From an uncultured bacterium (GTDB taxonomy: Bacteria; Bacillota_I; Bacilli_A; RFN20; CAG-826): a stretch of DNA of 35,882 nucleotides. The position numbers and the translations under genes were made by a program. The stretch covers positions 1 to 35,882 of the forward strand of contig CASFZJ010000017.1 of NCBI GenBank assembly GCA_949299165.1, written 5' to 3'. This document shows, piece by piece, positions 1 through 35,882 of the stretch (positions within the stretch are counted from its first letter, which is position 1; each line of letters begins with the position of its first letter). The notes under the pieces were generated by a model. That model worked only from the letters and a program-made list of their open reading frames with translations. It did not search any database and had not been told where the DNA came from.

Positions 1-106
1 AATATGCAATCTTTTCTTCAATTGCAAATTGACTAAGAGACTTATTTGAGCTCTTAAATTTCTTAACATATTCAAGTCTTTCATAATCAGATTTGTATTG
101 ACTCAT
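1..106 (-). CDS. N-terminal part of a transposase-like / helix-turn-helix protein (runs off the window)
   Basis: A clear SD (GGAGG) lies 6 nt before an ATG at 106 and opens a frame that stays open to the window edge. The 35 visible residues begin MSQYKSDYERLEYVKKFKSS and continue with a segment rich in Lys, Ser and Glu that looks like the first helices of an HTH domain, of the kind that opens IS3/IS66-type transposase subunits and some small regulators. Only the N-terminus is visible, so transposase versus regulator cannot be decided. I see no terminal inverted repeats within the window. Start choice is firm; function is a guess. Confidence 0.5.
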   Translation of the reverse strand, partial: MSQYKSDYERLEYVKKFKSSNKSLSQFAIEEKIAY

Positions 107-260
107 ATTAATTTCCTCCACATGGTAATTATGAATAATCCAGTAGAGAAGAGAATGGTGTTATTTATTTACCAATACAATAATCTCCGCGATCCAACTT
201 ATATATTTCTAACTATCGCCAAAAATTTGGCAAAGTTTTTTCAATCTAAATAATAAAACT

Positions 261-345
261 TGGTGCGGATAAGGAGACTTGAACTCCTACGCCGTTAAGC
301 ACAAGATCCTAAGTCTTGCGTGTCTACCAGTTCCACCACATCCGC
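261..345 (-). tRNA. tRNA-Leu (anticodon TAG)
   Basis: The reverse strand folds into a class-II tRNA of 85 nt. The acceptor stem is GCGGATG/TATCCGC with a terminal G-T pair, the D-arm contains TGGTAGACACG, the anticodon stem is CAAGA/TCTTG with loop CTTAGGA (anticodon TAG), a long variable arm follows, and the T-arm is GGAGTTCAAGTCTCC. The 3' CCA is encoded (261-263). The long variable arm and the TAG anticodon make it tRNA-Leu reading CUN codons. A promoter lies immediately upstream and gives a leader of only a few nt. Confidence 0.97.
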
Positions 346-356
346 AAAGCAAAGTA

Positions 357-386
357 ATTATAAATTATTATGGATATTTTGTCTAA
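357..386 (-). promoter_or_regulatory. promoter of tRNA-Leu
   Basis: On the minus strand TTAGAC (386-381), an 18-nt spacer and a perfect TATAAT (362-357) precede the tRNA. The predicted start is about 4-5 nt before the mature 5' end at 345, typical of a tRNA promoter. Confidence 0.75.
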
Positions 387-424
387 TAATTTTTAACGCT
401 TAAAAATCAATAAAAAAATAAAAA

Positions 425-442
425 TAGTTTAGTTTTGCAAGG
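425..442 (-). repeat. copy 1 of a four-copy 3'-UTR element
   Basis: On the minus strand, shortly after the stop of the CBS-domain gene, comes CCTTGCAAAACTAAACTA, preceded by an A-run and followed by T-runs. It matches elements at 16336, 29555 and 34990 (consensus CCYTGCAAAACTCAATTA). The position between two co-directional units suggests a transcript end. There is no strong GC hairpin. Confidence 0.6.
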
Positions 443-453
443 TTTTTGAAAAA

Positions 454-1170
454 TTATTTAGTTTTTCTTATCAAATCTATCGGAGATATAACTCCGAGTA
501 AAGGTGAATTTTGTTTTCCGTTTTCACTAACAAAAATTGCCGGTAATCTTTTCTTATATACCTCTTTTGACATCGAGAAATAATCATTTAAGACGTCAAT
601 TTCATATTCTTTTGTAACAAAAATAAATCTTAAATTAAGCTGAGACTCTAAAGCTATATAATCTTTAATATCTTTAATTTTGCTGTTTTTATCAAGGTGA
701 ACATTATTTAAATGCAAATCTAGTAAAACATCGCTATTAAATATTCCAATAACAATGTTTTGGTCGTTTACGACAGGAATATTACTAATACCATCTTCAA
801 TCATTTTCTTAATAAGTAAACTGATTGAATCTTCTTCCTTTCCTAAAATTAACTTTTTGGTTGGAGTCATTACATCTCGCGCACGAACTGGATTTCTTAA
901 ATAAGAAATTAATTCATCAAGAAAGGCAATTACATCATCACTAACATCAAAAAGTGTATCTATTATCCCAGATTCATGAACCATTAAATTTCTAATTCTT
1001 CTCACCGAATCTAATTTATTAGAGTAAATTCTTTCAATTTCAATGCGGCTTTTTCTATATTTATTTATCAAAAAGTAAATCGATGAATCATCATCTTCAC
1101 GATTAAATTTATCGCCAATTAAAGCATCAAGCTCATTATATTTTCTCAAAAAATCAGCATTATTATTCAT
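454..1170 (-). CDS. HEPN-like N-terminal domain fused to a tandem CBS pair
   Basis: A 238-residue protein. Residues from about 92 to the end form two CBS modules: the first contains RDVMTPTKK and ISNIPVVNDQNIVIGIF, the second ends LLGVISPIDLIRKTK. CBS pairs usually bind adenine nucleotides. The N-terminal 90 residues are helical and charged and contain R-N-L-M-V-H (R60, H65), which fits the RNxxxH motif of HEPN domains (often RNases or nucleotide-binding). I chose the ATG at 1170 because it overlaps the upstream gene's stop as ATGAATAA and has GGAAGGA upstream; an in-frame ATG at 1200 would add 10 residues but has no SD. Translational coupling with the acyltransferase gene is likely. No enzymatic domain follows the CBS pair, so it probably acts as a sensor or regulator. 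The HEPN call is inference from one motif. Confidence 0.75.
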   Translation of the reverse strand: MNNNADFLRKYNELDALIGDKFNREDDDSSIYFLINKYRKSRIEIERIYSNKLDSVRRIRNLMVHESGIIDTLFDVSDDVIAFLDELISYLRNPVRARDVMTPTKKLILGKEEDSISLLIKKMIEDGISNIPVVNDQNIVIGIFNSDVLLDLHLNNVHLDKNSKIKDIKDYIALESQLNLRFIFVTKEYEIDVLNDYFSMSKEVYKKRLPAIFVSENGKQNSPLLGVISPIDLIRKTK

Positions 1171-2425
1171 TTTCAGGATAATCCTTCCAGTGTCCACCAT
1201 GTAAACGATGTAATTCTTCTGTAACTAAAAGCCATTTAATAACAGAATTTCTTTTTGGGTAAAATTCAATAAATTCTCCTTTTAAGAAAGTATAAAAACG
1301 ACTAGCATCAGTGCACATTCCGTAAGTTGGCGTTTCTTGTAAAGTTAAATCAAAATTAAAAGGATGATTATTTCTTGAGCCAGAAAAATGTATTCCTTCA
1401 TGATTGATCTTCAATACACCTTTTCCTTCAATCTCGCTTGTTTTCTTATTTTTCAAATATTTATATTTTGGTAAAAAGCCAATTTCTACTTCTTCAGTTA
1501 GTTCAAAATTAGGATTTTTAATTTCTTCTTTTACAAATTGTCTTTGATAATCAAACCATTCTTTAGGTGTAGCAAAGCTTTTTGAGTCGCCAACAGGAGT
1601 AATTTTATAAGTATTGTCCATCATTACTTTGTTATGACAATTGCTGCATTCAATAAAGTTATCTCCACTAAAATTGGCAAATTCTTCTCCACACTTAGGG
1701 CATTTATAGAGAAGTTGTTCAATATTTTCGGCTATTTTATTGCTTTTATAGACATTTTTCTTTTCAAGATTATATGCGTAGTCATCTGTTCTAATTTCTT
1801 TATTTAAAACATTAGTAATTTCTTCATCACTTAATTTAGTGATTTGGTCTTTATCGAATAACTTCTTAAAGCTAACTTCCACTTGTCCTTTTCTTTCTTT
1901 GAGATTGTATTTTGGAGAAGTTAAATAACCGCCTTTAATATTTGCAACATATACAGGAACCTTTAAAAATTTTAAAAGTTTAGCGCTTCCAAGAGCGACA
2001 GGTTGACTTCCTCCGCTAATCGATGACATTCCTTCAGGAAATAAAGTTAACCTTCCGCCTTTATTAATAACTCTTTTCATTTCCATGATTGCGTATAAAT
2101 CTGGAGTAAAATTTTTCTTTGGAATTTCGTGCATTAATGAAAAAATTCCATGCAAATGACTTCTAAAAAATTCGTTATATCCAACAACAAAATTAAAAGT
2201 ATGAGGTAATAGTGGAATTGCTGTAAAAATATAATCCATCCTACTTGCGTGATTGCTTAATAAAATATAAGAACCTTTCTCTTTTCTAGGATCATCTATA
2301 TAAGTAACTTTTGTATGATAATTTCTTGCTACTGTAAATTTCCAAAAATAACCTAAAAAATTATAAATTAACCAATTTGGTCTGCGGATTGCTTTACTAT
2401 GAAGCTTTTCTTCTAATGTTCTCAT
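1163..2425 (-). CDS. PlsC-type 1-acyl-glycerol-3-phosphate acyltransferase with a zinc-ribbon C-terminal region
   Basis: A 420-residue protein. The acyltransferase motifs NHASRMD (N58-D64, the NHx4D catalytic box) and FPEG (129-132, glycerol-phosphate binding) are intact, so it probably acylates lysophosphatidate or a related acceptor at the membrane. PlsC proteins are usually 200-250 residues. Here about 200 residues follow, with a zinc ribbon of four cysteines (CPKC at 242-245, CSNC at 260-263) and a further unassigned region, which I cannot name. It has no SD; instead a TATAAT ends 6 nt before the ATG, suggesting a leaderless mRNA. Its 3' end overlaps the CBS gene by 8 nt. Substrate specificity is unknown. 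Confidence 0.8.
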   Translation of the reverse strand: MRTLEEKLHSKAIRRPNWLIYNFLGYFWKFTVARNYHTKVTYIDDPRKEKGSYILLSNHASRMDYIFTAIPLLPHTFNFVVGYNEFFRSHLHGIFSLMHEIPKKNFTPDLYAIMEMKRVINKGGRLTLFPEGMSSISGGSQPVALGSAKLLKFLKVPVYVANIKGGYLTSPKYNLKERKGQVEVSFKKLFDKDQITKLSDEEITNVLNKEIRTDDYAYNLEKKNVYKSNKIAENIEQLLYKCPKCGEEFANFSGDNFIECSNCHNKVMMDNTYKITPVGDSKSFATPKEWFDYQRQFVKEEIKNPNFELTEEVEIGFLPKYKYLKNKKTSEIEGKGVLKINHEGIHFSGSRNNHPFNFDLTLQETPTYGMCTDASRFYTFLKGEFIEFYPKRNSVIKWLLVTEELHRLHGGHWKDYPENE

Positions 2426-2431
2426 GGAATA

Positions 2432-2437
2432 ATTATA
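2432..2437 (-). promoter_or_regulatory. -10 box placing the start site at the ATG of the acyltransferase gene
   Basis: A perfect TATAAT on the minus strand ends 6 nt before the ATG at 2425. The usual 6-8 nt to the start site would put +1 at or next to the A of ATG. The -35 region is weak (TTTTCG). No SD is visible. Confidence 0.5.
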
Positions 2438-2480
2438 ACTTTTTATGAAAACTATCGAAAATACATATTTAGCAATTAAT

Positions 2481-2507
2481 AAGAAAAGGCAGGCAAATTT
2501 GCCTACC
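2481..2507 (-). terminator. Rho-independent terminator of rplM-rpsI
   Basis: On the minus strand GGTAGGCAAATTTGCCTGCC forms a stem of 8 or more bp (one G-U pair) and is followed directly by TTTTCTT. It sits 22 nt after the rpsI stop. Confidence 0.9.
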
Positions 2508-2529
2508 TTTAATGAACTTAATATGTAAA

Positions 2530-2925
2530 CTAACGTTTAGAGAATTGAGGAGCTCTTCTAGCCTTTTTAAGACCGTATTTCTTTCTTTCCTTAGCTCTTG
2601 GGTTTCTAGTTAACATACCAGCAACTTTAAGTGCTTTTCTGTCTTCGCCTGCTTCAAGTAATGCACGAGCGATACCAAGTCTAACTGCTCCCGCTTGGCC
2701 TGTATAGCCTCCGCCGTAAACTTCAGCATTTACATCGTATTTACCTTCAACGCCAAGAATTGTGAGAGGTTGTTTTAAATCGATGACTAATGTGTCGTGT
2801 GGGAAGTAAGCTTTTACATCAAGACCATTAATAGTAATAGTTCCTTTGCCAGGTTTTACATAAACTCTAGCAATACTTGATTTTCTTCTTCCTGTTCCGT
2901 AAAAAGATTTAACTTTTGTAGCCAT
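2530..2925 (-). CDS. rpsI: 30S ribosomal protein S9
   Basis: A 131-residue protein, the standard length for bacterial S9. The sequence shows the family signature [19 protein letters not shown] and the basic C-terminal tail ending F-S-K-R, whose last residues reach the P-site tRNA in the small subunit. The ATG overlaps the rplM stop as TAATG, with AGGAGGT just inside rplM, so the two genes are translationally coupled. This rplM-rpsI order is conserved in most bacteria. A strong terminator follows. Confidence 0.99.
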
Positions 2926-3383
2926 TAGTTTTTACCTCCTAAATTCTTGAAAGATAAAGCTTCTGGATTTTGAGCTGCGTGTTTATGCTCAGGTCCTTTG
3001 TAAACAAATAACTTTCTGTAGATTTGTCTACCAAGTCTGCCTTTAGGTAACATGCCCCAAACTACTCTTTCAAATAACTCTTCTGGATAACGTTCGAGCA
3101 TATCTTTCAATGTTCTTACTCTTAAACCACCATTATAACCACTAGCATTGTAGTATTTCTTGTTTAATGGTTTGTGTGTACCACTTACACTTACCTTTTC
3201 ACAATTAATAACAATAATGTAGTCTCCACAATCTTGATTTGGAGTCCATGATGGTTTTTCTTTACCCATTAAATAGACAGCAATTTCACTTGCTAATCTA
3301 CCAAGTGGTTTGTTTGTTGCATCAACAACATACCACTTACGAGAAATTTCCTCTTTCTTTAAACTAGTTGTTTGTCTGTTCAT
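2925..3383 (-). CDS. rplM: 50S ribosomal protein L13
   Basis: A 152-residue protein, about 10 longer than E. coli L13. Typical stretches are [20 protein letters not shown], the motif around [12 protein letters not shown], and [19 protein letters not shown]13 is an early-assembly protein binding 23S rRNA. The ATG at 3383 has the strong SD TAGGAGG. A canonical promoter (TTGACT-N17-TATAAT) lies about 60 nt upstream, and its spacer carries an inverted repeat that could be an operator or a leader structure. Confidence 0.99.
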
Positions 3384-3445
3384 TTCACTATCCTCCTAAA
3401 AATAAAAATCTTACCGGGACTTTAATTTTCTTCGAATTGTGTCTT

Positions 3446-3478
3446 AAAGATTATATATATTAATCTTTATCTAGTCAA
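3446..3478 (-). promoter_or_regulatory. rplM-rpsI promoter with overlapping inverted repeat
   Basis: On the minus strand TTGACT (3478-3473), exactly 17 nt, and TATAAT (3455-3450) form a near-consensus sigma-70/A promoter, giving a 5' UTR of about 60 nt. The -10 and half of the spacer lie in an inverted repeat AAAGATTA-N7-TAATCTTT (3446-3468). The same arms recur at 22225-22249. Confidence 0.85.
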
Positions 3479-4253
3479 CGAAAAGTTGTATATAACAAAG
3501 CAACTAGTTTTTAGACAATATTCGAAGAAATTTTATGCAGTCTGTTCTTGAAAGAGTCAGCATGCTTTCTGCTTCAACGATCCACATTATTAACGTTAAA
3601 TATGATCTCCGCAGACGTCAATTCTGGTTACCTCAACCATATGTTTGAAACCTTTTGAAATCAATCTTTCTTGTTTTAGTTAAACTAAATTCTCTCAATT
3701 ACTCAATAGCGGTTTCTACTATTAATTTGAAGAGCTTAAATTCGACGTCAAGCACATCTATGGTAAAAAGTTTTCACGTAGAAACTTTTTTATTGCAGAA
3801 TAATCGCCTTTTTCAGAAATTCAAAATTTTTTAAATTAAATTTCTTACATTTTCACGTGAAAGTTTTACCGATTTATGTACACTTGCAATTTGAATTAGT
3901 TCATCTGCTATCTTCCTTTTTAAAATAATTGCTCTTTACGAGGTACAATCTCAAATATGTTGCATCACTTGTCTATTGTCAACACAACACATTGAAAGAT
4001 TTAATTAAAGTTTTTTGCAATCAATTTAAAAATGTTTTAATAACAACTTGAACAATTCAAATATAAACTTTGCAAGTCACATACATTCTTAAGTCATAAA
4101 TACCTCCTTCACTTAATACGAAGGAGATTAATTCGGAAAATGTTAAAAATTTTTTAAACTTTTTTAAACAATTTTTCAAAACATAGATAATTCGCTACAT
4201 TTTTTTCTTAATCAAAATGAAAAAAAATACGATTAATAAGGCATTTTTATATA
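3479..4253. other. non-coding stretch between rplM promoter and phoR; no gene recognised
   Basis: No frame of convincing length or similarity on either strand. Visible structures: a 12-bp palindrome TTTCACGTGAAA (about 3851-3862); an A/T-stem hairpin with AAAAGTTT/AAACTTTT arms flanking TCACGTAG near 3766-3790; a 7-bp-stem hairpin CTCCTTC/GAAGGAG (about 4102-4125) that covers an SD; and, on the minus strand, two SDs each followed by a start-one codon-stop triplet series (AAGGAGG then ATG ACT TAA; GGAAG then ATG AAC TAA). A TTAACGTTAA palindrome occurs near 3590. I compared it by eye with tmRNA, RNase P RNA, SRP RNA and common riboswitches and found none. Confidence 0.5.
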
Positions 4254-4272
4254 AGCAAGTGTAGAACTTGCT
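4254..4272 (-). terminator. possible terminator hairpin after phoR
   Basis: On the minus strand AGCAAGT-TCTAC-ACTTGCT forms a 7-bp stem just after the phoR stop. The following sequence (TATATAAAA) lacks a good T-run, so termination is likely but not certain. Confidence 0.45.
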
Positions 4273-4278
4273 AAAAAT

Positions 4279-5955
4279 TTAAATATTAAAATAAATTTTA
4301 AATTCGGTGCCTTCCATGATTCTGGATTTAACTTCTATTTTAAATCCATAATTTAAACAAATGTGTTTTACAATAGCTAACCCAAGGCCTGTGCCACCTT
4401 TTTCTCTGCTTCTTCCTTTGTCTACACGATAAAATCTTTCAAAGATTCTATTTATATCTTTTGAATCAATTCCAATACCAGTATCTTTTATACTTAAATA
4501 TTCTTTAGTTAATTTTATTCTTATTTCACCGTTTTCTTTATTATATTTAATAGCGTTGCTTAAAATATTTCTAACTAATCGATCAAAATCTTTCGGAATC
4601 ATTTTTAAAGTCAAATCAGTTAAAGAGACTTTGCATTTAATCTTGTGTTCATTTATTAAATATTCAAAAGACGAAACAATATCTTTAATAGCGCTTCTTA
4701 CATCTATATCAACTTTCTTTTCGTTGGACATATTATATTCAAGAGAAGAAAGTGCGAGCATATCTTCAATGACGCTTTCCGTTCTTTTGCTTTCTTTAAT
4801 AACTGCTTCCCTTGCTCTTTGAATTTCATTAGGTTCATCAATAAGACCGTTTTGAAGCATTTCTTCATAACCAATAATTGTTGTAAGAGGCGTTTTAAGT
4901 TCATGTGAAGCATTTTGAAAAAATTCTCTTCTAATTCTTTCGTTTAATCTTTCTTGAGTAACATTAAAAAAGATAATTCCTATTCCACTTTTAGCGCTTT
5001 TTTCGAGCCATCTTAAGTCGATTTTCGTTAATAAAAAACGATAAATGACTCCATTTATTTCCTTGTCAAAACCACTCGAATTATATCGAAAAGCCTGCAA
5101 AACCCCATTATTTAGTTCATCTCCTAAAGCTAAAACATGATAATTTTGATTAAAAACATTTTCTCTTTTTAAGTTTAATTTACTTAAAGCAAACTTATTA
5201 ATTAAGGCACATTTATTGTCTCCATCAATGACGATAAACCCTTCTTCAATCGCATCTAAAATATACTCAGTTTTATCTTTTTCTGATTTTAATTTGTCAA
5301 TTTGTTCTTTAATAACATTACTTGTTTGAGCTAAAGTTCGGTCAATAATTTTATATCCATCATCACTTGATAAGTCATAATTTAGTCCCACAATTTCTTC
5401 AAGTGATTCAACATTTTCTTTTAATCTTGAAACAGTCTTTTTATAGATTCGATATTTAATAAATCCATAAATCAGCACAACTCCAACAATCACAATACTT
5501 CCATAAATTAAAATGTCAAAAGAAGTTTTTTCAATATTTGAGCGAGGTAATCCAACTCTAATAAATCCATCATTTAACTCTTGAACATAATATAAAACAC
5601 TATAACCAAGCGTTATTGAATCTTTGTAATAATAAGAATTTAAATTATTTCTTAACTCATTCAATCTATCTTCTTGTGCTGGCTCAATTTCATCATTATT
5701 TATTTCTAATAAAACATCAGCTTTTTCATCAAAAACAGTAATTCTTAAATCGTGAACATTGGAATAACTATTTTTTATTGATTCATATGATTCATTTTCA
5801 TTAATTGATAAAATTACTTCATTAGCGTAAGCTTTTAAATTATCTCTTGCTTCGGTATTTGAAAGCGAAAAAGAAGTCGAAAAAGAAACAATTAATAAAA
5901 TAAAAGTTAGAAAAAAGACGAATAAAACATCGAATAAAACGTTCTTTTTATTCAT
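4279..5955 (-). CDS. phoR: PhoR-like phosphate-sensing histidine kinase
   Basis: A 558-residue membrane kinase. It has TM1 (about 9-31), an extracytoplasmic region (32-145), TM2 (about 147-166), a PAS-like segment (about 230-330), the HisKA H-box SHELKTPL (H351) and an ATPase domain with N-box around N463/N467, DTGIGI (491-496), FERFYRVD and GGTGLGLA. It should autophosphorylate at H351 and pass the phosphate to the PhoP encoded just upstream, with activity set by PstSCAB/PhoU. It is the last gene of the pst operon and its start overlaps phoP by 8 nt. PhoR is chosen over other kinases because of the location and architecture. Confidence 0.9.
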   Translation of the reverse strand: MNKKNVLFDVLFVFFLTFILLIVSFSTSFSLSNTEARDNLKAYANEVILSINENESYESIKNSYSNVHDLRITVFDEKADVLLEINNDEIEPAQEDRLNELRNNLNSYYYKDSITLGYSVLYYVQELNDGFIRVGLPRSNIEKTSFDILIYGSIVIVGVVLIYGFIKYRIYKKTVSRLKENVESLEEIVGLNYDLSSDDGYKIIDRTLAQTSNVIKEQIDKLKSEKDKTEYILDAIEEGFIVIDGDNKCALINKFALSKLNLKRENVFNQNYHVLALGDELNNGVLQAFRYNSSGFDKEINGVIYRFLLTKIDLRWLEKSAKSGIGIIFFNVTQERLNERIRREFFQNASHELKTPLTTIIGYEEMLQNGLIDEPNEIQRAREAVIKESKRTESVIEDMLALSSLEYNMSNEKKVDIDVRSAIKDIVSSFEYLINEHKIKCKVSLTDLTLKMIPKDFDRLVRNILSNAIKYNKENGEIRIKLTKEYLSIKDTGIGIDSKDINRIFERFYRVDKGRSREKGGTGLGLAIVKHICLNYGFKIEVKSRIMEGTEFKIYFNI

Positions 5956-6634
5956 TTTTCATACGATATCCAATTCCATAAATTGTTTGGATAAGATCGC
6001 TATTTTCCTTTCCAATCTTTCGACGAATTTCTTTGATGTGCATATCTAAAATTCGTGTTTCATAGCTCACATCACTTCCCCAAATCACATTAAAAAATTC
6101 ATCACGTGATATCGGTTCGCCTTTTCTTTTAAAAAGCAATCTAAAAATTTTTAGTTCACTTGCTGTAAAAGGAATTACATTTTCATCAAGTAAAAAATAA
6201 TTGTTTGTTGGATCAAAAGTAATATTTCTAATTTTATAATTTTCTTTTTTGATTTTTCTTCTGGCACGAGCATTTACTCGGCTAATCAGCTCTAAAACAT
6301 CAAAAGGTTTTGCAATATAATCGTCGGCACCAAGATCGAGTCCATCAATTTTATTGATGGTTCGATTTTTAGCACTAACAATAATTATTTGGATTGCATC
6401 ATTTGTTTCGTCGCTTCTAATTGCTTTTAATATGTCTTCGCCGCTTGCATCAGGTAGCATGAGATCAAGAAGAATCATATCTGGTTTTTCTTTTTCAAAT
6501 GCTTGGCAAAAATCAGCATAAGTTGCGAAAGTTTTTATTTCATAACCTTGTTTTGAGAGCGCTAAAGAAATAATATGTGCAATATTTGAATCGTCTTCTA
6601 AAGAATAAATTAAATAAGACTTGCTCATAGCCAT
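5948..6634 (-). CDS. phoP: PhoP/PhoB-family response regulator
   Basis: A 228-residue OmpR-class regulator. The receiver domain has the acidic pair E13/D14/D15 region (SLEDD), phospho-acceptor D57 in LLDLMLPD, and KPF at the beta5 end. The winged-helix DNA-binding domain ends RTIYGIGYRMKNE. Its likely target is the TTTACA repeat array in front of pstS. The ATG overlaps the phoU stop as TAATG. SD support is weak and a second in-frame ATG two codons later is possible. It pairs with the kinase gene that overlaps its 3' end. Confidence 0.92.
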   Translation of the reverse strand: MAMSKSYLIYSLEDDSNIAHIISLALSKQGYEIKTFATYADFCQAFEKEKPDMILLDLMLPDASGEDILKAIRSDETNDAIQIIIVSAKNRTINKIDGLDLGADDYIAKPFDVLELISRVNARARRKIKKENYKIRNITFDPTNNYFLLDENVIPFTASELKIFRLLFKRKGEPISRDEFFNVIWGSDVSYETRILDMHIKEIRRKIGKENSDLIQTIYGIGYRMKNE

Positions 6635-7278
6635 TATATTATCACTTTATCTTTGTAATAACCATTTTGAATGTAAACTGCCCATTCAGCAATGTTACTT
6701 GCGTGATCTGCAATTCTTTCAACGTATTTAACTAATAGAGTTGTATAAATTACATAAGCATCGTTTAATACATATTTTTCTTTAGAAACAGGAATTTCTT
6801 TTAATAAGTCAAGATAGAGTGCATCAACAATGTCGTCTCTTTTGATAGCATCTTTTGCAAGTTCACTATCTCCAGTAGCAAGAGATTTATAAGCATCATT
6901 TACCATCGATAAAGCAACATTAATGATTTTTTCAACATTTGGGCTTCTATAAGCTTCTTTTGCTTTATATAAATTTTTACTAACCCAAGCGATGTCTTCA
7001 GCGTGATCTCCGAGTCTTTCAATATCTTCAACTAATTTAAAATAACCTGTTACTTTTCTTAAATCTCCCGCAAAAGGCCTCTCTTTTAAAATAACTAATA
7101 GACAATCTTCTTCAATTTGTCTTTCTAGACGATCGATTATATCGTCGTTTACCATCTCATCTTTTTTATTTGCTTCATTATTATAATAAGAAAAAGCGTT
7201 GTTTAAATATGAGATAGTTGTCTCAAACATCTTTAAAAGATTTTCACTAATTAAATTAATTTTTTCACGTATTTCCAT
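6634..7278 (-). CDS. phoU: phosphate transport system regulator PhoU
   Basis: A 214-residue all-helical protein with two PhoU repeats, each carrying the metal-binding helix pattern (ERLGDHAEDIAWVSK at about 90 and ERIADHASNIAEW at about 187). PhoU connects PstB and PhoR and keeps the Pho response off when phosphate is plentiful. The ATG overlaps the pstB stop (TAATG) and GGGGAG lies 9 nt upstream. The length is typical. Confidence 0.96.
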   Translation of the reverse strand: MEIREKINLISENLLKMFETTISYLNNAFSYYNNEANKKDEMVNDDIIDRLERQIEEDCLLVILKERPFAGDLRKVTGYFKLVEDIERLGDHAEDIAWVSKNLYKAKEAYRSPNVEKIINVALSMVNDAYKSLATGDSELAKDAIKRDDIVDALYLDLLKEIPVSKEKYVLNDAYVIYTTLLVKYVERIADHASNIAEWAVYIQNGYYKDKVII

Positions 7279-8126
7279 TAACCGAATCTCCCCGTAATAT
7301 AATCTTCGCTGCGTTTATCTCTTGGATGAGCGAAAAATTCTTCAGTTTCATTAAATTCAACAAGTTCACCAAGCATAAAGAAAGCTGTATAATCGCTAAT
7401 TCTAGCTGCTTGTTGCATGTTGTGTGTAACTATAATAATAGTATATTTTTTCTTTAGTTCTTTAATCAACTCTTCAATTTTTAAAGTTGCAATTGGATCA
7501 AGGGCACTAGTTGGCTCATCCATCAAAATAACATCAGGCGACATTGCAATGGTACGAGCAATACAAAGTCTTTGTTGTTGTCCACCACTTAAAGAAAGTC
7601 CACTAGCATCAAGTCTATCACTTACTTCGTCATATAGGGCACTATCTTTTAAAGATTGTTCAACAATTTTATTAAGTGTGTCCTTATTTTTAATGCCTTG
7701 GCAACGTGGTCCATAGCAAATATTGTTTCTAATTGACATTGGAAATGGATTTGGTTGTTGGAAAACCATTCCAACTTTTGTTCTTAAATAAATTGTGTTG
7801 ATTTCATTAATGTCCTGACCCATATACTTGATATCACCAGTTACTTTACATCCATCAATTAAATCGTTCATTCTATCAAAGCAACGAAGTAAAGTAGATT
7901 TTCCACATCCAGAAGGCCCAATAAATGCAGTAACTTTATTTTTCAAAATATCAATATTGATGTTTTTTAATGAATGCTTTTCGCCATAATCATAAAAAAG
8001 ATCAACATTTCTACAAGAAAATGCAATATTTTCAGGATTTTTAAATTCTTCTTTATCAAGAAGTGTATTTTTAGAATTATCTATTTTTTGCTCGATATTC
8101 ATTTGTTCATTTTCAAATTCAATCAT
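7278..8126 (-). CDS. pstB: phosphate ABC transporter ATP-binding protein PstB
   Basis: A 282-residue ATPase with Walker [10 protein letters not shown] (70-78), Q-loop in [12 protein letters not shown], signature LSGGQQQR (179-186), Walker [13 protein letters not shown] and switch His in [10 protein letters not shown]. It forms the PstB dimer that powers PstC/PstA. The N-terminus has about 35 extra residues before the first strand compared with minimal PstB. The ATG follows the pstA stop after 1 nt, with GGAG inside pstA, so translation is coupled. Confidence 0.97.
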
Positions 8127-8127
8127 T

Positions 8128-9489
8128 TTATTGAGCTCCTTTAAATCTATTTAATCTAAGTGAAATTAATTTAACGAGAAGAGAAAGCACTAAAACAACG
8201 ATTAAGATAATAATTGCGATAGCACATGCTGCTGCATAACGTGGCGCTTCCCCACCAAGAATTACATAAATATGAACTGCAAGTGAAGCATATCCAGAAG
8301 TTAATGAAGCTGTATTTCCAATAGTAGACCCCATTGCAAAAACAAGCGCAGCACTTTCTCCAATAATTCTCCCTATTGAAAGCAAGGTAGAAGTTAAGAT
8401 TCCTGGCATAGCATTTGGTAAAACGACTTTAAAAGTTGTTTGTGTTCTACTTGCACCAAGTGCAAGCGAAGCTTGCGTCAAACTCTTTGGTATAACATTA
8501 ATTGATTCTTCAGTTGTTTTAACAATAGTTGGAAGAAGCATTAACGCCATTGTTAATGAACCTGTGAAAATATTTCCTCCGCTAAGTCCACCAATAGAAT
8601 TAACAAAAGGAATAAAAATAACAGCACCAGCAAGACCAAAAATAATCGATGGAATTCCACTTGTAACATCAATTAAAGTTCTAATTGCCTTTGTAATTGG
8701 TCCGTTTTTAGCATAAACTCCAAGATAAATTGCTGCTCCAATTCCAAGTGGCAAAGAAAATAACAAAGAAAATCCGATTAACATCAAAGTTGTTAATAAA
8801 GATCCTCTGATGCCTTCACCTTTAGTCATGAAGTTTGCACCTAAAATATATCTTGATTCATTTAATTCAGCGCACATTTCTTCTGCTGTTAATTCACTGC
8901 CATTTAACTGAGAAAAATCGGCACCAGTTTTGCTAATTGATAAATAATTACAATAAAATTGATTTGTAATTTCAACTGCCTCACCTTCATTATTTACAAA
9001 ATCATTAAATGGCGATCCATCTTCGATATGAACAATATAAACAATATTGTTTTGCATATTATCAACGCCATTTTCAAATGCAACACCCCATTTTTCAGAA
9101 AAAATTTCAGCATTTGTTGTGTTTTCAAAGGTTAAATCACCAACTTCAAAATAATTTTCATCCCCTGTATAAAGAGTTAATGATTCTTTTGTGTAATCAG
9201 ATGTAATAAATTCCCATGTTAAAGTGCTGGCCCCAGTTGTAAAAATATAAACAACCATCCAAATTAACATAGCAACTGTAAATAAACCAAAACATACTGT
9301 TCCAGCATTTATTCCACCATCTTTAAACTTTCTAGAGATATAATTTCTTTTTTGCTTTGGTGTCATCGATTTAAAAGACTTATCAATTTTGAAAAAGTTA
9401 ACAAAATTTTTAAAAGACTTTTTAAATCCTAATCCCATGTCAACAAAGGATTCTTTTATATTATTTGCTATTCTTTTTAAACTTGTCAT
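8128..9489 (-). CDS. pstA: phosphate ABC transporter permease PstA with an extracytoplasmic insertion
   Basis: A 453-residue membrane protein, about 150 longer than most PstA. TM1 is at about 62-84. Then about 140 residues (86-225) face outside before the permease core, which begins [20 protein letters not shown] and contains the EAA-type loop [19 protein letters not shown]. The insertion includes [14 protein letters not shown], which resembles a PDZ-like strand/loop, but this is a weak guess. Gene order and the conserved core make PstA secure. Its 5' end overlaps pstC by 29 nt and GAGG lies 10 nt before the ATG. Confidence 0.93.
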
Positions 9490-10519
9490 TGAAATAAGTC
9501 CTCACAAAAGCAATATCGGTAGAGAAAAATTTCCCGATTTTCTTAAATACACTTGTACTATTTTTAGTTTTGATTACATCCATCTTATTTTTAATAATGT
9601 TTAAAATTGATGTGATCATTAAAATAACTAAAATTAATACAATACCTAAAGAAAATCTTACGTCGTATCCAATTCCAGAAGCTTCACCAATTCCACTAAG
9701 CATGGCGCTAGTTAAAGTCATTCCTGGATTTAGTGGATTATAAAATCCAAGCCCATTTGAATTGTTTCCAATAACCATTTGGACAGCGGTTGCTTCACCA
9801 AGAGCACGGCCTACTCCTAAAATTATCCCCGCAAAAATGCCACTTTTTGCAGAAAATAATACTATTTTTATATTTGTTTGAGCATTGCTTGCGCCAAGTG
9901 CAATTGAAGCATTAATCATACTTTTATCAACTGCTTCAATAGCATTAATTGAAACCATTGTAATAGTTGGAATCGACATTAAAGCAAGAACAAGGGAAGC
10001 AGATAAAATTGAATTTCCTGCAAAAGTTTGAACAGGAACAGATTGAACAATTGGACAAATTACGCCCATGCCAAAAATACCATAAATAACAGAAGGTATT
10101 GATGATAAAAGTTCAACACAAGTTTTAATAACTGGCTTCGATCTTTTTGGAGCCATTCTTACAATAAATAAAGCGGTAAATACAGAAATAGGTATACTTA
10201 TAATTAACGACAAAATAGTTGTATATAAAGTCGTTAAAAGTAAGAAGCCCATGCCTCCACTTCCATCATAGAGCCAACGTGTATTAGTAAAAAATAATCC
10301 AATGTTTTGTTGAACAACTTCTCCTTCAACAAGCGAATAATTTTTTACAAATGGCTCAATTCCTTTTTCTAAGATAAATATAACGATAAAAATGACAAAA
10401 CTTGCACAAACAACAGCAATAAAGAGGAAGATTAACTTCACTATTCGATCGGTTAATTCCTTCCTCTTAAATTTTTTATCTTCTTGAGCTATATTATCTT
10501 GTCTATTTTCTTCTAACAT
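9461..10519 (-). CDS. pstC: phosphate ABC transporter permease PstC
   Basis: A 352-residue membrane protein. It has a cytoplasmic N-tail (1-25), TM1 (about 28-50), and a six-helix permease core with TTLYTTILSLIISIPISVFTA, SSIPSVIYGIFG and the coupling loop ASIALGASNAQTNIKIVLF that contacts PstB. It ends with about 35 basic cytoplasmic residues, the 3' part of which overlaps pstA. It is the second gene of the operon, 14 nt after pstS, with AGAGG before the ATG. Confidence 0.95.
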   Translation of the reverse strand: MLEENRQDNIAQEDKKFKRKELTDRIVKLIFLFIAVVCASFVIFIVIFILEKGIEPFVKNYSLVEGEVVQQNIGLFFTNTRWLYDGSGGMGFLLLTTLYTTILSLIISIPISVFTALFIVRMAPKRSKPVIKTCVELLSSIPSVIYGIFGMGVICPIVQSVPVQTFAGNSILSASLVLALMSIPTITMVSINAIEAVDKSMINASIALGASNAQTNIKIVLFSAKSGIFAGIILGVGRALGEATAVQMVIGNNSNGLGFYNPLNPGMTLTSAMLSGIGEASGIGYDVRFSLGIVLILVILMITSILNIIKNKMDVIKTKNSTSVFKKIGKFFSTDIAFVRTYFNDKFKKNSK

Positions 10520-10533
10520 AGCCTCTAACTAAA

Positions 10534-11565
10534 CTATTTAATTGCTTCGACAAATGCAGCCCAAGTTTTAACTTCACCTTTGTAAGCTTTAGCAAGAATG
10601 TCGGCTGTAACATTTTCTACTGCTGTATTTTTAACATTTACAATTGGGACAACAGCATCTTTACAAATGGCACCGTTTGTATTTTTATCATTTAATTGTG
10701 CTTTTTCTTCAGCGTTAATTTCTCTTGATAAGAAGCCAATATCACCATAAATATCAGCACTTTCTCCAGAAGCTGTAACTCCTTTAACAGCATCACCAGA
10801 TCCAGTTTGATTTGAAGTAACTGAACAACCTGTTGCTTCTTTAAATGCTGCAGACAATCCATTTAAAACGTTTTGAACTGATGTAGAACCACAAGTTTTT
10901 AATTCAACACCATTAATATCAAGATTTGGGAACTTTTCTTTAGCAATATCAGACCATTTTTTAGCTTCGATAACATTTTTAGTTAAAATACCACCTTCAG
11001 CAGCAATAGCTTGTAAACCTTCTGAAGATTCTGTCATGAAAACTCGAAATGCTTCTTTTGCTGTAGCTTTTTTATCATCTGTATAAAGTGCTGAATCTCT
11101 TACAACATAGTTGAAGCTTCTTTGTAGGCCATAAGTTCCATCAACAACGGTTTCACTTGAAGCAGCAACACCATTGAATTTTAAACCTTTAATTGTAGAA
11201 ACAGTGTCGAGTGAATCTAATGAACAGTAACCTAAAGCGTATTCATCGTTTCCAACAGCTGTCATGATAGCACCATTGCTGGATTGTGAAGAAACTGTAA
11301 CACCTTTATTCCATTTATCGTCTTTTTTGACATCGCCATATCCAATTCCTTCGAAGAAACATTCTCTAGTTCCACTAGTAGTTTCTCTTGAATAAAGTGA
11401 AATGCTTTTTGATGTATCGAAAGTATCATCATTGTTATTGTTGTTATTTTCATCTCCACCTGGATTTTCTGGAGTTGGGTCAGGTGTATCACCACCACAA
11501 GATACGACTGTAGCTCCCAAAATTCCTGTAAGAGCTAAACTGCAAAGTAATAAAATCTTTTTCAT
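10534..11565 (-). CDS. pstS: phosphate-binding lipoprotein PstS, permuted domain order
   Basis: A 343-residue lipoprotein. The signal peptide ends in VVSC (C23) and is followed by an Asn/Pro/Gly-rich linker to about residue 50. The phosphate-binding motifs are present but in swapped order: SGTR (64-67), usually in the second half of PstS, comes first, while GSTSV (226-230), GSG (255-257) and DIGFLSRE (275-282), usually N-terminal, come last. I chose the ATG at 11565 because it has GAGGAG upstream and starts a proper signal peptide; the frame stays open to 11622 but that extension has no SD. The promoter has Pho-box-like repeats. From memory, some clostridial PstS share this order. Confidence 0.93.
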   Translation of the reverse strand: MKKILLLCSLALTGILGATVVSCGGDTPDPTPENPGGDENNNNNNDDTFDTSKSISLYSRETTSGTRECFFEGIGYGDVKKDDKWNKGVTVSSQSSNGAIMTAVGNDEYALGYCSLDSLDTVSTIKGLKFNGVAASSETVVDGTYGLQRSFNYVVRDSALYTDDKKATAKEAFRVFMTESSEGLQAIAAEGGILTKNVIEAKKWSDIAKEKFPNLDINGVELKTCGSTSVQNVLNGLSAAFKEATGCSVTSNQTGSGDAVKGVTASGESADIYGDIGFLSREINAEEKAQLNDKNTNGAICKDAVVPIVNVKNTAVENVTADILAKAYKGEVKTWAAFVEAIK

Positions 11566-11608
11566 TTTCTTCTCCTCTTTACGCCAATAACTATAAAGAT
11601 TTGAAAAA

Positions 11609-11654
11609 TGTAAAAATATCATAGAATTGTAAAAGATTGTAAAGAAATTGTAAA
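11609..11654 (-). promoter_or_regulatory. pstS promoter with PhoP-box-like TTTACA repeats
   Basis: On the minus strand TTTACA occurs at 11654-11649, 11643-11638 and 11633-11628 (steps of 11 and 10 bp) and again at 11614-11609. B. subtilis PhoP binds TTAACA-like repeats every 11 bp, so this is a Pho box by analogy. A -10 TATGAT lies at 11623-11618 and the repeats cover the -35 position, as expected for activation. Predicted UTR is about 45 nt. Confidence 0.75.
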
Positions 11655-11689
11655 AATCAATAATTCTTAAATTTCATGAAGTTAAAAAA

Positions 11690-11858
11690 CCAGAAATTTA
11701 ATTAAATTTCCAGAAAAAATGATTATATTTCCAGGGAAAATGCATAAAAATCCTGGAAAAATGATAAAATTTCCGGAAAAAAAGTGAAAAAAATATAGAA
11801 AAAAAGACAAATTTCCGTAGAAAAATATCAAAAAATCCTAAGAAAACACTACTTTCCC
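11690..11858. repeat. 21-bp-phased degenerate repeat array (TTTCC-GGAAA units)
   Basis: CC dinucleotides centred in AT-rich TTTCC(N)GGAAA-like units fall at 11690, 11710, 11731, 11752, 11773, 11815, 11837 and 11856, that is every 20-22 bp, with one degenerate unit near 11794. The best units read ATTTCCAGGGAAAATG and ATTTCCGGAAAA. The array fills the interval between the galU 3' end and the pstS promoter. There is no open frame through it. It is too degenerate and closely spaced for CRISPR. Confidence 0.75.
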
Positions 11859-11924
11859 AGACAAACCAACAATAAACAAAAAACGAGAAGATGCTATATT
11901 CTTAGGAAATTTTAAAAAATAAAT

Positions 11925-12800
11925 TTATTTGATATTTAATTCTTTTATATGTTTAATTAACCATTCTCTAAATTCTTCTCTTGATAAGCCTACATCAATA
12001 ATTGCTTCTAGATATCCTAATTTATCTCCACAATCATAGCGTTTACCTTCAAAATCATAATAATAAACTTCTTCTTTTTTCATGATTTCAGCAATTGCAT
12101 CTGTTAATTGAATTTCGCCACCTGCTCCACGAGGTGTATTTTCTAGTTCGTCAAAAATTCTTGCGTTGAAAACCCATTTACCTAAACTCGCTAAATCACT
12201 TGGTGCTTCATTTAATTTAGGTTTTTCTACAATTCCATTTAATTGATATAAACGATCGCCAAGTTGTTTTTCGACTTTCATCGCACCATATTTAACAATG
12301 TTTTCGTGTGCAACTTTTTGCCCACCAACAACAGTTTTTCCACCAATCTTTTCAAAAACTTCAACTAGCTGTTTAACTGGCGAATCTCCTTTATATGTGC
12401 AAATATCATCTCCACAGCAAACAACAAAGTTATCATCTTTAACAACTGATTTTGCTTGTAAAACAGCATGTCCTAAACCTAATTGTTCATGTTGAATGAC
12501 AAAATGATAATTTGCTTTTGTTCCTATATGATGAATTATTTTGGCAAAATCATCTTTTCCATGTTCAATTAAATCTTTTTCATATTCTTCATCTAAAGAA
12601 TAATATTTTCTGATATCATCTTTACCTTCAGAAACAATAAAAACAATATCTGTTATTCCTGCTTCTAAACATTCTTCAACAATATAGTCGAGTGTTGGAC
12701 GATCAACGATAGGGCACATTTCTTTTGCTACGCCTTTTGTGATAGGTAAAAAACGTGTTCCTTTACCTGCGCAAGGGATAACCGCATACTTAACTTTCAT
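11925..12800 (-). CDS. galU: UTP-glucose-1-phosphate uridylyltransferase
   Basis: A 291-residue enzyme making UDP-glucose from UTP and glucose-1-phosphate. The N-terminal nucleotide-binding motif GKGTRFLPITKGVAKEM, VDRPTLDYIVEE, and VVCCGDDICT are typical, as is VEKPK later. Length matches bacterial GalU. UDP-glucose is needed for glycolipids/polysaccharide and for regenerating UDP-galactose in the Leloir pathway, which links it to the gal operon further along. It has its own promoter, with AGAGGA about 10 nt before the ATG. It is transcribed toward pstS but appears to be a separate unit. Confidence 0.97.
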   Translation of the reverse strand: MKVKYAVIPCAGKGTRFLPITKGVAKEMCPIVDRPTLDYIVEECLEAGITDIVFIVSEGKDDIRKYYSLDEEYEKDLIEHGKDDFAKIIHHIGTKANYHFVIQHEQLGLGHAVLQAKSVVKDDNFVVCCGDDICTYKGDSPVKQLVEVFEKIGGKTVVGGQKVAHENIVKYGAMKVEKQLGDRLYQLNGIVEKPKLNEAPSDLASLGKWVFNARIFDELENTPRGAGGEIQLTDAIAEIMKKEEVYYYDFEGKRYDCGDKLGYLEAIIDVGLSREEFREWLIKHIKELNIK

Positions 12801-12828
12801 ATAATTAAATCCTCTTTTTAATAACTAA

Positions 12829-12857
12829 ATTATAAATCTAATAAATTGTGAAAGCAA
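12829..12857 (-). promoter_or_regulatory. galU promoter
   Basis: On the minus strand TTGCTT (12857-12852), 17 nt, and TATAAT (12834-12829), about 28 nt before the ATG. Confidence 0.7.
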
Positions 12858-12882
12858 AATAAGGATAGTGCCGGCCCTTATT
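12858..12882. other. hairpin abutting the galU -35
   Basis: Arms AATAAGG/CCTTATT (7 bp) flank an 11-nt loop containing GCCGGC, unusually GC-rich for this DNA. On the minus strand it is followed by TTTTG. It could be a second weak terminator after the rubrerythrin operon or an operator for galU. Not resolved. Confidence 0.35.
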
Positions 12883-12927
12883 CCTCTTCTTTTCCTTATT
12901 ATATATAGATATCTTTTTTATCAATTT

Positions 12928-12952
12928 AAAAAGCCACAACCGGAGTTGTGGC
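12928..12952 (-). terminator. Rho-independent terminator of the rubrerythrin operon
   Basis: On the minus strand GCCACAAC-TCCG-GTTGTGGC, a perfect 8-bp stem with a tetraloop, is followed by TTTTT. It lies about 25 nt after the rbr stop. Confidence 0.95.
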
Positions 12953-12977
12953 CAGAGTTACAAAGTCTAAAAGTTAA

Positions 12978-13520
12978 TTAATAATTTGTTGCGTTAACTT
13001 CAAAGAAGCTTTGTGGATGAGCACAGCATGGGCAGACTTTTGGTGCTTCTTTTCCAACAAAGATGTATCCACAGTTTCTGCATTTCCAAATTGTAATACC
13101 TGTATCTTTTTTGAAAACCTCGCAGAGCTCAACATTTTTTAATAATTTATTGTATCTTTCTTCGTGTTTTGCTTCGACATCTGCGACTAATCTAAATTTA
13201 ATAGCAAGATCTTTAAAGCCTTCTTTTTCTGCAACTTCAGCGAATTCTTTATACATAGTTGTCCATTCATAATTTTCGCCTTCAGCTGCTGCTTTTAAGT
13301 TAGCTGCTGTATCGCCGATTCCTTCGAGTTCTTTGAACCACAGTTTTGCGTGTTCTTTTTCGTTATCTGCTGTTTCTAAGAAAATTGCAGCGATTTGTTC
13401 GTAGCCTTCTTTTTTAGCAACACTAGCAAAATATGTATATTTATTTCTTGCTTGTGATTCGCCAGCAAAAGCTGTTTGTAAATTCTTTTCGGTTTGTGTA
13501 CCTGCGTATTTATTTGCCAT
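12978..13520 (-). CDS. rbr: rubrerythrin
   Basis: A 180-residue peroxide-reducing di-iron protein. The ferritin-like domain shows [19 protein letters not shown] and [13 protein letters not shown] with the second set [30 protein letters not shown], giving the conserved Glu/His iron ligands. The C-terminal rubredoxin-like domain has C-x2-C (CRNC) and C-x2-C (CPCC). Rubrerythrin with a PerR-type regulator and a small rubredoxin-like protein is a standard oxidative-stress unit of anaerobes, reducing H2O2 to water with electrons from rubredoxin. The ATG has AAGGAGA 11 nt upstream. Confidence 0.98.
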
Positions 13521-13543
13521 ATCCTATATTCTCCTTTATTTAA

Positions 13544-13663
13544 TTATTCGCCTTCTTTTACTTCTTGTAAATCATCACCTGATGCACCACATACTGGGCA
13601 AACTGGATTTGGTTCATCGCTTTCAAATTCGATGCCGCAAACTAAGCATAAATATTTCTTCAT
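13544..13663 (-). CDS. 39-residue rubredoxin-like protein
   Basis: A short gene with a strong SD (AAGGAGG, 5 nt before ATG). The protein begins MKKYLCLVCGIEFESDEPNP and has C-x2-C twice (CLVC, CPVC), which can bind one iron or zinc, as in the rubredoxin-like tail of rubrerythrin. It is shorter than true rubredoxin (about 52) and lacks the central GIPPGTxFEDLP block, so it is a minimal rubredoxin-like knuckle. Its place between perR and rbr suggests an electron donor to rubrerythrin. The acidic C-terminus ends EVKEGE. Confidence 0.85.
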   Translation of the reverse strand: MKKYLCLVCGIEFESDEPNPVCPVCGASGDDLQEVKEGE

Positions 13664-13689
13664 AATTCCTCCTTAATGCTTATATAACT

Positions 13690-13705
13690 AATTGCTTAAG
13701 CAATT
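13690..13705. promoter_or_regulatory. 16-bp perfect palindrome between perR and the rubredoxin-like gene
   Basis: AATTGCTTAAGCAATT lies 3 nt after the perR stop. It could fold in the mRNA or bind a dimeric regulator. It does not match the known PerR box (TTATAATNATTATAA). Confidence 0.4.
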
Positions 13706-13708
13706 TAA

Positions 13709-14083
13709 TTAATGATGTTTTAAACATTCTTTACATAATCCATAATAGATAGTTTCTGAACTTCGAATCAAATTGCCATCAACAATTTTAACTTCAAATT
13801 CAGTTTCATCTCTAGGAATATCAAGAATTTTATGACATCTAGAACAAATGAAGTGATCGTGTCTAGGTTGATCAAACATTTCATAGAAATCTTGACCACA
13901 TTTTGTTGCAATTTTTCTTACAACATTTTGTTTCTCTAAAGATTCAAGCGAACGATAAACTGTTGAAAGTGCCATATTTACGCCGTTTTCATCGAGTTCA
14001 TCAGCAATTTCATTAATGGTTGAATGACCTAAATTTTTAATTGCTTCAACTATGTATTTTCTTTGAGAAGTTAGTCTATACAT
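13709..14083 (-). CDS. perR: Fur-family regulator, probably PerR
   Basis: A 124-residue Fur-superfamily protein. The winged helix has STVYRSLESLEKQNVV, the regulatory metal site has HDHFICSRCHKI, and the structural zinc site has CSRC and CKEC. I start at the ATG at 14083 because GGAGAGG lies 6-8 nt before it; the frame opens 6 codons earlier, but that ATG overlaps the -10. It is the first gene of an operon with a rubredoxin-like gene and rubrerythrin, so peroxide sensing (PerR) is more likely than iron (Fur) or zinc (Zur). The key D/H oxidation ligands cannot be settled by eye. Confidence 0.85.
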   Translation of the reverse strand: MYRLTSQRKYIVEAIKNLGHSTINEIADELDENGVNMALSTVYRSLESLEKQNVVRKIATKCGQDFYEMFDQPRHDHFICSRCHKILDIPRDETEFEVKIVDGNLIRSSETIYYGLCKECLKHH

Positions 14084-14099
14084 TTTTCGCCTCTCCATC

Positions 14100-14128
14100 A
14101 TTATAACGGAAAGAGAAAATTAAAACAA
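14100..14128 (-). promoter_or_regulatory. perR-rbr operon promoter
   Basis: On the minus strand TTGTTT (14128-14123), 17 nt, and TATAAT (14105-14100). The UTR would be about 10 nt with the SD inside it. TTATAATGAT around the -10 resembles half of a PerR box, consistent with autoregulation. Confidence 0.65.
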
Positions 14129-14134
14129 ATCTAT

Positions 14135-14151
14135 TTGCAAATTTTTTGCAA
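14135..14151 (-). terminator. possible weak terminator of tex
   Basis: TTGCAAA-AAA-TTTGCAA, a 7-bp AT-rich stem 5 nt after the tex stop, followed by ATAGATTTGTTTT. The stem is weak. Confidence 0.4.
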
Positions 14152-14156
14152 TAAGA

Positions 14157-16304
14157 TTATTTGGCTTGTTTGATTGATAAGCCAATTCTTTTACTAATTG
14201 GATCAACCGAAATAACTTTAACTTTAACAATATCGTTAATTGATAAAACTTCACTCGGATGGCGGATAAATTTATTTGCAATTTCACTGATATGAACTAA
14301 ACCATCTTGGTGAACATTAATATCAACAAAGGCACCAAAATCTGCAATATTTCTTACAGTACCAGTTAAAATCATTCCAACTTTTAAGTCTTCAATTGAT
14401 TTTACATTGTTATCAAGTTCAAAAATTTTTACATCATCTCTAATATCTCTACCTGGTTTTTCTAACTCTTTAATGATGTCTTCAAGAGTTAATTCGCCAA
14501 TTCCACTCTTTTCAAGGAATTTATCCTTGTTAAACAAAGAAAGTTTTAGTTTTAAAGTTCCTTCATCATCGTTTTTTAAATCTATTTTTGCTTCTTTTAA
14601 GATTTCTTTAGCAAATTTATAACTTTCTGGGTGAACTCCGGTGGTATCAAGTGGCTCTTCGCCATCAACAATACGCAAGAAACCTGCACATTGTTCATAA
14701 GCTTTTTCCCCTAATTTAGGTACTTTTTTAAGTTCTTCTCTATTTTTGAATTCACCATGTTCTTCACGATAGTTATAAATATTTTGAGCGATGGTTTTGT
14801 TGATTCCGGATACATATTTTAAAAGCGAAACACTAGCGGTATTTAAATTAACACCAACTGTGTTAACGCAATCTTCAACAACGCCACCTAAAACTTCACC
14901 AAGTCTTTTTTGATCTAAATCATGCTGATATTGACCAACGCCAATTGCTTTAGGGTCAATTTTAACAAGTTCGCTTAAAGGGTCCATAAGTCTTCGAGCA
15001 AGAGAAATGGCGCTTCTTTTTTCAACAGGTAACTCTGGAAATTCTTCTTCACCAAGTTTTGAAGCACTATAAACACTAGCGCCGCTTTCATTTACAATAT
15101 AAACCTTCATTGGAAGATTATTTTCTTTAATAAGTTCAGATAAAATCGCTTCACTTTCTCTACTTGCGGTTCCATTACCTAAAGCAATGTAATCAATATG
15201 ATTTGATTTTAAAACTGTTAATAATTTTCTTTTGGAAATTTCAACTTGTTCTTTTGAATTGGCTGTAATGAAGCTTACATCAATTACTTTTTTGTTTGGA
15301 TTTCCGAGTTTATCAATTAAAGCGTATTTACAACCTGTTCTAAAACCAGGATCAAAACCTAATATGTCTTTATTTTTTAGAGGTGGATACATTAATAAAC
15401 TCTTTAAATTTTTCTTAAAGACACCAAAAGATTGTTCGCTAGCTTTATCAAATAAATCACTTCTAATTTCATTTTCAACACTAGGTTTAATTAAACGTTT
15501 AAGCGAATCATTGATTATTTCTGTATAAATATCGAAAAATTTAGGTTTTTTATTATATCTTTTCCTAATAAAAGTAATGATTTCTTCATCGTCATAAACT
15601 AAAGCGACTTTTAGGCACTTTTCGTTTTCGCCTCTATTAATTGCAAGATATCTATGAGGTTTAATTGCTGAAACTGGTTCTTGATAATCAGCATAAATTT
15701 TATAAGTATCTCTTTCATCTTTTTTAACTTCTTTAGAAGAAATACTGCCTTTTTTCTCGATTAAATCCTTCATGAATTTTCTGATTAAAGGATCGTCGCT
15801 AATAACTTCAGAAACTATATCTTTTGCACCATTTATTGCATCTTCAGCTGTAAGAACTTTCTTTTCTTCGTTAATATATTTTTTAGCTTCTTCGTTTAAA
15901 TCTTTAGTGACGTCTTCATCAAGAATAATTTTAGCAAGTGGTTCCAATCCTTTTTCTTTAGCAATACTGCCTCTTGTTTTCTTTTTAGGTTTATAAGGCC
16001 TATATAAATCTTCAAGTTCAGCTAATGTTTTAACATTTTCGATTTGATTTTTAAGTTCATCGGTTAATTTGCCTTGTTCTTCTATCGATTTTAAAACTGT
16101 ATTAATTCTTTCATCTAAATTTCTTAAATAATTTAAACGATCAAATAAATTTCTAAGTTGAGCGTCATCTAAATTTCCTGTTACATCTTTTCTATAACGA
16201 GCAATAAAAGGAATTGTGTTCCCTTCATCAATAAGTTTTACTGCCGCAACAACTTTTTTATCCTCTAAATCCAGTTCTTCGCAAAGTCTTTTAATAATGT
16301 CCAT
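14157..16304 (-). CDS. tex: Tex-family RNA-binding transcription accessory protein
   Basis: A 715-residue protein, the usual Tex length. It has an N-terminal helical region with the conserved IPFIARYRKDVTG, a YqgF/RNase H-like domain (ILGFDPGFRTGCKYALIDK at about 315), the VGVGQYQHDL block, a helix-hairpin-helix pair (around 495-540), and a C-terminal S1 domain (LTGTVRNIADFGAFVDI to about 712). Tex binds nucleic acids and affects transcription/RNA turnover; its exact function is not settled. The ATG has AAAGAGG 7 nt upstream. It stands alone between two units. Confidence 0.97.
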   Translation of the reverse strand: MDIIKRLCEELDLEDKKVVAAVKLIDEGNTIPFIARYRKDVTGNLDDAQLRNLFDRLNYLRNLDERINTVLKSIEEQGKLTDELKNQIENVKTLAELEDLYRPYKPKKKTRGSIAKEKGLEPLAKIILDEDVTKDLNEEAKKYINEEKKVLTAEDAINGAKDIVSEVISDDPLIRKFMKDLIEKKGSISSKEVKKDERDTYKIYADYQEPVSAIKPHRYLAINRGENEKCLKVALVYDDEEIITFIRKRYNKKPKFFDIYTEIINDSLKRLIKPSVENEIRSDLFDKASEQSFGVFKKNLKSLLMYPPLKNKDILGFDPGFRTGCKYALIDKLGNPNKKVIDVSFITANSKEQVEISKRKLLTVLKSNHIDYIALGNGTASRESEAILSELIKENNLPMKVYIVNESGASVYSASKLGEEEFPELPVEKRSAISLARRLMDPLSELVKIDPKAIGVGQYQHDLDQKRLGEVLGGVVEDCVNTVGVNLNTASVSLLKYVSGINKTIAQNIYNYREEHGEFKNREELKKVPKLGEKAYEQCAGFLRIVDGEEPLDTTGVHPESYKFAKEILKEAKIDLKNDDEGTLKLKLSLFNKDKFLEKSGIGELTLEDIIKELEKPGRDIRDDVKIFELDNNVKSIEDLKVGMILTGTVRNIADFGAFVDINVHQDGLVHISEIANKFIRHPSEVLSINDIVKVKVISVDPISKRIGLSIKQAK

Positions 16305-16335
16305 ATTCTACCTCTTTTCTATATTTTACAAAAAA

Positions 16336-16353
16336 TAATTGAGTTTTGCAGGG
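16336..16353 (-). repeat. copy 2 of the four-copy 3'-UTR element
   Basis: On the minus strand CCCTGCAAAACTCAATTA, between AAAATA and TTTTTT, 11 nt after the stop of the sensor lipoprotein gene and upstream of tex. It matches copy 3 exactly over the 18-nt core. Confidence 0.7.
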
Positions 16354-16364
16354 TATTTTAAAAA

Positions 16365-17390
16365 TTACAAAGTTTTTTGACTAACTTTTATACCATCTGT
16401 ATGATAAGAATTTATCGCATCCATCTCATAAGGGAAGGTCTCCATTGGATAGCTATTTAATTTAAATTCTATAAGTTTATCAATGATTTGAACTTGTGTC
16501 TCATAATCATTTCTCACTGTGCCATACATTTCTTTATTTACAACGGCTTCATATCCAACACTTGTTTCATCAACTCCAATAATAGGGAAGAAATTTTCGT
16601 ATAATGGAATTTCAGGATTATAATTTTCTTGTTCTTTCAGAAAATCAATCGCACCAAGCGCCATATCATCGTTATTCGAAATAATTAAATCAATATCATC
16701 TTTATAATATTCATAAATTTCTGCTAAATAATCTCTTGAAATTGTTCTATTCCAATCGCAAAATCTTGTATCTAAAACATTAATTTCATAACCTAAATCC
16801 GCAAGGCCACTCACTGAATATTGGCTTCTATTTTCGGTGTCTTGGTGACCTTGCTCGCCCTTAATCAAAATAAGATCCAAAACTCCGTTTTGGTTTCGAT
16901 CGTATTTTTCCTTAAAATTAGAAAAACCTTCGAAATATTCATTTGTAATTTCTGCTTGAAGCAAACCATCACTTTCAGGTTTTGCACCAACATAAAAAGC
17001 GTTATCTGTATTCGCTAAATCCTCTTCCAAAGGTTCTCTATTTAAAAAGATAATAGGTTTATTTACTGTTTCTACTTTTTCAACAATTGTTTTTGCGGCT
17101 AATCTATCGACTAAATTTATCAATAAAAATCTACTACTTTCATTATTTATTTCGCTTACAATTTGATCGTTTTGATAACTTTGACTTGCTTCGCCATCAA
17201 AGACTTGAATAGAGTACTTATCTTTTAATATGGTTTGAATTTGATTTGAGTAACTAGACATAAATGTATCTTCAAAAGAATAAATAAAAAGCGAAATGTG
17301 CCAATTATTGCTTCCACAAGAAATTACACCAAGAGATGAAAAATTGCATAAAAAATTTAAAAAAGTACTAATTTTTTTAATTTTTCTCAT
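16365..17390 (-). CDS. MglB-like galactose/glucose-binding lipoprotein of a sensing operon
   Basis: A 341-residue periplasmic-binding-protein-type lipoprotein (lipobox VISC, C25). Domain order is canonical. Residues that bind galactose/glucose in E. coli MglB are kept: D41/F43 (FEDTF), N92 (INLVD), H182/D184/R188 (GHQDTENR), W213, the NND at 239-241 and D274 (GVD). The calcium loop is also recognisable (DRNQNG at 164-169). It has no permease or ATPase partner but sits at the end of a regulator-kinase operon, overlapping the kinase by 14 nt, so it most likely presents sugar to the kinase, like XylFII with LytS in clostridia. SD: AGGAGG. Sugar identity is inferred from the ligand residues. Confidence 0.88.
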   Translation of the reverse strand: MRKIKKISTFLNFLCNFSSLGVISCGSNNWHISLFIYSFEDTFMSSYSNQIQTILKDKYSIQVFDGEASQSYQNDQIVSEINNESSRFLLINLVDRLAAKTIVEKVETVNKPIIFLNREPLEEDLANTDNAFYVGAKPESDGLLQAEITNEYFEGFSNFKEKYDRNQNGVLDLILIKGEQGHQDTENRSQYSVSGLADLGYEINVLDTRFCDWNRTISRDYLAEIYEYYKDDIDLIISNNDDMALGAIDFLKEQENYNPEIPLYENFFPIIGVDETSVGYEAVVNKEMYGTVRNDYETQVQIIDKLIEFKLNSYPMETFPYEMDAINSYHTDGIKVSQKTL

Positions 17391-19083
17391 GTTTTTTCGC
17401 CTCCTCCTTTGGAATTATTATTTTAATTATAGTACCTTCATCAATAATACTATTAATAATTAAATCAGCTTTTTCACCATAATAAATTTTTATTCTTTGA
17501 TAAACATTTTTAAGTCCAACACCTTCATGTATATTGTCATCATGGAAACTTTGATAAATTGTTTCGAGTCTTTCTTCGCTTATTCCATAACCGTTATCTT
17601 TAACTTCGAAAATAATATTTTTATCGTCTTGATAAACATTGATGTCAATTCTTCCATCATTTTCATCATCGTTTAATCCATGTTCAATTGCGTTTTCAAC
17701 AAGAGGTTGAAGAATAAGTTTTAAGCATGAATATTGATATAAATCTTCATCAACGTTTATATAATAAGAAAAATGTTCGCCAAATCTAATTTTTTGAATA
17801 AGAAGATAGTTTCTGACGTGTTCAATTTCATCTCTTAAAGGAATAATCGTTCTGCCTTTTGAAATAGATATACGGAAAAATTTAGAAAGAGCCACTATCA
17901 TTTCTTCGGCTTTTTGGTTCTCACCTTTATCAATCATATAAATAATTGAATCTAATGTATTGTATAAAAAATGAGGATTTATTTGATTTTGAAGAGCTTT
18001 AAGTTCGCTCTTTCTTTGGTTTTCTTGTTCTTGCACGATTTTTTCAGCAAGATCACGAATTCTTTTCATCATTTCGTTATAAGTATCTTCAAGTTGAACA
18101 ATTTCTTTATTTCCCTTTCGATATACTTTTTTCTTTTCTTCAAAATTTAAGTCTCTAACTTTATTCATTTCACTTTGAAGTCTATATAAAGGATAGGTGA
18201 CTTGTTTGACGATAATATAAACAATCCAAACATAAATTGCAGAAAGAACAATTGTTACAATAACAAGAATCGTTATAAAACTATAGAAAACTGAATAAAT
18301 TTGCGAATTATTAGTAAAAACTGCAACTTTCCAGCCAGTGTTCGAGATTGTTGAGACATATAAATTGAAAGATTGCCCATTAATTTGAGTGGTTGAAGTC
18401 CCTAAGATTAAATCTCTTGTGGCGTTTAAATCTTCTACAACAAAATCTTGTGCAGAAGAATAAACAACACTATAATTCCTATCAAAAATTGCGATGTGAC
18501 CATTTTCGCCTAAATCACTTTGATAAATTAAACGAACAATTTTCGTAAAATCAAACTCTATTAAAGCAACACCTTCATTCGCTTCTCTATTAAAATCCAT
18601 ACAATGAGAAAGCGTGAATGCATATCTATTGTCGGCATATCCAACGGCACTAAAAATATTGATTAAAGGTTCTTCCATTGCGTTCTTAAAAGATTCATCT
18701 TCGGACTTGTCGCCCTCATCAACATAATTAATGTTCGCAACTATTAAACTACCATTTTCATCATATAATGAAATCGAAATAATTTCGCTTTTCATCGCTA
18801 AAACGTCATCAAAATATTGACGAACTGCAGGCTTATTTTCTAAAACATCTATATTATCAATTTTTTCTTGTATAGCGTTTGAAACATCAATTGCACTATC
18901 AAAATAAAGTTCATAATTAGCGACAACTTGCTTGGAGGTATTAATAATTTGATTATTAATAATGGTTTGGTTTGAAGTTGTATACAAAATTGAAGCAATT
19001 CCAACAACACAGCCTAAAAACACAAAGAAACAGATAATTGTGTAGAAAGTGAGTTTAAATCTAATTGAAAAATTGCGCTTCAT
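17377..19083 (-). CDS. LytS/YesM-type sensor histidine kinase
   Basis: A 568-residue kinase with TM1 (about 11-33), an extracytoplasmic Cache-like sensor region (35-262), TM2 (about 265-293), a HAMP-type linker, the His_kinase block NQINPHFLYNTLDS (H371) and an ATPase domain with LVENAIEHG (N464), DNGYGI (496-501) and GVGLKNVYQRI. This class pairs with AraC-type response regulators to control sugar uptake. It is encoded between its cognate regulator (ATGA overlap) and a galactose-binding lipoprotein (14-nt overlap), forming a three-component sensor. The signal is probably galactose/glucose through the lipoprotein. Confidence 0.92.
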   Translation of the reverse strand: MKRNFSIRFKLTFYTIICFFVFLGCVVGIASILYTTSNQTIINNQIINTSKQVVANYELYFDSAIDVSNAIQEKIDNIDVLENKPAVRQYFDDVLAMKSEIISISLYDENGSLIVANINYVDEGDKSEDESFKNAMEEPLINIFSAVGYADNRYAFTLSHCMDFNREANEGVALIEFDFTKIVRLIYQSDLGENGHIAIFDRNYSVVYSSAQDFVVEDLNATRDLILGTSTTQINGQSFNLYVSTISNTGWKVAVFTNNSQIYSVFYSFITILVIVTIVLSAIYVWIVYIIVKQVTYPLYRLQSEMNKVRDLNFEEKKKVYRKGNKEIVQLEDTYNEMMKRIRDLAEKIVQEQENQRKSELKALQNQINPHFLYNTLDSIIYMIDKGENQKAEEMIVALSKFFRISISKGRTIIPLRDEIEHVRNYLLIQKIRFGEHFSYYINVDEDLYQYSCLKLILQPLVENAIEHGLNDDENDGRIDINVYQDDKNIIFEVKDNGYGISEERLETIYQSFHDDNIHEGVGLKNVYQRIKIYYGEKADLIINSIIDEGTIIKIIIPKEEAKKHEKN

Positions 19084-20669
19084 TTTTTTCTATATTCTTG
19101 AGGAGAAATTCCCGTATTCTTCTTAAAACAGTGTGAGAAATAATATGGGTCATCATAGCCAACTTCGTTAGCTATTGATAATAATTTTTTATCGGTATCA
19201 AGAAGTAAAGCTTTGGCTTTTTCCATTCTGACATCAGTTAAATATTTTGTAAATGTAGTATTATTTCGTTTAAGAATCAAGCTAACATAACTTACCGAGT
19301 AACCAAGCTCTTTTGCAACATCTTCTAAAGATAATAAAGAATTTGCGTAGTTATTATTGATGAAATTAAGAATTTGTCTGTAGGATGAATCTACGCCGCT
19401 TTGTCTGCTGTTTTTATTAATTTGGTCAATATGATTGACTAAATCATCTATAAAAGCAAAAAGTTGTTCACTACTTTTAATTTTATATGACTTTTCAACA
19501 ATGCCTTCGTAGGTCATATACTCTTGGAAAAGGGATTGTAACGAAACACAAGCTTTCAATAAAGAATCAATTAAATTATTTAGAATAAATAAGTAAGTTT
19601 CTTTAAAATTATCAGCAGTGATTGTATTTAAAAGTTTGTTAATTCTGTCTTTTGCGTTTTGCAAATCACCATATAAAACTTCATAAGTGATATTTTTAAA
19701 TTCATTTTCATCAACTTTTCCTGTTGTGGTTTTATTTTTACTGATATCACCAAAGAAAATAACGATATTAGAACCAATAACTGTTCTATACTCAAGGGTT
19801 CTTAAAGCATGACGATATAACTCTCTATAACTCTTCTTTTCAGTATCTTCCTTAGTCTCACTTAGTCCAATAGACATCTCCACTTTACATGCTCTTTTAA
19901 TCTTAGCTAAAACTCTAACTAATCTTTCTTGTAAAGATTCTTTTTCAATTGGCAAATTCGAAAGAATAAAAAGTCCAAATTCCGAAGAATTATCAAAAAG
20001 AACAGTCGAAATATCATAATCAGAAAACTCATCTTGTATATATTTTTCCAAGTGAAAATTAACAAGTTCCATCTTGTCATATGATATTTGAGTAATTTGA
20101 TCATCAAAGTCTATTGCAGCTAAAATTGTGTATTTGTAATCAAGATTTATTCCATCTGCAATAAGTTTTTCTTTGAAGTTTTCAGGTATATCTTTTAAAG
20201 TAATTAATTTCGAAAGATCTGAGTTTTGCATTAATTTTAGACCACTACTGGCTCTTTTTTTGAGATCTTCAATGTCATTATCAACATTATTTTTCTTATC
20301 TAGTTCAATTTTAGCTTTCTTTAAAGTTTCTTCTAGTTCGCCTAAAGTTATTGGCTTTGAAATGTATCCAATAACACCTAGAGCAATAGCTTGTTTTGCA
20401 TAATCAAAACTATCAAAACCGCTAATAATAATGGTTTGTAAAAGTGGTAATTCTTGCTTCATTCTTTTAATTAATTCTATGCCATCTATATAGGGCATTT
20501 TAATATCAGTAATTAAAAGGTCTGGTGAAAATTGCGTTCCACCAATTAAAGCATCAAACCCGTTTTCAAATTGACCAACAACTTCAAAATCATCTTTGAA
20601 ATTCAAAAGTTGTTTAAAAAGTCTTTCTCTAACTGCGCCTTCATCATCAACAATAATTACTTTATACAT
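19080..20669 (-). CDS. YesN-type response regulator with AraC DNA-binding domain
   Basis: A 529-residue regulator. The N-terminal receiver has VDDE and phospho-acceptor D55 (LLITDIKMPYIDG) with KP at beta5. A long middle region (about 130-425) is typical of YesN proteins and partly like a degenerate cyclase fold. The C-terminal AraC domain has two HTHs, the last with SIANEVGYDDPYYFSHCFKK. I start at the ATG at 20669; a TTG two codons upstream is also in frame. No SD is seen, and a TACAAT ends 8 nt before the ATG, so the mRNA may be leaderless. Likely targets are the TTACATT direct repeats upstream of mglB, which is inference. Confidence 0.92.
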   Translation of the reverse strand: MYKVIIVDDEGAVRERLFKQLLNFKDDFEVVGQFENGFDALIGGTQFSPDLLITDIKMPYIDGIELIKRMKQELPLLQTIIISGFDSFDYAKQAIALGVIGYISKPITLGELEETLKKAKIELDKKNNVDNDIEDLKKRASSGLKLMQNSDLSKLITLKDIPENFKEKLIADGINLDYKYTILAAIDFDDQITQISYDKMELVNFHLEKYIQDEFSDYDISTVLFDNSSEFGLFILSNLPIEKESLQERLVRVLAKIKRACKVEMSIGLSETKEDTEKKSYRELYRHALRTLEYRTVIGSNIVIFFGDISKNKTTTGKVDENEFKNITYEVLYGDLQNAKDRINKLLNTITADNFKETYLFILNNLIDSLLKACVSLQSLFQEYMTYEGIVEKSYKIKSSEQLFAFIDDLVNHIDQINKNSRQSGVDSSYRQILNFINNNYANSLLSLEDVAKELGYSVSYVSLILKRNNTTFTKYLTDVRMEKAKALLLDTDKKLLSIANEVGYDDPYYFSHCFKKNTGISPQEYRKK

Positions 20670-20677
20670 ATGCAATT

Positions 20678-20715
20678 ATTGTATCAAAAAACATAGTGTT
20701 TTTTTCAAAAAATAG
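20678..20715 (-). promoter_or_regulatory. promoter region of the sensing operon
   Basis: On the minus strand TACAAT (20683-20678) ends 8 nt before the ATG. Upstream are two similar A/T-tract units containing CTATG/CTATT bordered by runs of A and T about 19 bp apart. They may be regulator sites or bent DNA. The -35 is unclear. The rest of the 173-bp gap to cca holds another A6/T6 hairpin (AAAAAAG-ATATA-CTTTTTT) that could end the cca transcript. Confidence 0.45.
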
Positions 20716-20842
20716 TACTTTTTTTAATTTTTCCCTAAGATTTATATGAATTTCTGGACTTTATTTAAAAAAGTATATCTTTTTTGAAAATTCACTAGTT
20801 TTTTGATAATTTGTTATGGCTTTTTTATAATATTTCCTAGAT

Positions 20843-22180
20843 TTATAGATACTTTTCCACATTTGATAAAAGATACTTTTTTGAATTTTTAGTCGGATCA
20901 TCAATAACAACTTTTAGCATTTTTGAAAGAATTTTACCAATATCTTTGCCCTTAAATCCTAAACCTATTAGGTCTTCTCCATTTACTTTTAAATCTTTAA
21001 GTGTAAGACAATCATGATTCTCCATTATTTTCAAATAATAATCCTCAATTAGCTTATTATCATTTAGTCTCTTTTCTTTATCCAAATCACTTTGTGCCAT
21101 AATATCACATCTTCTTATTTCAAGAAGATATGGAAATAATTCTGGGGAAATTTTATTGATTGCTCTTCTTACATATTTTTCTTTTGGAATAATTTCATCA
21201 TCATGATGTGCGACTAAAAAGCAAACTTTTTTAATAATTAAATTAGGAAATTTTAATGATTTTAAACAGAGATTTGCAAGGTTTTCTCTCAAAATTGAGT
21301 GTTTATAAAAATGGGTAATGCCCTTTTCATCGAAAGATTTTGTGCCCGGTTTTCCAAAATCATGAAACAGTAAAGCTAATCTAATTATTAAATCTATTTT
21401 TGAAACTTTAATTGCTTCTATTGTATGTCTTCCTACATCGTAAATATGATGAGGATTTTCTTGTTTAGTATTTAATAAGATATCAAAATCACTCAGAAAA
21501 TATTTAGTCAATCCAAGTTCGCTTGCTTCAATAAGTTTTTCAGGGTGATTCGACATTAAAATCTTTACAAATTCATCTCTTATTCTTTCCTTGGATATTT
21601 TTTCTAATAAATATGCTAAATCTTTCATTGCTCTTTTAGTGTTATCTTCAATTTCAAAACCTAGTTGAGCACTAAATCTTATTGCTCTTAATATTCTTAA
21701 GCCATCCTCACTAAATCTTTTGTATGGATCATCAATTGATCTAATAACTTTATTATTTAAATCACTTAACCCATCAAAATAATCAACTAACCCCACTTTA
21801 TCGTTGTATGCAAAAGCATTAATTGTAAAATCTCTTCTTCTTAAATCTTCTTTCAATGATTTAGTAAATGTAACACTTTTTGGATGACGATTGTCTAAGT
21901 ATTCTCCATCAATTCTAAAAGTAGTTACTTCGTATGATTTCTTATTTATTCTTACAGTTACAGTTCCATGCTTTAAACCAGTATCAATTGTTTTAGCGAA
22001 TAATTCCTTAATTTCTTGAGGTTCTGCATTTGTTGTAACATCAAAATCGTTTGGCTCACGATTTAATAATGCGTCGCGAACACAACCGCCCACAACATAA
22101 GCTTCAAAATTAGCTTCATGTAATGTTTTTAAAATAATCCCTACTTCATCAGGTATTTTCATCTTAAAATTTTGAGACAT
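20843..22180 (-). CDS. cca: CCA tRNA nucleotidyltransferase (HD-containing)
   Basis: A 445-residue class-II nucleotidyltransferase. It has VVGGCVRDALL with catalytic DFD (D45, D47), the RRDFTINA segment, and RFSEDGLRILRAIRF (ribose/base-recognition region). An HD domain follows (HDFGKPGT about 270; HHDDE about 325), as in versions with added phosphohydrolase activity. It adds or repairs the 3' CCA of tRNAs; the one tRNA in this window already encodes CCA, so repair is its likely job there. No SD; TAAAAT ends 6 nt before the ATG, suggesting a leaderless mRNA. An internal ATG at codon 7 is an alternative. Confidence 0.95.
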   Translation of the reverse strand: MSQNFKMKIPDEVGIILKTLHEANFEAYVVGGCVRDALLNREPNDFDVTTNAEPQEIKELFAKTIDTGLKHGTVTVRINKKSYEVTTFRIDGEYLDNRHPKSVTFTKSLKEDLRRRDFTINAFAYNDKVGLVDYFDGLSDLNNKVIRSIDDPYKRFSEDGLRILRAIRFSAQLGFEIEDNTKRAMKDLAYLLEKISKERIRDEFVKILMSNHPEKLIEASELGLTKYFLSDFDILLNTKQENPHHIYDVGRHTIEAIKVSKIDLIIRLALLFHDFGKPGTKSFDEKGITHFYKHSILRENLANLCLKSLKFPNLIIKKVCFLVAHHDDEIIPKEKYVRRAINKISPELFPYLLEIRRCDIMAQSDLDKEKRLNDNKLIEDYYLKIMENHDCLTLKDLKVNGEDLIGLGFKGKDIGKILSKMLKVVIDDPTKNSKKYLLSNVEKYL

Positions 22181-22186
22181 AACATA

Positions 22187-22192
22187 ATTTTA
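22187..22192 (-). promoter_or_regulatory. -10 box next to the cca start codon
   Basis: On the minus strand TAAAAT ends exactly 6 nt before ATG 22180, the same geometry as at the acyltransferase gene. No SD intervenes. Confidence 0.4.
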
Positions 22193-22224
22193 AACTAATT
22201 AATCATTAATTTCCCTTCTTCTTA

Positions 22225-22249
22225 AAAGATTAATGCATATTTAATCTTT
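22225..22249. promoter_or_regulatory. inverted repeat in the cca/cupin divergent intergenic region
   Basis: AAAGATTAA-TGCATAT-TTAATCTTT, perfect 9-bp arms. The arms are the same as in the rplM promoter repeat at 3446-3468. Probably an operator, or coincidence of AT-rich DNA. Confidence 0.5.
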
Positions 22250-22296
22250 CAACATTAATTTATTTTTCCTAACATATACATTGTTTAGGAGAAACT

Positions 22297-22767
22297 ATGA
22301 CTAAAGAAGAATTAATCAAAAAATTTGGTTTAAAGCCACATATTGAAGGTGGATATTTTAAAGAGTTAGATCATTCAGATATTAAATATAACAATGAACA
22401 ATATTTATATTCATCTATTATTTTCTTATTAGGTGATGGGGATATTTCTCACTTACATGTACTTCAAGAAGATGAACTTTGGTATTACCAAGGTGGAGAT
22501 GATTGCACGGTAATCGATATCGATGAAAACTACAATATTAAAGAAGTTAAAGTTGGCATAAATAACGAGGATGCATTTCCTCAATATTTAGTTAGGAAAG
22601 GTCATATATTTGGTTCTAAATATATTGGCAAAACTTTTACTTTAGTTGGATGTATGGTTTCGCCATCATTCTTATATAGCCATTTCAAGTTGATCAAAAG
22701 AGAAGATTTAGAAGAAAAATTAGATAAAGAAACATTAGATCAGATTGATGAAATGTTCGCAAAATAA
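22297..22767 (+). CDS. cupin-fold protein of the DUF985 (Cupin_5) family
   Basis: A 156-residue single-domain cupin. Family features are LIKKFGLKPHIEGGYFKE, SSIIFLLGDGDISHLHVLQEDELWYYQGGDD and VRKGHIFGSKY, with the His/Glu residues usual in the metal- or ligand-binding barrel. Members are widespread, and their enzymatic role is not firmly established (yeast YML079W relative). It has its own SD (AGGAG 6 nt before ATG) and stands alone, divergent from cca. Confidence 0.88.
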   Translation: MTKEELIKKFGLKPHIEGGYFKELDHSDIKYNNEQYLYSSIIFLLGDGDISHLHVLQEDELWYYQGGDDCTVIDIDENYNIKEVKVGINNEDAFPQYLVRKGHIFGSKYIGKTFTLVGCMVSPSFLYSHFKLIKREDLEEKLDKETLDQIDEMFAK

Positions 22768-22807
22768 ATCGGCCAAAATACACTTATAAACGGAATTTAC
22801 CTTTAAC

Positions 22808-22856
22808 ATTTTTCATTTTCGCATAATTTAAGCAAAAAAGATTTTTCATTTTCGCA
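22808..22856. repeat. 16-bp direct repeat pair, 33-bp spacing
   Basis: ATTTTTCATTTTCGCA occurs exactly at 22808-22823 and 22841-22856, three helical turns apart, between the cupin gene and the unknown plus-strand gene. Possible operator pair; the rest of the gap has only a candidate -10 (TAAAAT) about 25 nt before the next ATG. Confidence 0.5.
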
Positions 22857-23001
22857 ACTTCATTAATTAAAAATATGATGATTATCGCGTTTTTGTAAAA
22901 ATAATTGAATAAAACGATAAAGTAGCGTCAAAACCATTTTCATAAAGTGTCAAACTACCTTTCTTTATAGTAAAATATATATGTATTTTGCGAGGATAAT
23001 T

Positions 23002-23805
23002 ATGAAAAAAATTTTATTAAAATATGATCAATTTAGTGAAGAATTATCAATGTCTCAGGCACTTAAATTCGTTTCTTATAAATTCCCTGAAATTGAATTC
23101 TATATTGAAGGCAAACCAGAAAATGTTTCTATATTTAAAGGCTTTAGTAAAAATATTAAAGTAATTTCTAACGAAGAAGATTTAAGCGAACATACGGACA
23201 AAGAAGAAACAGTTAAAGATCAAGGGAATTACGATGCAATAATTGACAACACATCAAACTATAGTTTCGAAGACACTATTAGTGTTTTTAAATCTTTTAA
23301 CAAGAAATTCGCTATCTTTACTAATGATAAAGACGATTTCTCTGGTTTCCTTAAATTCAATGACAAAATTAAACAAAAATTTTTCTTGTTAGATAGCGAT
23401 GTGCTTATTGATAATGACACATTAACTCAAAATGAAAACTTTGGCGGCACAAAAAAAATAGAGGATTGTTTCTATGATGACACAAGCCTCTATATTGTTT
23501 CGAAAAGATATTATGATTTGTTTAACGCTTTCTTGCTCGCAATCTCTAACTACTTCTTAAAGAGATATCAAGAAAAAACGAATAAAACTGGTTTTGCTAA
23601 ATTTGCCCAAAATCTCTTTAGATGGGGTGGCGGAGATGAAGTCGGAACTCTTTTCCAAGATTTAACTTACTATTTTTCAATCAGTTTAAAAGATGATTGC
23701 ATCTATTTGTTAATTAAAGAAAAGTATAAAACAAACGATATCATCAAAGGTTTAAGCGTTCTTTGTTCTCTTTTAATGGGTCAATTTGATTTAGTTAATA
23801 AGTAA
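23002..23805 (+). CDS. protein of unknown function
   Basis: A 267-residue protein that I do not recognise. The start is the ATG at 23002, with GAGGA 6 nt before it; the frame is open to 22981 but that stretch holds the SD. It begins MKKILLKYDQFSEELSMSQ. The first 150 residues alternate strand- and helix-like segments (for example EIEFYIEGKPENVSIF, YDAIIDNTS, KKFAIFTNDKDD), suggesting an alpha/beta fold. The rest is helical with aromatics and a WGGGDE motif. No signal peptide or clear membrane segment. It is convergent with, and overlaps by 11 nt, a small membrane-protein gene. Confidence 0.7.
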   Translation: MKKILLKYDQFSEELSMSQALKFVSYKFPEIEFYIEGKPENVSIFKGFSKNIKVISNEEDLSEHTDKEETVKDQGNYDAIIDNTSNYSFEDTISVFKSFNKKFAIFTNDKDDFSGFLKFNDKIKQKFFLLDSDVLIDNDTLTQNENFGGTKKIEDCFYDDTSLYIVSKRYYDLFNAFLLAISNYFLKRYQEKTNKTGFAKFAQNLFRWGGGDEVGTLFQDLTYYFSISLKDDCIYLLIKEKYKTNDIIKGLSVLCSLLMGQFDLVNK

Positions 23806-24094
23806 TCCAACCACTAAAACAAACCCCAATTACTGCTGCAACTTGAACGACTGTTAAAATAATTCCTGATATTAAATAACGTCTTCCGTGTTCAATATCA
23901 GCAAGTCTAACTTCATTAAACATGTAAGTAATTAATAAAGCAGGTCCTCCAAAAAGAATGCATATAACAATTACTTGCCAATCTTTTAATTGGTTTTTTG
24001 AATTATTTCTAAGTCCTTTAACATATCCTATGCAAGTCATATAACATGTTATAAATAGGACAATTACAATTGTCGCAAGAATTCCAACGTTCAT
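23795..24094 (-). CDS. small three-TM membrane protein, unknown
   Basis: A 99-residue protein with TM segments at about 3-23, 42-60 and 73-96, joined by a short Lys/Asn-rich loop (NNSKNQLKDW) and EVRLADIEHGRRY. AGAGG lies 8 nt before the ATG. It comes after the mgl operon terminator, so it is probably its own unit. No family recognised. Confidence 0.7.
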   Translation of the reverse strand: MNVGILATIVIVLFITCYMTCIGYVKGLRNNSKNQLKDWQVIVICILFGGPALLITYMFNEVRLADIEHGRRYLISGIILTVVQVAAVIGVCFSGWITY

Positions 24095-24138
24095 AAAAAT
24101 ACCTCTATTAGTTTTTAAAAATATACTTTAATTGTATC

Positions 24139-24165
24139 AAAAAAGTGGCAAATCGCCACTTTTTT
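24139..24165. terminator. bidirectional terminator after mglC
   Basis: AAAAAAGTGGC-AAATC-GCCACTTTTTT: a 5-bp GC-containing stem extended by six A-T pairs with T-runs on both strands. It ends the mgl operon on the minus strand. Confidence 0.9.
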
Positions 24166-24185
24166 GTTTGCTTTTTGGCTATATA

Positions 24186-25883
24186 TTATTTCTTCTTTAA
24201 GTATTTGACGGAGTCTAAACAGACAGCTGCCATAATTAATATACCTTTGAAGATATATTGAATATTTGGATCGTAACCTAAGAAGGTTAAACAATATGTC
24301 ATACCAGTGAAGATGATTGTACCAACAACAGCGCCTGAGATTTTACCAATACCGCCCGAGAAGGAGATACCACCAATAACGGCTGCTGCGATAGCATCAA
24401 GTTCAGTACCATAACCAGAGTTAGCGTTAGCACCAGCACCTTGTAATGCAGTTGCGAAGCCACCAAATCCATAAAGGATACCAGCTAAGATAAAGACGCC
24501 CATTGTTGTCCAGAAGACGGAGATACCACTAACAGAAGCTGCTTCAGCATTTCCGCCGACTGCGTACATGTTTTTACCAAACTTTGTCTTGTTCCAAATG
24601 AACCATACGATTACAACAGCAATTACTGCCATAATAATGATATTGGAATAAGATTCGCCTCTTAACATATTTCTAACTTCACTATCCATTGTGAATGCTG
24701 CGACACTAGAATAGTTAATTTGCATGAGTCCGAAGATTAAGAGTTGAGTTGATAATGTTGTGATGAACGGATGCATCTTGAACTTTGCAGAGAAGAAACC
24801 AGCAATTGCTGAGAAGAATGTACAAAGCAATACAGACATCAAGATTGCAACTATAACTTGAGCACCAACTGGAGCTCCTGTAATGTCAATTGTAAATCCT
24901 AATGCAGATGTGTAAATTGTTGTAGATAGCAACATGTTAACGAATGATGCACCTAAACCAGTCATACGACCAATGGAGAGGTCGGTACCGGCAAGGAGAA
25001 TAAGACCAGCAACGCCGAGTGTATAGAACAGCTTAACTGAAGATTGACCAAGGATTTGCATGATATTATTTGCAGTTAAGAGGTTTTTACCTTGGGTTGT
25101 AGCCATAATAATTGAGAAGAGGAAGAATAAGATGACAATGATGTAAAGAGCGTTTTTAATTGCCCATGGACCTAATTTGAAGTTATAAACATATGTTCTG
25201 GCTTTATGTTCGATAGCCTCATCAATTCCATAGTGTGAATTTCTTGCTTTATACATAAATTCACTTTTTGCTAAGAATGCATTGTATTTCTTATCTTTAA
25301 CGTCTTGATATACAGATTCATAATTTGATTTTATTTCATTAACATTTGAAGAATGGAAAATTCTTTCCGTCTTTAAATCTAATCTGTATTCTTCTTTAAG
25401 TTTTGCTACTGCTTTTTTGTCGTTTTGATCAACTTCACCTAAAGCTTTAGCGTGTTTGTCTTTAATTGCTTGAAGTCTTGAAGCGTGTTCTTCTTTTTCT
25501 TTAGCAAGTTCGACAGTCTTTACTTGTTTTGCTTCAGCTAATCTTTTATCTTGAATTTCTTTAACTTCTGCAAAATATTTTTTACCATCTTCTTTGCTTA
25601 AGTTTTTGGCTTCTGCAATAAGTTTGTTAACTTCTTCTTTATTTTGAAGTTTAACTTGTTTGGCTTCTTCGATTAAGTGCATGTTGCTCTCAATGATTTT
25701 AGCCTTATTTTCTTTTTCGATACGTTTATTGAGTTTTATTTCTCTATTTTCATTCTTTAACGCAATAATCTTATTTTCGCCATCTTTTCTGAGATCTGTT
25801 AACTTCGAGAGAATATCACCATACTCAGATTTGGTTTCAAATGGGTTAATTGGCATTGCGTAAGAAACGTTCTCATTTCCCAT
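24186..25883 (-). CDS. mglC: galactose/methyl-galactoside ABC permease MglC with a long charged N-terminal extension
   Basis: A 565-residue protein, against about 336 for E. coli MglC. The C-terminal 320 residues are a standard MglC/RbsC permease: first TM about 244-262, then the match QSSVKLFYTLGVAGLILLAG with TDLSIGRMTGLGA and later AAAVIGGISFSGGIGKISGA. Residues 1-240 have no membrane segment and are packed with Lys/Glu/Ala (for example KEKEEHASRLQAIKDKHAKA), predicted to form long helices/coiled coil in the cytoplasm. The SD is AAGGAGA and the gene lies 14 nt after mglA. The extension's job is unknown; it might bind MglA or tether other factors. The frame runs unbroken, so it is not an assembly fusion with a separate gene that I can recognise. 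Confidence 0.93.
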   Translation of the reverse strand: MGNENVSYAMPINPFETKSEYGDILSKLTDLRKDGENKIIALKNENREIKLNKRIEKENKAKIIESNMHLIEEAKQVKLQNKEEVNKLIAEAKNLSKEDGKKYFAEVKEIQDKRLAEAKQVKTVELAKEKEEHASRLQAIKDKHAKALGEVDQNDKKAVAKLKEEYRLDLKTERIFHSSNVNEIKSNYESVYQDVKDKKYNAFLAKSEFMYKARNSHYGIDEAIEHKARTYVYNFKLGPWAIKNALYIIVILFFLFSIIMATTQGKNLLTANNIMQILGQSSVKLFYTLGVAGLILLAGTDLSIGRMTGLGASFVNMLLSTTIYTSALGFTIDITGAPVGAQVIVAILMSVLLCTFFSAIAGFFSAKFKMHPFITTLSTQLLIFGLMQINYSSVAAFTMDSEVRNMLRGESYSNIIIMAVIAVVIVWFIWNKTKFGKNMYAVGGNAEAASVSGISVFWTTMGVFILAGILYGFGGFATALQGAGANANSGYGTELDAIAAAVIGGISFSGGIGKISGAVVGTIIFTGMTYCLTFLGYDPNIQYIFKGILIMAAVCLDSVKYLKKK

Positions 25884-25897
25884 TGTTAGTCTCCTTA

Positions 25898-27400
25898 TTA
25901 TAAGTATTTAGCACACAAATTAAGAAGTTCTTCTTGGTTTGTTTCTTTAGTGTTAACAACACCAGCAACTTGATAATTTGACATTACTACAATTCTATTT
26001 GTAACACCGAGAATTTCTGGCATTTCGGAAGAAACCATGATGATACATTTACCTTGATTAGCTAATTTAATCATTAATTCGTAAATTTGGTATTTGGCCA
26101 TGATATCAATACCTCTTGTTGGTTCATCCATCAAGAAGACATCAGGATTTCTTTCCATCCATTTACCAATAATAACTTTTTGTTGGTTGCCACCACTTAA
26201 TGAAGAAATATTATCAGTCGGACCATTACATTTAACATGCATTTGATCTATTTCAAATCTGGTAGCTTTTGAAATTAAATGATTAGATAAAATACCAAAA
26301 TTTTTATACTTATTAAGATTTGTAATAGTTGTGTTATAGGAAAGATCGGCTTTTCCAAACATACCATTAACTTTTCTTTCTTCTGTAACTAAGGCAAAGT
26401 TTTCATCCATAGCATCTTTCGAATCATTAAATAAGATTCTCTTGCCTTTATAAATGATTTCGCCTTCAGAAATAGTTCTTAAACCGAATAAAGATTCAAG
26501 AAGTTCACTTCTTCCTGCACCAACAAGACCATAAATACCTAAAATTTCACCTGCTTTCGCTTCAAAACTTACATTTTTAAGTCTTGGTTTATATTTAGTA
26601 CCTAAATTTTTAACTTCAAGAACAACATCTCCAGGTTTATTTGTTAATTCAGGGAATCTTGATTCAAGTGATCTACCAACCATAGCTTTAACAAGTTCAT
26701 CTAAATTGGTATCTTTGACTTTTTTATCAAGTGTGACTTCACCGTCTCTAAGAATAACAATATCATCACAAAGTTTGAAAATTTCATCCATTTTATGAGA
26801 AATAAAGATGAAACTAATACCTTGTTCTTTTAAATTTCTAACAATTTCAAATAATTTTGCAACTTCTCTTTCAGAGAGAGAAGAGGTTGGCTCGTCAAGA
26901 ATAATAACTTTTGCGTTATAAGAAACTGCTTTTGCAATTTCGACCATTTGTCTTTGAGAAACAGACATATTTCTCATAATAGTTTTTGGGTTAACATTCA
27001 TTCCTAAGCTAGCGAAAAGATGCCTGCATTTATCAAGCATTGCGCTTTCATTAACCATAATTCCGCCCATTGTAGGATATCTTCCAAGGAACATATTATC
27101 GAGAACATTACGATCGAGACATTGGTTTAATTCTTGGTGAACCATTGCAACGCCTCTTTCTAAAGCATCTCTTGGTCCGTTAAAATTAATGGAATCGCCA
27201 TTAAACAAAATATTACCAGAATCACGGGAATAGATACCGAAAACGCACTTCATCATAGTACTCTTTCCAGCTCCGTTTTCACCCATTAAACCTAAAATAA
27301 CGCCTTTTTTAAGACGTATAGTAACATTTTTTAAAACTTTATTTTTACCAAAAGCTTTAGAGAGACCTTCAATTTCAAGAATGTATTCACTATTTTCCAT
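25898..27400 (-). CDS. mglA: galactose/methyl-galactoside ABC transporter ATP-binding protein
   Basis: A 500-residue tandem ABC ATPase. Domain 1 has GENGAGKST (Walker A), signature MSVSQRQMVEIAKA and VIILDEPTSSLSE. Domain 2 has the degenerate GLVGAGRSELLE, LSGGNQQKVIIGKW and VFLMDEPTRGID. It energises MglC for sugar import. Length and both domains match MglA/RbsA; neighbouring mglB and mglC fix the call. It has its own SD (AGGTAGGA) and is separated from mglB by a strong hairpin, probably allowing more binding protein than ATPase to be made. Confidence 0.96.
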   Translation of the reverse strand: MENSEYILEIEGLSKAFGKNKVLKNVTIRLKKGVILGLMGENGAGKSTMMKCVFGIYSRDSGNILFNGDSINFNGPRDALERGVAMVHQELNQCLDRNVLDNMFLGRYPTMGGIMVNESAMLDKCRHLFASLGMNVNPKTIMRNMSVSQRQMVEIAKAVSYNAKVIILDEPTSSLSEREVAKLFEIVRNLKEQGISFIFISHKMDEIFKLCDDIVILRDGEVTLDKKVKDTNLDELVKAMVGRSLESRFPELTNKPGDVVLEVKNLGTKYKPRLKNVSFEAKAGEILGIYGLVGAGRSELLESLFGLRTISEGEIIYKGKRILFNDSKDAMDENFALVTEERKVNGMFGKADLSYNTTITNLNKYKNFGILSNHLISKATRFEIDQMHVKCNGPTDNISSLSGGNQQKVIIGKWMERNPDVFLMDEPTRGIDIMAKYQIYELMIKLANQGKCIIMVSSEMPEILGVTNRIVVMSNYQVAGVVNTKETNQEELLNLCAKYL

Positions 27401-27426
27401 TTTGTTCCTACCTGTTAATTATAGTA

Positions 27427-27457
27427 GAACGGGCCTAAGTCTCTTTTAGGCCCGTTC
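27427..27457 (-). other. intercistronic hairpin between mglB and mglA
   Basis: GAACGGGCCTAA/TTAGGCCCGTTC, a perfect 12-bp stem with a 7-nt loop and no T-run (CTACTATAAT follows). It may stabilise the mglB mRNA 3' end or cause partial termination. TATAAT just after it might be a secondary promoter for mglA. Confidence 0.8.
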
Positions 27458-27481
27458 AATAAATAGACTTATTTCAGTTGA

Positions 27482-28717
27482 TTATAAATTTTGGAAGTAA
27501 TCAACAATCATATCACCTTGTAATTCGCCACCTTGAATTGCGTCGAATCCAACGTAATAGATGTATTCAAATCTCTTATCTGCCATATTTACTGTATCAA
27601 CAGTATTATCAGCATTTGTACCTTGTCTATTCCAGAAGATAACTGGTTTCTTTGATGGATTAGCTTCTGTAGCATCTTCTTTTTCAGCGATAGTATCTAA
27701 GTAAGTTTTTGTTGAAGTTGTCTTAACCATGTTAATGATATAAGCGTCAACATTTGTAGCTGTTTCGAGAGCACCAAGAGCTTTTGTATCATCAGTTCCA
27801 TCACCTTTTGTAACATTTAATGTGAAGTTAAATGAACTTGCATAATGTTTAAATAATGGTTCCATAGATGTTGTTAAGAATGTATCTGTTTCACTATAGA
27901 ATGAAAGATAAACATTAGCTTGTTTTGTTGTACCTTTCTTAATTGATTTTTCAGCTAAAGTTGTAATATCTGAAGCCATGAAGTCAGCGACATTATCTTT
28001 AGTGACAGCAACGTTTTGAGCTAATAATGCTTTTGAGCCATCATCTTTAACAGTAATTGCTGATGTAAGTTTACCATAACCATTTTTGCTTTCTTCTGTG
28101 AAACCTTGTTTAACAAGATCTTCATTGGAGAGTCCATCGATACCATTTCTAGCAGCCATAAAGATAGCAGCAGCTTGAGCAGGTGCGTTTTGGTTAACTG
28201 TACCCATGACTTTACCATCTTGAATCATCTTAAGTGTGCTTTGGTTGGAGTCGTAACCGAAGATTGGCATACCTTCAACCCAGTTTGAAGCTGCAGTTGC
28301 TGCTTCAGCCATACCATCATTGTTAGAAATGAAGAAGTCAATATTTTGGTAAGCATTTAACCAAGATTCTGTACTTGTTGTAGCTGTTTGAGCATCCCAT
28401 GTAACACCAGCAGTTGATTTTTGTTCACCATGAACGATTTCTTTAACTTTATATTCTTTTCCGCCGATTTCAATATGACCTTCTACTGGATCTTCTGTAT
28501 TAGCATTAGATGTTTTTGTGCCTCTTGTAAACAAAGCGTCTCTAATACCAGCTGTTCTAGCAGCAGAGTCGTTGTGGTCGATTTGGCCGATTAATAAAGC
28601 GTAATTTAATTCGCCATCAGATAAAGCGTTTTCTAATGACCATGTATTGCTTCCACCACATGATGTAGCAATAACGCCTAATAAGCCTAAAGCGGCAAAT
28701 GGAATTAATTTTTTCAT
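27482..28717 (-). CDS. mglB: galactose/glucose-binding lipoprotein MglB, circularly permuted
   Basis: A 411-residue lipoprotein (lipobox ATSC, C20). Compared with E. coli MglB and with the canonical paralog at 16365-17390, the two halves are swapped: residues 37-190 match the usual C-terminal half (QIDHNDSAAR with H48/D50/R54; W107; SNNDGM at 131-136; GYD with D156; KVMGTV), and residues 266-411 match the usual N-terminal half (SETDTF with D278/F280; IINMV with N329; KPVIFWNR; YYVGFDAIQGGELQGD). A linker of about 70 residues (191-265) joins them. All sugar ligands are kept, so binding should be intact. It is the first gene of mglBAC. The SD (AGGAGG) is 13 nt from the ATG, longer than usual. 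Cre and TTACATT sites lie upstream. Confidence 0.93.
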   Translation of the reverse strand: MKKLIPFAALGLLGVIATSCGGSNTWSLENALSDGELNYALLIGQIDHNDSAARTAGIRDALFTRGTKTSNANTEDPVEGHIEIGGKEYKVKEIVHGEQKSTAGVTWDAQTATTSTESWLNAYQNIDFFISNNDGMAEAATAASNWVEGMPIFGYDSNQSTLKMIQDGKVMGTVNQNAPAQAAAIFMAARNGIDGLSNEDLVKQGFTEESKNGYGKLTSAITVKDDGSKALLAQNVAVTKDNVADFMASDITTLAEKSIKKGTTKQANVYLSFYSETDTFLTTSMEPLFKHYASSFNFTLNVTKGDGTDDTKALGALETATNVDAYIINMVKTTSTKTYLDTIAEKEDATEANPSKKPVIFWNRQGTNADNTVDTVNMADKRFEYIYYVGFDAIQGGELQGDMIVDYFQNL

Positions 28718-28793
28718 ATTATAAATTTATCCTCCTATTTAATTCCCTAAATAAGATATTCTCGCACGAATTACCTTATCGCATAATAATTTT

Positions 28794-28844
28794 AATGTAA
28801 GCGCTTTCAATTGTGTAATGTAAAATTTTCTACTTTAAATGTAA
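28794..28844 (-). promoter_or_regulatory. mgl operon control region: three TTACATT direct repeats
   Basis: On the minus strand TTACATT occurs at 28844-28838, 28823-28817 and 28800-28794 (steps of 21 and 23 bp, two helical turns), the layout expected for an AraC-type activator. The repeat nearest mglB overlaps a cre site. No clean -10 could be picked between here and the SD. Confidence 0.55.
28796..28809. promoter_or_regulatory. cre site (CcpA catabolite-response element)
   Basis: TGTAAGCGCTTTCA fits the Bacillus cre consensus TGWAARCGYTWNCW at all 14 positions. It lies about 80 bp before the mglB ATG, so glucose repression of galactose uptake by CcpA-HPr(Ser-P) is likely. Confidence 0.8.
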
Positions 28845-28939
28845 ATTTCTCTATACAATTCGAGAAAAATACGAAAATTAAAACAAAATTAATTTTTTAT
28901 ATGCTTAATGACTTTTTCTTGAAGGTTGAAAAACTAATC

Positions 28940-28945
28940 TATAAT
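28940..28945 (+). promoter_or_regulatory. -10 box of hpt
   Basis: TATAAT 29 nt before the hpt ATG. The -35 (TTCTTG at 18 nt, or TTGAAG at 15) is imperfect. Predicted UTR is about 22 nt. Confidence 0.6.
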
Positions 28946-28974
28946 ATATCTTTATTATTTAAGAGGGATTCTTT

Positions 28975-29538
28975 ATGGCACCAGAAATTGTACTTTCTAG
29001 AGAAGAAATTGATGAAATTATTACAAAAGTAGCTGATGAACTTAATGCAATGTATGAAAACAAGAACACAATTCCAGTCTTAATCGGAGTCTTAAAAGGC
29101 GCCTTACCTTTCATGATGGACTTAATTAAGAAATTAAAATTTGATCTTGTTATCGATTTTATTCAAGTAACAAGTTATAGTGGCACTTCATCTACTGGAG
29201 TTATTCATTTAAAGAAAGATATTACTACAGATATTAAGAATAGAGATGTAATCATTGTTGAAGACATCATTGATACAGGTTTAACACTTAACTATTTAAA
29301 ACAATATATTCAACTCAATTACTCTCCAAGAGATATAAAGATTGTTTGTTTTGTTGATAAAAAACCTTTAAGAAAAGTCGATTTAAAAGCTGATGTTGTG
29401 GGTATCACAATGAATCAAGCTAAGTTCCTAGTTGGTTATGGTTTTGACTATAACGAAATCGGAAGAAACATAGGTTATGTCTTTGTTCCTTCTAAAAAAC
29501 AACTTGAAGAATGGGATAAAAAACTTAAAGAAAACTAA
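28975..29538 (+). CDS. hpt: hypoxanthine-guanine phosphoribosyltransferase
   Basis: A 187-residue purine-salvage enzyme. The PRPP-binding motif VIIVEDIIDTGLTL, the N-terminal VLIGVLKGALPFMMDL and the flexible-loop SYSGTSSTGV are typical, as is VGYGFDYNEIGRN near the C-terminus. It converts hypoxanthine/guanine plus PRPP to IMP/GMP. GAGGG lies 7 nt before the ATG. Its stop codon overlaps that of the convergent MFS-like gene, and an 18-nt conserved element follows it. Confidence 0.97.
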   Translation: MAPEIVLSREEIDEIITKVADELNAMYENKNTIPVLIGVLKGALPFMMDLIKKLKFDLVIDFIQVTSYSGTSSTGVIHLKKDITTDIKNRDVIIVEDIIDTGLTLNYLKQYIQLNYSPRDIKIVCFVDKKPLRKVDLKADVVGITMNQAKFLVGYGFDYNEIGRNIGYVFVPSKKQLEEWDKKLKEN

Positions 29539-30626
29539 TTTTTCTTTACAAAAACCCTGCAAAACTCAATTATTTTTGATTTATTAGATAAAATTTCGAA
29601 TATTAAGAAATACAATAAAATCAATAAATGTAGAACCACAAAAGCAACGAAAGTTGCTTTTTTCATTTCTTCATTTATTCCTAAAAGTAGCAAATTAGGT
29701 ACAAGCAAGAAGAAAGCACTTAAGCCTAAACTAGTCGCTTCAAATTCATATAATAATTTTCTTAAATAATCTAATGTTAAAGGCATTAAAATATTAATTG
29801 CTAATGTGAAGAAAATAATTCCGGTTAAATCCTCGATAAATATAGAAGAAATAATGCAAGTTAATATTGAAACCATCAAGCAAATGCCTTTTGGAATAAA
29901 TCCACCAATAATTTTTCCTCCAAAAGATACAATTGATACTACCAAAAAGAAATAAGTTATATTAATGGATGGAGTTAATTTGCCTAAAGAACCTCTAAAG
30001 AAAATACTAAAAACTACTAGAAAAATTAAAATAATGTAGTTAATTTTTGAAGTTTCAATTTTTCTATATTTTCTTAAAAAATTCCCAGAAATTTTATCAT
30101 TTTTCCTAGGATTTTTTTCGAAATATGAGCTATATAAAATGTATGAAAAATATAGAAAAACGCCAATTCCTAAAAATACGAATCTGATTATTTCATTTAG
30201 AAAACTAAATCCTATTCCTAAACCTAAAACACCAGGTGCGATAAAGATTCCTAACGGCACACTGCTTTCACTTTCCTTTAATATATCTTTACTAAACGCA
30301 ACGTGAAACATTGCGTTTCCTAATCCTAAAAAGATAAATGAAATATAAACAAGAGGAATAAAAGCGCCTAAAATCACTAAGGCAATTGAAAGATAACAAA
30401 AATACTTTTTTGTCATTTCAAAACGATCAATTATAAACCCTATAAAAGGCTGTAATGCAAAAGCTAAAACATTATAAAGCAAGATCCAATAAAACAAATT
30501 CACATCATTTTGATAAACAAAATAAAAAGTAGAAATCGGGAAAAAATCCACTAAAAAATGAAAAAAACCTGCAAAACCTACATTAATTAATAAATTTCTA
30601 TTTAGATCGCTACTTATTTCTTTCAT
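29535..30626 (-). CDS. MFS-like membrane transporter, substrate unknown
   Basis: A 363-residue polytopic protein with about 11 TM segments. Between TM2 and TM3 lies an MFS-like loop, GFIIDRFEMTKKY, resembling motif A (GxLaDrxGrk). It is short for an MFS protein (usually 400 or more). It is the last gene of the gal operon, its ATG overlapping the preceding membrane gene by 17 nt without a clear SD, so it is probably coupled. It may export or import a sugar-related compound, but that is a guess from context. Its C-terminal residues are encoded by the antisense of a repeated element. Confidence 0.75.
   Translation of the reverse strand: MKEISSDLNRNLLINVGFAGFFHFLVDFFPISTFYFVYQNDVNLFYWILLYNVLAFALQPFIGFIIDRFEMTKKYFCYLSIALVILGAFIPLVYISFIFLGLGNAMFHVAFSKDILKESESSVPLGIFIAPGVLGLGIGFSFLNEIIRFVFLGIGVFLYFSYILYSSYFEKNPRKNDKISGNFLRKYRKIETSKINYIILIFLVVFSIFFRGSLGKLTPSINITYFFLVVSIVSFGGKIIGGFIPKGICLMVSILTCIISSIFIEDLTGIIFFTLAINILMPLTLDYLRKLLYEFEATSLGLSAFFLLVPNLLLLGINEEMKKATFVAFVVLHLLILLYFLIFEILSNKSKIIEFCRVFVKKN
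29555..29572 (+). repeat. copy 3 of the four-copy 3'-UTR element
   Basis: CCCTGCAAAACTCAATTA on the plus strand, 16 nt after the hpt stop, between ACAAAAA and TTTTTG which can pair. On the other strand it encodes the last residues (IIEFCRVF) of the MFS-like protein. Confidence 0.7.
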
Positions 30627-31059
30627 ACTTATTTACTACTAAATAATAACTAATTGACAACAAATTAACTACTAGAACAATACTAAAAGTGACAATTAAG
30701 CTAATTGTACTGAAAGAATCATTTAAATGTATAACTAAAGAAATCAGTATTGTAAGTAGGTTCCCAATCAAGGAAAAAAGTGGAATTTTTATATTTTTAT
30801 AAAACAAAAAATATACTAAAAATTCAAACGCACAGACCACAATTTCAATAGGCACAAAATAATAATAAAAATTAATTTCTGGCAAATAAAAAGCAATCAA
30901 TAGGCTTGTGATTTGAGCCAATAGATTGCTTACAAAGTTAGCGCTTGTAAATAAAGCTATGCCATTCCACTTAACCTTTCTTGTAAATAAGCACATGAAA
31001 GGTACTTCTACTATTAAAGTAATTCCTAAACAATAAAATAAATTTAAGAATTCATTCAT
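30610..31059 (-). CDS. four-TM membrane protein of the gal operon, unknown
   Basis: A 149-residue protein with hydrophobic segments at about 7-26, 33-60, 64-90 and 94-140 (the last long enough for two). It begins MNEFLNLFYCLGITL and ends NKYERNK. No family recognised. The ATG overlaps the preceding stop (TAATG) with AAGAGAAG upstream, and its 3' end overlaps the MFS-like gene, so it belongs to the same transcript. Confidence 0.75.
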   Translation of the reverse strand: MNEFLNLFYCLGITLIVEVPFMCLFTRKVKWNGIALFTSANFVSNLLAQITSLLIAFYLPEINFYYYFVPIEIVVCAFEFLVYFLFYKNIKIPLFSLIGNLLTILISLVIHLNDSFSTISLIVTFSIVLVVNLLSISYYLVVNKYERNK

Positions 31060-31202
31060 TACTTCTCTTTATTTTTAAAATGTACAAGTAGCCAAATGAT
31101 AAAACTAATTCCTGCAACAATTAAAATTGATGCAAATACAATTAGAGCTATCATTACTCCATCAGGCGGAGTATTTGGTTCAACAACAACATCGAAGATC
31201 AT
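31059..31202 (-). CDS. 47-residue single-TM protein of the gal operon
   Basis: A small gene starting 10 nt after galK, with AAGGA 7 nt before the ATG, and ending in TAATG overlap with the next gene. The protein begins MIFDVVVEPNTPPDG, then has one TM (about 16-41) ending W-L-L-V-H and a basic tail F-K-N-K-E-K. The charge pattern suggests N-out/C-in. Function unknown; it may be a small subunit of a complex with the two downstream membrane proteins. Confidence 0.8.
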   Translation of the reverse strand: MIFDVVVEPNTPPDGVMIALIVFASILIVAGISFIIWLLVHFKNKEK

Positions 31203-31212
31203 AACTAATTCC

Positions 31213-32379
31213 TTAATCTAATTTTTCAAAGTTAACTGCGTGATTTGAAATATGAACCTTAAAATATCTGTTCTTTTCATATTTTGCAGCTAAGAATTTA
31301 TCAAACTCATCTTGGAAAGCATTCTTAATAAATGCAAGGACTGTGCCTTTAAATCCACCACCATGAATTCTAATTGCACCATGATTTCCGATAAATTCTG
31401 TAACGTCATCAATAATATTTTGAGGTGAATCCTTATATTCGCCTTCAACAAAAGTATTTTTAATATTTTCTTTACTGGTTTTTTGACTTGCTCTAATGCA
31501 AGTTAAGAAACCTTCAAGGTCATTTTCTTCAATTGCTTTTTTCGCGTTTCTGACATTTTCATTTTCAATAAAGAAATGCTTTGCCATATTTTTTTCAAGT
31601 TCTGTTGCGTTTAAAGCATCAATTTTTTCAAAAATATTGTTATCGTCGCAATCACGTAAGAACTTCTTGCCTTCTAATAAACCAGCTACTTTATTCATAT
31701 TTGCAGGAATTGCAGCATAAAGTGGGGTTAAATTAGCGTGATCTCCAACAGATTTAATGAGATATAAAGTTAATGGAAAATTAAATGGTAATGTAGAAAT
31801 TGTTGGATTATCGATATTTTTGAAATCAATATAGTTAAAACTATCAAATGATGTTCCAATTTGATCTAAAAGTCCACTTGGTTTACCAAAATAGTTGTTT
31901 TCACTAAATTGACCAGTTTTAGCGATAACAAGTGGTGAAATTTTTCCATCATTATATAAATAAGAAATTATATAGCCAAATAAAGATTCAATTGCGGCAC
32001 TACTTGAAACGCCACTTCCATCAGGAATATCACTAGAAATGTAAGCTTCGAATCCGCCAATCTTATAGCCTTGTTCTTTTAATTTAAAAAGGATTCCTTT
32101 TGCAAGCAACAAAGTTTTATTTTGTTCTTTTTTATCAAAAGCTAAGTCATCAACAGAAAATTCAAAGAAAGAATAACCTTGTGATTTAATTTTGACCTTT
32201 GTGTCGTGCTTTTTAACAAAAGCTTTAATTCTTAAAGAGCAATTTGCGACAAGACAAAGTCCATGATTGTGGTCAGTGTGATTTCCACAAATCTCAAATC
32301 TACCGCCCGTATCAATATAATAAGTTGGATCTTCTTTATAAAAATAAGTAAATTCTTTTCTTAAATCTGCCTTTTCCAT
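31213..32379 (-). CDS. galK: galactokinase
   Basis: A 388-residue GHMP kinase phosphorylating galactose at O1. The substrate motif reads GGRFEICGNHTDHNHG (R27, N33, H34, D36) where classical GalK has GR-N-IGEHTDYN, so the sugar-contacting Glu is replaced by Asn. Clostridial-type galactokinases with GNHTDH are known. The ATP loop DGSGVSSSAA is intact, as is the C-terminal IRIHGGGFKGTVLAF. The ATG overlaps the galT stop (TAATG), with GGAGG about 13 nt upstream. Place and partners support galactokinase. Confidence 0.93.
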   Translation of the reverse strand: MEKADLRKEFTYFYKEDPTYYIDTGGRFEICGNHTDHNHGLCLVANCSLRIKAFVKKHDTKVKIKSQGYSFFEFSVDDLAFDKKEQNKTLLLAKGILFKLKEQGYKIGGFEAYISSDIPDGSGVSSSAAIESLFGYIISYLYNDGKISPLVIAKTGQFSENNYFGKPSGLLDQIGTSFDSFNYIDFKNIDNPTISTLPFNFPLTLYLIKSVGDHANLTPLYAAIPANMNKVAGLLEGKKFLRDCDDNNIFEKIDALNATELEKNMAKHFFIENENVRNAKKAIEENDLEGFLTCIRASQKTSKENIKNTFVEGEYKDSPQNIIDDVTEFIGNHGAIRIHGGGFKGTVLAFIKNAFQDEFDKFLAAKYEKNRYFKVHISNHAVNFEKLD

Positions 32380-33704
32380 TATAAATTTAAACCTCCAATA
32401 AATTTATCTAATCCTTTATTTCCTTTTTCTGTATCTTTAAATACACCAGTATTTTCTAAAATATGTTTACATGTATCTTCGATATATTCGTTAATCTTTT
32501 TATCGATTGTTTTTTCAGAATAATCTTTTCTTAAAACCTCTATCATAGGTAAAAAGTCTGCTAAATCTGGATATTTTTCAACAATTTTAGAATTATCAAG
32601 TCCTAAAGCAAGAACATCTTTAACTTCATTTTCTTGTCTAACTAAACGTGCTGGTAAAATAAATAAGCCCATCGCTTCAATAATTCCAATACCTTCTTTT
32701 TTGATGTGATGATATTCTGGATGCGCATGAAATATTCCATCTGGATATTCTTTAGAACATCTATTATTTCTTAAGATTAAATAAAGATTATATTCGCTAC
32801 CGATTTTTCTAATTGATGGAGTAATTGTATTGTGTTCTCCGCTTTCGTCACTGGCTATAATGTCATTATCTTTATCGCTGTATTTTCTCCGAGCAACCAA
32901 GATATCATTAGCTAAATTTACTACTTCTTTTTTATCAGTACCTTTAATCAATAAAGTTGTGTTATACCAATCAAGTTTATATAACTTAACGTTTTTATAT
33001 TTTGTTAATTTAAATTCTTTTTTAGTCTCTGCTTCCATAACAGGGAGAATATGTTCGCCACCTTGGAAATGTTCGTGATTTAAAATTGAGCCACCAACAA
33101 TTGGTAAATCAGCATTACTTCCAATAAAGAAAGAAGGAAATACATCAACAAAATCAACAAGTTTTCTAAATGTTGAATCATTAATTACCATATTTGAGTG
33201 TTTGTCTGAAAAACAAATACAGTGTTTATAATAATATCCATAAGGTGAATATTGAAGATACCATGTGTCTCCATCAAGGATTACAGGAATAAATCTAATA
33301 TTTGCTCTTGCTGGGTGATGATCATTGCCAAAAAATCCGATATTTTCTTTGCAAAGCAAACATTTTGGGTACTTGATTTCGCTTGTTTTTGGTTTTTCTA
33401 AAAGTTTTGCGATATCTTTATTATTCTTTTCTGGTTTAGAAAGATTAACGCTTACTTCAATATTTTTAGCTTTATAATCAGTTTTCCAAACAATGTTTTT
33501 ATCAACCATTGTTTTTTGGAAATAATAGTTCTTGATTCCTAAATCATAGAGATAATCAAGAGCTTTAGCTGAATCAAATTCTTTTAACTTTTCAAACTTA
33601 TGTACAACTTCTTCTGGTGAAGGTGTAACAAGTCCCATAACTAAAACTGCTTTAAGTAACTGCTTTAAGTTCAGCTTCTTTTTCGGTGTAACCTTTTTCT
33701 TCAA
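32379..33704 (-). CDS. galT: galactose-1-phosphate uridylyltransferase, C-terminal part (frame-disrupted galT)
   Basis: This open frame carries most of a type-2 (Firmicutes) GalT: MGLVTPSPEEVVHKFEKL, the metal-site C-x2-C (CLLC), and the catalytic HEHFQGG (H-x-H-x-Q). GalT swaps UMP between UDP-glucose and galactose-1-phosphate. Its own N-terminus is missing: the first 20 or so residues after 33704 (MKKKVTPKKK...) are an out-of-frame reading of the N-terminal part. The true N-terminus is in the frame at 33652-33909. An exact 13-bp tandem duplication separates the two. The first sensible internal start is ATG 33638, which lacks an SD. Without the duplication the gene would be 506 codons including stop. 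Activity in this copy is doubtful unless the repeat is lost or the ribosome shifts frame. Confidence 0.9.
   Translation of the reverse strand: MKKKVTPKKKLNLKQLLKAVLVMGLVTPSPEEVVHKFEKLKEFDSAKALDYLYDLGIKNYYFQKTMVDKNIVWKTDYKAKNIEVSVNLSKPEKNNKDIAKLLEKPKTSEIKYPKCLLCKENIGFFGNDHHPARANIRFIPVILDGDTWYLQYSPYGYYYKHCICFSDKHSNMVINDSTFRKLVDFVDVFPSFFIGSNADLPIVGGSILNHEHFQGGEHILPVMEAETKKEFKLTKYKNVKLYKLDWYNTTLLIKGTDKKEVVNLANDILVARRKYSDKDNDIIASDESGEHNTITPSIRKIGSEYNLYLILRNNRCSKEYPDGIFHAHPEYHHIKKEGIGIIEAMGLFILPARLVRQENEVKDVLALGLDNSKIVEKYPDLADFLPMIEVLRKDYSEKTIDKKINEYIEDTCKHILENTGVFKDTEKGNKGLDKFIGGLNL
33645..33670. repeat. exact 13-bp tandem duplication breaking galT
   Basis: AACTGCTTTAAGT is present twice head-to-tail (33645-33657 and 33658-33670). 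Read on the minus strand, the first frame hits TAA inside the second unit. Removing one unit joins AELKAV to LVMGLVTPSPEEV without a gap. Confidence 0.97.
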
Positions 33705-33909
33705 CTAAATATTTTTCAATTTCATGAATGAAAAAATCTGGCACTTCCATCGCTTCGATTTCTTCAATAGTAAATTTTGCAGCGCTACTAGGGTATTCAA
33801 GACCAAGTTCACCAATTATTAAATTACGTGCATAAACTCTATCTAAACCTTCAAGCCCTAAATGAATTGAAGCATAGTCAATAAGACTATTAATAATATC
33901 TCTAATCAT
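33652..33909 (-). CDS. galT: galactose-1-phosphate uridylyltransferase, N-terminal part (frame-disrupted galT)
   Basis: This 85-residue frame is the N-terminal helical region of type-2 GalT: it begins MIRDIINSLIDYASIHLGLE, then has DRVYARNLIIGELGLEYP, as at the start of Firmicutes GalT. The ATG overlaps the galM stop (TAATG) and AAGGAGA lies upstream, so this is the normal translation start of galT. It ends prematurely (ELKAVT then TAA) in the second copy of a 13-bp tandem duplication. The fragment alone lacks the catalytic site. Confidence 0.9.
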   Translation of the reverse strand: MIRDIINSLIDYASIHLGLEGLDRVYARNLIIGELGLEYPSSAAKFTIEEIEAMEVPDFFIHEIEKYLVEEKGYTEKEAELKAVT

Positions 33910-34898
33910 TATTTTGTCTCCTTAAACTTATAGTCGATATAGTGACGATATTTTTCATCTTTTCTTAAAGTAATTGATTCACGATCAAATACAAATCTTT
34001 GAGGTTCTAAAGCAATACCTCTTCTCATTCCAAAATCCTCTCTGTTTTTAAAATTGAGTGGAGACATAGTATTATCAACATAAACATTCATTGCTGGATA
34101 GTCTGTCGTTAAAGTCATAGTTACATCTGGACTCTTTAAAATAACTTTTCCAATTTTGTCATCAAACAAGAATGTATCATCGATTGTTTTCTTAAAATCA
34201 TGTTTTTCGATTTTATCTAGTCTTGGACTGAGTTTTGATGATTTTCTAAAATCTAAAACCTCTGGAATATCTTTAATTCCATTAATTAAAAGCGTTTCAT
34301 CTGTTGTCGCGACTCTATCGCAATTCATTTTTAAATAATAAGCTGAAATATCTTTTGAATTAGCAAAGTTAAAATACATATGATTTGAAAGATTAACAAA
34401 AGTTGCTTCGCTTGGAGTTGTAGCCTTTTGATACATCTTTATTTCATCTTTCCCTTTTAAGAATTCATAAACTACATTAATTCTCGCTTTTCCCGGAAAG
34501 CCATTTTCATTCTTTTTAGTAGCGATAGAAAAGTTTACAGCAAGTTTTTTATTGCTTTCTTTAACACTCACTTTCCAATTTTTGAATGAAATTGAACCCT
34601 TTTTTCCACCATGTAAAGAAAAATCAAAAGATCCATCAGGTGAAAGATGATATTCTTCGCCTTCTAAAATTCCATCCTTCTTTAATCTCCCCGCAACAAC
34701 ACCTAAAGTTTTTCCATAAAAAGCACTTGAATGCATATAATCTGAAAATTCTTTAAGTTCAAGTATGACAGGTTTGTCTTTAAAAGAAAGCTCATAAACA
34801 CCAGCACCATAGGTTGAAAGTGTTGCTTTTAAATTTAATTCATTATCAACGTGTATAAGGTGCACGCCGTTTCCTAACGTTTCAATATTATATTTCAT
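33909..34898 (-). CDS. galM: aldose 1-epimerase (galactose mutarotase)
   Basis: A 329-residue mutarotase converting beta- to alpha-galactose for GalK. Family motifs are TLGVVAGRLK, FSLHGGKKG (catalytic-region His), NLSNHMYFNFAN, DDTFLFDD and GIALEPQRFVFD (Glu of the active site). It is the first gene of galM-galT-galK. GGGAGG lies 9-10 nt before the ATG, and a 26-bp palindrome covers its -10. Length is normal. Confidence 0.95.
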   Translation of the reverse strand: MKYNIETLGNGVHLIHVDNELNLKATLSTYGAGVYELSFKDKPVILELKEFSDYMHSSAFYGKTLGVVAGRLKKDGILEGEEYHLSPDGSFDFSLHGGKKGSISFKNWKVSVKESNKKLAVNFSIATKKNENGFPGKARINVVYEFLKGKDEIKMYQKATTPSEATFVNLSNHMYFNFANSKDISAYYLKMNCDRVATTDETLLINGIKDIPEVLDFRKSSKLSPRLDKIEKHDFKKTIDDTFLFDDKIGKVILKSPDVTMTLTTDYPAMNVYVDNTMSPLNFKNREDFGMRRGIALEPQRFVFDRESITLRKDEKYRHYIDYKFKETK

Positions 34899-34921
34899 GG
34901 CTATTGGCCTCCCACCCCAAA

Positions 34922-34947
34922 ATTATAACATTTATAAATGTTATAAT
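34922..34947. promoter_or_regulatory. 26-bp perfect palindrome over the gal operon -10
   Basis: ATTATAACATTTA and its exact reverse complement are joined without a spacer. On the minus strand its last six bases, TATAAT (34927-34922), form the -10 of galM, giving a UTR of about 15-17 nt. A dimeric repressor bound here would block the polymerase. The -35 (TGTATT) is poor. Confidence 0.75.
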
Positions 34948-34989
34948 ACACAAAGAAATAAAATATATTTAAAGAAATAATTTAAAAAA

Positions 34990-35007
34990 TAATTGCGTTT
35001 TGCAAGG
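34990..35007 (-). repeat. copy 4 of the four-copy 3'-UTR element
   Basis: On the minus strand CCTTGCAAAACGCAATTA between TTTAAAAAA and TTTTTTAAA, which form a 9-bp A-T stem. No annotated minus-strand gene ends here, which hints that a transcript (read-through from guaA or an unknown RNA) does. Confidence 0.65.
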
Positions 35008-35145
35008 TTTTTTAAATAAACAATCGCTTTTTAAACATTTTCAACTATTTAATTTATTAATCTATGCAGTATACAAAAGAAACGTACTTAAATCGCAAAG
35101 TCCTATATTTATTTAATGTAGAGTGAATTTGAAAATAAATTAAAT

Positions 35146-35159
35146 CGTAAACGTTTAAA
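35146..35159. promoter_or_regulatory. cre-like / LacI-family operator-like site
   Basis: CGTAAACGTTTAAA contains the palindrome TAAACGTTTA and fits TGWAARCGYTWNCW except at positions 1 and 13. It is about 250 bp from galM, so its target is uncertain. Confidence 0.4.
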
Positions 35160-35205
35160 ATATTATATTCAATTGATTCTTCTTAAATACGTATCAAATA
35201 TTCTA

Positions 35206-35252
35206 GTTAACGTTACAATTTTTCTTAATTTTTCAATTTTTGTAACGTTAAC
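35206..35252. promoter_or_regulatory. 13-bp inverted repeat, paired operator candidate
   Basis: GTTAACGTTACAA and its exact complement are separated by 21 nt. Each arm has its own TAACGTTA palindrome, with centres 35 bp apart, so it could be two protein sites or one hairpin. Confidence 0.55.
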
Positions 35253-35773
35253 CCGTGTTTTTGTTGCCTGGCGGTAGCTAAGACTCTACTATTTTTCAAA
35301 GCGAAGCACCTAGAAAAACTCAACTTCTTTAGTTAAGCGGATTCATCAAACAATTGGCCTGACATATTCATGTTAAAGTTCTCTTTTTGCAAAAATTTTA
35401 CATTTTTGTATATTTTTTGCTTTTCGCCTTTGATAAATATTTATTTATTTGCATTCAAAAATAGGAGAATATGAATGAAAATTCCGCAAATCTAGCTTTA
35501 TTTTATAAATAAGAAACCTAATTTATTTGTTAATGAAACTCGCTTTTTTGCAAAAAAATTACAAATTTATATTTTTTTTGCAATCTTTTGTTTTGTATTA
35601 AAATTCTAAATACACCAATTACTTTATTTTCAATAACGTTTTTCTTCTAATAAAACAACAATAATAATTTGTTACAATAGCTCAAACAATGTAGAAAAGG
35701 CAAATTTTAAAACAGTTGATTTGCACGAAAATGCAAGTTTTGAAAAATCTAACTAAATAAAAAAACAGGAAAA

Positions 35774-35882
35774 TTATTCGAACTCAATTGTTGATGGAGG
35801 TTTAGAAGTTATATCGTAAACAACTTTATTTACATAATCGACTTCATTAACAATTCTTGAACTTATAGTTTCTAATACATCG
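35774..35882 (-). CDS. guaA: GMP synthase, C-terminal end (runs off the window)
   Basis: The last 35 residues are visible. They include [16 protein letters not shown] and then [12 protein letters not shown] before TAA, the almost invariant GuaA C-terminus ([27 protein letters not shown] in the family) that closes the dimerisation/XMP-binding domain. The usual Trp is Phe here. GuaA aminates XMP to GMP, complementing the salvage enzyme hpt in this window. Confidence 0.95.

Follow-up and report, generated by a model that had tools for sequence, protein, structure and literature searches.

The window, that is, the whole 35,882-nucleotide stretch of DNA that was analysed, carries on its minus strand the pstS gene (10534..11622), which leads a pst-pho operon, and galU (11925..12800), whose 3′ end points toward the gap between the two; the assignments come from the NCBIfam PstS family and GalU models, both matched below the curated cut-off. 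Before pstS, at 11625..11656 (minus strand), we read from the sequence TTTACA direct repeats with 11 bp spacing, which we take to be PhoP/PhoB-box-like. Outside these repeats, the gap is occupied by an array of about nine units (11656..11872), defined by autocorrelation, a cyclic model and predicted curvature. A scan of the window with Rfam at gathering thresholds found a tRNA alone. The cores of the array lie near 11690, 11710, 11731, 11752, 11773, 11794, 11815, 11837 and 11856; the eight that the first-pass annotation had placed by their CC dinucleotides are all right, and the step missing from its series, near 11794, is filled by a degenerate unit (TATAG). No unit matches TTTCCNGGAAA exactly (the best have one mismatch), and the sole exact copy in the window is at 34489, outside the array. 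The self-identity of 11681-11870 is 0.533 at lag 21 relative to a dinucleotide-shuffle mean of 0.360 (z 5.3) and 0.581 at lag 42 (z 6.25), and the maximum over lags 5-69 equalled these values in 0 of 3000 shuffles; the 21-bp phasing claimed for the repeat thus survives a shuffle test of its period. TRF called a 21-bp array at 11701-11782, and the galU-pstS gap ranks first for G+C periodicity (z 7.3) among 134 intergenic regions of at least 90 bp. The cyclic model scores the array at 27.8-28.5 and widens it to about 11656-11872.

We trained cyclic hidden Markov models of 22 periods on 23 arrays of the source genome with six-fold hold-out. The held-out likelihood peaked at periods of 20-21 (322 and 318 nats), compared with 148 at 10 and 18 at 11; therefore the repeat spans two helical turns and not one, as had been proposed from the first reading. 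In each unit, A/T tracts alternate with two cores, one palindromic and CCTAGG-like, the other TGCA-like: the 21-state unit profile is palindromic about the CCTAGG-like core, with a weaker second core half a unit off, and the column profiles of the source genome and its sister species (G013) correlate with an r of 0.99. Among 242 core-to-core steps, 120 measure 21 bp, 70 measure 20, 19 measure 22 and 17 measure 19, in a count that permits single-base steps only and is hence biased toward 21; the mean spacing is about 20.6 bp, with 230 of the 242 steps falling within 18-23 bp. Each unit holds about 9 bits. The core varies in both length and letters (the commonest among 269 units, CCTAGG, occurs 11 times), and core pairing within units exceeds that given by the columns (z 4.3 at the C/G pair).

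The galU-pstS array is confirmed as real and is more general than the first-pass annotation supposed: a search for the unit elsewhere in the genome recovered many arrays. A sequence-only profile of 42 bp (R1), built from seven non-overlapping two-unit windows of the pstS arrays, gave 114 matches in the source genome at E-values up to 10, many of them clustered at other loci; the 20 R1 loci that we read consist of an A/T tract, a short CC..GG core, an A/T tract and a TGCA-/GTAC-like core in alternation. Across 59 genomes at E-values up to 0.02, R1 matched 16 times in the source genome, 10 times in the sister, twice in G012, once each in G009 and G025, and nowhere in the other 54; those in G012, G009 and G025 were rejected as arrays, being read as coding matches with no array (model scores up to 8.1). 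A class-wide scan with R1, under strict filters by which weak matches are lost, found matches in one of 247 genomes, namely the source itself. An exact spaced pattern, which was too strict, had no match in the source genome, and k-mer over-representation in its intergenic DNA yielded no clear array word. Taking a 21-state cyclic model score above 10 as an array call, we detected 26 arrays in 435,882 b of the source genome and 24 in 276,358 b of the sister, with seven sister stretches and contig C2 having entered the sample because of their R1 matches; the 11 sister stretches not picked for matches contain 15 arrays in 211,503 b. The same threshold gave no array in 365,559 b from seven congeneric species of equal G+C. 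The 23 training arrays include some within the source sample, and the sister arrays lie outside the training set; the first array set derived from a profile of the pstS arrays and hence leans to that unit. The arrays are about 90-220 bp long and occur roughly once per 14-17 kb. Two more lie in the window: one at 20679..20874, mostly intergenic (score 14.9), with a sister array at the same place, and one at 30031..30163 within the minus-strand ORF 29535-30626 (score 21.2), also at the same place in the sister with 0.91 identity. The arrays are hence a family restricted to two sister species and not a private phosphate element; a search of listings and abstracts of open-licence PMC papers found no description of such arrays.

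PstS is present in 33 of the 59 genomes searched, the source included. The closest relative at the pst locus is the sister (MAG record CALVRY010000002.1), which shows the same gene order (galU, array, pstS) and a nearly identical TTTACA box region; its array is shorter and scrambled with respect to that of the source genome, with the phasing near 21 bp kept. The 21-bp spacing at this locus is accordingly shared with the sister species but not with other relatives: scores exceed 10 at two of 30 pstS loci, those of the source and the sister (17.7), with the next best at 8.8, and among 25 galU loci, again only in these two; in G017, galU adjoins pstS and the array is absent. The array does stand beside the presumed PhoP-box promoter, just upstream of the TTTACA repeats, but the enhancer role proposed for it there found no support: many relatives, read at pstS loci matched on the plus strand, show TTTACA repeats before the gene without an array, and similar arrays also occur in convergent gaps and inside genes. 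Because relatives carry the repeats without the array, we dropped a phosphate-specific role, and the phosphate link is most likely incidental.

The alternative offered at first reading, curved DNA, found support in prediction, with a z of 6.4 for the pstS array in the wedge model and of 5.7 for A-tract phasing. By the same predictive measures, 50 arrays have a mean wedge-model z of 3.85 relative to dinucleotide shuffles (47 of 50 above 2) and a mean A-tract z, counting tracts of at least 4 bp in helical phase, of 2.96 (44 of 50 above 2), as against 0.43 and 0.50, respectively, for 103 non-array intergenic regions. The arrays are thus predicted to be strongly curved, and the A-tract period within them is about 10.2 bp. 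Separately, 150 ORF pieces of the source sample show a weak period of about 10.9 bp in G+C. Plain curvature, for which a 10.5-bp period suffices, leaves the preference for two turns over one unexplained.

On gene maps drawn from long ORFs rather than annotation, 37 of the 50 arrays are intergenic, 5 straddle an edge and 8 lie in ORFs. Among gaps of at least 100 bp, those between convergent genes hold an array in 7 of 17 cases, those between tandem genes in 24 of 112 and those between divergent genes in 6 of 42 (convergent versus divergent, nominal p=0.037), a weak preference for gaps behind genes; arrays in tandem gaps tend to begin at the stop codon of the upstream gene. Reading the arrays as elements behind genes is countered by Escherichia coli, where it is the starts of genes and not their ends that have the maxima of A-tracts and of predicted plectoneme pinning (PMC4761138, PMC6301789). 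HU is encoded by a single-copy gene in the source and sister genomes, as in most of the genus, and one array (G000:C21:2811-2888, L098) lies directly upstream of the sole HU gene of the source genome (C21:2478-2747, minus strand); if HU has a preference for arrays, this one might serve in feedback. A search for a clade-specific architectural protein that covered HU and ParB/Noc-type HTH proteins found neither to be specific to the sister pair.

A separate dispersed motif, AAAAACCYTGCAAAACTCAAYTATTTTT, came to light alongside the arrays: its core, ACCYTGCAAAWCTCAA, occurs 122 times in the whole source genome with up to two mismatches, versus twice for the reversed pattern, and the motif lies at four places in the window (428-443, 16339-16354 and 34993-35008 on the minus strand; 29554-29569 on the plus strand). 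Its density per Mb is 108 in the source genome, 101 in the sister and 64 in G017, and lower elsewhere. Of 47 copies in the source sample, 29 are intergenic; of these, 19 lie no more than 40 bp from the 3′ end of a gene, and 3 lie equally near a 5′ end. Of 13 copies in aligned sequence, 12 are matches in the sister as well, and the motif falls within 60 bp of 3 of 26 arrays only. By analogy, the motif recalls uptake or chromosome-organising sites.

Over 105 kb aligned between the two sister species, 9 of 11 source arrays and 9 of 10 sister arrays have kept their place; of the two source arrays with no call in the sister, one falls below the threshold there and the locus of the other (L165), which scores 16.9, lay outside the scanned set. 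Sequence identity to the sister is 66% for intergenic arrays (1027 positions, including the pstS array at 0.36; about 0.73 when pstS is left out), lower in either case than the 84% of the remaining intergenic DNA, and coding sequence stands at 88%. Place and phase are thus kept and the letters change, as would be expected if a curvature-like bulk property or many weak sites matter. Arrays within genes allow the same comparison at the codon level. The RsmF-like gene that bears one can be aligned along its full protein length in 24 of the 25 other genomes of the genus, and in the last it is truncated by the end of a contig. In codon alignments, both this gene and a uridine-kinase-like gene hold the array in place with no added codons, in common with the sister. 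Among 12 homologous loci for each of these two genes, only the source and sister score above 10, with the next-best RsmF locus, at 9.9, near that threshold. When three genes are pooled, the arrays hold 10 synonymous differences of 82, as against 180 of 798 in the rest of the genes (one-sided p=0.017; 0.04 to 0.27 for single genes), which is no more than suggestive of reduced synonymous change inside in-gene arrays.

We favour, at a probability of about one half, the reading that the galU-pstS array belongs to a family, peculiar to this clade and spread over the genome, of arrays that are intrinsically curved, phased at two turns and structural in their chromosomal role, which we infer to be one in the nucleoid. 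With a palindromic core such as CCTAGG or CCNGG about every 20.6 bp, a TGCA-/GTAC-like core midway and A/T tracts between, the tracts would fall on one face of the helix and their bends would sum; the bends might then fix the tips of supercoiled loops or favour wrapping round an architectural protein such as HU, acting mostly in gaps behind genes. At the pst locus, the array would keep the transcription unit of galU apart from the promoter under phosphate control and carry no phosphate signal itself. Published work offers some precedent: single-molecule results in PMC6301789 have curvature pinning plectonemes, a nucleoid model in PMC4761138 puts A-tract clusters at loop tips, and PMC3940949 reports that A-tract periodicity correlates with bridging proteins and, among others, HU-alpha. 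In PMC7537859, by comparison, it is argued that most periodic dinucleotides are not DNA-bending ones.

The two-turn unit lies outside the reach of this curvature literature, and therefore the binding array suggested by the first-pass annotation stays alive. Each unit might be a weak, degenerate operator of a clade-specific dimeric DNA-binding protein assembling on one face of the helix at two turns per step, with curvature as a by-product, a possibility that we rate as somewhat unlikely. The period of two turns rather than one, the palindromic unit profile, the core pairing beyond the columns, the information content of the unit and the confinement of the family to two sister species speak for such an operator; the variable length and sequence of the core argue against a rigid dimeric one, and the search described above, restricted to HU and ParB/Noc-type HTH proteins, yielded no clade-specific candidate. 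A bolder version, which we hold to be distinctly doubtful, would see in the two sisters a sequence-coded chromatin: each genome would have some 80-100 arrays of a two-turn repeat, overlaid even on coding sequence, along which a putative clade-specific protein assembles in register, and the arrays would keep their position and phase as their letters turn over.

Alternatively, the arrays might act as RNA, adjacent palindromes forming hairpins that end or protect transcripts. The pstS array of the sister (L002:1325-1456) can form a hairpin of about 35 pairs on either strand (z about -8 relative to shuffles), several arrays contain clear inverted repeats, arrays exceed shuffles in hairpin potential, and 15 of 50 fold better than model-simulated ones, an excess that may be overstated as the simulations were run with no within-unit coupling. 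However, the pstS array of the source genome shows no folding advantage over simulated ones (z -0.40) and the complementarity of neighbouring units is not above column expectation (z -1.1 to -3.3); thus, hairpins do not define the family. Moreover, there are no terminator-like sites (a G+C-rich stem with a T run) in 11560-12000, the arrays on C3 and C4 adjoin separate terminators that look ordinary by eye, and arrays also occur inside genes and in divergent gaps, all of which makes a role as RNA unlikely. Still less probable is an origin in chance, in the general A/T-tract bias of a genome of 30% G+C, or in a functionless mutational habit of the clade. The faint coding periodicity near 10.9 bp and the rapid change of intergenic array sequence would suit such an origin; against it are the zero counts in genus controls of equal G+C and in 3000 shuffles, the sister arrays at the same places and the fewer synonymous changes inside in-gene arrays, and chance is excluded. 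An origin as a 21-bp minisatellite that has since decayed, or by insertion of a palindromic element (REP/MITE/RPE-like), is very improbable: despite the tandem look, the TRF call and a pstS array longer in the source genome than in the sister, unit identity is 0.502 between adjacent units, 0.491 between non-adjacent units of one array and 0.496 between arrays (within minus between, -0.008 ± 0.005), so that the units, no more alike within arrays than between them, are not decayed tandem duplications, and the two in-gene arrays tested have no extra length, with the RsmF-like homologues aligning whole.

Periodicity of curved DNA in bacteria is known chiefly as a weak signal averaged over whole genomes, and its role is contested. 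Discrete arrays in a sister pair, with none in relatives of equal composition, provide a natural comparison for the function of bends, and supply defined loci at which to seek an architectural protein.

Among known systems, PhoP/PhoB boxes are likewise direct repeats adjoining the pst promoter; they differ in being TTTACA-like at 11 bp spacing, and here stand beside the array and not within it. A unit that is CCTAGG-like at 20-21 bp led us to reject the array as such a box. The consensus of the Noc-binding site of Bacillus is TTTCCCGGGAAA. These sites are scattered over the chromosome, according to PMC4331003. The arrays share with them the palindromic look of TTTCC..GGAAA, and the source genome has a ParB/Noc-type HTH gene; however, the Noc site has a fixed centre, whereas the array cores vary and repeat in phase. 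Noc-binding sites were rejected as an identity, CCCGGG occurring once in 436 kb of the source sample. Closest in kind are the A-tract clusters of bacterial chromosomes (Tolstorukov et al., 2005, as cited in PMC3940949, PMC4060949 and PMC4761138), which similarly consist of helix-phased A/T tracts extending for about 100 bp, lie in coding as well as intergenic DNA, and have a predicted bend and a proposed nucleoid role. Unlike these, the arrays described here are discrete and built of a two-turn unit with distinct alternating cores; their A-tract period, about 10.2 bp, is shorter than the 10.9 bp of the coding DNA of the same genome, and they are found in two sister species only, with none in near relatives of matching composition.

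Follow-up and report, generated by a model that had tools for sequence, protein, structure and literature searches.

A circularly permuted MglB lipoprotein in a Bacilli operon and the different rotations of the same fold in its relatives

Natural circular permutants are usually regarded as single old events, and the usual route to them is tandem duplication of a gene followed by fusion and truncation. Among binding proteins, the only natural permutant that we found in open-access papers is Tp0684 (TpMglB-2) of Treponema pallidum, whose circular permutation was reported in 2016 and for which the class Type Ic / Cluster Bc was proposed (PMC4990184). Homologues of Tp0684 were reported from spirochaetes and Gram-positive gut bacteria, and Brautigam et al. 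suggested that anchoring might explain why tethered binding proteins become permuted (PMC4990184). In what follows the fold is written as three segments, N1 (N-lobe β1-3), N2 (N-lobe β4-5) and A (the C-lobe), so that canonical MglB reads N1-N2-A. This is the order of MglB from E. coli and Salmonella (GGBP; structures 2gbp, 2fvy and 3gbp), which is soluble and carries no lipid anchor, while Tp0684 is cut between N-lobe β3 and β4 and reads N2-A-N1.

The window, by which we mean the whole stretch of 35,882 nucleotides that was analysed, contains an mglB gene (P0001; 27482..28717, minus strand) encoding 411 residues in the order A-N1-N2, as judged from its translation, segment profiles and a structural model. 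The plus strand of 27482-28717 is full of stops, and an AGGAGG Shine-Dalgarno sequence was read at 28731..28736 (-). The protein begins with a signal peptide that runs to the lipobox cysteine (residues 1-20; 28658..28717, -); as in bacterial lipoproteins, Cys20 follows a hydrophobic stretch and is invariant in 10/10 relatives, with Ala rather than Leu at position -3. Segment A (residues 33-250; 27968..28621, -), which comprises the whole C-lobe and the last N-lobe strand and is normally the second half of MglB, comes first here. It is connected by a new A2-N1 joint (residues 251-264; 27926..27967, -), which corresponds to the fourth hinge in Tp0684 (PMC4990184), to the normally N-terminal segment N1 (residues 265-345; 27683..27925, -). 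An N1-N2 linker (residues 346-352; 27662..27682, -), which belongs to a joint about nine residues longer than that of canonical relatives, leads to segment N2 (residues 353-409; 27491..27661, -), containing β4-5 and a helix, which is C-terminal here versus N-terminal in Tp0684.

The original prediction held that this protein is a circular permutant of the galactose-binding protein, and sequence comparisons bear this out. Pfam Peripla_BP_4 (PF13407) matched in two out-of-order stretches, the best of which placed residues 34-195 on profile positions 120-256 (E 1.9e-26), and Peripla_BP_7 (PF18610) matched residues 268-335, the displaced N1. The MglB family NF011924 matched in several stretches (E 4.4e-21) with a score of 75 versus an equivalog cut-off of 420, a shortfall expected for a split match; permuted proteins are easily mis-annotated given the low, split scores that sequence tools assign to them. 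In a phmmer comparison with Salmonella MglB (3gbp), residues 272-409 aligned with chain positions 8-128, residues 33-70 with 137-174 and residues 97-197 with 173-277. The paralog P0002 in the same window (16365..17390, -), which had been put forward as unpermuted and which serves as a canonical-order reference, was matched by BLASTP with its halves in opposite order, residues 327-409 falling on 90-154 (E 3e-4) and 125-185 on 232-303 (E 0.002). Profiles for A1, A2, N1 and N2 each found the window protein once, in that order, with E values of 1e-26 to 1e-54, which is a departure from the N1-N2-A order of canonical Type I / Cluster B proteins. A separately assembled public contig (L002) carries a 99% identical gene, and the window order is therefore not an assembly error.

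AlphaFold2, supplied with ten window-type sequences only, returned a confident model (pLDDT 87.9) in which low values were confined to the signal peptide (pLDDT <50 for residues 1-22) and residues 102-105. The modelled strands run in the order C-lobe, β6, then β1 to β5, which is not the normal connectivity. Permutants arise via tandem copies and tandem mglB genes occur in relatives, so what looks like one permuted domain might have been a pair of partial domains in tandem, an alternative that the original prediction had itself raised, or the remains of a tandem duplication. However, each segment and each ligand residue is present only once and the model is a single two-lobed fold (pTM 0.85), leaving both a negligible probability. 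Sequence comparison and the predicted fold together confirm the window protein as one complete, circularly permuted Type I galactose/glucose-binding lipoprotein.

To map the sugar site we used the equivalent positions tabulated by Brautigam et al. (PMC4990184). This revealed that D14, F16, N91, H152, D154, R158, W183, N211 and D236 of E. coli MglB, nine of the ten ligands, are identical in the window protein, where the ligand positions are H48, D50, R54, W107, N133, D156 and Q175 in segment A, D278 and F280 in N1, and N363 in N2. The tenth ligand, N256, is replaced by Q; the earlier statement that all sugar ligands are kept thus holds for nine positions and is modified at one, by a conservative change. 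The same nine identities with Q at the tenth position characterize the core of the window's group, Tp0684-type relatives and the relative L027 described below. A Ca2+ loop (DxNxDG) is present in canonical proteins, most Tp0684-type proteins and L027, and is decayed in window MglB. The new N-terminus lies at this decayed loop, just before β1 of the C-lobe and near the N-lobe/C-lobe crossover, in agreement with the proposal that the lipid anchor has moved to the interdomain crossover. Ligand losses were seen in a few relatives: in L009 and L019 one mglB copy has T in place of the R158 ligand and G in place of D236, and L136 (5713-7053; G085:C42) encodes L122, a degenerate lipoprotein of Tp0684 order in which every sugar ligand is gone and which has no mglA or mglC nearby.

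The original prediction also knew of no described permuted MglB; Tp0684 is one, and PF18610, as noted, matches the displaced strands. Tp0684 is in fact the best PDB match of the window protein (structures 5jx2, 6bgc and 6bgd; E 4.9e-62), with residues 356-408 on chain positions 21-72 of 5jx2 and residues 32-342 on 82-384. Like the window protein, it is a permuted glucose/galactose-binding lipoprotein of an MglABC importer with nearly the same ligands, including Q for N256, and the two have the A2-N1 joint, or fourth hinge, in common. Type Ic proteins show this joint in a permuted order, and one could read the window protein as an ordinary member of the Tp0684 family with nothing new about it. 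We consider this reading improbable, as the chain order refutes it: N2 is at the opposite chain end, the strand order of the N-lobe sheet is that of another rotation, and the β3/β4 cut of Type Ic (sheet order 5-4-6-1-2-3) is absent from the window protein, which is instead cut after β5 and before the C-lobe, with most of the Ca2+ loop lost. VIA-align superposed the window model on 6bgc with a Z score of 32.5 over 309 residues, a value for the collinear part only (residues 27-344), as N2 is not sequentially alignable because it sits at the other end of the Tp0684 chain; Foldseek and VIA-align are both sequential methods, and neither displays the non-sequential superposition directly. The local confidence of N2 in the model is high (blocks >85). 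As read from their sequences, the window order and the Tp0684 order are different rotations of one circle, and the two proteins do belong to one permuted lineage by descent. We found no description of the A-N1-N2 register in the open-access literature. Compared to E. coli and Salmonella MglB, the window protein has the fold, nine of the ten sugar ligands and the operon role in common, and differs in chain order and in its lipid anchor.

The permuted gene is the first in an operon of order mglB-mglA-mglC, and is thus accompanied by the two partners expected of an MglB. The gene mglA (25898..27400, -) encodes a sugar ABC transporter ATPase with two ABC domains (PF00005, 2 stretches), and mglC (24186..25883, -) encodes a 565-residue permease with BPD_transp_2 at residues 274-553 and a long charged N-terminal extension. 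This extension covers the first ~230 residues of MglC and is probably coiled-coil; long mglC frames (about 545-645 codons) occur in related operons too. Genes named galK, galT and galM from a reading of their sequences lie near mglB. Together, the ligands and the operon make the assignment of the window product as a probable galactose/glucose-binding lipoprotein well supported, and the protein would act as an ordinary two-lobed sugar binder of the MglAC importer. Upstream of mglB, the element TTGAAAGCGCTTACA (28796-28810, -) fits the CcpA cre consensus, and catabolite control of the operon is likely.

The canonical paralog P0002 is coupled, at 16365-20675 (-), to two neighbouring genes, one for a Cache-domain histidine kinase and one for a response regulator whose sequence reads as AraC-type. 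In relatives this trio is often immediately upstream of permuted mglB (L004, L008, L085, L090 and L092), an arrangement suggesting that it is a sugar-sensing system. Judging from position, many of these operons would combine a rotated transport copy with an unrotated, presumed sensor copy.

Relatives were sampled from public contigs, related genomes and scans at the level of order, class and phylum, which yielded 75 proteins with N1, N2 and A1 that could be ordered by profile. Of these, 24 were canonical, 31 were window-type and 18 were Tp0684-type (including Tp0684 itself), with one protein each in two further orders. The first of these, L027 (G078), is A2-N1-N2-A1; its chain end, YDANADALASIQQG, and its start after the signal, AAKGHMTGTVSQN, correspond to adjacent stretches in relatives. 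Its model (pLDDT 90.5, pTM 0.85) gave a target TM of 0.70 in a sequential alignment of 286 columns to E. coli MglB. The second, L035 (G080), is cut within the first C-lobe segment and reads A1b-A2-N1-N2-A1a, starting inside A1 and closing with the initial stretch of A1. Five chain orders are found in one operon slot among these Bacilli of a single order, and the window's own genus (group g1) contains window-type, Tp0684-type and canonical genes. Neither the distinct cut relative to Tp0684 nor these other rotations in the same slot were part of the original prediction. L027, L035 and a third rare form, L010, come from one MAG each, which might be taken to mean that there was one permutation only and that the other orders are assembly errors or mis-called starts. 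This is very unlikely, as window-type and Tp0684-type proteins occur in many genomes, and the rare forms are each a single open frame with an in-frame lipoprotein signal of their own, and each lies with mglA and mglC in one operon; a signal peptide at a new N-terminus is not what a faulty assembly would produce. Rotated mglB forms with readable neighbours are directly upstream of mglA, mostly with mglC next. The circularly permuted GTPases (YlqF/YawG, cpRAS; PMC2430557) provide an analogy, a single fold that nature has cut at more than one point; their permuted forms are separate families, whereas the mglB cut points vary in one operon slot and even in one genus. Two window-type lipoproteins (L134, 3088-4581; L135, 3644-5146) carry an extra N-terminal domain of ~130 residues and have no mglA adjoining.

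To assess how often the order changed, protein trees were built from one circular-frame alignment, first with 75 rows and then with 70, the latter without the degenerate L122, which has no ligand residues, and other long branches. These trees have long branches and their root is not fixed. Order changes numbered six in the 75-row tree and five in the 70-row tree, versus a mean of 33-35 for shuffled labels, and a tree of the neighbouring MglA, which is independent of chain order, also gave six. The original prediction had asked whether the permuted order is confined to one clade; window-type proteins fell into two groups, and a tree that joins these in a single clade was rejected (p-AU 0.0066). 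The transport MglB encoded next to mglA in L139 (4434-5489; G049) has the canonical order and the ligand set N152, E154 and Q256, a set that is common to the second window-type group and hints at a link with it. L035 grouped with the canonical proteins L036-L038 (100/99), with N256 and N at position 16 in common. A single origin of L035 together with all other rotated forms was rejected (p-AU 0.0098). L027 lay inside the Tp0684-type in both the 70-row protein tree (95/93) and the MglA tree (100/99), although this nesting is not forced, placement outside having an AU p of 0.30. L010, which has the Tp0684 order, paired with the window-type L005 in both trees (97/84 for the protein, 99/96 for MglA); its nesting within the window-type is backed by both but not forced by the AU test (p 0.47 for mglB, 0.16 for MglA). 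A single clade of Tp0684-type proteins with L010 and L027 among them was neither favoured nor clearly rejected (p-AU 0.082). The number of registers by itself requires at least four changes of order, and five or more are most likely, with the direction of each change a matter of interpretation. As the MglA of L036-L038 falls among permuted lineages, the canonical order of these three might be a return.

The joints retain traces that are consistent with the usual route, as are the adjacent mglB copies of L009, L011, L012 and L026 described below. In L010 the N2-A1 joint is VVDYLAAQEEANTDWWQHAIEDGKLTYGLIIGQ, in which a window-type C-terminus runs into the start of a window-type mature chain (W..A..DG.L.Y; compare TWSLENALSDGELNYALLIGQ), while in other Tp0684-type proteins, with the exception of the degenerate L122, this joint is the Ca-loop. 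The most likely history of L010 is a change from the window order to the Tp0684 order that left the old N-terminus as a joint within the chain, the outcome expected from duplication, fusion and truncation. By our measure, the N1-N2 joint has a length of -2 or -1 in 24/24 canonical proteins and of 3 to 20 in the window's group, variability that is expected if this joint was once a pair of chain ends. We infer that mglB would have been duplicated in tandem, that the copies fused and lost their outer parts, and that a signal peptide was kept or regained in front of the new order; repetition of these steps in the same operon slot could have left one fold cut at five places among the relatives. A working permuted MglB that arose by such repeated, duplication-based permutation in one slot is, in our judgement, very probably the correct explanation of the data as a whole. 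With somewhat less confidence, we regard it as probable that mglB permutation is recurrent and in place, with at least five cut points and at least five changes including the return of L010, and with junction fossils and tandem intermediates still visible.

Whether the order is adaptive, with the lipid anchor moved for surface tethering or for docking on an MglC with a long extension, bears on the anchoring proposal of Brautigam et al. (PMC4990184). Within one bacterial order, however, several anchor positions serve the same mglAC operon, and L036-L038 are canonical-order lipoproteins that serve it as well, so that no single anchor position is needed; an adaptive order is accordingly rather unlikely. 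Several positions on the same operon suggest that the anchor point matters little, and its position may be nearly neutral. Within one genus, corresponding genes in one operon slot encode this binding protein in different rotations and with almost no change in its ligands, a natural series with which to examine how circular permutation arises, where a two-lobed binding protein can be cut and whether transport depends on the position of the lipid anchor. The tolerated cut points would be useful for biosensor design.

Adjacent pairs of window-type mglB genes that overlap or nearly touch were observed before mglA in L009 (565-3268), L011 (4947-8023), L012 (3446-6539) and L026 (44-3315), and mglB copies of L026 and L089 carry large insertions.
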